In this document: in pieces, positions 1 to 39,060 of the stretch
Layout: every line of letters starts with the position of its first letter
How positions within the stretch are numbered: the stretch's first letter is position 1
Origin: Candidatus Parcubacteria bacterium
GTDB lineage: Bacteria > Patescibacteriota > Minisyncoccia > JAHIHE01 > JAGLIN01
Direction of reading: 5' to 3'
NCBI GenBank assembly: GCA_023132875.1
Contig: JAGLXN010000009.1
Location: forward strand, 1-39,060
DNA length: 39,060 nt
Notes under the pieces: model-generated
Told to the model about the DNA's origin: nothing
Database searches by the model: none
What the model saw: the letters and a program-made list of their open reading frames with translations, nothing else
Position numbers and translations under genes: made by a program

Positions 1-45
1 TTCGGAGCTAAGCTCCTGAAATGCTCATACTAAAATCCTTTGCTT

Positions 46-366
46 TTATTCTCTAATAGCATAAATTGAAGGTTTTTTGACAATAATTTTATAAAGATTT
101 TCCAGAAAATCACCTCCGGCATAACCGATAACAAAAGCCAGCGCCGGAGTATAATCCAATTCTAAAAAAGTCAAACCTAATTCTTTGACAATAATAGCAG
201 ACAAAAGACCGATAACTCCAGAAATAAGCATCATTGCTATAAAATAAGGCAAATTAAATCCAACATTTTTATAGGCAAATTGGTGCTTAGTAAAACCAAC
301 TAAACCCCTGACTGCACCGCCTCCAAAACCAGCAAGGAGAATTGATAAATAAATTGATTCAAGCAT
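46..366 (-). CDS. small membrane protein, unknown function
   Basis: 106 aa. Three hydrophobic stretches can be seen, at about residues 4-24, 40-62 and 72-88, with Gly-rich turns (GFGGGAVRG near the N-terminus and GYAGGDFLENL near residue 82). The layout resembles small holin-like or DUF4257-like membrane proteins, but no diagnostic motif supports a family. No Shine-Dalgarno sequence precedes the ATG; the leader is A/T-rich as for most genes here. It is last in a run of minus-strand genes, separated from the amidohydrolase gene upstream by an inverted-repeat element. The gene is probably real given its clean three-helix pattern, but its role is unknown. Confidence 0.6.
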   Translation of the reverse strand: MLESIYLSILLAGFGGGAVRGLVGFTKHQFAYKNVGFNLPYFIAMMLISGVIGLLSAIIVKELGLTFLELDYTPALAFVIGYAGGDFLENLYKIIVKKPSIYAIRE

Positions 367-430
367 AATTCTAATTTTAATTAATTAAAAAGGTTTTAAT
401 GATATCAGAACTTGCATATTTGCCTTGCAC

Positions 431-533
431 AAGGTGTTTAGCCCCTCCACACTTATCTTTTATTTTAAAGCATTGCTCCATATATACAAATAAACCGTAA
501 TAATAAAACTGGCGCGGAGAGGCTAAACACCTT
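431..533. repeat. inverted-repeat element between genes
   Basis: Two 18-nt arms (431-448, reading AAGGTGTTTAGCCCCTCC, and 516-533) are reverse complements with one mismatch and enclose about 67 nt. The element fills the space between the amidohydrolase gene and the small membrane protein gene. An open frame across it on the minus strand (377-559) has no protein-like features and is not called. Confidence 0.7.
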
Positions 534-560
534 AAACACGTAAATCCTAAATACAACAAT

Positions 561-2138
561 TTAATTTCTCTTCAAAACCTTACCTACTAATTCACCCGTA
601 TGCTTGCCTTTTTCTATAACCAATTTTCCGTTAATAATTACATATTCAATGCCTTCTGAATATTGATAAGGATTATTAAAATTAGCCCTGTCAATAACTG
701 TTTTTGGATCAAAAACAACAACATCCGCCCAATTTCCTCTCTTTAAAACTCCTCTGTTTTTTATCCCAACTTTTTTGGCTGGCTTAGAGGTCATTTTTTC
801 AATAGCACTCTGTAGGCTTAAAACCTTCTGATCTCTTACATATTTGCCTAAAATTCTTGAAAATGTTCCAAAGCATCTTGGATGGACAAGTTCTCCCGTT
901 CTTGTATATTCACTATTATAAGCGGCATCCGCGGAAGAAATTATAGAATGAGGACTTTGTAGAGATAATTTTATATTATCCTCGCTTAAAATTCCTTTAT
1001 TAAAAACAACGACATGGCCACTCGCACTTATCAACAATTCCATTATTGCCTCTTGCGGACATATTTCTTGACTTTTTGCAATATCCACAATTTTTCTGCC
1101 AACCGCTTCTTTTAATCTTGGACATATAGAAATAACAATATTTTCATAATTATAGTTCATTGCTTTCATTTCTTCTATAATTTTTTTCCTTAATTCAAGA
1201 TTTTTCAGCCTTTTTATCATTTCTTTCCTTCCTCCCTGAGAAACCCAATCTGGAAGAAGTATATATAGAACAGATCCCGTCGTATCATATGGATATATAT
1301 CAAAACTAATTTCAACTCCTTCTTCATTTGCAACATTAATCATTTCTATCGCTTTTTGCATATCCAGCCAATATTTCTCTCCTACCGCTTTTAAGTGTGA
1401 AATTTCTATCGGAACATTTGTTTCTCTTCCAATTTGTATGGTTTCATTTATACTTGGAAGCAATTCTTCAGATTCTCCTCTAATATGGCTCGCATATAAA
1501 GAATTATAACTTTTTAGTATTCCCGCTAAAAAATTTATTTCATATATGGTAGCCGCCCTTGCGTGCGAGAAAACAAGACCAGTTGACATTCCAAAAGCTC
1601 CCGCCTCCAGACTTTCTGAGAGCATTCTCCCTATCATTTTTATTTCTTCCTCTGTTATTTTTCTAACTTGATCACCCATTAAACCTCTTCTTAAAGTTTC
1701 ATGCCCAACCAAAGTTCCAAAATTAAGACCAATACTTTTTTTATTTAATTCAGAAAAAAAATTGCTTGTTCTGTCCCAGTTTATGTTTATATTTCCGATA
1801 TCTACCCATTTTCTCATTGATTCAATGGAGCCCTCGCTTAATATTGGCGCTAAAGATGTCCCGCAATTTCCACCGATTATCGTAGTTACTCCGTCAGCAA
1901 CCTTACTGTCCAGTCTGGGTATCGTAAAAATAGTCCAAAAATTATCCGAATGATCAAGAATATCAACAAACCCGGGACAAACGACTTTTCCTTCCGCGTC
2001 TATAACCTCAGCAGCTTCAGTTTTTCCTGCTTTTTCAAAAACAGTTATCTTTCCTTTTTCTATTCCAACATCAACAACAGAACTTTTTGACCCGGTTCCG
2101 TCAATTACATTTCCATTTTTTATTAATATGTCTAGCAT
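561..2138 (-). CDS. N-acyl-D-amino-acid deacylase-like amidohydrolase
   Basis: 525 aa, the usual length for D-aminoacylases of the amidohydrolase superfamily, which remove acyl groups from N-acyl-D-amino acids. Visible hallmarks are the N-terminal beta sandwich (ILIKNGNVIDGTG), the Cys motif GGNCGTS near residue 92, the metal-ligand histidines in ASHIRGE and ISHLKA, the catalytic Asp in SSADAAYN and the C-terminal HPRCFGTFSRILG. Odd: the usual HxH after GF(I/V)D reads DILDHSD, so the first His is missing (Leu in its place) while the second is kept. In the characterised enzyme one tightly bound zinc, held by Cys and the later histidines, is enough for catalysis, so activity may remain. A role in recycling D-amino-acid peptides from cell wall is inferred from the family only. 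Confidence 0.85.
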   Translation of the reverse strand: MLDILIKNGNVIDGTGSKSSVVDVGIEKGKITVFEKAGKTEAAEVIDAEGKVVCPGFVDILDHSDNFWTIFTIPRLDSKVADGVTTIIGGNCGTSLAPILSEGSIESMRKWVDIGNININWDRTSNFFSELNKKSIGLNFGTLVGHETLRRGLMGDQVRKITEEEIKMIGRMLSESLEAGAFGMSTGLVFSHARAATIYEINFLAGILKSYNSLYASHIRGESEELLPSINETIQIGRETNVPIEISHLKAVGEKYWLDMQKAIEMINVANEEGVEISFDIYPYDTTGSVLYILLPDWVSQGGRKEMIKRLKNLELRKKIIEEMKAMNYNYENIVISICPRLKEAVGRKIVDIAKSQEICPQEAIMELLISASGHVVVFNKGILSEDNIKLSLQSPHSIISSADAAYNSEYTRTGELVHPRCFGTFSRILGKYVRDQKVLSLQSAIEKMTSKPAKKVGIKNRGVLKRGNWADVVVFDPKTVIDRANFNNPYQYSEGIEYVIINGKLVIEKGKHTGELVGKVLKRN

Positions 2139-2165
2139 GGGATTTGAATTATGAATTATGAATAT

Positions 2166-3125
2166 TTATTCCTGCATTTCGTCTTTTTCTATAAACTTGA
2201 AAGTAGAAATCATTGATCTTAAATTGTTCAGCTCTTCACTAAGTTCTTCGTCTGTAGGATATTTAATATCAGATTCATCCTGAGCATTCTTGGGCAGATC
2301 AGCAGACATATTCATCATTGATATTACAAATATTTTATTTTTATTTTCTATGTAATATTCATAAAATATAAGTCCAGCCATTGATACTTTGAGAAAATAA
2401 AAGTCTTTATTATTTATTTTTATGAGTTCTGGCTCAACATCTCCTTCCCCTTTTATCTGCTTTATTAAACTAATATCGTTTTCCCTATCCATACTTCTTA
2501 TTTGAATAAGATTATTTTCATTGTCTTTATAGGCAAAACTCATTATTGCCGGAGTTTTATCAATTTCTTCCCAATCTTCCGGATACCTCACCTCAAACCC
2601 ATACTCTTCATTTTGATAAGTTTGCCAGTTGGAAATATTATTTTCTTTTTCTTGTTCATGGTGCAATTTGCAATTTTCTTTACAACTTTTCCTTAATTTA
2701 TCTCGTTCAATTTTATCGCAAATCATTAACGCCTTATTATAAACTTCAGTAAAACAAGTAGAAGATATTCTCTCTGCAATCATCGCATAACAATCATTTT
2801 TTGATAATATTAATAATGCGTCTATTTCACATAATTTAACCGCTTTTTCAGGATCTGTTTCAGATATTTTTTGAATAGTAATAGTATAACATTGATTTTT
2901 TTGGTATCTGTTTTCACTATTTTTGCAATTCTTCTCTAAAAGATTGTAATAATTTTTGGTTTCTTGATTATAATTAGCTGGCGTTATTACTACTTCATTT
3001 TCCGTATTTTTATAATATTCCCCAATAATATATCCCCCGCCAATAATAATTGTCCCCATCCCTGCAAAAATAATCACAGCCAAAAGAGTTTTGATAGTCA
3101 TAAGAGATAAAGATTCTTTTCTCAT
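2166..3125 (-). CDS. membrane-anchored protein with PsbP-like C-terminal domain
   Basis: 319 aa. One hydrophobic segment at about residues 10-30 acts as a signal anchor. Residues about 55-160 form a Cys-rich helical region with spaced cysteines (NCKNSENRYQKNQCY, ISSTCFTE, SCKENCK). From about residue 168 the sequence YQNEEYGFEVRYPEDWEE starts a beta-rich domain typical of PsbP-like or other lipocalin-type domains common in secreted proteins of Patescibacteria. The protein would be exposed outside the membrane. No catalytic motif is visible. It lies 27 nt upstream of the amidohydrolase gene on the same strand, so co-transcription is possible. Function unknown. Confidence 0.75.
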   Translation of the reverse strand: MRKESLSLMTIKTLLAVIIFAGMGTIIIGGGYIIGEYYKNTENEVVITPANYNQETKNYYNLLEKNCKNSENRYQKNQCYTITIQKISETDPEKAVKLCEIDALLILSKNDCYAMIAERISSTCFTEVYNKALMICDKIERDKLRKSCKENCKLHHEQEKENNISNWQTYQNEEYGFEVRYPEDWEEIDKTPAIMSFAYKDNENNLIQIRSMDRENDISLIKQIKGEGDVEPELIKINNKDFYFLKVSMAGLIFYEYYIENKNKIFVISMMNMSADLPKNAQDESDIKYPTDEELSEELNNLRSMISTFKFIEKDEMQE

Positions 3126-3160
3126 GGTTTTGGTTTGATGATAAAAATTTATTTTTCATA

Positions 3161-3193
3161 ACAATTTGACAATTTAGCAATACAGCAATTTAG
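3161..3193. repeat. 9-bp-phased ACAATTTRR repeat at mraY 3' end
   Basis: About four degenerate copies of a 9-bp unit (ACAATTTGA / ACAATTTAG) lie directly after the mraY stop codon. The same unit follows minus-strand genes at 4753-4819, 6618-6651, 14987-15015 and 22265-22296. Confidence 0.75.
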
Positions 3194-3194
3194 T

Positions 3195-4262
3195 CTAATT
3201 CCCCATCCCCATCAGCCCTATTACAAGCCCAATTGCCGCCATTACCCAGGCAATAATCCAAAATCTCATCGTAACTTTGCACTCCGGCCAGCCAATTGCT
3301 TCAAAATGATGATGAATGGGCGCGCTTTGAAAAACTTTTTTATGCCTAAATTTTTTTGAGGTTAATTGAATAATAACCGACAACGATTCAATAACTAAAA
3401 TAAAACAGACAAATGGCAAAATTAAAAATGAATTGGTAAGCATCGCGACCACGCCTAAAGTCACGCCCAGCGCCATTGACCCGGTATCACCCATGTAAAA
3501 CCTTGCCGGATGAACATTAAACCATAAAAAGGCAAGTAGAGTTCCAATTATCGCAGCGCAAAACATAGCAAGTTCTACATTTCCTTGCGCGAAAGCAATT
3601 GCTCCGAAAACTCCGAATGCCGGCAAAGTAACTCCACCCGCCAGCCCGTCTAGCCCGTCTGTTTCATTAAGAGAAAATGAAGTTGCTACTATTATAAAAA
3701 TAAAAAGCGGGATATACCAAAACCCTATAAAAAAATCTCCAATTCCCGGAATATGAACCATATCCCATCCAAGCTTGAAATAAAACCAATAAGCACCTAT
3801 CACTGCTACAAAAACATAGAGTAATATTCTTTCTTTAATTCCAAGACCTCCTCCTTTTGGACCGATTTTAAATACTCCCATCAGATCATCAATCGCTCCC
3901 ACTAGTCCAGCCAAAACTAAAATTCCCAAAGGTAGATAAGTGTGAGCGCGATCAAGAAAATTTATGCTATTTATCACAGGATTACCAATTATAACAGAAA
4001 GAAACCAGAATAAAATCGCCAGAATTGGAACAATAGTCCAAATCAAAAGCCCTCCCATTGTCGGCGTTCCTTCTTTTTTCTTATGAAGCGCCGTAAAAAC
4101 AGGAGTGTCACCTTCCGCCCTAATTTGTTTGCCTATTTTATATTTATAGAGAAAATGAGTAAGCAACGGCGTCGCTAACATCGCGACAATAAATGATATT
4201 GCCAAAATCACAAAAACTCTGCTTACCTCAATTACTAATAGCGGATTTTCAAATGAAAACAT
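3195..4262 (-). CDS. mraY: phospho-N-acetylmuramoyl-pentapeptide-transferase MraY
   Basis: 355 aa, full length for MraY, the membrane enzyme that transfers phospho-MurNAc-pentapeptide from UDP to undecaprenyl phosphate to make lipid I. All family signatures are present: PTMGGLL near residue 67, the aspartate pair in IDDLMG, NETDGLDGLAGG, FLWFNVHPARFYMGDTGS and the HHHFEAIGWPE loop near residue 318. About ten transmembrane helices can be traced. The gene shows that the organism makes peptidoglycan and is therefore bacterial. It stands outside any visible mur/fts cluster in this window, which is unusual for mraY. Both sides carry short tandem repeats rather than recognisable promoters or terminators. 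Confidence 0.97.
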   Translation of the reverse strand: MFSFENPLLVIEVSRVFVILAISFIVAMLATPLLTHFLYKYKIGKQIRAEGDTPVFTALHKKKEGTPTMGGLLIWTIVPILAILFWFLSVIIGNPVINSINFLDRAHTYLPLGILVLAGLVGAIDDLMGVFKIGPKGGGLGIKERILLYVFVAVIGAYWFYFKLGWDMVHIPGIGDFFIGFWYIPLFIFIIVATSFSLNETDGLDGLAGGVTLPAFGVFGAIAFAQGNVELAMFCAAIIGTLLAFLWFNVHPARFYMGDTGSMALGVTLGVVAMLTNSFLILPFVCFILVIESLSVIIQLTSKKFRHKKVFQSAPIHHHFEAIGWPECKVTMRFWIIAWVMAAIGLVIGLMGMGN

Positions 4263-4272
4263 GTAATGGAAC

Positions 4273-4300
4273 TTAGAATTTAGAATTTAGAATTTAGAAT
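4273..4300. repeat. heptamer tandem repeat (TTAGAAT x4)
   Basis: Four perfect head-to-tail copies of TTAGAAT lie 11 nt upstream of the mraY start codon, in the mraY leader. A different heptamer, TTTAGTA x5, occurs at 8737-8771. Confidence 0.9.
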
Positions 4301-4354
4301 ATTTATTTTATATTTCAAACTCTAAATTTACCGCACAAACCTATGCCAATACTA

Positions 4355-4738
4355 TCATTTTTTTACCCTTCTGTAAATCAAAAATGCCGTAAAAAACACT
4401 CCCAGACTATCAACGAATACATCAACCAGGCTTCCTTCCCGTCCAAAAACAAAAAGCTGGTGATATTCATCAGTAAAAGCGTAAGTTAAAGCAAATATTA
4501 TTGCAAAGGAAATGGATTTTTTTATTGTAAATCCGTTACTTTTAAAATAAACTCTGAAAAGAAGAATAGTTAAAATTCCATATTCCGCCATATGTGCGAT
4601 TTTTCTTAAAACAAAATCCCACTGATTCGGCAGATCGGATTTTAAATTTGGGATTGCGGAAAAATAATAAATAACCGCGCACCAAAGAAACACTGGGAGC
4701 CAGAATTTGATGATACTTTTTGTTTTTGAATTTGACAT
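4355..4738 (-). CDS. VanZ-like family membrane protein
   Basis: 127 aa with four hydrophobic segments. The family pattern is clear: a first helix followed by YYFSAIPNL, the RKIAHMAEYGIL segment near residue 47, and the TDEYHQLFVFGREGSLVDVFVDSLG block near residue 90. VanZ-like proteins are linked to low-level teicoplanin resistance in enterococci, but their biochemical role is not established and most homologues are not resistance genes. It sits directly upstream of mraY on the same strand, which agrees with an envelope role. The ATG at 4738 has no SD. Confidence 0.9.
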   Translation of the reverse strand: MSNSKTKSIIKFWLPVFLWCAVIYYFSAIPNLKSDLPNQWDFVLRKIAHMAEYGILTILLFRVYFKSNGFTIKKSISFAIIFALTYAFTDEYHQLFVFGREGSLVDVFVDSLGVFFTAFLIYRRVKK

Positions 4739-4752
4739 AAAATATTGTTATG

Positions 4753-4819
4753 ATTGTCAAATTGTCAAATTGCTATATTGTTACTGTGCTACGCATGACA
4801 ATTTGACAATTTAGCAATT
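4753..4819. repeat. inverted pair of 9-bp-phased repeats
   Basis: The left half carries ATTGTCAAATTGTCAAATTG and the right half the reverse complement ACAATTTGACAATTTAGC, so the region can fold back on itself. It separates the permease stop codon from the vanZ-like gene and belongs to the family at 3161-3193. Confidence 0.75.
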
Positions 4820-4821
4820 CT

Positions 4822-5958
4822 TCAACCTCTATAAACAAACTGATGTATCACTCCTAAAAAAAGAATGGTAATCATAAAAATTGTTAATATTCTAGATATC
4901 TTTATTTCATAAATTGGTTTCAAATCTCCCATTTTTTTCGCTTTATAAAAAGAGACTATAATAAGAATGCCCGCGAAACCTCCCGTAACGCTTCCCGCTA
5001 TGCTTATCACAGTTATAAAATCGCGAAAACCCAAAATAAAAATAAAGAGAGGAACTAAACAAGCAAGCGCCCAAGATTTTTTCTCGCTTAAGTGATAATC
5101 ATACCAGAACATTTCTTTTAAATTTATTCCTACTATTAAAAATGAAGTAGAGATTGCAAAGACCCCAAAAATAAAACCCAAAGTTACAATTCCATTTCTA
5201 ATGACCATACTTAATCCCGAAAGCGCTTCTTCCGAAGTGTTTGAACCCGTAATACCAAGAATAACAGCCACAAATAAAATATAAATTGCAATCGTAATTA
5301 CACTCCCCGTTATTATCGCGCTTTTAATTCTCTTTTGATCCTTTTTCATTATATGTTCTAATTCTGGAATGGCAGAGAGAGCTCCCACTGAAAATAAAAT
5401 CGCGCCAAATGGCAAGAAGGATTGCGTGAGATCATAAGTTAATAAATTTCCAGTATTAACAAAAAAAGAACCTTTGAAAATAACCCCAAAAATAGTAACA
5501 AAAAGAAATGTGACCATCAGCAATTCTATAAAACTAACCATCCTAAGACTTATATATACTCCTGCCGAAATGAATAATGCCATTAAGATACTATACATAA
5601 ATTCATTTCCACCAAAATAAGGAAAGAATATAGCATTTAAGAAATTTCCCCCTATGATTATAAATGCTAACATATTACCATATAAAGCAACAAGTGTTAT
5701 AATTGTCGCTATTCTTTTTCCATTCTTCCCAAGATATTTTCCGCAATAACCAGCAAGCCTGCCCTTGTTCTTGGTTCTTAAAGTTATTTCCGCATACATT
5801 AGATGTAAAATAAGCATAATAAACCCCAAAATTAAAATAAGTACTACAAATAAAAAAAATCCAGATTTAGAGGCCACATACGGCAAACCAAAAATACCAG
5901 CACCAACTGAAGTGCCGATTATAATAGAAACCGCGTAGATATAATTTTTATCTGGCAT
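4822..5958 (-). CDS. amino acid permease of the aromatic amino acid/polyamine (APC) type
   Basis: 378 aa with about ten to eleven transmembrane helices. The N-terminal VSIIIGTSVGAGIFGLPYV is the helix-1 substrate-binding signature of APC-superfamily transporters, and the layout and length (about 380-400 aa) match the Trp/Tyr permease (HAAAP) branch. It probably imports amino acids through cation symport, which fits an organism that lacks most biosynthesis. Substrate cannot be told from sequence. No SD precedes the ATG. The 118-nt gap upstream is A/T-rich and contains an imperfect inverted repeat but no clear promoter. Confidence 0.82.
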   Translation of the reverse strand: MPDKNYIYAVSIIIGTSVGAGIFGLPYVASKSGFFLFVVLILILGFIMLILHLMYAEITLRTKNKGRLAGYCGKYLGKNGKRIATIITLVALYGNMLAFIIIGGNFLNAIFFPYFGGNEFMYSILMALFISAGVYISLRMVSFIELLMVTFLFVTIFGVIFKGSFFVNTGNLLTYDLTQSFLPFGAILFSVGALSAIPELEHIMKKDQKRIKSAIITGSVITIAIYILFVAVILGITGSNTSEEALSGLSMVIRNGIVTLGFIFGVFAISTSFLIVGINLKEMFWYDYHLSEKKSWALACLVPLFIFILGFRDFITVISIAGSVTGGFAGILIIVSFYKAKKMGDLKPIYEIKISRILTIFMITILFLGVIHQFVYRG

Positions 5959-6076
5959 AAAATAAGCTTAAAATGGAAATATCAAAAATCAAAATAACAA
6001 TTTAAAATGCAAAATTCCAATAATCTAAAATTATTTTAAATTTTACACTGTCATTTTCCATTTTGATTTTTCATTT

Positions 6077-6613
6077 TTAAATTTTATATAGGTATATATT
6101 CCAATTCTCTTTGCTATGTTTGATTTTTTCAACTGGTTCCATGTCTTTTATGGAAAAACCGTAAGAAACAAGTCTTGCTCCTTTTTTAATTTCTGTTTCT
6201 TTTAATAGTTTTCCAATTTTTTGCATCAACCTTGGAGTAAGAAAACAAAAAATGACATCCGCGTTTTGCAGATCCGCTTTGAAAAAATTTTTGCACTTCA
6301 TATCTATTTTATCGGACTTTCCATACAATTTAGCTCGCGCTTTTGCCAATAAATAATATGGAAAAACAAGTTCATAACCAACTCCGTAACAATCATATTT
6401 TTTTACCGCCTTAACCAAAACTCGGCCATCTCCACAGCCAAGATCGTAAAATTTTTCACCAGGTTTAATTTTAGCAAGCTCCAAAGCTTTCCCTATTCCC
6501 TTTTTATGCGCAGGAATCGGACCAGCCGAAAGTATCGCTGGGAAACCATAAATAATAATCGTTAAAAAGGATAAAAATAAAATAATCCAAATTACTACAA
6601 AAAGATCTAGCAT
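6077..6613 (-). CDS. membrane-anchored class I SAM methyltransferase, FAM173-like
   Basis: 178 aa. Residues about 4-27 are a hydrophobic anchor. A SAM-binding motif I follows (KFYDLGCGDGRVLVKAVKK, near residue 53), then VGYELVFPYYLLAKAR (motif II region) and ADVIFCFLTPRLMQKIG. The arrangement of an N-terminal membrane helix, DxGxGDGR and GYE(L/I)xP resembles FAM173/ATPSCKMT-type protein-lysine methyltransferases, which in eukaryotes methylate ATP synthase subunit c. Whether the bacterial protein uses a similar membrane substrate is inference. It may be transcribed with the cyclophilin gene 42 nt upstream. Confidence 0.8.
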   Translation of the reverse strand: MLDLFVVIWIILFLSFLTIIIYGFPAILSAGPIPAHKKGIGKALELAKIKPGEKFYDLGCGDGRVLVKAVKKYDCYGVGYELVFPYYLLAKARAKLYGKSDKIDMKCKNFFKADLQNADVIFCFLTPRLMQKIGKLLKETEIKKGARLVSYGFSIKDMEPVEKIKHSKENWNIYLYKI

Positions 6614-6617
6614 ATTT

Positions 6618-6651
6618 CAACAATTTAACAATTTAACAATACGACAATTTA
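6618..6651. repeat. 9-bp-phased ACAATTTAA repeat
   Basis: Four degenerate copies of the ACAATTTAA/ACAATACGA unit fill the 42 nt between the cyclophilin stop codon and the methyltransferase start. Same family as 3161-3193. Confidence 0.75.
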
Positions 6652-6655
6652 TTTA

Positions 6656-7429
6656 TTACTCTCTAATATACACTCTATTCATCGCATCACCTTGTTCTAT
6701 GCTCCTCACAACATCCATCCCTTCAATAACTTTTCCAAAAACAGTATGTTTGCCGTCAAGATGCGGTTGTGGTCTTTCTGTTACAATAAAAAATTGACTG
6801 CCATTTGTATTAGGACCCGAATTTGCCATTGCCAGAGATCCAACTTCCACTTTATGAAAATTTATTTCATCTTCAAAAGAATATCCCGGTCCGCCAGTTC
6901 CGTCATTTGCCGGATTATCATCCTTGCTAAGCGGATCCCCTGTTTGAATCATAAAATTTGAAATTACCCGATGAAATTTTATGCCATCATAAAAATTTTC
7001 ATTAGAAAGTTTTACAAAATTTTCAACAGTTTTTGGCGCGTCACTCGTATATAATTCCAATTTTATGTTGCCTTTATTAGTTTCAATCACTGCAACTTTG
7101 TTGGCTTCATGCTCTTGTGTAGAGCTCTCTTGCGTTTCTTCATTATTTCCGTCCTCCCAGCTAGAATCATCTTGCAAATTATCCGTCGGCTCCATGCTCT
7201 GTGTGGAACCTTCTTGCATATTACCGCTATCATTACTATCTACGCTAATATTACTACTTTCAATATTTTTATTGTTCTTTAAAGCAATATTAACTTGATA
7301 AGCCGCAAAAATAAACACTACCAAAAAAACAATTCCAATTATCATTTTTTTACCTTTTTCTTTTTTATTAAACACTTCCTGTTTTCTCTCCTCTTTCCTT
7401 TGTAATTTTAATAATTTTTTCCTACCCAT
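6656..7429 (-). CDS. membrane-anchored cyclophilin-type peptidyl-prolyl isomerase
   Basis: 257 aa. A basic N-terminus ([14 protein letters not shown]) and one hydrophobic helix at about residues 28-48 anchor the protein; residues about 52-108 are a Ser/Asp/Glu/Gln-rich linker. The cyclophilin domain runs from [20 protein letters not shown] (about 112) to the C-terminus, with the catalytic block [15 protein letters not shown], the [18 protein letters not shown] core and [18 protein letters not shown]. It catalyses proline cis-trans isomerisation and, by topology, acts on the outer face of the membrane on newly exported proteins. The C-terminus is short but all active-site residues are kept. 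The leader has no SD. Confidence 0.93.
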
Positions 7430-7459
7430 ATTTTTTGTTAATTGTTAAATTGATTAAAA

Positions 7460-8497
7460 TCAAATAAAAACTTTGATAACGATTTTTTTAAACCATTTAT
7501 AATTTAAAAGAAAAGATATTATTTTGAACCCGAGATTTGGCAAAATATTATTTAAAAAATTAACTTTTTCAAAAAAATATTCATGCCTTCTTTTGATTTT
7601 TGAAATCTTAGAAATCTCAGGACAATCATATTGCGGATCAATAATTTTTTTAGCTACTTCTTTTCCAGAAACCATCGCGAAATAAATTCCCTCTCCCGTC
7701 ATTCCTGAAGCAAATCCTCCCGCATCACCGATTAAAAATTTATTACCGAATTGATATCCTTGATAATCAAAATTAATTGGAAAACTCTCTAATTTAAGCC
7801 CGTCTGTTTTAATCTGATGATTTTTTAGCCATTTTTCAAAAGTATTTTTAAAATTAAAAGGTTTTTTAGAAACAGTTTTTGAACAATAACCGCCTCCAAC
7901 TATTGTATAATCTTTGTGAGGAAAAATCCATAAACAATTATTTAATATTTTTGAGTTAAAAAAATATTCCAATTTTTTAAAATTCTGATTTTTTTGAGGA
8001 ATAACATATTGTAATGTAATAAGCATCTTTTTAGTTTTGACACCTAGAAATTTTCTTACCGTTGAATTACTTCCATCAGCTCCAACCAAATAGTCATATT
8101 TTATTTCTTGTTCATTAATAATTATTGAATTTTCGCTGATTTCTTTTACTTCCGTTTCTATTTTTACTTCCGCTCCTCTTTTAAGCATTTTTTTCATCAT
8201 CATCCTTCCCAATTTTTTACGATCAATAGTTACAATAATGGGCTTATCTTTAATTAATTTCCTGCAAGTCTTAGAAAAATGAAACTCCATTGAATAAAAA
8301 ATATTGTCAGCATTTTTTAAAGACATAAGATTTTCTTCTTCTACCTTTGCTGTTAATCCGCCAGCGCATATTTTAGGACCGATTTTATTATTTTTTTCTA
8401 AAACCAAAACGGACTTGCCATTTCTAGCTAAAACTTCCGCGTAGCTCAACCCAGCCGGACCAGCGCCGACAATCACCACATCATATTTATCTTTCAT
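7460..8497 (-). CDS. FAD-dependent geranylgeranyl-reductase-family oxidoreductase
   Basis: 345 aa. The N-terminal dinucleotide-binding fold is clear (VVIVGAGPAGLSYAEVLARN, then VLVLEKNNKIG), followed by the family motif KICAGGLT, the second FAD contact DYLVGADGSNSTVRKF and the C-terminal GDAGGFASGMTGEGIYFAM. These are shared by geranylgeranyl reductases and related flavoproteins that reduce isoprenoid double bonds or oxidise aromatic rings. Substrate cannot be deduced; lipid or undecaprenyl/menaquinone-like isoprenoids are only guesses from the family. It is the last gene downstream of the Clp cluster, separated from it by a perfect 28-bp palindrome. Confidence 0.87.
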   Translation of the reverse strand: MKDKYDVVIVGAGPAGLSYAEVLARNGKSVLVLEKNNKIGPKICAGGLTAKVEEENLMSLKNADNIFYSMEFHFSKTCRKLIKDKPIIVTIDRKKLGRMMMKKMLKRGAEVKIETEVKEISENSIIINEQEIKYDYLVGADGSNSTVRKFLGVKTKKMLITLQYVIPQKNQNFKKLEYFFNSKILNNCLWIFPHKDYTIVGGGYCSKTVSKKPFNFKNTFEKWLKNHQIKTDGLKLESFPINFDYQGYQFGNKFLIGDAGGFASGMTGEGIYFAMVSGKEVAKKIIDPQYDCPEISKISKIKRRHEYFFEKVNFLNNILPNLGFKIISFLLNYKWFKKIVIKVFI

Positions 8498-8538
8498 CTT
8501 TCGCTAAGATTAAAATTAATTAAAATCAAAAAACTTTA

Positions 8539-8566
8539 CAGTACCATACCCTAGGGTATGGTACTG
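8539..8566. repeat. perfect 28-bp palindrome
   Basis: Two 14-nt halves (CAGTACCATACCCT and its exact reverse complement) meet with no spacer, centred on CCCTAGGG. No U-tract follows on either strand, so it is not a standard terminator. It lies between the 49-aa gene and the flavoprotein gene. Confidence 0.9.
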
Positions 8567-8583
8567 GTTAATAACAAGATTAA

Positions 8584-8733
8584 TTACCGTTCTTCTTTCT
8601 CTTTTTTCTTCCTTCTTTCCTCTCTTATCTCTTCAATCATCATCTTTATAGCTTTAATGGGCAGCCAGATTGGCATAAATATATTCAACACTACTTCGAA
8701 AAACCCTTCTCCTTCTTTTTTTAGTCTAAGCAT
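8584..8733 (-). CDS. 49-aa small protein downstream of the Clp gene
   Basis: A 50-codon minus-strand frame (ATG at 8731-8733, TAA at 8584-8586). It encodes MLRLKKEGEGFFEVVLNIF at the N-terminus, then a short hydrophobic stretch MPIWLPIKAIKMM (about residues 20-32), then a highly charged helix rich in Glu, Arg and Lys to the end. The composition (an amphipathic or membrane-associating helix plus a charged tail) is protein-like, whereas the plus-strand frame over the same DNA is only a Phe/Ser-rich shadow. It is on the same strand as the Clp gene, about 90 nt downstream of its stop, and may be part of that operon. Function unknown. Confidence 0.65.
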   Translation of the reverse strand: MLRLKKEGEGFFEVVLNIFMPIWLPIKAIKMMIEEIREERRKKKEKEER

Positions 8734-8736
8734 AAA

Positions 8737-8820
8737 TTTAGTATTTAGTATTTAGTATTTAGTATTTAGTATAAAGTATATAATTAAATACTGAATACTG
8801 CATACTAAATACCACATACT
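8737..8820. repeat. heptamer tandem repeat (TTTAGTA x5) with inverted relatives
   Basis: Five perfect TTTAGTA copies (8737-8771) are followed by degenerate copies of the reverse-complement unit (ATACTGAATACTGCATACTA). The region fills the gap between the Clp stop codon and the 49-aa gene. Similar ATACT-type words recur between the Clp and 120-aa genes (11654-11688). Confidence 0.85.
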
Positions 8821-8824
8821 ATAA

Positions 8825-11653
8825 TTATATATCACTTCCCTTAATCTCAAGAACATTCCCTCTTTTAATTTCTCCTTTCAAAAACTTAGTAGCGATAAGA
8901 TTTTCCACACGTTCCTGAATCGTTCTTTGTAAAAATCTTGCGCCATACTCAGGACTATACCCAAGTTTAGCAATCTTTTTCAGAGCTTCATTAGAAATCT
9001 TGATTTGAATTCCCTGAGCTTTGTCCATTCTTTTTGCCAGATTGCCAATCTGAAGCTTGGCAATAGCCATAATGTCTCTTTCGGAAAGAGATCTGAAAAC
9101 AATTTTAGCCGTGAAACGGTTGAGAAATTCCGGAGCAAAGCTTTTTAGAAGGTAAGGTTCCAGCATTTGAAATATCCTTTCATTATTTTCTTTCTCGTTA
9201 ATCACTATTTTCCTTATTACCTTGGAACCGGCGTTTGAAGTAGCGATCATTATCGTGTTCGTAAAATCAACAGTCCTCCCCAGATTATCAGTAAGCCGCC
9301 CATCATCAAAGACTTGCAAGAATAAGTTTAGCACATTTTTATTCGCTTTTTCAAGTTCGTCAAGGAGAATTAAAGAAAATGGCTTTCTCTTCACGGCCTC
9401 AGTCAGAATTCCGCCTGAAGTTGATTCGGATAAATCAGAAGAAGAGCCGATTAATTTTTCAACACTGCCAACTGTCTGGTACTCACTCATATCGATTCTT
9501 ATCATGGCATCCTCGTCTCCGTAATAAGCTTCCGCCAGAGCTTTTGCCAGCTCGGTTTTCCCAACTCCAGTCGGACCTAAAAATAAAAACGTTCCAATAG
9601 GCCTGGATTCGTGTTTCATTCCAACTCTTACTCTTCTTATAGCAGAAGCAATGGCTTTCACTGCCTCATGCTGGCCTATAACCCTGCCATGCATTCTTTC
9701 TTCCAAATTTAAAAGTTTTTCAGCTTCACTAGCATTTACATCCATAAGAGGTATTCCTGTTTTTTCCGTAATAACTTCCATTATATCTTTATCTCTTAAA
9801 ACCGACCCGGACCCTTTTCTTCTCACTTCCACTGCCGTTTCGCTCAAAAGATCTATCGCTTTTCCCGGCAGTATCCTGTTAGTTATATATTTTTTGGAAA
9901 GTTCAACGGTTTTTTTGATCGCCTTGTAAGTCATTACGATTCCTTCTCTGGCTTCTATAATTTTTGCTTGCACAGCAAGAATTTCCATTGTTTTTTCTTC
10001 GTCCAACTCTTCCACTTTTATCAAGTCAAAACTATTCGCGAAGTCGGACCTTGGCTCAATATATCTGTGATAGTTTCTATAATCAGTTGTGCCAATTACC
10101 TGGAATAAGCCTTGAGAGAGAATGGGAGACAAAATTTTTGAAGCGTCAAATCCCTCTCCGCTTCCTGCTGCCGCCATATTATGTATCTCGGGAATAAACA
10201 AAATTATATTGCCGCTCTTCCCCATATCCGCGATCATTTGCCTAATTCGCAATTCCAAATCCCCGCCCGCCCTTGCTCCGGCAACGAGAGCGCCGACATC
10301 AAGAACAACCAATCGCTTGTCTTGTAATGTCGGCAAAACCTGGTCTTTTACCATCCTGTTAGCAAGCTCTTTCACGATAGTTTTTCTTCCGCTTCCCTCC
10401 TCTCCGATTAAAAGAGCATTGTTCTTGCTGGTCCTCTCAAGTATTCTCATTAGATTATCAAGCTCCGTTTTTCTATCAACAATATATCCAGTCAATCCAG
10501 ATCTTGCGTGATCCGTCAGGTCATAACTAAACCTGTCCAATTCCGGAGTAACTCTCGCGGTCCAGGCTTTGTTCATCACGGAATGCTGAATTTTTCTCGG
10601 TTTATTAAGCCTTATTCTCGCCTGTGACCAGCTCTTAACCCACAATACAGTATTCCTCGCGTCTTCTATTTCAATATTTATATCTTTGAAATATTTATCA
10701 AGACATTCATCACTAACTAAAGCCAAAAACAGGCTTTCTGCCTCAACCTTGCTAAATCCGGCAACAACAGTTTCATAAAATGCCCTTACAATTATTTTTT
10801 CTATTTCAGGACTAAGAATTGTGCCGTTTAAAATCCCATCTTGATTATAATAATCATTTTTTGGCAAGCCCTTTATAAAAACACTCATATCTTTAATAAA
10901 CTTTTTTGAATCAATTTCAAGCCTTTTAAGCAAAATGCTTGTTCGATGATTTTGCGCGATAACTTTTGCCAAATGAAATGGTGACGGAGCTTGTTTGAGG
11001 CTATGCGCAAGATCAAGGGTCTTGTTCAAAATATCTTTAGCCAAAGGAGAAGTATATTTACTGATATTAACCGGATTTTTAGACTCTTTTGTTTTTTTGT
11101 TATAAAAAATCTTAAATTCTTTAGATTTTGGATTAATTTCTTTTTTGGACACATATTTTATTTTGTTGTAATAGTAAAAGTACATCATTCCTAAAATAGC
11201 TGTCCAGAACATCAAAGGACCTATTCCTCTTTTTTCTATCAAAACAAAAAAAGCGCTTATAAAATGAGTTATAGATTTATACATTACTACAAAAAAATTC
11301 ACCATAAGAGCTTCCGTTTCCGCCTCTTTAATGTCTTTTGTCAATGAGCTAAAAAAATCAGGATTATTGATAATAACAAAATAAATACCGTATAAAAATG
11401 TAACAACAACCAGAAAATATACAAAAGCGCGAATAAGCTTTGGGATTAACTGCAAAAATGAACGCAAAAGCGGAGAAAAACCGGAAAGTTTTTCATCCCA
11501 ATAATAAATCCCGCTATTGCCAACATGCAAAAAAACACCCATACCCTGACAGGTTTTACATTCAACTCCGTTCTCAGTAACTTTATTTCCCTTGCACTCT
11601 GAACACACCACAACTTCAACCGGAATTTTCTTTTCTTTTTTTTGTTTTTTCAT
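8825..11653 (-). CDS. membrane-anchored Clp/Hsp100 ATPase with N-terminal zinc ribbon and degenerate D1
   Basis: 942 aa. Order of parts: a zinc-ribbon knuckle (CSEC at 17-20, CKTC at 32-35); three hydrophobic helices (about 75-95, 115-138, 143-161); a helical region resembling a Clp N-domain (about 195-370); AAA1 from about 380 with Walker A GEEGSGRKT (about 416); AAA2 with Walker A GPTGVGKTE (about 692), Walker B LILLDELEKA, PEFLNRF and sensor-2 GYSPEYGARFL. AAA1 is degenerate: Walker B reads ILFIPEIH, with Pro (CCC codon) for the catalytic Asp, and the usual ERRF arginine-finger site reads ANSFD. No ClpB-type coiled-coil M domain and no (L/I/V)GF ClpP-binding tripeptide after TSNAGSKVIRK can be seen. 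It therefore looks like a membrane-tethered unfoldase or disaggregase powered by D2, not a ClpCP subunit. It follows a 120-aa membrane protein gene by 35 nt. Confidence 0.92.
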   Translation of the reverse strand: MKKQKKEKKIPVEVVVCSECKGNKVTENGVECKTCQGMGVFLHVGNSGIYYWDEKLSGFSPLLRSFLQLIPKLIRAFVYFLVVVTFLYGIYFVIINNPDFFSSLTKDIKEAETEALMVNFFVVMYKSITHFISAFFVLIEKRGIGPLMFWTAILGMMYFYYYNKIKYVSKKEINPKSKEFKIFYNKKTKESKNPVNISKYTSPLAKDILNKTLDLAHSLKQAPSPFHLAKVIAQNHRTSILLKRLEIDSKKFIKDMSVFIKGLPKNDYYNQDGILNGTILSPEIEKIIVRAFYETVVAGFSKVEAESLFLALVSDECLDKYFKDINIEIEDARNTVLWVKSWSQARIRLNKPRKIQHSVMNKAWTARVTPELDRFSYDLTDHARSGLTGYIVDRKTELDNLMRILERTSKNNALLIGEEGSGRKTIVKELANRMVKDQVLPTLQDKRLVVLDVGALVAGARAGGDLELRIRQMIADMGKSGNIILFIPEIHNMAAAGSGEGFDASKILSPILSQGLFQVIGTTDYRNYHRYIEPRSDFANSFDLIKVEELDEEKTMEILAVQAKIIEAREGIVMTYKAIKKTVELSKKYITNRILPGKAIDLLSETAVEVRRKGSGSVLRDKDIMEVITEKTGIPLMDVNASEAEKLLNLEERMHGRVIGQHEAVKAIASAIRRVRVGMKHESRPIGTFLFLGPTGVGKTELAKALAEAYYGDEDAMIRIDMSEYQTVGSVEKLIGSSSDLSESTSGGILTEAVKRKPFSLILLDELEKANKNVLNLFLQVFDDGRLTDNLGRTVDFTNTIMIATSNAGSKVIRKIVINEKENNERIFQMLEPYLLKSFAPEFLNRFTAKIVFRSLSERDIMAIAKLQIGNLAKRMDKAQGIQIKISNEALKKIAKLGYSPEYGARFLQRTIQERVENLIATKFLKGEIKRGNVLEIKGSDI

Positions 11654-11688
11654 AATTATACTGAATACTATATATTACATACTCAATA

Positions 11689-12051
11689 CTAGAATACTTC
11701 AATCAAATTCAAAAAGACCATCAGAAAAGCAAGAGGCGGTAAAATAATCCAGATTAAATACATAGCTACAACCACGGCAATAGAAACTGCCATAATAATA
11801 AAACCGATCAAAACACGGCCCAATCTGAAAATAGGACCTATAACTCTTCCCATATACGAATAATCGCCAAAAATCGGCTGGAACATCAGCTTCAGATTTA
11901 TCAGAACGCCCATATCCCTTTCAATTCCTCTTATAAAAGAAATTTCTTTATTCCAAAAAGCCTTGGAGCTTGTTATGTACCAAAAAGAGAAGAAATCTAT
12001 TATTCCTTTTATAAAATTCACCGGTAAATTGGTAAAATATTCCGCTATCAT
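11689..12051 (-). CDS. 120-aa membrane protein upstream of the Clp ATPase
   Basis: Unrecognised protein. The first half (FWYITSSKAFWNKEISFIRGIERDM region) is amphipathic and aromatic-rich; residues about 63-75 and 78-118 are strongly hydrophobic, giving two to three transmembrane helices that end at the C-terminus. It is the first gene after an extended -10 promoter and stands 35 nt upstream of the membrane-anchored Clp ATPase on the same strand, so the two are very likely co-transcribed and may form a membrane complex. That link is inferred from position only. Confidence 0.75.
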   Translation of the reverse strand: MIAEYFTNLPVNFIKGIIDFFSFWYITSSKAFWNKEISFIRGIERDMGVLINLKLMFQPIFGDYSYMGRVIGPIFRLGRVLIGFIIMAVSIAVVVAMYLIWIILPPLAFLMVFLNLIEVF

Positions 12052-12083
12052 TTGGTTAATTTACTAATTGTTTAGCTGGCTGT

Positions 12084-12092
12084 ATTATAACA
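12084..12092 (-). promoter_or_regulatory. extended -10 promoter of the 120-aa/Clp operon
   Basis: On the minus strand this reads TGTTATAAT, a consensus extended -10 element, 33 nt upstream of the 12051 start codon. The -35 region is only T-rich. It is back to back with the elp3 promoter. Confidence 0.65.
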
Positions 12093-12126
12093 TATTTTAG
12101 ATATTTAAAAAAACAATCTAATTTTC

Positions 12127-12155
12127 TTGATAAAATACACTTCTGCCATTATACT
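12127..12155 (+). promoter_or_regulatory. sigma-70-type promoter of elp3
   Basis: TTGATA (12127-12132), 17-nt spacer, TATACT (12150-12155), followed about 37 nt later by the elp3 ATG. The downstream leader holds ATATTCAAA-type repeats and no SD. Confidence 0.75.
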
Positions 12156-12191
12156 TACTTTATCAATATTCAAAATTCAATATTCAAATTT

Positions 12192-13961
12192 ATGATCAAT
12201 CAATATATCATAAACAAACTCATCAAAAAATCCTCCGTAAAACAAAGGCTGTCTTCGGAATATCTTTTACGGCTTAAAAGAAAAGCTTCAAAGAAATTTG
12301 GCTTGCCGAATCCGACAAATATTGAAATTTTAGAAACTTGTCGCCAAATGGTAAAAAGTAAGAAAATTAAGCCAAATAAAGAAATTGAAAATCTTCTTGT
12401 CACTAAAAATATCAGAACTCTTTCCGGGGTGGCGGTCGTGGCCGTTTTGACAAAACCATATCACTGTCCAGGAACTTGCGTTTATTGCCCAACAGAAAAA
12501 AATATGCCGAAGAGTTATTTATCAAACGAACCGGCAGTAATGAGGGCAATTTTGACTGATTTTCATCCTTATAAACAAGTAACGGCAAGATTAAAATCAC
12601 TGGAAGCGACTGGGCATAAAACAGACAAAATTGAACTCATTGTTATGGGTGGGACTTTTTCATATCTGCCAAAGCAGTATCAGACTTGGTTTATAAAAGA
12701 ATGTTTTAGGGCATGCAATAATCGTTGGTTCTATAGTCCCGATAGGGCTGTGGAACCTAAATGCAAATTGCACAGAGGTTCCACAGCTATAAATAGACTA
12801 TGGAACCAACGCTTGTCTCAACTCCAAAAAGCAAACGAGAAATCAAAACACAGAATTGTCGGGCTTACTCTTGAAACTCGTCCCGATTATATAAATAAAA
12901 AGGAAATTATCAGAATGAAAAAATTAGGCGCGACGCGGGTTGAACTCGGCGTCCAAAGTATTTATGACGATGTTTTGAAGTTAAACAAACGCGGACATAC
13001 TGTCGCTATAACGATCAAAGCGACAAAATTATTAAAAGAAGCCGGGTTTAAAATAAATTATCATATGATGCCAAATCTTCCCGGATCAAATTATAAAAGA
13101 GATTTAGAAATGTTCAAAGAATTATTTTCTAACCCCGGATTCCAGCCGGATATGCTTAAAATTTATCCATGCGTTGTGGTAAAAAATGCTTCAATTTATA
13201 AATGGTTAAAAACTGGAAAATACAAGCCTTATTCTGATAAAAAACTTATAGAGCTGCTTGCTGAGATAAAAAAAATAATTCCCTATTATGTCCGCATCAC
13301 GCGCCTTATCCGCGATATTCCATCAACAAGCATTATTGCCGGAAATAAAGTTTCTAACTTACGGCAAGTTTTAAAGAAAAAATCAGAAGAAGAAGGCTGG
13401 CAGTGTAAATGCATCAGATGCAGGGAGGTGAGAAATAAGACAACCCTCACCCTACCCCTCTCCCAAAGGGAGAGGGGGTTAAAATTATTCCGTCAAGACT
13501 ATGACGCTTCAAATGGCAAAGAAATATTTTTAAGCTTTGAAGATAAAGAAAGAAAAAATATTTATTCGCTGTTGAGATTAAGGATAAATTCACAAAATTA
13601 TTCCACTACTGTTATTGCGAGGAGTGAAGCAATGCGGCAATCCCAGAATTTAACTCGACTTAACAAACAGGCTCCACACAGAGTATGGAGCCAACATTTA
13701 ATTACCCCCGTTCTCAAAAATGCCGCTATTATCCGCGAAGTGCATACTTACGGACGAATGGTGCCAATAAAATCTAAAAATAAAAAATCGCCTCAGCATA
13801 CGGGACTTGGAAAAAAATTAATCGCCGAAGCGGAAAAAATTACCGCAGAAGAATTCGGCATAAAAAAAATCGCCGTCATTAGCGGTGTTGGCGTGCGGAA
13901 TTATTATCGAAAATTAGGATACAGGCTTGAAAATGAATATATGGTGAAAAAGCTGAAATAA
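12192..13961 (+). CDS. elp3: Elp3-type tRNA U34 radical SAM/acetyltransferase with four in-frame repeat insertions
   Basis: 589 aa. Elp3 uses radical SAM chemistry and acetyl-CoA to put a carboxymethyl group on C5 of the wobble uridine of tRNA. The radical-SAM cluster motif is YHCPGTCVYCP (about residue 92), followed by HPYKQVTARLKSLEATGH, LIVMGGTFSYLP, VGLTLETRPDYI and RVELGVQSIYDDVL. CKCIRCREV and the GKEIFLSFED block precede the C-terminal GNAT domain (REVHTYGRMVPI, QHTGLGKKLIAEAEKI, ISGVGVRNYYRKLGY). The protein is longer than usual because four stretches without family counterpart (about 178-207, 418-430, 473-485 and 493-503) are translated from dispersed DNA repeats, and the frame stays open through all of them. 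The gene is convergent with a Trm9-like methyltransferase gene. It could be functional with loop insertions, or decaying. Confidence 0.95.
   Translation: MINQYIINKLIKKSSVKQRLSSEYLLRLKRKASKKFGLPNPTNIEILETCRQMVKSKKIKPNKEIENLLVTKNIRTLSGVAVVAVLTKPYHCPGTCVYCPTEKNMPKSYLSNEPAVMRAILTDFHPYKQVTARLKSLEATGHKTDKIELIVMGGTFSYLPKQYQTWFIKECFRACNNRWFYSPDRAVEPKCKLHRGSTAINRLWNQRLSQLQKANEKSKHRIVGLTLETRPDYINKKEIIRMKKLGATRVELGVQSIYDDVLKLNKRGHTVAITIKATKLLKEAGFKINYHMMPNLPGSNYKRDLEMFKELFSNPGFQPDMLKIYPCVVVKNASIYKWLKTGKYKPYSDKKLIELLAEIKKIIPYYVRITRLIRDIPSTSIIAGNKVSNLRQVLKKKSEEEGWQCKCIRCREVRNKTTLTLPLSQRERGLKLFRQDYDASNGKEIFLSFEDKERKNIYSLLRLRINSQNYSTTVIARSEAMRQSQNLTRLNKQAPHRVWSQHLITPVLKNAAIIREVHTYGRMVPIKSKNKKSPQHTGLGKKLIAEAEKITAEEFGIKKIAVISGVGVRNYYRKLGYRLENEYMVKKLK
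12723..12811. repeat. family A inverted repeat inside elp3
   Basis: Two 36-nt arms (12723-12758 and 12776-12811) are imperfect reverse complements, starting GTTGGTTCTATAGTCCC and ending with GAACCAAC. It encodes about 30 residues (WFYSPDRAVEPKCK and following) that interrupt the normal Elp3 sequence. A second copy is intergenic at 25242-25353. Confidence 0.9.
13444..13480. repeat. family D GC-rich hairpin inside elp3
   Basis: A perfect 10-bp stem CCCCTCTCCC / GGGAGAGGGG with a 3-nt loop (13455-13477), preceded by CCTCACCCTA. It is translated in frame as TLPLSQRERG. This word type is widespread as a dispersed repeat in bacteria. Confidence 0.85.
13611..13646. repeat. family C repeat (VIARSEAMRQSQ word) inside elp3
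   Basis: GTTATTGCGAGGAGTGAAGC and the following AATGCGGCAATCCC form short ATTGC/GCAAT stems. The peptide VIARSEAMRQSQ is the translation of a repeat known from many bacterial genomes as a false ORF product, here fused in frame into Elp3 ahead of the GNAT core. Confidence 0.8.
13670..13700. repeat. family B repeat, copy 1, inside elp3
   Basis: GGCTCCA ... TGGAGCC inverted repeat followed by AACATTTA. Copies 2 and 3 lie at 33371-33420 and 36126-36175 with the tail AATATTTA. Translated in frame in elp3 as APHRVWSQHL. Confidence 0.85.
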
Positions 13962-14228
13962 AAAAAATTTAATATATTTTTGTTCTTTACAGAAAAGAAT
14001 AAACGAAAATATATTTTGTTTAATATCAAGATACAGATACCAAATATAAAACCAATAACAAATGTCTAATTTCAAATATTAAATTGGAGATAAAAAAAGA
14101 TTTGTTATTTAAAATTTGATATTGACTTGATATTTGGATTTTGATATTTGATATTATAACCGTTCTATAACATAATTTATTTACAATCTACAACATATAA
14201 ATTTTTATTAACCGCTGTCCTTAACGCT

Positions 14229-14942
14229 TTATCTCTCCATCTCCAAAACCATTTCCTCTCCATTTTCTATTCTTTTTCCCGCTCTGTTAAAAAAATCTAT
14301 TTTTATGTTTTTAAATCCCGCGTCTTTCGCAAGAAATAAAAGCTCTTTTTCGGAAAATTGATGGACATAACGATTAATAGTTTTCCCTTGAGTCGCTTTC
14401 CAGGGAATAACAACGTCCCCGCTTTGTTTTCCCGCAAGCTGGCTTGTAATCTTAAATCTGTCATTTGCCCATTTATTAAAAAGATTCCAAACGGTAATTT
14501 TTACTTTCGCGCTTGGCTTGGAAACTCTTTTAATTTCTTCAAAAAATCTTTTTCGGAGTTTTTCTGAAGGAATGTGATGAAGAACGGCAAAACTTATGAT
14601 AAAATCAAATTTTTCATCTTTAAAAGGAAGATTAGTTGCCTGTCCCACAAAAAAGTTAGCTTTCCCCTCTTCTGCTTCTTTTATATATTTTTTTCTGGCA
14701 ATTTCAATAAGTTTTTCTGATAGATCTATTCCGACATAATAAGCGCCTTTCTTCAAAACAAACGGGAGAATAAGAGCATTACCGCAACCAATATCCAAAA
14801 TTTTATTTTTGGGTTTAATACTAGATATCAAATTTGTTTTTAGTTTGGATGCCCTATTCCTACTCAAATCCCATTCAGTAGCAATCAAGTCATAATCATC
14901 CCTGATTTTTTCTGTGATTTTTTGTGGATTGTTTTTGTTCAT
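14229..14942 (-). CDS. Trm9/ALKBH8-like SAM methyltransferase
   Basis: 237 aa class I methyltransferase. Motif I is KILDIGCGNALILPFV (about residue 47), followed by VGIDLSEKLIEIA, ATNLPFKDEKFDFIISFAVLHHI and KRVSKPSAKVKITVWN, then YVHQFSEKELLFLAKDAGF near the C-terminus. The combination of NxPFxDxxFDxxxxxAVLHH with the late Y(V/Y)HxFxExEL block is that of Trm9/ALKBH8 methyltransferase domains, which methylate 5-carboxymethyluridine at tRNA position 34 to mcm5U. Its gene faces elp3 tail to tail with 267 nt between them; Elp3 would supply the cm5U substrate. The family call is by eye, and other Methyltransf_11 proteins are possible. The intergenic gap holds ATATTTGAT-type degenerate repeats. 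Confidence 0.8.
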   Translation of the reverse strand: MNKNNPQKITEKIRDDYDLIATEWDLSRNRASKLKTNLISSIKPKNKILDIGCGNALILPFVLKKGAYYVGIDLSEKLIEIARKKYIKEAEEGKANFFVGQATNLPFKDEKFDFIISFAVLHHIPSEKLRKRFFEEIKRVSKPSAKVKITVWNLFNKWANDRFKITSQLAGKQSGDVVIPWKATQGKTINRYVHQFSEKELLFLAKDAGFKNIKIDFFNRAGKRIENGEEMVLEMER

Positions 14943-14986
14943 AATGTTTTTAAATCATAAAACATCAAATTATCGTGCTATCCATA

Positions 14987-15015
14987 ACAATTTGACAATT
15001 TAGCAATATAACAAT
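14987..15015. repeat. 9-bp-phased ACAATTTGA repeat
   Basis: Three degenerate copies next to the stop codon of the SpoU gene; preceded by GTGCTATCCATA, close to the GTGCTACGCATG preceding the copy at 4797-4819. Confidence 0.75.
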
Positions 15016-15023
15016 AGAGTTTA

Positions 15024-15491
15024 TTATTTAAATCCTCCAATCCAATAAGCCACCACCCCAAAAGCAACAGAGACATTTAAGGACTCTTTTTGTCCGCACA
15101 TTGGAATTTCAATAATTTTGTCAGATCTATTTAAAACAGATTTTCTAACCCCTTTATTTTCATTGCCAACCACAAGCGCAATAGGAAATTTTGGTTTATA
15201 TTTTGTGTATAAAGTGCTATTTTTTGTTTGCTCAAGTGAAACAATTTGATAGCTCTCTTTTTTAAGTTTTTCGACCAATCTCCATGATTGCTTAACATAT
15301 TCCCATTTAACATAATTTTGAGCGCCAAGGGCCACTTTTGATATTTGTCTCTTATGTTTTTGCGTATCAGGTATTCCGGTGATACCGCATAAATAAACTT
15401 TATCAATCCCAGCTCCATCCGCCGTTCTGAAAACAGAGCCTACGTTATGCAAGCTCCGAAGCGAATCACAAATTACAACAAATTTATTCAT
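15024..15491 (-). CDS. SpoU/TrmH-family RNA 2'-O-methyltransferase
   Basis: 155 aa, a minimal SPOUT domain. The three family motifs are present: SLHNVGSVFRTADGAGI (motif 1, about residues 14-30), FPIALVVGNENKGV (motif 2, about 103-116) and IEIPMCGQKESLNVSVAFGVVAY (motif 3). These form the trefoil knot that binds SAM and methylates ribose 2'-OH in tRNA or rRNA. There is no extra RNA-binding domain, so the RNA target cannot be told. The gene is on the same strand as the Trm9-like gene, 81 nt upstream of it. Confidence 0.92.
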   Translation of the reverse strand: MNKFVVICDSLRSLHNVGSVFRTADGAGIDKVYLCGITGIPDTQKHKRQISKVALGAQNYVKWEYVKQSWRLVEKLKKESYQIVSLEQTKNSTLYTKYKPKFPIALVVGNENKGVRKSVLNRSDKIIEIPMCGQKESLNVSVAFGVVAYWIGGFK

Positions 15492-15541
15492 TTATTTTCT
15501 ATATAAATTACAGGTTATAAGTTATGCGTTATGGGTTGAGC

Positions 15542-15871
15542 TTACATCCCCATCATCTTTCTTGCCAAATCTTCATATTCTTTTCTTTGCTCTGGAGTCA
15601 TTTTCCTCATTATTCCCATCATTTCTCCAGCACTTGGATTTTCCTTTCCCCCCATTAATTTTTTCATTTTTTCTTCTATTTCTTTTTGTTCATCTACACT
15701 CATTTTTTGCATATTCTCCATGACTTTTTTCGCTTGTTCTCTCTGTGCTTCAGGCATTTTCTCAAGCTCTTTTTTCATGGCTTTGTCCATAATCTTCTTG
15801 CCAACTTTAGTTTTAGCGACTTTCATCGCGCCTTTGGCTACAACTTTTTTAAATGAATCTTTAATTCCCAT
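15542..15871 (-). CDS. small Lys/Glu/Met-rich helical protein
   Basis: 109 aa, almost wholly predicted helix and very rich in Lys, Glu and Met. The N-terminus is basic (KKVVAKGAMKVAKTKVGKKI). Two similar units appear later: KKVMENMQKMSVDEQKEIEE and GIMRKMTPEQRKEYEDLAR, each with an (N/R)MQKM(S/T)xxQ core, suggesting an internal duplication. There is no signal peptide or transmembrane segment. Not recognised; it could bind nucleic acid or a partner protein through coiled coils, but this is a guess from composition. Confidence 0.7.
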   Translation of the reverse strand: MGIKDSFKKVVAKGAMKVAKTKVGKKIMDKAMKKELEKMPEAQREQAKKVMENMQKMSVDEQKEIEEKMKKLMGGKENPSAGEMMGIMRKMTPEQRKEYEDLARKMMGM

Positions 15872-15901
15872 TGTTTTAAGTTAATTTATTAAAATTAATC
15901 G

Positions 15902-16102
15902 TCATCCTAAACTTGTTTCAGGATCTTTGTTGTTTTAGGTCTAAGCTTGCGCTATTAAATGCTATATTTTCATATATAGCGTAAATACAATTATTTTTTC
16001 ATTTATACAACTAATGATTTTAAATTTAATCAAAACTTTAGAGATTTATGGTATTGACTGAATATAATTGAAGATAGATTCTGAAATAAATTCAGAATGA
16101 CA
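15902..16102. repeat. family G repeat pair (GTCATCCT ... AGAATGACA)
   Basis: The left unit 15902-15927 (GTCATCCTAAACTTGTTTCA then GGATCT) and the right unit 16076-16102 are related by inversion and enclose about 150 nt of A/T-rich DNA. The right unit is repeated without a mismatch at 24395-24421. Confidence 0.8.
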
Positions 16103-16103
16103 A

Positions 16104-16637
16104 CTAATATTTTAACATAAACAAACCAAATGCGGATATAGTATCAACATCATTAATTTTCCCTGATCTAATCATTTCTCTAACTTCTGAAATTTTCAGT
16201 TTTACAACTTTAATTCCGCCTTCTTTCTCTAACTCGTCCGGTTTCTGTTTTCCAAGTTCAATATCTTCCGCTAAAAAAACATATGCCTTTTGATTTGAAC
16301 ATCCATAATAAGCATAGAACCATCCAAGTTTCTTGATTTTTTTTGCCTTTATTCCCGCCTCTTCTTTCAATTCTTTTTTCGCGGCTTGCAATGGCGTTTC
16401 TCCTTTTTCTATTGCTCCAGCGACAACTTGAAGTAATTTTGATTTTGTCGTATATCTGTATTGTTTGATCAAGTATAAATAATTTTTTTCTTTTGCGAGT
16501 ACAATAATATAATCATTTCTTTTAAGAATATAATATTTATGCGTTTTTCCGCTCTGAACCAAAAAATCTTCTTCAATAATTTTTAAATATTTACAATTAT
16601 AGGCTAGTTTTGATTTTATTGTTTTCCACTTTTTCAT
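16104..16637 (-). CDS. Nudix hydrolase, ADP-ribose pyrophosphatase-like
   Basis: 177 aa. The Nudix box spans about residues 73-95: GAIEKGETPLQAAKKELKEE followed by AGI, fitting G-x5-E-x7-(R/K)E-L-x-EE-x-G with Lys in place of the usual Arg. The flanking KQYRYTTKSKLLQVVAG and GWFYAYYGCSNQKAYVFLAEDIE segments match ADP-ribose/nucleoside diphosphate sugar pyrophosphatases, which break down ADP-ribose and similar nucleotides using Mg2+ held by the Nudix glutamates. The substrate is not certain. The family G repeat ends one base from its stop codon. Confidence 0.92.
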   Translation of the reverse strand: MKKWKTIKSKLAYNCKYLKIIEEDFLVQSGKTHKYYILKRNDYIIVLAKEKNYLYLIKQYRYTTKSKLLQVVAGAIEKGETPLQAAKKELKEEAGIKAKKIKKLGWFYAYYGCSNQKAYVFLAEDIELGKQKPDELEKEGGIKVVKLKISEVREMIRSGKINDVDTISAFGLFMLKY

Positions 16638-16688
16638 TTTTACTTGCTATAATTTAAATTGATTAAAATTGATTAATCAATAAACTTT

Positions 16689-17828
16689 CTAATTTTCTAA
16701 TTTCTTAGTTTTATCTTCTTCGACAACACCAACATCCTCTTCACTAATCTGATCAACGACTTTCGTAAGCTGTCTTGTTCTTGTTGTCGCGATACTGTCA
16801 TACTGCTTTGACATTGATTTTATCCTATCGCCTAGACGATCAAACTCATCGCTATATTTCGAAAACTCTTGCTTGAATTTTCCTATAAGGCCAACAACCC
16901 TATGCAGATCTTCCTGGATCTTGAAATTGTCATAAGACTGGCGAATCATTCTGGCAATAGCGGCAAAAGAAAATGGTCCGGTTATAATAACTTTTTTTTT
17001 CAGAGCATCAGACGAAACTTCCCCAAGCTTGTCACATATAAAACTAAAGATCATCTCATTGGGAACAAACAGAATTACAAAATCCATAGTTTTTTCTTCA
17101 AGATTAATATAATCACGGCTTGTAACCTGTTTTATTTTCTGTTTTACATCCGTCGAAAACTGCGCCAGATATTTTTTCTTTTCCACCTCATCCTTAACCT
17201 CCTGATATCGGACAAGAGACTGATATGGAAATTTAGCGTCAATGTTTATTTTTGTCTTGTCCGGCAATTTTATTGTTATGTCGGGACGATTGGCATTCGT
17301 GTCCTGGCTCAAATTCACGACATAGTCCAAATCTTTGACAAATCCGAGCATCCTTAAAATATTTTCCGCCACTTCCTCTCCATATTTACCGCGAAGCTGG
17401 TTGTTGGAAAGAATATTTTTCAAATTATCAGTAGAATTCTTCAGCTCCCCTGTTATATTTTTATGCTCTTCTAAAATCGTTTTCAATTTTGAAAATTCTC
17501 CTATTCTTTCCTTTTCTGAAATTTCTATTTTTTTCTGGCTGTCTCTAAGCCCGCTATCTATTTTTTCAACCATCTCTTTTATTAGATCTTTCTTGCCTTC
17601 CAGATACTGCTCATTCCTTTTCATTTTTTCATCGCTAAGCTCCGTAAATCTTTCCCGCTCTTCTTTTAAAATTTCCCTGTTCCTCTCTTCAAGCATTTTC
17701 AAATTTCTCTCAGCCATTTTCTCGCTAAGATTAGCAAAATAATCAGAAATCGGCTTTTTAAGCAGAAAAAACAGCACAGTCAAAACTGCGATTATAATGA
17801 TACTATTTATTATTATCTCATTAATCAT
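16689..17828 (-). CDS. rmuC: RmuC-family DNA recombination protein
   Basis: 379 aa. An N-terminal membrane helix (about 5-24) is followed by a long coiled coil (about 30-135, rich in Glu/Lys/Arg) and the RmuC nuclease-like domain: RGKYGEEVAENILRMLGF (about 145), NRPDITIKLPDKTKINIDAKFP with the Asp...Asp-Ala-Lys of a PD-(D/E)XK fold, FVPNEMIFSFI and TGPFSFAAIARMIRQSYDNF. RmuC proteins limit inversions at short inverted repeats in E. coli. This is notable in a region so rich in inverted repeats, though a link is only inference. Confidence 0.93.
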   Translation of the reverse strand: MINEIIINSIIIIAVLTVLFFLLKKPISDYFANLSEKMAERNLKMLEERNREILKEERERFTELSDEKMKRNEQYLEGKKDLIKEMVEKIDSGLRDSQKKIEISEKERIGEFSKLKTILEEHKNITGELKNSTDNLKNILSNNQLRGKYGEEVAENILRMLGFVKDLDYVVNLSQDTNANRPDITIKLPDKTKINIDAKFPYQSLVRYQEVKDEVEKKKYLAQFSTDVKQKIKQVTSRDYINLEEKTMDFVILFVPNEMIFSFICDKLGEVSSDALKKKVIITGPFSFAAIARMIRQSYDNFKIQEDLHRVVGLIGKFKQEFSKYSDEFDRLGDRIKSMSKQYDSIATTRTRQLTKVVDQISEEDVGVVEEDKTKKLEN

Positions 17829-17892
17829 ATTTCTTATTATACTTGAATATTGCTAAAAATCAAATAAATTTGAATCACAAAATACACGTAGC

Positions 17893-18003
17893 TGTCATTC
17901 TGGAGCCGGTAGGCGATAGAATCCCATACTTTAACTCACTGATTTTAAATACGGGATTCTATGCGGAGTTTATGCTGATGTATATCAGTGCTCCAGAATG
18001 ACA
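17893..18003. repeat. nested inverted repeat, TGTCATTCTGGAGC type
   Basis: Outer arms 17893-17906 and 17990-18003 are perfect 14-nt reverse complements; inner arms ATAGAATCCC (916-925 in the 17 kb block) and GGGATTCTAT (17953-17962) form a second 10-bp stem. It belongs to the broad GTCATTCTG repeat type and lies between rmuC and the winged-helix gene. Confidence 0.85.
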
Positions 18004-18050
18004 TTTCATACTTCAAAATATTTAACTTTATATTCCTGTAAATTTTATAA

Positions 18051-18073
18051 TAAAAAAAGAGGCGTGAACCTCT
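18051..18073 (-). terminator. intrinsic terminator of the winged-helix gene
   Basis: On the minus strand a 5-bp AGAGG/CCTCT stem (18058-18073) overlapping the stop codon is followed by seven U residues. Confidence 0.65.
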
Positions 18074-19919
18074 ATATGCTTAACTCTATAATTTGATTTG
18101 GCTTTTTGATAAATTTCAAAGCCTGAAGACCTCCAAAACAACCTCTGACTTGCGCTTCTCCTAAATTTTGTTTAATCGCGTTCTCTATCAAATTACTCAC
18201 TTCCATTTTAAGAGAGCTATTGCTCAAATAGTTATCAAGCAATATAGATAAAACTATCTTATGAGGATCTCCTAAATTAGGAGTCGCAATCATTCTTTCT
18301 ATTTGTTTTTTTATATCTTCAGGTTTTAATTCTTCTATTACCTCCTTTAACATTGTTTTGTTTATTGGCGGTTCGTCTGGCTTAATATCGTCAGTAGTTG
18401 CTTTTTGCTCAATACACTCCTTATCTTCTTCTAATCCTCCTTTGTCTTTTGTCTGTTCTCCTTCCGTTGCTATATTATTATTTTCAGATTCAGTTGAACC
18501 AGTATTTGAATCAACACATAAATCTGGAGATATTTCTTGTTCTTCTGTGTCTTCTTCTTGGCCTCTTTCGTCTTTTGCCTGCTCTCCTGAAAATTTTCTT
18601 ACAAGGAAATTTTCAAGTTCAATGTTCTTAAAATATTTTTGGTTCCAAGAGATTGTTACTTCATCTGCGTCAACCTCTACAATTTCAATTTCAACTTCCT
18701 TGTTGATGACATTTAATAATTCAACTAGCCTTTCGCTATTTTTTTTAACCCCAAAATCACTGGAGATCTTGTGTAGTCCTACAGAAGAGCCATTAATAAT
18801 CCTGCTTACAAGACTTAATAGCTTTACTTCAATAAAATCGGCTGTAGCTTTTTTAATTTCCACTGTCTTTGGATCTGGAACTGTTTCAATAACAATTGGC
18901 TCCTGAGATATCACTGATTCTTTCTTGTCTGTATTGACTGTCGGCTCTTCAGCTTCCGCTATCTCTTGGACTGGGTCCGTCTCAGTAATAGCTGGCTCTT
19001 GGGATATTGCTAGATTTTCTTCTATCTGACTGACAGAAAATTTCGGAAAAATAATCGCTTTTTTTCCTCTACCTGTAACTTCAATCAGATTATATTTTAA
19101 CAATATTTTTTCTGCATTGTAAAGTCCAAGATGTTTTAGGCCTGTACCGTCAATAACTGTATTTTTATACAAACCATCGCGGTGTTTACAAAGTAAATAC
19201 AAAATATATTCAATATGTTTTCCAAACCCAAATTTAGAATCAGCTTCAGGTCTAATGTTTAAAATTGCTTCTTGGATTTCCTTGCTGTAAAGCCACGGAC
19301 AAGAAACACTTACCCTCTCAGGATTAGGTCTTATAAATTTTTTACTTTCGTAATAAACTAAACCTAACTTGATTAGTCTTACAATTGAAGTTGAAACATT
19401 AGAAATAACAATGCCTGTTATTTCGCTTATCTCATTTCTTGTTGCGCTCCCTCCCTTAACAAGAGCAGTTAATATTCTGCTTTCGTTTCTCTTTAAAGTA
19501 ACAACATCTCGAATTTCTTCCGCAATTTCTCCTGCTGTTACCTCTCTGAATGAAGGCACAACTTGAACAATATTAGGCTTAATTCCAACACTTGCGCCAG
19601 TTTCTTGGTTATCAATCAAATCACTGCCCGAACTAATCTCTGGTTCGATTTCTGTCTGGACATCTTCACTCTCAACTTCTAGTCCAGTTTCTCCGCTTCC
19701 ATTTCCTGAATTATCTCCACAACCTCCATTAGGCTCAATTCTGAAGTGAGAAATTAATTCTGTGCCAATTGTTCTAATATCAACAAAATCGCCCATCTCA
19801 AATATAAAACTTTCTGGTTCACTTCCATTACTATTTTCCACTGTTATCTTGCCTTCGGAATAATCTATTAATATAGATGTTCCGCTCTCAACTTCATCAC
19901 ATATATCTCCTGATACCAT
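18072..19919 (-). CDS. winged-helix protein of unknown function with acidic repeats
   Basis: 615 aa, not recognised as a whole. Residues 1-70 are beta-rich; 70-125 are Gly/Ser/Glu-rich linker. A winged helix-turn-helix is clear at about 138-205 (TLKRNESRILTALVKGGSAT, then RNEISEITGIVISNVSTSIVRLIKLGLV), of the MarR/TrmB kind. A second possible winged helix lies at about 228-295 (YILYLLCKHRDGLYKNTVID, then GTGLKHLGLYNAEKILLKYNLIEV). Then come acidic linkers holding two repeated units, SQEPAITETDP / SQEPIVIETVP and GEQAKDERGQEED / GEQTKDKGGLEED, and a helical C-terminal domain. No membrane segment. It has its own TTGACA promoter and terminator. A DNA-binding regulatory role is inferred from the wHTH. 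Confidence 0.8.
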   Translation of the reverse strand: MVSGDICDEVESGTSILIDYSEGKITVENSNGSEPESFIFEMGDFVDIRTIGTELISHFRIEPNGGCGDNSGNGSGETGLEVESEDVQTEIEPEISSGSDLIDNQETGASVGIKPNIVQVVPSFREVTAGEIAEEIRDVVTLKRNESRILTALVKGGSATRNEISEITGIVISNVSTSIVRLIKLGLVYYESKKFIRPNPERVSVSCPWLYSKEIQEAILNIRPEADSKFGFGKHIEYILYLLCKHRDGLYKNTVIDGTGLKHLGLYNAEKILLKYNLIEVTGRGKKAIIFPKFSVSQIEENLAISQEPAITETDPVQEIAEAEEPTVNTDKKESVISQEPIVIETVPDPKTVEIKKATADFIEVKLLSLVSRIINGSSVGLHKISSDFGVKKNSERLVELLNVINKEVEIEIVEVDADEVTISWNQKYFKNIELENFLVRKFSGEQAKDERGQEEDTEEQEISPDLCVDSNTGSTESENNNIATEGEQTKDKGGLEEDKECIEQKATTDDIKPDEPPINKTMLKEVIEELKPEDIKKQIERMIATPNLGDPHKIVLSILLDNYLSNSSLKMEVSNLIENAIKQNLGEAQVRGCFGGLQALKFIKKPNQIIELSI

Positions 19920-19986
19920 AATCTTTCCACCATCCTTGTATTATAATTTTTGTTTTAATCAATAAACTGTCAAAGAACTTGGCTTG

Positions 19987-20014
19987 ATATTAACATAAAG
20001 AAATTTTTTGTCAA
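19987..20014 (-). promoter_or_regulatory. sigma-70-type promoter of the winged-helix gene
   Basis: Minus strand TTGACA (20009-20014), 16-nt spacer, TAATAT (19987-19992). It lies about 67 nt before the start codon; a GGTGG a few bases from the ATG may be a weak SD. Confidence 0.7.
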
Positions 20015-20090
20015 AAAAATGACGCATAAAAATAAAAGACATAACCATTTTTTTGTCCATAAAAATATAACAGAAATAAAAATTAGAAAA

Positions 20091-20126
20091 TAAAAAAAAA
20101 TTAGAAGCCAATCGTAACTTCTAATT
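20091..20126 (-). terminator. intrinsic terminator of the 95-aa gene
   Basis: Minus strand AATTAGAAG (20118-20126) pairs with CTTCTAATT (20099-20107), then eight or more U residues. The stem contains the gene's TAG stop codon (20121-20123). Confidence 0.8.
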
Positions 20127-20408
20127 AACAAATTCGAAAGTCTTTTGTGGATAACTATCTCGTCCAACTACCCTCTCTATTTGAGAGATTATAGGATTAG
20201 GTTCTCCATTAATTGCCATGTTGCCACAATCTTCAATAAGGCTAGCAACGGCTCCAATCGTTTTTGAAATTTCACAAGCAACAAAAAATTTTATTTTATT
20301 GTTGTCATGATTTTCTTTAACTTCTCCAGGTCCTATAATAGGATCTCCATTTGGATACGCAAAACTTCCAAAAAATTTTCCACCAAGTTCATCATTTTCA
20401 CTTACCAT
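20121..20408 (-). CDS. 95-aa protein of unknown function
   Basis: Unrecognised soluble protein without signal peptide. The N-terminal half is polar (GGKFFGSFAYPNGDPIIGPG), then KIKFFVACEISKTIGAVASL is a likely strand-helix, ending in RVVGRDSYPQKTF. The start is set at 20408 because GGAGGT at 20415-20420 is then 6 nt from the ATG; the ATG at 20414 touches the SD and is too close. Its consensus promoter, strong SD and own terminator contrast with the SD-less genes around it and suggest an accessory gene. It lies between the winged-helix gene and the surface-protein gene on the same strand. Confidence 0.75.
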   Translation of the reverse strand: MVSENDELGGKFFGSFAYPNGDPIIGPGEVKENHDNNKIKFFVACEISKTIGAVASLIEDCGNMAINGEPNPIISQIERVVGRDSYPQKTFEFVN

Positions 20409-20414
20409 TAACAT

Positions 20415-20420
20415 ACCTCC
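20415..20420 (-). promoter_or_regulatory. strong Shine-Dalgarno GGAGGT
   Basis: It decides between two ATGs (20414 and 20408): 6-nt spacing favours 20408. Confidence 0.8.
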
Positions 20421-20434
20421 AATTTTATACTTTA

Positions 20435-20463
20435 TTTATATCATAAAAAATCAAATCTGTCAA
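20435..20463 (-). promoter_or_regulatory. consensus promoter of the 95-aa gene
   Basis: Minus strand TTGACA (20458-20463), 17-nt spacer, TATAAA (20435-20440), 26 nt before the start codon. Confidence 0.85.
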
Positions 20464-20582
20464 CCCTGTTTCTAAGTTTTACAAAATAGTATAGTAAAAA
20501 TAAACTATCCCAAGCAATTAGAATGGTTAATGCTAATCAGACAGTAATGTAAAATTTGGAACGGGGTCAACCGCAATAAAAT

Positions 20583-20611
20583 AAAAAAAGACCAATCGCA
20601 AGCGACTAGTC
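20583..20611 (-). terminator. intrinsic terminator of the PGF-CTERM-like surface protein gene
   Basis: Minus strand GACTAGTCGC / GCGATTGGTC stem (20590-20611, two G-U pairs) followed by seven U residues, 12 nt past the stop codon. Confidence 0.75.
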
Positions 20612-20622
20612 ATTAAACTTTA

Positions 20623-22077
20623 TTATTTTTTCCTTTTTTGGAAAACAAATGCCGTAATTAATACAACAATTGCTATTCCAAACTCCATTCCTGGAGTTTT
20701 AGCAGATGAGGCTGAAGTTCTATAGGGATATGGAGTCGGTATCGAGGTTGTGACTGATATTGGAACTGAAGTTGGGGTTGAGTCTAATATAGTTTCATTG
20801 TCTGTTACAACGATAATTATATTTTTGGATCCTTTTCTGTCATTGTAATTCGCGACAACTTTAACCTTATATATTCCCTGATATCCAAAGACATGCTTGC
20901 AAATAGGACTCCCGGAACAATATCCTCCTTTTGAATTAGTTAAGAAAGTTTTTTGTTTCGTCTTATCATAAAATTTTATACTCGCTTTTCTTTCGTAGCG
21001 ATTAAAAACTTCCCAAGCATTAATCTCACATTCTTCTCCAACTACACAATCAATTCTATCTGGAAGGGAATTCATAACAAGAGGAGTTTGCTTATTATCC
21101 CCTTCTAAAACCACTATTTCCTCTGTTATAGTTGAAGTCTTTCCATGAGAATCTGTGATTGTCACTGTGAGATTATGAAGTCCAATTCCTTTTGTTTTTA
21201 ACTTAATTGTAGGAATGTCTTCCTTATAACTTCTTCTGTTCCAACTGACTTTGTCTACAACGCTATTATTATCTTCGAGTTCGACATAATAGTTTTGAAT
21301 AAAATCATTATTCTCATTGCCAGTGCTCCCAGTTTTTATTTCTTTGAAATTAACTTTAAAAACACTATACGATTCAGGATAGTCAAAATCTAATTCAAAG
21401 AATGGAGGAGAATTACGAACGACAGATATATTAATTTCTTTCTCCTTAGGTCTGTCACTGCCCAGAATAGTGACTTTTACTATGTGCTTCCCCGTCTTTG
21501 CCTGACTTCCTATTCCTACCTTAGTTGCCTTAGAGCTTGGGCTTTTGAAAATAATTCCACTGTCATCAGTCTCCCATTTAATTTCTATCTCACAATCGCC
21601 AGTTTTAGTATATGGAATTGTTAAGCTAAAAATATCTCCTACTGCGTATTCTCTGGTTTCTCTCCTTGCCTTTACTTTATCATTCAATTTAATGTTTGAT
21701 AAACTAAGAATACAAGGCTCTTTTGATCTAGGAAAAATTTTTACTATCGTATCTATACTTCCCCCATCATCTGTTACAGTAAGAAGATATTTTTCTTCTT
21801 CTATGACAGTTATTTGGAGAGATTTAGATTTAAGTATTATTTTTCCGTCTTTTGTCCAAATATGACTCTTACTTCCAATTCCGTCTTTTGCATATGAAGT
21901 AAGAATTATATTGTCATCAGCGTCTGCATAAAATGCATATCCTCCAGGTATATTATTCCTAGTACATTTTCCATCACCGCATTTTACTTCCACAGTCAAT
22001 GGAACAATAGCTTCTGCAATAGTACTTAAGACAAAAATTAGCAGTATAATTATTACAAAACTTATTTCTCTTCTCAT
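20623..22077 (-). CDS. secreted Ig/PKD-type surface protein with PGF-CTERM-like anchor
   Basis: 484 aa. N-terminal signal peptide (IIILLIFVLSTIAEAIV). The body is a run of beta-sandwich domains of PKD/cadherin type, with Cys pairs (CGDGKCTRN, CVVGECEI, CSGSPICKH) and repeated G.H.LTVTITDS / GKHIVKVTILGS strands. After a Thr/Pro/Ser-rich stalk (TPTSVPISVTTSIPTPYPY) the protein ends with TPGMEFGIAIVVLITAFVF and the basic tail QKRKK. This tripartite tail resembles the archaeal PGF-CTERM signal processed by archaeosortase. A frame extends to GTG at 22086, but GAGGTG at 22084-22089 sits 6 nt from the ATG at 22077, which is taken as the start. Likely a cell-surface protein; ligand unknown. Confidence 0.82.
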   Translation of the reverse strand: MRREISFVIIILLIFVLSTIAEAIVPLTVEVKCGDGKCTRNNIPGGYAFYADADDNIILTSYAKDGIGSKSHIWTKDGKIILKSKSLQITVIEEEKYLLTVTDDGGSIDTIVKIFPRSKEPCILSLSNIKLNDKVKARRETREYAVGDIFSLTIPYTKTGDCEIEIKWETDDSGIIFKSPSSKATKVGIGSQAKTGKHIVKVTILGSDRPKEKEINISVVRNSPPFFELDFDYPESYSVFKVNFKEIKTGSTGNENNDFIQNYYVELEDNNSVVDKVSWNRRSYKEDIPTIKLKTKGIGLHNLTVTITDSHGKTSTITEEIVVLEGDNKQTPLVMNSLPDRIDCVVGEECEINAWEVFNRYERKASIKFYDKTKQKTFLTNSKGGYCSGSPICKHVFGYQGIYKVKVVANYNDRKGSKNIIIVVTDNETILDSTPTSVPISVTTSIPTPYPYRTSASSAKTPGMEFGIAIVVLITAFVFQKRKK

Positions 22078-22083
22078 TCTTTT

Positions 22084-22089
22084 CACCTC
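22084..22089 (-). promoter_or_regulatory. Shine-Dalgarno GAGGTG
   Basis: It overlaps the upstream GTG and has ideal 6-nt spacing to the ATG at 22077. Confidence 0.75.
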
Positions 22090-22151
22090 TCTTTTATTCT
22101 TTTATTTTTATTTTATTGAATTGTCAAATAGCATGTCTTAAAAGACTTTTT

Positions 22152-22179
22152 ATTATACTCCAAAACAAGAAATTGTCAA
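22152..22179 (-). promoter_or_regulatory. consensus promoter of the surface protein gene
   Basis: Minus strand TTGACA (22174-22179), 16-nt spacer, TATAAT (22152-22157). Both hexamers are perfect. It begins right after the gldG-like gene terminator. Confidence 0.88.
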
Positions 22180-22183
22180 GACC

Positions 22184-22207
22184 AAAAAAACTGGCCTAAA
22201 AACCAGT
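22184..22207 (-). terminator. intrinsic terminator downstream of the gldG-like gene
   Basis: Minus strand ACTGG ... CCAGT stem (22190-22207) followed by seven U residues. Confidence 0.75.
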
Positions 22208-22264
22208 ATTTTTATAAGCTAATCCCTTGTATTATCAAACCGTTAAATTGCCATGCTATGCATA

Positions 22265-22296
22265 ACAATTTAGCAATTTAACAATACAACAATTTA
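22265..22296. repeat. 9-bp-phased ACAATTTAG repeat
   Basis: About four degenerate units directly after the gldG-like stop codon, preceded by GCTATGCATA as in related copies. Confidence 0.75.
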
Positions 22297-22301
22297 TTTC
22301 A

Positions 22302-23864
22302 TTATTTATTCCTCTTCCTTCTCCTCATAATCCTAAAAACTCCATAAATATCGATCAAAATAGCGCCGGCGAAAATTGAAATGAATTTCCAGTAATTTTT
22401 CTCTGATTCTTCAAGTTCTTTCAGTGGACGGTCAATGATGTTTTTAGAGCGGATTGATGCCAGATTGACGGAATTGGAAACTGAATCAACAAGATTCATA
22501 AAAAATGTTTCGTTGTCGGGAGCCTGTCTGGAAAATCCGGGAGATATAAAATCCGAATCGCCAATAACAAACAGCATGCCTTTACTTGAATCTTTGTCTT
22601 TCGGCTCGGCAAAAGCGGCAATTGTTTTTTTAGATCCTCCAGAAAAAGAAAATCTGCTGTCAGGCAATAAATTATAATTTTCCGACATATTTTTCGCCTG
22701 ATTTGTTGAGCTTATCATTGATTTTGCAAGATAGTCTTCGTTCTCAGAAATAGAGAGAGAAGATGTCCAAGGAAATGTAATTGACTGGATACCGGAAAGC
22801 GAAGGATGTTTTTCAAAATTATCCTGCAAAGCTTTTACCCAAAAAGGATACGCCTTGCTGACAGAGAAAAATCCTTGCTGATAAGTTATGTTAGAATTAG
22901 AATTATCATAAACCAAGTCTGAATTAATTTGAATACCATATTTTTTTGTAAGTTCATTTATATTATTTTCAACAGGGATTGCGTTTAAATTTTGCTGAAG
23001 GTTCGGATCTACGCTTTCAGACGCGATAATCACACTTCCTCCGTTAGAAATAAATTCATCAATAATTGAAATTTCTTCGCTTGATATTTTTTCTGTCGGA
23101 CCGATAATAATCAAAGTTATTGGAGTTACAAATTCTTTTTCCTTTTCTATTTCGCTTGTTTCTTCTGTTTTATTTTCTGAAATAAAAAGCCCTTTATTTT
23201 CTCCCTCGGTTTCTATTTCAACATTCACAATCCTATAAGATTTTTGCAAGTCCTGAATCTGAATATCTTTTTCTCCATGCCCCTTTAAGAAAGCGACGGT
23301 CTCCTCGCTCTCTCTTGAAACCGAGTGAACAGCGGAAATAAAATCATATTCCCAGCTGTCAATAGACTGAATGATTGGAATCGCTTCTCTTTTTGTTTCG
23401 CCGTCTTTTTCTGAAGTTATTTCCACTCCGAAAAATCCCTGCTTCACCTCATATTTGTCTTTTTCTATAACATTAAACTGTATCTGCGGAATTCCTTTTT
23501 CTCCAAGCTCCTGAACTTTTTCCGGAGTGTTCTCAGGCTCATTATAAGAAACTTTCAAATTTGATCCGGCAATATCTTTATACTGATTCATAAAATCTAT
23601 AAGCTGTGTTTTTGTGCCAGCTACATCTTGCGGAAGATCTTTTGAAATATAGAAATTAACGCTAACTTCATTCTCTAAATTTCTCAAAATATCTTTCGTT
23701 GCCTCCGAAGTCGTATAAATTTTCTCTTCCGTCAAATCAAAATAAAAAGATTTTTGGGACGCTAAAAAATTGATAGCAATTAAAAACGCTAAGAATATCA
23801 GAATTGAGCTTAGGGATGAATTTAGGATTTTTTTGGTTGGTATTGACATATTTGGTATTGACAT
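22302..23864 (-). CDS. GldG-like ABC transporter auxiliary protein
   Basis: 520 aa. One helix near the N-terminus (SSILIFLAFLIAINFLA, about 18-35) and one at the C-terminus (FISIFAGAILIDIYGVF) frame a large extracytoplasmic region. The sequence YFDLTEEKIYTTSEATKDIL and VNFYISKDLP is the GldG/ABC_transp_aux start, and GPTEKISSEEISIIDEFISN begins the second conserved domain. Such proteins accompany GldA/GldF-type ABC systems whose cargo is not established outside gliding Bacteroidetes. The N-terminus contains a 15-nt duplication giving MSIPNMSIPT, so the start may be 23864 or 23849. No SD is present. Confidence 0.88.
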   Translation of the reverse strand: MSIPNMSIPTKKILNSSLSSILIFLAFLIAINFLASQKSFYFDLTEEKIYTTSEATKDILRNLENEVSVNFYISKDLPQDVAGTKTQLIDFMNQYKDIAGSNLKVSYNEPENTPEKVQELGEKGIPQIQFNVIEKDKYEVKQGFFGVEITSEKDGETKREAIPIIQSIDSWEYDFISAVHSVSRESEETVAFLKGHGEKDIQIQDLQKSYRIVNVEIETEGENKGLFISENKTEETSEIEKEKEFVTPITLIIIGPTEKISSEEISIIDEFISNGGSVIIASESVDPNLQQNLNAIPVENNINELTKKYGIQINSDLVYDNSNSNITYQQGFFSVSKAYPFWVKALQDNFEKHPSLSGIQSITFPWTSSLSISENEDYLAKSMISSTNQAKNMSENYNLLPDSRFSFSGGSKKTIAAFAEPKDKDSSKGMLFVIGDSDFISPGFSRQAPDNETFFMNLVDSVSNSVNLASIRSKNIIDRPLKELEESEKNYWKFISIFAGAILIDIYGVFRIMRRRKRNK

Positions 23865-23885
23865 ATACTGTTTATTAAATACTAA

Positions 23886-24353
23886 CTAGTATATTATTAA
23901 TTTATACTTTTGACTATAACAAGCACTATTAACATTTATTTTTGTATAACCTCTTTTAATTCCTTTAAACCTACGAACTTTTTTAACAGAACAACCAATT
24001 CCTTCTGTCCTGCTTTTCTCTTCTTGAATATATTTTTCATCATAAGAAATATTTTCCACAAAACACTTGCCCCATGGAATATCTTCGCAAGAAGAATCAG
24101 GAGTCCATTCTTCTGTTAAATCAAATGTAGTTCCATATCTAGCGTAACAAAAAAGTTCTTCGTGAGCCCCCCTTTGAGATAAAGATGTACATGAAAATTT
24201 ACCATGATTTACTTGATTGGTTTTAAAGTTTTTAAAATTTGATAATACTAAACCCGTCAATCCTAATATTGTTCCAATAATAACTATTAGAGCTACTGCT
24301 AAAATGGTTTTTAATTTTAATAATGAGAAAAGTTTTTGTTTTATATTCTTCAT
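23886..24353 (-). CDS. Cys-rich single-pass protein of unknown function
   Basis: 155 aa. A basic N-terminus and one hydrophobic helix (TILAVALIVIIGTILGLTGL, about 16-36) anchor it; the rest is extracytoplasmic with six or more cysteines (FSCTSLSQ, LFCYARYG, SSCEDIPWGKCF, GCSVKK, ACYSQ) that could form disulfides. Not recognised. It interrupts the usual order of the ABC genes, lying between the permease and the GldG-like gene on the same strand, so it may be a recent insertion or an added component. Confidence 0.7.
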   Translation of the reverse strand: MKNIKQKLFSLLKLKTILAVALIVIIGTILGLTGLVLSNFKNFKTNQVNHGKFSCTSLSQRGAHEELFCYARYGTTFDLTEEWTPDSSCEDIPWGKCFVENISYDEKYIQEEKSRTEGIGCSVKKVRRFKGIKRGYTKINVNSACYSQKYKLIIY

Positions 24354-24394
24354 ATTTTGACATTAAAATACTGGCTTAGAGCGTAGCATACAAT

Positions 24395-24421
24395 AGATTC
24401 TGAAATAAATTCAGAATGACA
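24395..24421. repeat. family G repeat, second copy
   Basis: 27 nt, without mismatch to 16076-16102 (AGATTCTGAAATAAATTCAG then AATGACA). It lies between the ABC permease and the Cys-rich protein gene, followed by GTTAATGTTAAAATGTTAGT-type degenerate repeats. Confidence 0.85.
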
Positions 24422-24479
24422 AAATTATTTAATTGTTAATGTTAAAATGTTAGTATGTTAAAATGTTTACATGATTCCC

Positions 24480-25196
24480 CTACTTCCAACTCTTCAAACT
24501 AACAGCTCTTGCGTTTAAGAATAAGAAAAATACAATGACAGAAATATAATATAAAACATCAGAAAGAGAAATAACTCCGCGAAGGATTGAATCAAAGTGA
24601 GTTGAAAAGCTTAAGAACTTTCCAACCGCCGCAATGCTATTCGGCATCGTATCAAGAATAAGGGAATTTCCAACCATATAAAATATAAATATAATTGTAA
24701 CGGTAACGAGAAAAGATATAATTTGGTTTCTAGTCACTGAAGAGATCCATAGCCCTATGGCAATGTAAGCGGAACCCAAAAGTATCGCTCCGATATAGCC
24801 GGCAATAATAATTCCCTTGTCAGGGCTTCCTATGTCAGAAACCATCATTGGTATCGCCAGCGTTAAAACAAGCATTATTAAAAGGAACACGAAACTTGAA
24901 AAAAACTTTGCCATAACCACTTTTACGGCAGACACTGGAAAAGTCATTAAAACTTCAACAGTCCCGCTCTTTTTTTCTTCAGACCATGAAGACATAGTAA
25001 CCGCTGGAATAATAAACATAAACAGAATCGGCAAGAGATTAAAAAATGACCTTAATGTTGCCTGCCCGATTATAAAGAATGTCTGGATAAAAAGCCACCC
25101 GACAATAACAAGAAACACGGAAACAACAACGTATCCGAGAGGAGAATTGAAATAGGAATTCAGTTCTTTTTTTGTAATGGTTAAAATTTTGTTCAT
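24480..25196 (-). CDS. GldF-like ABC-2 permease
   Basis: 238 aa with six transmembrane helices. It begins with the ABC-2 hallmark ITKKELNSYFNSPLGYVV, and has MSSWSEEKKSGTVEVLMTFP after the second helix, a conserved cytoplasmic loop of GldF/NosY-type permeases. It forms the membrane channel of the exporter with the ATPase encoded upstream (25360-26283) and the GldG-like protein downstream. Cargo unknown. The gap to the ATPase gene is occupied by repeat family A, which suggests that the element entered a once tighter operon. Confidence 0.9.
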   Translation of the reverse strand: MNKILTITKKELNSYFNSPLGYVVVSVFLVIVGWLFIQTFFIIGQATLRSFFNLLPILFMFIIPAVTMSSWSEEKKSGTVEVLMTFPVSAVKVVMAKFFSSFVFLLIMLVLTLAIPMMVSDIGSPDKGIIIAGYIGAILLGSAYIAIGLWISSVTRNQIISFLVTVTIIFIFYMVGNSLILDTMPNSIAAVGKFLSFSTHFDSILRGVISLSDVLYYISVIVFFLFLNARAVSLKSWK

Positions 25197-25241
25197 TGGG
25201 TTTTATAATTAAAGTAATATTTGTCATTTCAGAAGCAAGAT

Positions 25242-25353
25242 GTTGGTTCCATAGTCCCGTTAGGGCTGTGGAACCTTTTTGCAAATCGTTATTTTATATT
25301 AATAAGTGCATTTGCATTCAAGTTCCACAGCCTTTCAAGACTATGGAACTAAC
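25242..25353. repeat. family A inverted repeat, intergenic copy
   Basis: Begins GTTGGTTCCATAGTCCCGTT and ends with GGAACTAAC; arms of about 35 nt are imperfect reverse complements. It shares most of its left arm and the internal TGCAAAT word with the copy inside elp3 (12723-12811). Its translation includes WFHSPVRAVEPFCK, matching WFYSPDRAVEPKCK in Elp3. Confidence 0.9.
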
Positions 25354-25359
25354 AATTTT

Positions 25360-26283
25360 TTATTCCTTCGTCAAATTAATAAACACATCCTCAAGATCAA
25401 CCTGTTTTCTGACAAGCTCTAAAAGTCCGTGCTCTTCTTCAATAATAATTCTGGCAATATCTTTTCTAATATCATTTTCCATATCCGAAACAATAATAAT
25501 CCTATTCTCAATAACTTCAATATTATTAATGCCTTCAACAGCTTCAAGCCGCGGCAAGAGACTGCTTCCAATTTTTTCAACTTCAATATGAATAGTGGCT
25601 TTGTTCTTACCGCCTTTATTTTCAAGCTCCTCGGGCGTTCCATCAGCCACAATTTTTCCTTTATTAATAATCAAGACCCGAGAACAGGTTGCCTTGACTT
25701 CAGAAAGAACATGGCTGGACAAAATTACGGTTTTGGATTTTCCTATTTCTTTTATCAAATCTCTGATTTCAATTCTTTGATTTGGATCCAGTCCTGTGGT
25801 AGGCTCGTCTAAAATAACGATTTTCGGATTATGAATAAGAGCCTGCGCGATTCCTACTCTCTGCCGATATCCTTTTGACAAAGTTGAGATCTCCGCGTTT
25901 TTCTTTTCTTTTAGTCCGCATTTTTCAACCACTTCCGCAAGTTTTTCATAAATATCATCTGCTTCAATTCCCTGCATCTTGCCCACAAAGATCAAATATT
26001 CCGTAACAGTCATATCATCATATAAAGGAGCGCTCTCCGGAAGATAACCGATCTTCCCCTTGATTTTTTGTTGAAACAACTGCTGGCTCATATCAAGCCC
26101 GTCAATCACAACCTCGCCTGAATCAGGCTCAAGAAAAGCAACCAGAATTCTAAGAAGCGTTGTTTTCCCCGCTCCATTAGGGCCTAGAACACCGACAACC
26201 TCGCCCTCGTTCAATTCAAAAGAAACTCCGTCCAAAGCGGCAAGTTCTCCATATTTTTTTACAAGATTTTCAACTTTTATCAT
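25360..26283 (-). CDS. GldA-like ABC transporter ATPase
   Basis: 307 aa from the ATG at 26283 (MIKVENLVKKYGELAALDGV). Walker A is GPNGAGKTTLL, the signature is LSKGYRQRVG (in place of LSGGQ), Walker B is KIVILDEPTTGLDPNQ, and the H-loop is ILSSHVLSE. A C-terminal extension of about 90 residues is typical of GldA/CcmA-type exporters. A frame open to a TTG at 26310 overlaps the expected transcription start and is not used. It energises the ABC-2 permease encoded downstream. It has its own promoter at 26315-26343, so the set ATPase, permease, Cys-rich protein and GldG-like can form one transcript ending at 22184. Confidence 0.93.
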   Translation of the reverse strand: MIKVENLVKKYGELAALDGVSFELNEGEVVGVLGPNGAGKTTLLRILVAFLEPDSGEVVIDGLDMSQQLFQQKIKGKIGYLPESAPLYDDMTVTEYLIFVGKMQGIEADDIYEKLAEVVEKCGLKEKKNAEISTLSKGYRQRVGIAQALIHNPKIVILDEPTTGLDPNQRIEIRDLIKEIGKSKTVILSSHVLSEVKATCSRVLIINKGKIVADGTPEELENKGGKNKATIHIEVEKIGSSLLPRLEAVEGINNIEVIENRIIIVSDMENDIRKDIARIIIEEEHGLLELVRKQVDLEDVFINLTKE

Positions 26284-26314
26284 TTTGCTAATTTTTATTT
26301 TTTTCAACAATACT

Positions 26315-26343
26315 ATTCTATAATAAAATTTTATTTAATGCAA
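26315..26343 (-). promoter_or_regulatory. sigma-70-type promoter of the ABC exporter genes
   Basis: Minus strand TTGCAT (26338-26343), 17-nt spacer, TAGAAT (26315-26320), 31 nt before the ATG. Confidence 0.7.
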
Positions 26344-26367
26344 GAAATGTGTTTTAAATATAATAAA

Positions 26368-26510
26368 TAAGTCCTATCGGCACATACGCAAAGCGCTTCT
26401 GGGTGACGGGCACCTAAGATATATTCGATTAGATCAGAAATTATGCTATTTATTAAATGTCTTTGATATTAAGCAATAAGATGTAAGAGGTACCCGTCAC
26501 CATAGCGTAT
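26368..26510. repeat. family F structured element upstream of the ABC exporter
   Basis: Starts with a 28-nt block (26368-26395, TAAGTCCTAT ... GCAAAGCG) shared 24/28 with 29419-29446. A 14-nt arm GGTGACGGGCACCT (26402-26415) pairs with 26488-26501 (one mismatch), and outer ATACGC/GCGTAT extends the stem across an asymmetric loop. It fills the gap between the ABC promoter and the next gene. Confidence 0.75.
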
Positions 26511-26534
26511 ATTCAAAATCCCCATACAAACAAA

Positions 26535-27089
26535 TCAATCTTTCACAACCCTCCCGATAACAGGCAGATTGTTTTTTGGATGTTCTGCCAATGCGATAAA
26601 AACATTGCTTTCAATTTCTTTTTTATTCTTACTTATTAGAGCAATCGCGCAACAGCGATGCATGCCCTCTATTACCACGATTTCTTTCTTGACCACCAGA
26701 CCGATTATTACCGTTTCTTTTGGAAAATTATTCGCGATGGAATTAATTTCTTTGTGGTTTTGAATTTCCGCAAGTTCAATAATTTCTGAAAACTTGCGAA
26801 TTCTTTTCCCGCCATAAAAACGCTCTACCCAAGTTCTATACGGACCGCCGTAAAAAGACGGAATATGCTCTGCGGGATCTACTAACTTATAAAGATTCCA
26901 TCGCAACTTTTCACATCCCAGCTGTTTGGCGTAAGTTTGCCGCCAGTCGTCCCAAGAATTAAATCCCCTGTTTTTATAAGCCTTGATCCAATTAGTCCTG
27001 TTTGCTTCATTCTCGCGCCAAAATCCAAAAGTCTCTTTCCATGAAAGAGGCTTTATATATTCTAAAAAATTTCTTTTAAGATAATTCAT
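26535..27089 (-). CDS. ParB-like-fold protein of unknown function
   Basis: 184 aa, soluble. The N-terminal half is rich in Trp/Arg/Tyr (PLSWKETFGFWREN, GFNSWDDWRQTYAKQLG). The C-terminal half has FPKETVIIGLVVKKEIVVIE, then GMHRCCAIAL near residue 143; an (E/D)G-x-HR-x-x-A motif after two strands is the mark of the ParB/sulfiredoxin fold, where it binds nucleotide. The 10-nt gap to the lon start-side neighbour shows it is directly downstream of lon and likely co-transcribed. Nuclease, CTPase or kinase activity cannot be told from sequence. Confidence 0.7.
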   Translation of the reverse strand: MNYLKRNFLEYIKPLSWKETFGFWRENEANRTNWIKAYKNRGFNSWDDWRQTYAKQLGCEKLRWNLYKLVDPAEHIPSFYGGPYRTWVERFYGGKRIRKFSEIIELAEIQNHKEINSIANNFPKETVIIGLVVKKEIVVIEGMHRCCAIALISKNKKEIESNVFIALAEHPKNNLPVIGRVVKD

Positions 27090-27099
27090 AAACGCTAAA

Positions 27100-29400
27100 T
27101 TACTTTTTCAGCACTGTTTTCAAAACATCATCCATATGGCTCACGAATTTGAATTTCAGTTCTTTCTTAATTTCCTCTGGAACATCAACTAAATTTTTCT
27201 CATTGTCTTTAGGAAGAACTACAAGCTTAACTCCGGCTCGATGGGCGGATAGAACTTTTTCCTTTATGCCGCCGACTTCCAAAACTTTGCCCGAGAGAGT
27301 TATTTCTCCCGTTAAAGCCGCTTCTTTTTTGACTTTTCTTTTCGTCAAAACTGACGCCAGAGCGACCGCAATGGCAATTCCCGCTGACGGACCGTCCTTG
27401 GGAATTGCCCCTGAGGGAACATGAATATGAATGTCTGAATTTTGAAAAAACTTGCTATTAAATCCTAACTCCTTGCTTCTTGAACGAATATAAGACAAAG
27501 CGGCTTTTGCGGATTCCTGCATTGTCTCGCCCAGCTGGCCGGTCAGAGTAAGAACGCCTTTTCCCGGAACAAGCGCCGCCTCAATAAATATGATTTCCCC
27601 TCCCGCCGCTGTCCATGCCATGCCCGTGCTAATGCCAATCTCGTCTTTGGCTTCCCTCATGGTTATTTTGAATTCTTCAGGGCCTAAGTAATCAGGCAAA
27701 CTTGATTCGTCTATTATAATTTTCTCTTTGCCGCCGTTCTCAGCAATTTTTTTTGCCACTTTTCTCGCGATTTGCGCTATTTTTCTTTCCAGATTTCTTA
27801 CTCCGGCTTCTCTGGTATATTTGCTTACAATTTTTCTTGTTGTATTTTCTTCTATCCAAAGCTTCTTTTTATCCAGGCCATGGCTTGAAAACACTCGATG
27901 AAGAAGAAATTTCTTTGCGATATGAAATTTTTCCTCATCAGTATATCCCGGAAATTCAATTACTTCCATACGATCCCGCAAGGCAGGAGGAATTGGGTCA
28001 AGAATATTGGCGGTCGTAATAAAAAACACTTCCGAAAGATCAAACGGCATTTCCAGGTAGTGGTCTGAAAAGGAATTGTTCTGCTCAGGATCCAATACTT
28101 CTAAAAGCGCCGCGGACGGATCTCCCCGAAAGTCAGCGCCTACTTTGTCAATTTCGTCCATCATAAACACTGGATTTTTTGCGCCCGCGGTTTTCATTGC
28201 TTGGATAATGCGGCCAGGTAGCGCTCCCACGTACGTGCGCCTGTGGCCCCTGATTTCGGCCTCATCGCGAATTCCTCCCAGTGATATTCTCACAAAACTT
28301 CGCCCAAGCGCTTTTGCAATTGACCTTCCAACAGATGTTTTTCCCGTGCCGGGCGGGCCTACAAAACACAAAATACTGCCGCGTCCCTTGCCTTTCGTCA
28401 GTTTTTGCACGGCCAAATATTCCAGCACTCTTTCTTTTGCTTTTTCCAGCCCGTAATGATCCTCGTCTAATATAGTTTTAGCTTTTTCAAGATTGATCTT
28501 CGTTTTACTCTTTTTACTCCAAGGCAACTCTACTATCCAGTCCAAATAAGCCCTGATATAAGGCGCCTCAGCGCTTACGGGAGGCATTCTTCTCAGCCGG
28601 TACAGCTCTTTAAGCGCGTTTCTCTCAACCGGTTTTGGCAGCATCGCCCGCTTAATTTTTTGCTCAAGCTCGCTGTACTCTTTTTGTTCTTCAAAAATTC
28701 CCAGCTCTTTTTCAATTGCTTTTATCTGTTCGCGAAGAATAAACTCTTTTTGCGTCTTGTTTATTTTCCTTTCAACTTCGCTCTTGATTTTCTTTTCCGT
28801 CTCAGCTATCTGAATCTCTTTAGCCAATTTTATGCTGATTATCTCAAGTCGTTTCTTTATATCAAATGTTTCAAGAAGCTCTAGTTTTTCTTCAAATTCA
28901 AAACTTAGCGCCGAAGCTATAACATCGCTCGTTCTTTCAAAAGAAAGATGATCTTTTTGAAGCTCGCTTGCGATCATTAAGGGTATAGTGCCTTCAAGCT
29001 TGATAAGTTTCTTAAATTGGTCAAATGAGTGTCGCGACAAAGCTTCAAGTTCCGCTGTTTCTTCTTGCGTTTCCGGAATTAATTCAACCGCCTCAACTTT
29101 TTCTATGCCTGACTCGGAAAATCCGCGCGCAATCTTTACGCGCTTCAATCCTTCTACCGTCAGCCCCACTATCAAAGGAGTCAGATACCAGTGCTGCAAA
29201 ATTTTAGCTACAACTCCAACTTGACTCTCCTTATGGTCTTTTTTAAAAACAAGCGCAACAAGACGATTACTATCTACCGCGCTTTTTATGGCTTTCGCGG
29301 TATTGGTTCCTTCCAGCACTAAAGGAACTTTTTCAGCAGGAAAAACAACTGCTTTCCGCAGTGTAATACTGGGATAAATATTTTGCTTATTACTGCTCAT
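27100..29400 (-). CDS. lon: ATP-dependent protease Lon (LonA type)
   Basis: 766 aa, full length. The N-terminal substrate-binding domain starts at ITLRKAVVFPAEKVPLVLEG; the AAA module has Walker A GPPGTGKTSVGRSIAKAL, the RGHRRTYVGALPGRI block, and Walker B VFMMDEIDKVG; the protease domain has the catalytic Ser in KDGPSAGIAIAVALAS and the catalytic Lys in TGEITLSGKVLEVGGIKEKV. No transmembrane insert is present, so it is the bacterial soluble type that degrades misfolded and regulatory proteins. No CIRCE operator or SD is seen upstream; the leader region holds the structured repeat cluster 29419-29620. Confidence 0.97.
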   Translation of the reverse strand: MSSNKQNIYPSITLRKAVVFPAEKVPLVLEGTNTAKAIKSAVDSNRLVALVFKKDHKESQVGVVAKILQHWYLTPLIVGLTVEGLKRVKIARGFSESGIEKVEAVELIPETQEETAELEALSRHSFDQFKKLIKLEGTIPLMIASELQKDHLSFERTSDVIASALSFEFEEKLELLETFDIKKRLEIISIKLAKEIQIAETEKKIKSEVERKINKTQKEFILREQIKAIEKELGIFEEQKEYSELEQKIKRAMLPKPVERNALKELYRLRRMPPVSAEAPYIRAYLDWIVELPWSKKSKTKINLEKAKTILDEDHYGLEKAKERVLEYLAVQKLTKGKGRGSILCFVGPPGTGKTSVGRSIAKALGRSFVRISLGGIRDEAEIRGHRRTYVGALPGRIIQAMKTAGAKNPVFMMDEIDKVGADFRGDPSAALLEVLDPEQNNSFSDHYLEMPFDLSEVFFITTANILDPIPPALRDRMEVIEFPGYTDEEKFHIAKKFLLHRVFSSHGLDKKKLWIEENTTRKIVSKYTREAGVRNLERKIAQIARKVAKKIAENGGKEKIIIDESSLPDYLGPEEFKITMREAKDEIGISTGMAWTAAGGEIIFIEAALVPGKGVLTLTGQLGETMQESAKAALSYIRSRSKELGFNSKFFQNSDIHIHVPSGAIPKDGPSAGIAIAVALASVLTKRKVKKEAALTGEITLSGKVLEVGGIKEKVLSAHRAGVKLVVLPKDNEKNLVDVPEEIKKELKFKFVSHMDDVLKTVLKK

Positions 29401-29418
29401 ATTTTTACAGTTGTAAGT

Positions 29419-29620
29419 TAAGTCCTATAGATACATATGCAAAGCGTAGATAGATGTTCTACCCAGCTTTAGCTGAGGGTATATTAGGCTTTAGCCTAAA
29501 CGAAATATCTTTAATTTTGCGAGGTTAAGCTTGTCCTCGTGAAGACGGAAAATCTCGCAAACCATGTGCTAGACAGGCTGTCTAAAAACTCTCTTGGGTA
29601 GGTTGAAGCCCTCACTTCAA
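29419..29620. other. structured repeat cluster upstream of lon
   Basis: The 379-nt gap between lon and the next gene begins (29419-29446) with the family F block. It then holds hairpins AGCTTTAGCT (29465-29474), TTAGGCT/AGCCTAA (29484-29499), TTGCGAG/CTCGCAA (29517-29523 with 29554-29560), TAGACAG/CTGTCTA (29570-29584) and TTGAAG/CTTCAA (29603-29620). An outer pairing TTCTACCCA with TGGGTAGG (about 29458-29466 with 29595-29602) can enclose the first four. Either a mosaic of dispersed repeats or a folded RNA; neither strand matches tmRNA, SRP or RNase P RNA by eye. Confidence 0.6.
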
Positions 29621-29750
29621 TAAAAGTTTACAATTTTAAAGCATTTGAAATTTGAACTTGATTTGAAATAATTTGAGCTTTGGCATAATTTGGATTTTTT
29701 TGAAGATTAGGACTTCTAATTTATTATAAGCCCCAAATAATATTAAATCA

Positions 29751-29775
29751 AATAAAAAAACGACGAGCGCCGTTT
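29751..29775 (-). terminator. intrinsic terminator of the HhH gene
   Basis: Minus strand AAACG ... CGTTT stem (29758-29775) followed by a U-rich run, 4 nt past the stop codon. Confidence 0.65.
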
Positions 29776-29779
29776 CTTC

Positions 29780-30226
29780 TTACTTTTTATTGAAAATAAT
29801 TTCATCCAGATCTCTCAAAAATATTTTTGCCGTAACAGGACCGACTCCTTTAAACTCCAACAGCTTTTTTTCTAAATCTTTTTTGTTCTCTGATTTGCGA
29901 AAAAGACTGCTTAATGTTCCGTATTTTTCTTTAAGCTCCCTTGAGATATCCAGAAGTTTTGTCGCGGTTGAATAATCATACCTCACATAATGCCCTCTAT
30001 CTAAAATTTCCACCAGCTTGTCCCATCCCGCTTCAAGAATCTTATCGGGACTTGTCAGATTTTCTTTTTCAAATTCAAAATATGTTCTTTTCGCGACTTC
30101 CTGCTATATCGGCTTTCCAAATAAAAGAGACGCCAAAAACCACTTGAAATATTCAATCTCTCTGCCAGATTTGAGATTAATTTCAAGCTCCCCGGAATAA
30201 ACGCTTTTTCTTTGTTTCTTAGCCAT
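29780..30226 (-). pseudogene. HhH (endonuclease III-like) gene with an in-frame amber codon
   Basis: A single frame runs from ATG at 30226 (MAKKQRKSVYSGELEINLKS) to TAA at 29780 and is cut only by one TAG at 30104-30106. Before the stop it reads EYFKWFLASLLFGKPI, after it QEVAKRTYFEFEKENLTSPD and GWDKLVEILDRGHYVRYDYS, ending with the helix-hairpin-helix LLEFKGVGPVTAKIFLRDL. This layout is that of a small HhH-GPD DNA-glycosylase-like family; the Lys and Asp of endonuclease III catalysis are not visible. A CAG-to-TAG change would explain the break. Internal GTG at 30013 could restart only the C-terminal half. A different frame at 30055-30294 is a shadow. Confidence 0.75.
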
Positions 30227-30433
30227 TTTTCAATTTTAATAAGGATCTGCTTATTTTTTCCCTCTCCCGTGTGAAGCCTTGATGCAAGATGCAATTATAC
30301 AAATTTATTCCTAATTTTTTAAGATTTGATTTTGGTTAGTATAATATAGTGTCTTTTCTACGGCCGTGAGAAAAACGCTATAAATTATTTAAAACCTACC
30401 CCCAGCTTACTCCTTTTTACCGCAAAAATCAAG

Positions 30434-30458
30434 AAAAAAAGCTGACAAAATGCCAGCT
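30434..30458 (-). terminator. intrinsic terminator of purD
   Basis: Minus strand AGCTGGC ... GTCAGCT hairpin (30440-30458) followed by seven U residues. It lies 68 nt past the purD stop codon. Confidence 0.7.
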
Positions 30459-30525
30459 GAATGGTTGTAATATTTGTTTTATGATTCTTTTGAATGCCTC
30501 TCAAGTTTCAATAATTGATTTTAAA

Positions 30526-31830
30526 TCATTGTTCTAGCCCAATGCCGGGACGCCAGTGCAATTGTCTTATGCAATTAGCAAATATTTTAGGGATTGCTTC
30601 ATTCACAATGTTTGCGGCTTCAGGAATATTATTTCCCTCTGCCATAACAGCAATTGCCCGTGAACCGGTTGTAACTAGATCTCCATTATTATTTTCTATA
30701 ACACCTCCGCAATATAACTTAACGGGCAAACTGGTTCTTTTCATTTTTATAACAACTGATTTGGAATTCCCGGGATATCCGATTGGAACAACATATTTTA
30801 CCACGCAAGCTCTTTCCCTAAAATTAACTTCAATTTTATTGAGATTGCCGTTGACTATGCCTTGGCAAATTTCCGTAAATTTGCCCTCAGGCAAGAGAGA
30901 TAAAATATTTATTGCTTCCGGGTCCCCTAGTCTGGCATTGACTTCAATTATCGCCAAACCATCAGGAGTTACCATAAATTGACCGTAGATCGGACCTTTG
31001 TATGGCTTGCCGGTTTCTTTAATTATCGCCGCGACAATGTTTCTCATCGCTTCTTTGGCGTTTTCAAGAGTTGTTTCATCAACAAAAGGCAATAATCCAT
31101 CAGCATTGTTGATTGATCCCATGCTTCCGGTATTAGGATTTGATGTTACATCGCCATCGTATAGTTTTTTAAAATCCTGAACCAGGGGAGCAAAAATTAT
31201 ATGTCCATTTCTATCAACAAACGCCTGAAGGCTAAATTCCGATCCCGAAAGTTTTTGTTGTGCGATAACTGTTTGCCCTCCTTGCAAAAGTTCTCCGGCA
31301 TATTCTTTGGCATCAGCTAAATTCCGCGACTGATAGATCTTCACTCCTTTTCCTCCCGTTAAACCCGCGGGCTTAATAACAACTTCTTTCCATCGATTAA
31401 TTAATCCATTGACATGCGATGTTTTTCTCGCGCCTGAGAAAATGCTGGATTTAGGAAGTAAATTTTTCATTCCATATTTATTTAGAAGCTTTATCATCCA
31501 AACTTTGTCCAATTCAATTTGACTCGGCAAGCAAGATGGCGCTACCACTTTTATTCCTTCCTGTTCAAGCATATCCGCTAAAGATAATTTCTTATTTACG
31601 TCTATAGCGGTTAAATAACTCTCTGGTCCGATCAGAATAATTTCTGACCTCCATTCTTCCATAAGGCTTACAATCTGTTGAGTGCTATTAACTGCGACAT
31701 TCCACTGCGCTAAACTTGAAATTTGAGGATTTATTTTTGTCCCCGCTGCTAATATCCGGTTTTCTTCATTACATAAAGCAAGATGCATTGCCACTTCTCT
31801 TGCGCCATTTCCCAATATTCCTATTTTCAT
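30526..31830 (-). CDS. purD: phosphoribosylamine-glycine ligase (PurD)-like ATP-grasp enzyme
   Basis: 434 aa. PurD joins glycine to phosphoribosylamine in purine synthesis. Seen are the start MKIGILGNGAREVAMHLAL (GxGxRE type, with Val for the usual His), the ATP-grasp lysine loop EVVIKPAGLTGGKGVKIY, YKGPIYGQFMVTPDGLAIIE, and the metal-binding EVNARLGDPEAINIL; the C-terminal domain has TTGSRAIAVMAEGNNIPEAAN. A strong SD, AGGTGAG (31834-31840), lies just before the ATG, unusual for this window. No other purine gene is present, so it may work in a partial pathway, use scavenged intermediates, or be a PurD-like ligase with another substrate. Confidence 0.87.
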   Translation of the reverse strand: MKIGILGNGAREVAMHLALCNEENRILAAGTKINPQISSLAQWNVAVNSTQQIVSLMEEWRSEIILIGPESYLTAIDVNKKLSLADMLEQEGIKVVAPSCLPSQIELDKVWMIKLLNKYGMKNLLPKSSIFSGARKTSHVNGLINRWKEVVIKPAGLTGGKGVKIYQSRNLADAKEYAGELLQGGQTVIAQQKLSGSEFSLQAFVDRNGHIIFAPLVQDFKKLYDGDVTSNPNTGSMGSINNADGLLPFVDETTLENAKEAMRNIVAAIIKETGKPYKGPIYGQFMVTPDGLAIIEVNARLGDPEAINILSLLPEGKFTEICQGIVNGNLNKIEVNFRERACVVKYVVPIGYPGNSKSVVIKMKRTSLPVKLYCGGVIENNNGDLVTTGSRAIAVMAEGNNIPEAANIVNEAIPKIFANCIRQLHWRPGIGLEQ

Positions 31831-31960
31831 TTACTCACCTAATTTTTTATACTAAGAGCTCGTCCTTAAGTTGTAGAAGGTACAATTTTTATTTTACCCT
31901 CCTGATAATAACAAGCTTAGATCAAATCATAAAAAAAATCAAGAAAAATAAATAATTCGG

Positions 31961-31998
31961 CAAATAAAAGAACTCTGAAAACTTAATGTTTCAGAGTT
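31961..31998 (-). terminator. intrinsic terminator of the aminotransferase gene
   Basis: Minus strand 10-bp stem AACTCTGAAA / TTTTCAGAGTT-type (31971-31998) with an 8-nt loop, followed by CTTTTATTTG. It separates the aminotransferase and purD transcripts. Confidence 0.75.
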
Positions 31999-32025
31999 TA
32001 TGTGTTTTGGTTTCGCCTGAGACTT

Positions 32026-33255
32026 TTAACGTATAACACTCGCCTTTTCAAAGCCAAGATCAACGCTGGAAGCTTTTTCTGTTTCTTCCATTGGATATCC
32101 CGCCACTGAGTAGCGAATATAATCATCGCCGATATAACCATCACCGAAAGGAACACCTACGATCCCTGTTTCTTTAATCATGAGATTATTGAAATGTTCA
32201 GCATTCCTAATTACTCGACCAAATGCTTCATGGGGCACTTCCCAGAGACTGAAAAATGTCGCCTTGGGTTGTAACACCAGTTGCATACCTCGCCTTGATA
32301 AAATATCAACGAGAATTCGCGTACGCTGGGCATACATTTGGTTATATCGCTCAATTCCTTCCTGATCATTCTCTATCGCGTAAATCGCGCCTGCCATCGT
32401 TGCCGCGACGGCGCCACTATCAGTTTCTCCCTTAATTTTACCAAAGTCTTCAATAAAATCTTCGGAGCCAGTTATAGCGCCGACTCTCCAGCCAGTGCCG
32501 TTGCCAATCTCCTTAGATACTGAAAACATTTCGCAAAATGAAAGGTCTGGAAAATTTATGGCTACGTCGGTTAGGGTAACACGGTCTTTAGAATCATGGA
32601 TAAGCATTCCATACGCCGCGTCACCGAGAAGACGAATATTGTTCTCCTGGCAATAACCGCACAGCTCCTCCAGCCACTTTCTGGGAGCAACTTGCCCTGA
32701 TGGATTGTTGGGAAAGTTTATCATTACAAGATCAGTGCCTATTTCAATGTCTTCAGCTGAAAACAAGAATTTATTTTCGGCGGTAAGCGGCAACGAGTAA
32801 TTTGGCACTTTTAGATAACCACACCATTTTGCCGGTGTTGGATATCCCGGCTCGGACATTGTCGCCACTAATTTGGGATCGCAAGCAAGTATTCCTGGTC
32901 CAAGCACTGGTTTTATGCCAGGTATCGGCATACAACTTATGCCCGATACTTCCTGAAGATTAGTTTTGATATGAGCCTGAACAAATCGCTCAGCAAAGTT
33001 AGGCACACCGGGGCTTCCATTGTCCTGATATTCGTGCATTGATTCTTCATCACTCATTATTGCTTCTGCCGCCGCCTTTTTTGCGATAGGCAATGCTGGT
33101 CCTCCTGGTTGTCCGATAGACAGTCTTATAACCTCGATTCCTCTCGCTTCAGCTTCCTCGGTCTTTTTCTTTATTCTCTGAAAGATATTTTCTCCGCTTT
33201 CTGGTAATCTTGTTCCTCTAATTTGACCACTTCCTTTATTTTTGTTTTGTTCCAC
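32026..33255 (-). CDS. class I/II PLP-dependent aminotransferase
   Basis: 409 aa. The fold-type I signatures are present: VIRLSIGQPGGPALP near residue 42, INFPNNPSGQVAP (substrate contact), LGDAAYGML (Asp that contacts the PLP ring nitrogen, and Tyr), FSVSKEIGNGTGWRVGAI with the Schiff-base lysine, and DYIRYSVAG with the carboxylate-binding Arg. The N-terminal SGENIFQRIKKKTEEAEARG resembles LL-diaminopimelate and related aminotransferases; the exact substrate is not clear. The start codon is GTG (33253-33255), with no SD. It has its own promoter (33283-33310) and terminator. Confidence 0.9.
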   Translation of the reverse strand: MEQNKNKGSGQIRGTRLPESGENIFQRIKKKTEEAEARGIEVIRLSIGQPGGPALPIAKKAAAEAIMSDEESMHEYQDNGSPGVPNFAERFVQAHIKTNLQEVSGISCMPIPGIKPVLGPGILACDPKLVATMSEPGYPTPAKWCGYLKVPNYSLPLTAENKFLFSAEDIEIGTDLVMINFPNNPSGQVAPRKWLEELCGYCQENNIRLLGDAAYGMLIHDSKDRVTLTDVAINFPDLSFCEMFSVSKEIGNGTGWRVGAITGSEDFIEDFGKIKGETDSGAVAATMAGAIYAIENDQEGIERYNQMYAQRTRILVDILSRRGMQLVLQPKATFFSLWEVPHEAFGRVIRNAEHFNNLMIKETGIVGVPFGDGYIGDDYIRYSVAGYPMEETEKASSVDLGFEKASVIR

Positions 33256-33282
33256 TACAACAATTACTTCGTTGTTATATAA

Positions 33283-33310
33283 AGTCTATGCTAAAACTAA
33301 AAAATGTCAA
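33283..33310 (-). promoter_or_regulatory. probable promoter of the aminotransferase gene
   Basis: Minus strand TTGACA (33305-33310), 16-nt spacer, TAGACT (33283-33288), 27 nt before the GTG start. Confidence 0.6.
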
Positions 33311-33324
33311 GGATTTTAGATGAA

Positions 33325-33357
33325 AAGTAGGGATGGGTTTCAAACCCATCCCTACTT
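33325..33357. repeat. 33-nt near-perfect palindrome
   Basis: AAGTAGGGATGGGTTT (33325-33340) and its exact reverse complement (33342-33357) are separated by one base. This GTAGGGATGGGTTT word is a common dispersed repeat type in bacteria. No U-run follows, so it is not a typical terminator. Confidence 0.9.
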
Positions 33358-33370
33358 ATGAATTACAAAA

Positions 33371-33420
33371 GGCTCCACGCTGTCCTGTCCGTCTTAGAAA
33401 GAAGTATGGAGCCAATATTT
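33371..33420. repeat. family B repeat, copy 2
   Basis: GGCTCCACGCTGTCCTGTCC ... TATGGAGCCAATATTTA. It lies 30 nt past the stop of the 810-aa surface protein gene. Copy 3 (36126-36175) lies on the other side of that gene in the same orientation. Confidence 0.9.
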
Positions 33421-33449
33421 AGCAGAGCATAATTAATTTTAAACAACCT

Positions 33450-35882
33450 TTATTCCATATCCTCGCCATCTTGATAAGCGTCAAGTTCGGTTTTGTTTGC
33501 TGGAACTACCTTTGACCAATCATATTTCATTTTTTTAAATGCCTCTGCCGTCTTAATCCACCTTTTTTCATTTCCTTCTATTTTATATATTTTATTTCCA
33601 TTTTTATCTTTAAAAAGATTCGCGGTATAAAATGAACTGATTACTTCAGGAGAAACTTCAACTATATCAGAATACTTGTTGTTATAAGAATTAAATACTT
33701 CCGTATTAATAATATGCTTTTTCATTCCTAAATTAGTAACATAGAAAATTCTATCATTTCCCTTTTCTTTAATAAGTTTTATCTTAGGATACTTTTTCAA
33801 TTCATTGTCAGAAGCTTCCTCTATACTATCCCATTTCAAACCCTGGGCATTAAATGCTGAAACAGTCGGGACCCAGAGAACTTTTTCATTAACAACGCGA
33901 TATACTTGATTATGCCCTATGGCTCTTAGAAGTTTTGCTGTTGCTTCAAAATAATTAGCATAAGCGTTTATCACTTTAGAGGAAGTTTCTTTTATATCAG
34001 ACCATTCATATCCATTATTCTTAAATTCTTCCACGGTTCTAATCCATTGTTTTTTGCAATTTTTGATCACAAATATTCTTGGATCATTTGGAAGTTTAAT
34101 AAGAGTGCCGTCTGGAAGACAATTGCCCGGATCATTATTGATAGAATCGCCTTTTTCAACAATTATTTCTATATTCACGCTTCCACTATCAGCGCAAGCG
34201 CAACATCCGCCACAAGTGCTTCCAGCCGCAAATCTCACAGATTTTTCATCTGTTTTACAGTATGTTTCCTGTCCTTTATTACTTCCCGAAACGGAACACT
34301 TTACCACCTCGGAAATTTTCCAATTCCCATCCGAATTAAGATTTAGCTCTCCTTTAGCGTATCCATATCCGGAATAAGCGCAATCGGCCCAAGCTATGCC
34401 TCTTATTAATAGTTTATATTTACTATCACTTATCTTTTTCCTTTCCGCGTACCATCCTTTAGCTCTTTTTACCTGTTCTTCTTCGTACTTATTATAGTAA
34501 TAGGAATTAGACCAATATTCACAGCACTCACCGCCGACATATTCTTCATATAAATTATCGCTTTCATTCAACCTGGAATAATAAGTCTTTCCTGTTTCAC
34601 CTTCATTCTCCGAAAAAGGATAGAAAGATGCTTTATTCGCTTTATCAAATTTAATTGAAACATCCCAATCGCTTTCGTCCTCAACCGTTTCACCATATAC
34701 TTTCAGATAAAAACATTTTGACGCAACAACTTTTATTTTTGAATATTTTGGAGTGTATAATAAATCATCGCTATACCCTTTATATCCAGGTTTTACATAT
34801 TCCTTTGTTTTTACCCATTCTCCAGTTTGGCCATTATATTCATATATTACAAATGAAGGAGAATAGCATACACAGCTGCTGCAGCTATCGCCAGTGATTT
34901 TCATATTAATTTGTTTGCCAGGCTTAACACTATACACTTTATATTTTGAACACCCATTCCATAAAAACCATGTCGCGGCTCCTTCTCCCGTGGTTGGATA
35001 TTTTTTCCCATCACTTGCTATGCAATAACCAACATCCGATTCAGAAGGATATATTATATTGCAATCTTTGGCGCAATTTTCCAAAGTTTCACCATTTTCA
35101 CAAATGCTATTTCCGCAAATTGTTTCTGGCACACTCTCTGTAATTGTAAAACTTATCGTTTTTTCATTATTATCTTCATTCGATTCATTATTAATAATAT
35201 TAACACTTACTGGATCTATTTCCACTTTTACAAAATTCAATCCTTTTTTGAACCAAACATTATCACCGTATTTTGAACAAAAAATTTCTTTGGTTATAGT
35301 TTTTCCAATGTCTAAAGATTTGCCATAATAAGTATTTGACGCATGCTTGTCATTTACATAGGTCCATGCCGTCAAATCATGAGATTCAACGGCTTTTGTA
35401 CCGATATTTTTTATAGTGGCATATAAACAAACAGTATCATCAGTAGTCGGGTTTTTCGGCTCTATGTACGCGTCTTTTACAATAAGATCGGGTTTTTTAA
35501 TTTCGTTGTTGCTGCAAGCGCACATAAACTGGCTATTGCATCCGCAATGGCCATCATTGCCCACTTTGTCTTGCTCGCCAACAGTAAAGTCAGAAATATA
35601 ACTGCACTCCGCGCCCGCGCATGTTTTGTTTCCGCTTGCCGTTACCGTACCTTTGTCATAACCTTCGCTCTCACAATAAACATTACATGGTTCTTCGCTT
35701 GCCCTTATATCAGTCCATTCATATCCAGATAATGGATATGTTTTATGGCACGCCGAGGCAGTAGGAAATAATTTTATGAAACTATCATTGCCAATCCCTA
35801 TAGATAAATTAAAAAATAGCACAGACAATAAAATTGCAGGTACTATTAGTATTTTCTTTTTTGTGTTTGTGTTTGTTTTCAT
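33450..35882 (-). CDS. large secreted multidomain surface protein with four C-terminal repeats
   Basis: 810 aa. Signal peptide at 8-30 (ILIVPAILLSVLFFNLSIGI). A Cys-rich module (CNVYCESEGYDKGTV, CGCNSQFMCACS, about 50-130) is followed by a CARDB-type domain from KPDLIVKDAYIEPKNPTTDD (about 133-245), a short CGNSICENGETLENCAKDC module (about 258-276), and a middle region with more Cys pairs. From about residue 600 four 50-residue repeats occur, each of the form (V/I)(Y/F).(V/I)...K.W(I/V)(P/R)T.E.F...GY.W.D(I/V), seen as KQWIRTVEEFKNNGYEWSDI, LWVPTVSAFNAQGLKWDSI, KHIINTEVFNSYNNKYSDI and KRWIKTAEAFKKMKYDWSKV. Such repeats are common in Patescibacteria envelope proteins. Role: probably adhesion or cell-surface binding, by inference. 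Confidence 0.85.
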   Translation of the reverse strand: MKTNTNTKKKILIVPAILLSVLFFNLSIGIGNDSFIKLFPTASACHKTYPLSGYEWTDIRASEEPCNVYCESEGYDKGTVTASGNKTCAGAECSYISDFTVGEQDKVGNDGHCGCNSQFMCACSNNEIKKPDLIVKDAYIEPKNPTTDDTVCLYATIKNIGTKAVESHDLTAWTYVNDKHASNTYYGKSLDIGKTITKEIFCSKYGDNVWFKKGLNFVKVEIDPVSVNIINNESNEDNNEKTISFTITESVPETICGNSICENGETLENCAKDCNIIYPSESDVGYCIASDGKKYPTTGEGAATWFLWNGCSKYKVYSVKPGKQINMKITGDSCSSCVCYSPSFVIYEYNGQTGEWVKTKEYVKPGYKGYSDDLLYTPKYSKIKVVASKCFYLKVYGETVEDESDWDVSIKFDKANKASFYPFSENEGETGKTYYSRLNESDNLYEEYVGGECCEYWSNSYYYNKYEEEQVKRAKGWYAERKKISDSKYKLLIRGIAWADCAYSGYGYAKGELNLNSDGNWKISEVVKCSVSGSNKGQETYCKTDEKSVRFAAGSTCGGCCACADSGSVNIEIIVEKGDSINNDPGNCLPDGTLIKLPNDPRIFVIKNCKKQWIRTVEEFKNNGYEWSDIKETSSKVINAYANYFEATAKLLRAIGHNQVYRVVNEKVLWVPTVSAFNAQGLKWDSIEEASDNELKKYPKIKLIKEKGNDRIFYVTNLGMKKHIINTEVFNSYNNKYSDIVEVSPEVISSFYTANLFKDKNGNKIYKIEGNEKRWIKTAEAFKKMKYDWSKVVPANKTELDAYQDGEDME

Positions 35883-36007
35883 TTTTTTTATTTTAGCTTA
35901 TTATTATTTATTTAGATAAAATATTATTGTTAATTGATTAAACAAAAAAATTGAATAAAAAAAAGACAACACCGAAGTCACCCATTATTTATTCAACCTT
36001 TAACTAC
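35883..36007 (-). other. long leader of the surface protein gene
   Basis: About 120 nt between promoter and start codon. On the minus strand it holds GGTGAC ... GTTGTC (weak stem with G-U pairs around TTCGGT, 35964-35981) followed by eight U residues, and outer TTGAATAAA/TTTATTCAA arms. It could act as a leader attenuator. No SD precedes the ATG at 35882. Confidence 0.4.
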
Positions 36008-36036
36008 ATTATACACTAATTTTTAGATATAGTCAA
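36008..36036 (-). promoter_or_regulatory. sigma-70-type promoter of the surface protein gene
   Basis: Minus strand TTGACT (36031-36036), 17-nt spacer, TATAAT (36008-36013). Confidence 0.8.
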
Positions 36037-36125
36037 TACAAAAAATTATATAAAACTCTTAATGAATCTGATCGTGAATAAAAACATATTATTCGATTTA
36101 GATAATTCTTCCAAAAACTATAAAA

Positions 36126-36175
36126 GGCTCCACGCAGGCTTGTCCGCCTCGGGCGAAAGCATGGAGCCAATATTT
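36126..36175. repeat. family B repeat, copy 3
   Basis: GGCTCCACGCAGGCTTGTCC ... CATGGAGCCAATATTTA. The ends match copy 2; the centre (GTCCGCCTCGGGCGAAAG) differs and contains a GCC..GGC stem. Confidence 0.9.
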
Positions 36176-36284
36176 ATTTCACATTCTATAATTAATTTTC
36201 CAGCTATCATAAGGCTTAACCTCTCGGCGACAGGAACATAATTTATTGCCCAAAATGTGTTGAGTTAATAAAACACATATATAC

Positions 36285-36313
36285 TTGTCAAAGTTAATTA
36301 ATTAGTTTAAAAT
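36285..36313 (+). promoter_or_regulatory. sigma-70-type promoter of the thioredoxin-CcdA gene
   Basis: TTGTCA (36285-36290), 17-nt spacer, TAAAAT (36308-36313), 62 nt before the ATG. The rest of the 35883-36375 gap holds only A/T-rich DNA and the family B repeat. Confidence 0.65.
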
Positions 36314-36375
36314 AATGAAGTATCAGACACATAGAAATGCATAAATCCTAAACTAGTAATTTTTAGAACAAAAAA

Positions 36376-37449
36376 ATGAAAAAAATTGTTGCTTTATTTT
36401 TTGCCCTAGCGGCATTTTTAGTAATTGGCGTCGGACAAACTGACAGCGCAGAATTAGCCGCTCCATCCCAAAATTATTTATTTTTCAGTACAGGATGCGC
36501 TCATTGCGGCAAAGTAGATGAATATTTTCAGAAAAACAATATTTTAGAACAGTATAATATTGAAAAGAAAAATATTAACGGCGATGCCGAAAGCGCTCAG
36601 AAATTTAATAAAATTTGCCAGGACAAAGGTATTCCCCTAAACAAACGCGGAGTGCCAATGCTCTATTTCGAAGGACAATGCTTAATGGGCGATATGCCAA
36701 TTATAAACTTTTTTGAAAAATCTGCCGCCAGCTCAAATAATAATCCTGGTAATAATTTTCCAGCAAGCCAAACTGACCTGACTATTCCTATGGTTATTAG
36801 CGGCGCTTTAGTAGACGCCATCAATCCTTGCGAGTTTGCTGTTTTGATTCTTTTACTAACTACTATCTTAGTTAACGACAATCGTAAAAAATCGCTCCAA
36901 GCAGGCTTGGCTTTTTCCCTTTCAATGTTCATTTCTTATTATTTAATGGGACTGGGATTATATGGCGCCGTTGCCAGTGCCGGACTTTCCGGCACTTTTA
37001 TGAAAATTATCGGCGTTCTGGCAATTTTAGTCGGGCTGTTTAATTTAAAAGATTACTTTTGGTACGGCAAAGGTTTTGTCATGGAAGTGCCACTAAGCTG
37101 GCGGCCAAAAATGAAAAAATTGATCCGTTCCATCACTTCTCCCACTGGCGCGTTCTTCGTTGGATTCTTGGTAAGTTTATTTTTGCTCCCCTGCACTTCC
37201 GGTCCCTACATTGTCGTTATGGGAATGCTTGGCAACACCGCTACTTTCAACACCGCCCTTTGGATGCTTCTGCTTTACAACTTGATCTTTATTTCCCCGA
37301 TGGTCTTAATTACTCTGGGAGTTTACAGAGGTCTGGATCCCCAAAAACTGGAAAAATTAAGAAAAGGAAAAATAAAATTATTACACCTAACCTCCGGATT
37401 GATTATGCTTGGTATGGGAGCGGTAATTTTGTCAGGAATTGTGTATTAG
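36376..37449 (+). CDS. thioredoxin-like/CcdA-type thiol-disulfide membrane protein
   Basis: 357 aa. Signal peptide at about 1-25, then a glutaredoxin-like domain with the active site STGCAHCGKVDEYF (CAHC, about residue 39) and RGVPMLYFEGQCLMGD (cis-Pro region). From about 137 a six-helix CcdA/DsbD-type domain follows, with the first redox cysteine in GALVDAINPCEFAVL and the second in FLLPCTSGPYIVV. It would carry reducing equivalents across the membrane to extracytoplasmic thiols, within one chain from membrane domain to its own thioredoxin domain. This fits the many Cys-rich secreted proteins in the window. It is one of only two plus-strand genes; its leader lacks an SD. Confidence 0.88.
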   Translation: MKKIVALFFALAAFLVIGVGQTDSAELAAPSQNYLFFSTGCAHCGKVDEYFQKNNILEQYNIEKKNINGDAESAQKFNKICQDKGIPLNKRGVPMLYFEGQCLMGDMPIINFFEKSAASSNNNPGNNFPASQTDLTIPMVISGALVDAINPCEFAVLILLLTTILVNDNRKKSLQAGLAFSLSMFISYYLMGLGLYGAVASAGLSGTFMKIIGVLAILVGLFNLKDYFWYGKGFVMEVPLSWRPKMKKLIRSITSPTGAFFVGFLVSLFLLPCTSGPYIVVMGMLGNTATFNTALWMLLLYNLIFISPMVLITLGVYRGLDPQKLEKLRKGKIKLLHLTSGLIMLGMGAVILSGIVY

Positions 37450-37479
37450 ACTTGTTGCGTAATTAGTTTCGTAACAAGT
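37450..37479 (+). terminator. hairpin after the thioredoxin-CcdA gene
   Basis: ACTTGTTGCG / CGTAACAAGT stem (one mismatch) directly after the stop codon, followed by TTTAATATTATT; the U-run is short. Confidence 0.5.
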
Positions 37480-37552
37480 TTAATATTATTGCTGATAAAT
37501 TTTACAATAATAGACATTAAAAAGTAACAAATTTTATAAATTCTAATATCTT

Positions 37553-37587
37553 AAATAAAAAAAGAGCTGTAAACTCTTTTTTTATTT
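37553..37587. terminator. bidirectional intrinsic terminator
   Basis: AAATAAAAAAAGAG (37553-37566) and its exact reverse complement (37574-37587) give a stem with A and U runs for both strands; it serves the convergent plus gene ending 37449 and minus gene ending 37605. Confidence 0.8.
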
Positions 37588-37604
37588 CCATCAAACTTTG
37601 TTTT

Positions 37605-37934
37605 TTATTTTCTGCCTATTTTATCATAATAATATAAAGAAAGAAGACAAACTAGCAAAGCTCCTCCGAAAAGAACCACGAATGCCGGTGGAAATATTTC
37701 AATATTTTTCGTTATATACCCATACGCGACCACCGCAGATCCAAAAAATATTGTATAAACGAAAGCGTTCCTTGTTGCCATGCCAATATTTTTTTCCATT
37801 CTTTCATCATCCATTTTGTATATTGAAAAATATGGCATAAATCCAAGAAAACCAAGAAATCCCGCCTTTCCTTCAATAAAATACAATAAACTCAAAATAG
37901 ACAAGAAACCTAAATACCAAAGTAAGTTTTTCAT
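37605..37934 (-). CDS. DUF3796-like membrane protein
   Basis: 109 aa with three to four hydrophobic segments (about 3-20, 23-38, 60-78, 82-102). The Gly/Phe-rich GFLGFLGFMPYFSIYKMDDE, then R at a conserved DER motif, matches DUF3796-type proteins, which are typically encoded next to a small XRE regulator, as here. AGGAG lies 9 nt before the ATG. It is co-directional with and 53 nt downstream of the XRE gene, so they probably form a two-gene operon. Function unknown. Confidence 0.75.
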   Translation of the reverse strand: MKNLLWYLGFLSILSLLYFIEGKAGFLGFLGFMPYFSIYKMDDERMEKNIGMATRNAFVYTIFFGSAVVAYGYITKNIEIFPPAFVVLFGGALLVCLLSLYYYDKIGRK

Positions 37935-37987
37935 ATTTTTAGTCTCCTATTATTAAAAATTAATTATATAATCGACCTTTAAATATT

Positions 37988-38182
37988 TTATTCTTCAAAA
38001 ATAAACAGTTCATCAACTTTCACCCCAAGAACCTTTGCAATATCATAAGCAAGCTTAAGTGAAGGATTATATTTTCCCTTTTCCAGAAAAACAATTGTTT
38101 CTCTGCGTACCAACACTTTTCTAGCAAGATCCTCTTGTGTTAAATTATATTTTGCCCTAAATTCTTTAATTCTATTTTTCAT
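37988..38182 (-). CDS. XRE-family helix-turn-helix regulator
   Basis: 64 aa, the minimal HTH_3 domain: [20 protein letters not shown] (helices 1-2), [20 protein letters not shown] (recognition helix) and [19 protein letters not shown]. This YozG-like class commonly regulates itself and an adjoining membrane protein gene. An inverted repeat AACTT-N6-AAGTT overlaps its promoter -10 box and is the likely operator, suggesting autorepression (inference). The leader AAAGGGAAATTTAAT has only a weak SD. Confidence 0.93.
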
Positions 38183-38231
38183 ATTAAATTTCCCTTTTGT
38201 TATTTTTTTATTCCATCTGTTATCTATATCT

Positions 38232-38266
38232 AACTTTATGTTAAGTTATTCTAACATTTATGTCAA
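38232..38266 (-). promoter_or_regulatory. promoter and operator of the XRE/DUF3796 operon
   Basis: Minus strand TTGACA (38261-38266), 17-nt spacer, TAACAT (38238-38243). The 16-nt inverted repeat AACTT-N6-AAGTT at 38232-38247 covers the -10 box. Confidence 0.75.
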
Positions 38267-38285
38267 GACCAAGTTATCCACAAAC

Positions 38286-38313
38286 AAAAAAACAGCATGA
38301 TGCTGTTTTTTTT
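38286..38313. terminator. intrinsic terminator, either strand
   Basis: AACAGCAT/ATGCTGTT-type stem with A-run and U-run on both sides. It insulates the XRE promoter from upstream. Confidence 0.75.
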
Positions 38314-38393
38314 GATTAAATAAACTTGTATCTTAAGAATATCCTCTTTTTGCAGAGAAATTTTGGAACCTTTTTAATAAAAATTCTTCAATC

Positions 38394-38430
38394 AAAAAAA
38401 GAAATGCCTTGAGACAGGCATTTCTTTTTC
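38394..38430. terminator. terminator of the small secreted protein gene
   Basis: GAAATGCCT (38401-38409) pairs with AGGCATTTC (38416-38424); minus-strand U7 follows. The 80 nt between this and the terminator at 38286 has no ORF or clear promoter. Confidence 0.8.
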
Positions 38431-38448
38431 TTTTTTTATATCGATCTA

Positions 38449-38508
38449 TCAATTTAAATGATCACATTGTCCGTCGCCATCGGCATCAACAAATTTTCCA
38501 CCGGCATT
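38449..38508 (-). other. in-frame tail lost behind the TAA of the 138-aa gene
   Basis: Directly after the TAA at 38509-38511 the same frame continues for 19 codons as NAGGKF-VDADGDGQCDHLN before TGA at 38449. The calcium-loop-like DADGDG word and the absence of any shift suggest this was the original C-terminus, removed by a CAA-to-TAA change. Confidence 0.6.
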
Positions 38509-38925
38509 TTAACCTCTTTCGGCGTTGCGTCCCATTCCGCGTCTTTGTCCGTCATGATTTTTTTGCTCTCCTCTTTTCATATTACCGTCTTTTCCTTGCC
38601 CCAAGCCAAGTCCAAGCTCGGCGCGAAGAGCATTTGCTTCTTCTGTTTTATCCGCTAAACGCAATTCTCTAATTTCAACAAATTTGGCGAATTTTTCTTC
38701 GTTATTAATTACTTCCATCATTCGGCCTTTGCTATTGTCTCCCTTAGCTTCTTTCCAGACATTGTAATCCTTGTCCGCAAAAGCTTTAGTCATGGCCTCA
38801 TGCCGCTCAGGACTATAATCCGGACCCTTAACATTCGGATCTCCTTGATAGGCATATACTGAACCGACTCCCAAGCCGGCAACACCTAACATTAACAGAG
38901 AAAGAGTTAAAAAATTTTTATTCAT
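38509..38925 (-). CDS. small secreted protein, probably truncated by a nonsense change
   Basis: 138 aa. Signal peptide LTLSLLMLGVAGLGVGSVYA (cleavage probably after VYA, about residue 25). The mature part is helical: PERHEAMTKAFADKDYNVWK, then FAKFVEIRELRLADKTEEAN and a Gly/Arg/Gln-rich end GQRRGMGRNAERG. The AMTKAF..KDYNxWK and ..RLADKTEEANxLRAELGLG units resemble small periplasmic helical proteins common in Patescibacteria. The stop TAA is followed in frame by FVDADGDGQCDH, so the protein probably lost 20 residues; it may remain functional. Terminator at 38394-38430 lies beyond the old end. Confidence 0.75.
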   Translation of the reverse strand: MNKNFLTLSLLMLGVAGLGVGSVYAYQGDPNVKGPDYSPERHEAMTKAFADKDYNVWKEAKGDNSKGRMMEVINNEEKFAKFVEIRELRLADKTEEANALRAELGLGLGQGKDGNMKRGEQKNHDGQRRGMGRNAERG

Positions 38926-38966
38926 AATTTTAATCTAATTATTATTTCTTAAATTATTTCAACGGA

Positions 38967-39060
38967 TTAATATTTAATTGTTATCGACTTTTTTGCTTGA
39001 CCGACTCCGCCATTTAAGAGGGTAATGGACGCGGCCAAGCCGTTTCTATAACTATTACAA
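38967..39060 (-). CDS. 3' end of a gene running off the window, Ig-like C-terminus
   Basis: The last 31 codons of a minus-strand frame open to the window edge. It reads CNSYRNGLAASITLLNGG then VGQAKKSITIKY and TAA at 38967-38969. The alternating hydrophobic pattern ending in (K/T)SITIKY is typical for the last strands of an Ig/PKD-type domain. GC content is higher than in flanking non-coding DNA, which supports coding. It ends 41 nt before the secreted protein's ATG, so both may be co-transcribed. Confidence 0.5.
   Translation of the reverse strand, partial: CNSYRNGLAASITLLNGGVGQAKKSITIKY

Follow-up and report, generated by a model that had tools for sequence, protein, structure and literature searches.

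Short palindromic repeats in three linkers of Elp3 from a Candidatus Parcubacteria bacterium and its relatives

Palindromic sequences inserted in frame into genes of conserved proteins are known mainly from Rickettsia, where the Rickettsia palindromic elements (RPEs) do not destroy their host genes (PMC2229807). Orthologous Rickettsia genes can hold RPEs of different groups at one place; whether this reflects a hotspot of insertion or a common origin, i.e., an old insert which has diverged, was left undecided (PMC3767692). REPs have also been described inside genes, namely in uvrA of O. terrae, uvrB of R. conorii and recB of Xanthomonas, in the last case at about the same site (PMC3733652). 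For intragenic repeats in Patescibacteria, a search of open-access papers yielded nothing relevant.

The sequence analysed here, called the window, is the whole stretch of 39,060 nucleotides of contig JAGLXN010000009.1 from a very small, uncultured Candidatus Parcubacteria bacterium. Its elp3 gene contains palindromic repeats which keep the reading frame open. What is new is the presence, across genera, of unrelated repeats of recent origin by copying in the same linkers of this one conserved enzyme.

Elp3 and the repeats in its linkers

The open reading frame at 12192-13961 encodes Elp3, the enzyme of tRNA wobble uridine modification. Its score against the profile TIGR01211 was 603 bits (family cut-off 350), and the closest PDB structure was that of MinElp3 (6ia8, E 1.5e-135), to which the GNAT region can also be aligned. 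The AlphaFold model (pLDDT 87.7, pTM 0.85) was paired by Foldseek with human, yeast, archaeal and bacterial Elp3, with E values down to 7e-48. The following features were assigned.

12192-13961, plus strand: elp3, radical-SAM/GNAT tRNA U34 enzyme, 589 aa, intact (TIGR01211, PDB, AlphaFold, Foldseek).
12465-12491, plus strand: CPGTCVYCP, radical-SAM Fe-S motif (C92, C96, C99), intact; cysteines invariant in 44 homologues.
12720-12827, plus strand: linker 1, residues 177-212, within the radical-SAM domain, host of repeat A (alignments; low pLDDT).
12724-12810, plus strand: repeat A, in linker 1; two REP hairpins with GTTGG heads outward and tails facing, encoding ...RWFYSPDRAVEPKCKLHRGSTAINRLWNQ...
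13404-13421, plus strand: CKCIRC, zinc-binding motif in the central linker, with C405, C407 and C410; cysteines invariant in the family, role according to PMC6367351.
13444-13480, plus strand: repeat D, in linker 2, directly after the zinc motif; palindrome at 13455-13477.
13611-13646, plus strand: repeat C (ATTGCGAGGAGTGAAGCAATGCGGCAATC), in linker 3, encoding VIARSEAMRQSQ; a similar element stands in the same linker of the relative G012.
13670-13695, minus strand: repeat B, in linker 3; a single short-loop REP hairpin with its head on the minus strand (palindrome 13670-13692, head extending to 13695).

The three linkers hold repeat DNA which is in frame and free of stops throughout, as the original prediction had stated for four segments; all four are present in the 589-aa frame. 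They are not four different repeats, however, since B is a short-loop relative of A within one superfamily; three families occupy four places. Repeat A, a head-out inverted pair, measures 87 nt (29 codons), and only one of its six frames, that of elp3, is without a stop.

In repeat A, pLDDT fell below 50 (residues 181-183 and 185-197); it was about 70 near residues 411-430 (repeat D) and 50-65 over residues 471-500 (repeats C and B). These stretches of low confidence coincide with the inserts, and the remaining fold is confident; structure mapping thus placed the inserts in loops, as had been expected of a functional protein. The phmmer alignment to 6ia8 was broken at linkers 1 and 3, and was gapped and poorly conserved at linker 2, which comes after the three zinc-binding cysteines within a central region described as partially disordered (PMC6367351). 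An identification of linker 3 with the acetyl-CoA blocking loop of Elp3 was rejected by residue numbering, because residues 466-486 of MinElp3 correspond approximately to residues 521-540 of the present protein, downstream of linker 3.

The A/B superfamily and a RAYT transposase

Members of the A/B superfamily are REP-like hairpins with the order GTTGG, YTCCA-loop-TGGARCC and a TGYRA-like tail. They share the hallmark of REPs, i.e., a hairpin of 20-40 nt, a short conserved end motif and tens of copies; the GTAG tag of the canonical REP superfamily is absent, and the head reads GTTG(G). The palindromic core occurred 53 times in the 1.13-Mb genome (control with the reversed pattern: 0) and 4-37 times in each of nine relatives; among the family members searched, the two most distant ones had none. 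Inverted, BIME-like dimers are represented by repeat A itself, by positions 25242-25357 of the window and by a copy in a relative (G002:C85). In a sample of 397 kb of the genome, which included the window and was 83% coding, 32 of 43 pattern matches were intergenic; the numbers within genes are approximate, since genes were called with a simple hexamer ORF finder, and a few of the 11 matches inside ORFs are weak. Outside of elp3, the window contains the following copies.

7188-7213, minus strand: in-frame REP hairpin within an ORF for a peptidyl-prolyl isomerase (6656-7429, minus strand), in its N-terminal linker.
25242-25357, no strand assigned: intergenic inverted pair of A-type REPs.
33361-33421, no strand assigned: intergenic B-type REP with long loop.
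36116-36176, no strand assigned: intergenic B-type REP with long loop.

The claim that A and B recur outside genes is correct for the three intergenic places; the copy at 7188-7213 lies inside the isomerase ORF. This isomerase is probably membrane-anchored, and the REP encodes EGSTQSMEP in its linker.

Types C and D occur in relatives and are scarce in the genome of the window. For C, about three further genome copies were found when up to 3 mismatches were allowed. The only copy of the strict D palindrome (CCCCTCTCCC-AAA-GGGAGAGGGG) in this genome is that of elp3, whereas 5 and 19 copies were present in two more distant relatives; D may therefore be called a widespread type, as was thought originally, whereas the claim of its dispersal in this genome was not upheld. 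A search of the window against Rfam gave no match.

Transposases of the Y1 (IS200-like) type were detected in 10 of 10 family genomes searched. At L080 in the genome of the window, an ORF of 183 aa (PF01797) with HIH and tyrosine motifs is directly flanked on both sides by inverted A/B-type REPs (1397-1420 and 2005-2028). Six REPs surround the RAYT locus of G002, and copies are found near the RAYT loci of G006 and G009. Judging from this gene arrangement, it is likely that the L080 RAYT moves the A/B REPs. A further RAYT-like transposase gene of the same genome (L065:19077-19733, plus strand) itself holds a perfect hairpin with 15-bp arms in frame.

Linker contents and selection in related genomes

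Elp3 was obtained from twelve family genomes including that of the window, the other eleven sequences being 66-81% identical to it. Linkers 1, 2 and 3 of G003 contain GTAGAGACGAGGCAATGCCTCGTCTCTAC, GTAGAGGCAGGTCGCGACCTGCCCCTAC and CCCCCTTTGCGAAAGGGGG, respectively, and the loop-1 palindrome of G003 has well over 10 copies in its own genome. In G001, linker 1 holds a hairpin with 16-bp arms and linker 2 holds CCCCTCCTTTTAAAGGAGGGG; linkers 1 and 2 of G009 are occupied by related repeats, and the loop-2 repeat of G001 as well as the loop-1 repeat of G009 each possess a 100% identical second copy in their own genome. A double hairpin in linker 1 is common to G002 and G004, and linker 3 of G012 carries a C-type repeat. 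The species of the window is placed as sister to G002-G004 (86/88) in the Elp3 tree; their linker contents nonetheless differ. The alignment with related Elp3 proteins thus revealed differing repeats in the same loops and no conserved ancestral segments, in support of the original prediction. Since near-identical copies of the inserts exist elsewhere in the same genomes, independent insertions are favoured over one diverged ancestral insert. The linkers are therefore best described as tolerated landing sites which are refilled by unrelated repeats.

Strict hairpins were also counted in 84 Patescibacterial Elp3 genes, with synonymous shuffling as expectation. The linkers contained 29 hairpins (about 5 expected) and the core 27 (24 expected, i.e., no enrichment); three of the "core" hairpins (L201, L219, L221) resemble repeat insertions in further loops. 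In other Patescibacteria (L171, L193, L198) linker 3 consists largely of perfect hairpins with arms of 16-21 bp, e.g., GGAAGCTTCGCTTCCATGATGGAAGCGAAGCTTCC. A composite element of 67-72 nt, GGAGTTCACTCT...AGGTTAAAACCTGARCTCC, was noted in linkers of Elp3 and MurD (L259, L243, L244, L067); its one stop-free frame reads GVHSxEC...YRLKPEL, and the LRQAQD repeat is sometimes nested at the same spot.

Elp3 is not the only host. In the 397-kb sample, 44 coding hairpins of at least 10 bp were counted, compared with 20 when the codons had been shuffled synonymously once; the intergenic part of the sample (66 kb) held 66 such hairpins. Hosts of in-frame hairpins included MurD, MurC, MurF, ThiI, a threonine synthase-like enzyme, an MFS transporter and a RAYT. 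The pattern of Elp3 is repeated in MurD and ThiI; the MurD alignment showed differing repeats in the same two linkers, the first of which is empty in G001. MurD of the window's genome (L060:10681-12246, minus strand) has a hairpin with 27-bp arms (PPDKEGWG type) in frame and a second one of 13 bp, and MurC nearby (L060:3694-5151) has GAAGGCGACACGTCGACGTGTCGCCTTC in frame. In ThiI (L055:7047-8321, minus strand) a repeat encoding LRQAQDD...VSLSNH is situated between the ferredoxin-like and THUMP domains; in G003 and G012 this linker retains the repeat in shortened form.

For the core of elp3, NG86 estimates of dN/dS were 0.082/1.095 between the window's species and G002, and 0.093/1.299 between it and G009, i.e., ratios of about 0.07-0.08. 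For the linkers, dN was 0.5-2.6 and dS was saturated; with dS near saturation in most pairs, their dN/dS is poorly measured. The one usable case is the insert which G002 and G004 have in common, with 7 synonymous and 12 non-synonymous changes, a dN/dS of about 0.55 versus 0.11 in the core and a dS nearly equal to that of the host (0.269 and 0.295, respectively). A core under strong purifying selection together with a high ratio in the insert indicates that the enzyme is maintained, whereas there is little constraint on the inserts. The notion that elp3 tolerates mobile repeats is in agreement with the core ratio of about 0.07, the intact catalytic motifs and the position of the inserts in low-confidence loops.

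Very probably, then, elp3 is functional, and short palindromic repeats have entered its three flexible linkers time and again, those in frame being near-neutral and the encoded peptides having no sequence-specific function. The cognate RAYT transposase would insert copies of REPs A and B in the form of single-stranded hairpins. Insertions which break the frame or hit the folded core would be lost, and in-frame insertions into linkers, neutral or nearly so, would drift or be replaced; the added peptides would form disordered surface loops. The earlier argument that four neutral insertions are unlikely to stay in frame by chance is weak, since selection removes frame-breaking insertions from a needed gene and retention of the frame is to be expected.

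The hairpins could instead be kept for a role of the DNA or RNA, e.g., in mRNA decay, translation speed or DNA binding, with the peptide as a by-product. The hairpin is the trait common to the unrelated inserts, and REP hairpins are known as RNA elements (PMC3733652). Moreover, an A-type REP with orthologous flanks is present in MurD of G002, G003 and G004 (L243, L244, L245), encoding VQNGSTALRGLW[SN]QHD in all three, and its synonymous sites have changed less than those of the gene: dS of this single insert, with about 16 synonymous sites, was 0-0.067 over the three genomes (gene, 0.16-0.69) and 0.067 between G002 and G003 (gene, 0.685). Neutral drift would not predict this slower change. As the synonymous change is about ten times slower than in the host for the pair G002-G003, coding hairpins may act in the mRNA, or RAYT or gene conversion may rewrite them, and there is a small chance that selection or active homogenisation, acting on the DNA or RNA, preserves some intragenic REPs. 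For Elp3 such a role is improbable, however: many of the species in the set of 84 genes have no hairpin in any linker, the insert of G002 and G004 diverges synonymously at the rate of its host, and the older inserts of G006 and G007 appear decayed.

Still less probable is an exaptation of the repeat-derived peptides which improved Elp3, perhaps in tRNA binding. Such a function would suit linker 2, which adjoins the zinc motif between two domains (PMC6367351), but sister species carry unrelated peptides or none, the inserts are predicted to be disordered and dN of the linkers is high. Misassembly of repeats into elp3 from elsewhere in the metagenome bin could be suspected, as those relatives with named records are represented by draft metagenome bins and the genome of the window consists of 93 contigs; it is hardly credible, given that the frame is kept at every junction, that independent assemblies from different projects behave alike and that the MurD insert is common to three genomes. 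A pseudogene which escaped stops by chance was considered originally, and the four repeat insertions within one gene speak for it, but it can practically be dismissed: the low core dN/dS implies that elp3 is not decaying, the catalytic and zinc cysteines are intact, and a stop-free Elp3 match was found in 11 of 11 high-quality family genomes.

Comparison with described elements

Peptides encoded by repeats, such as IARSEA, LRQAQD and PPDKGGWG, are to be expected in many proteins of these genomes, and may lead to errors in annotation, alignment and the prediction of structures. As linker repeats are unrelated between sisters and near-identical to copies within each genome, the reuse of linkers is directly visible.

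The palindromic elements of Rickettsia and Wolbachia resemble the present repeats as in-frame palindromes in conserved genes, here at surface loops. The likeness to RPEs proposed in the original prediction holds for the way of working and not for membership. The length differs (about 25-90 nt here, 26-87 nt as measured for the present repeats, and about 100-150 bp in RPEs); in addition, many unrelated families are found here, in a Patescibacteria host, and the heads of A and B are GTTG, whereas R. conorii RPEs have a CGTC tag. Enterobacterial RU-1, RU-2 and RU-3 and the Correia/NEMIS MITEs of Neisseria are likewise small mobile elements which form in-frame fusions with other genes (PMC2229807, PMC2759123), but they are longer (103-168 bp), and several have target-site duplications, none of which was noticed here on unsystematic inspection.

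GTAG REPs, BIMEs and RAYTs share with A and B the small hairpin, a conserved motif at one end, the inverted pairs and the mostly intergenic location; the RAYT gene between inverted REP copies corresponds to the REPtron arrangement (PMC3733652), with GTTG replacing GTAG. Patescibacteria, however, are not listed among the GTAG hosts in PMC3733652, and several other repeat families also use the same linkers here. As neither the length of RPEs nor the GTAG tag was found, A and B were filed as a variant REP/RAYT family. New in comparison with these systems are the lineage (Patescibacteria), the GTTG-tagged REP/RAYT pair and clear evidence for an independent reuse of the same loops by unrelated repeats.
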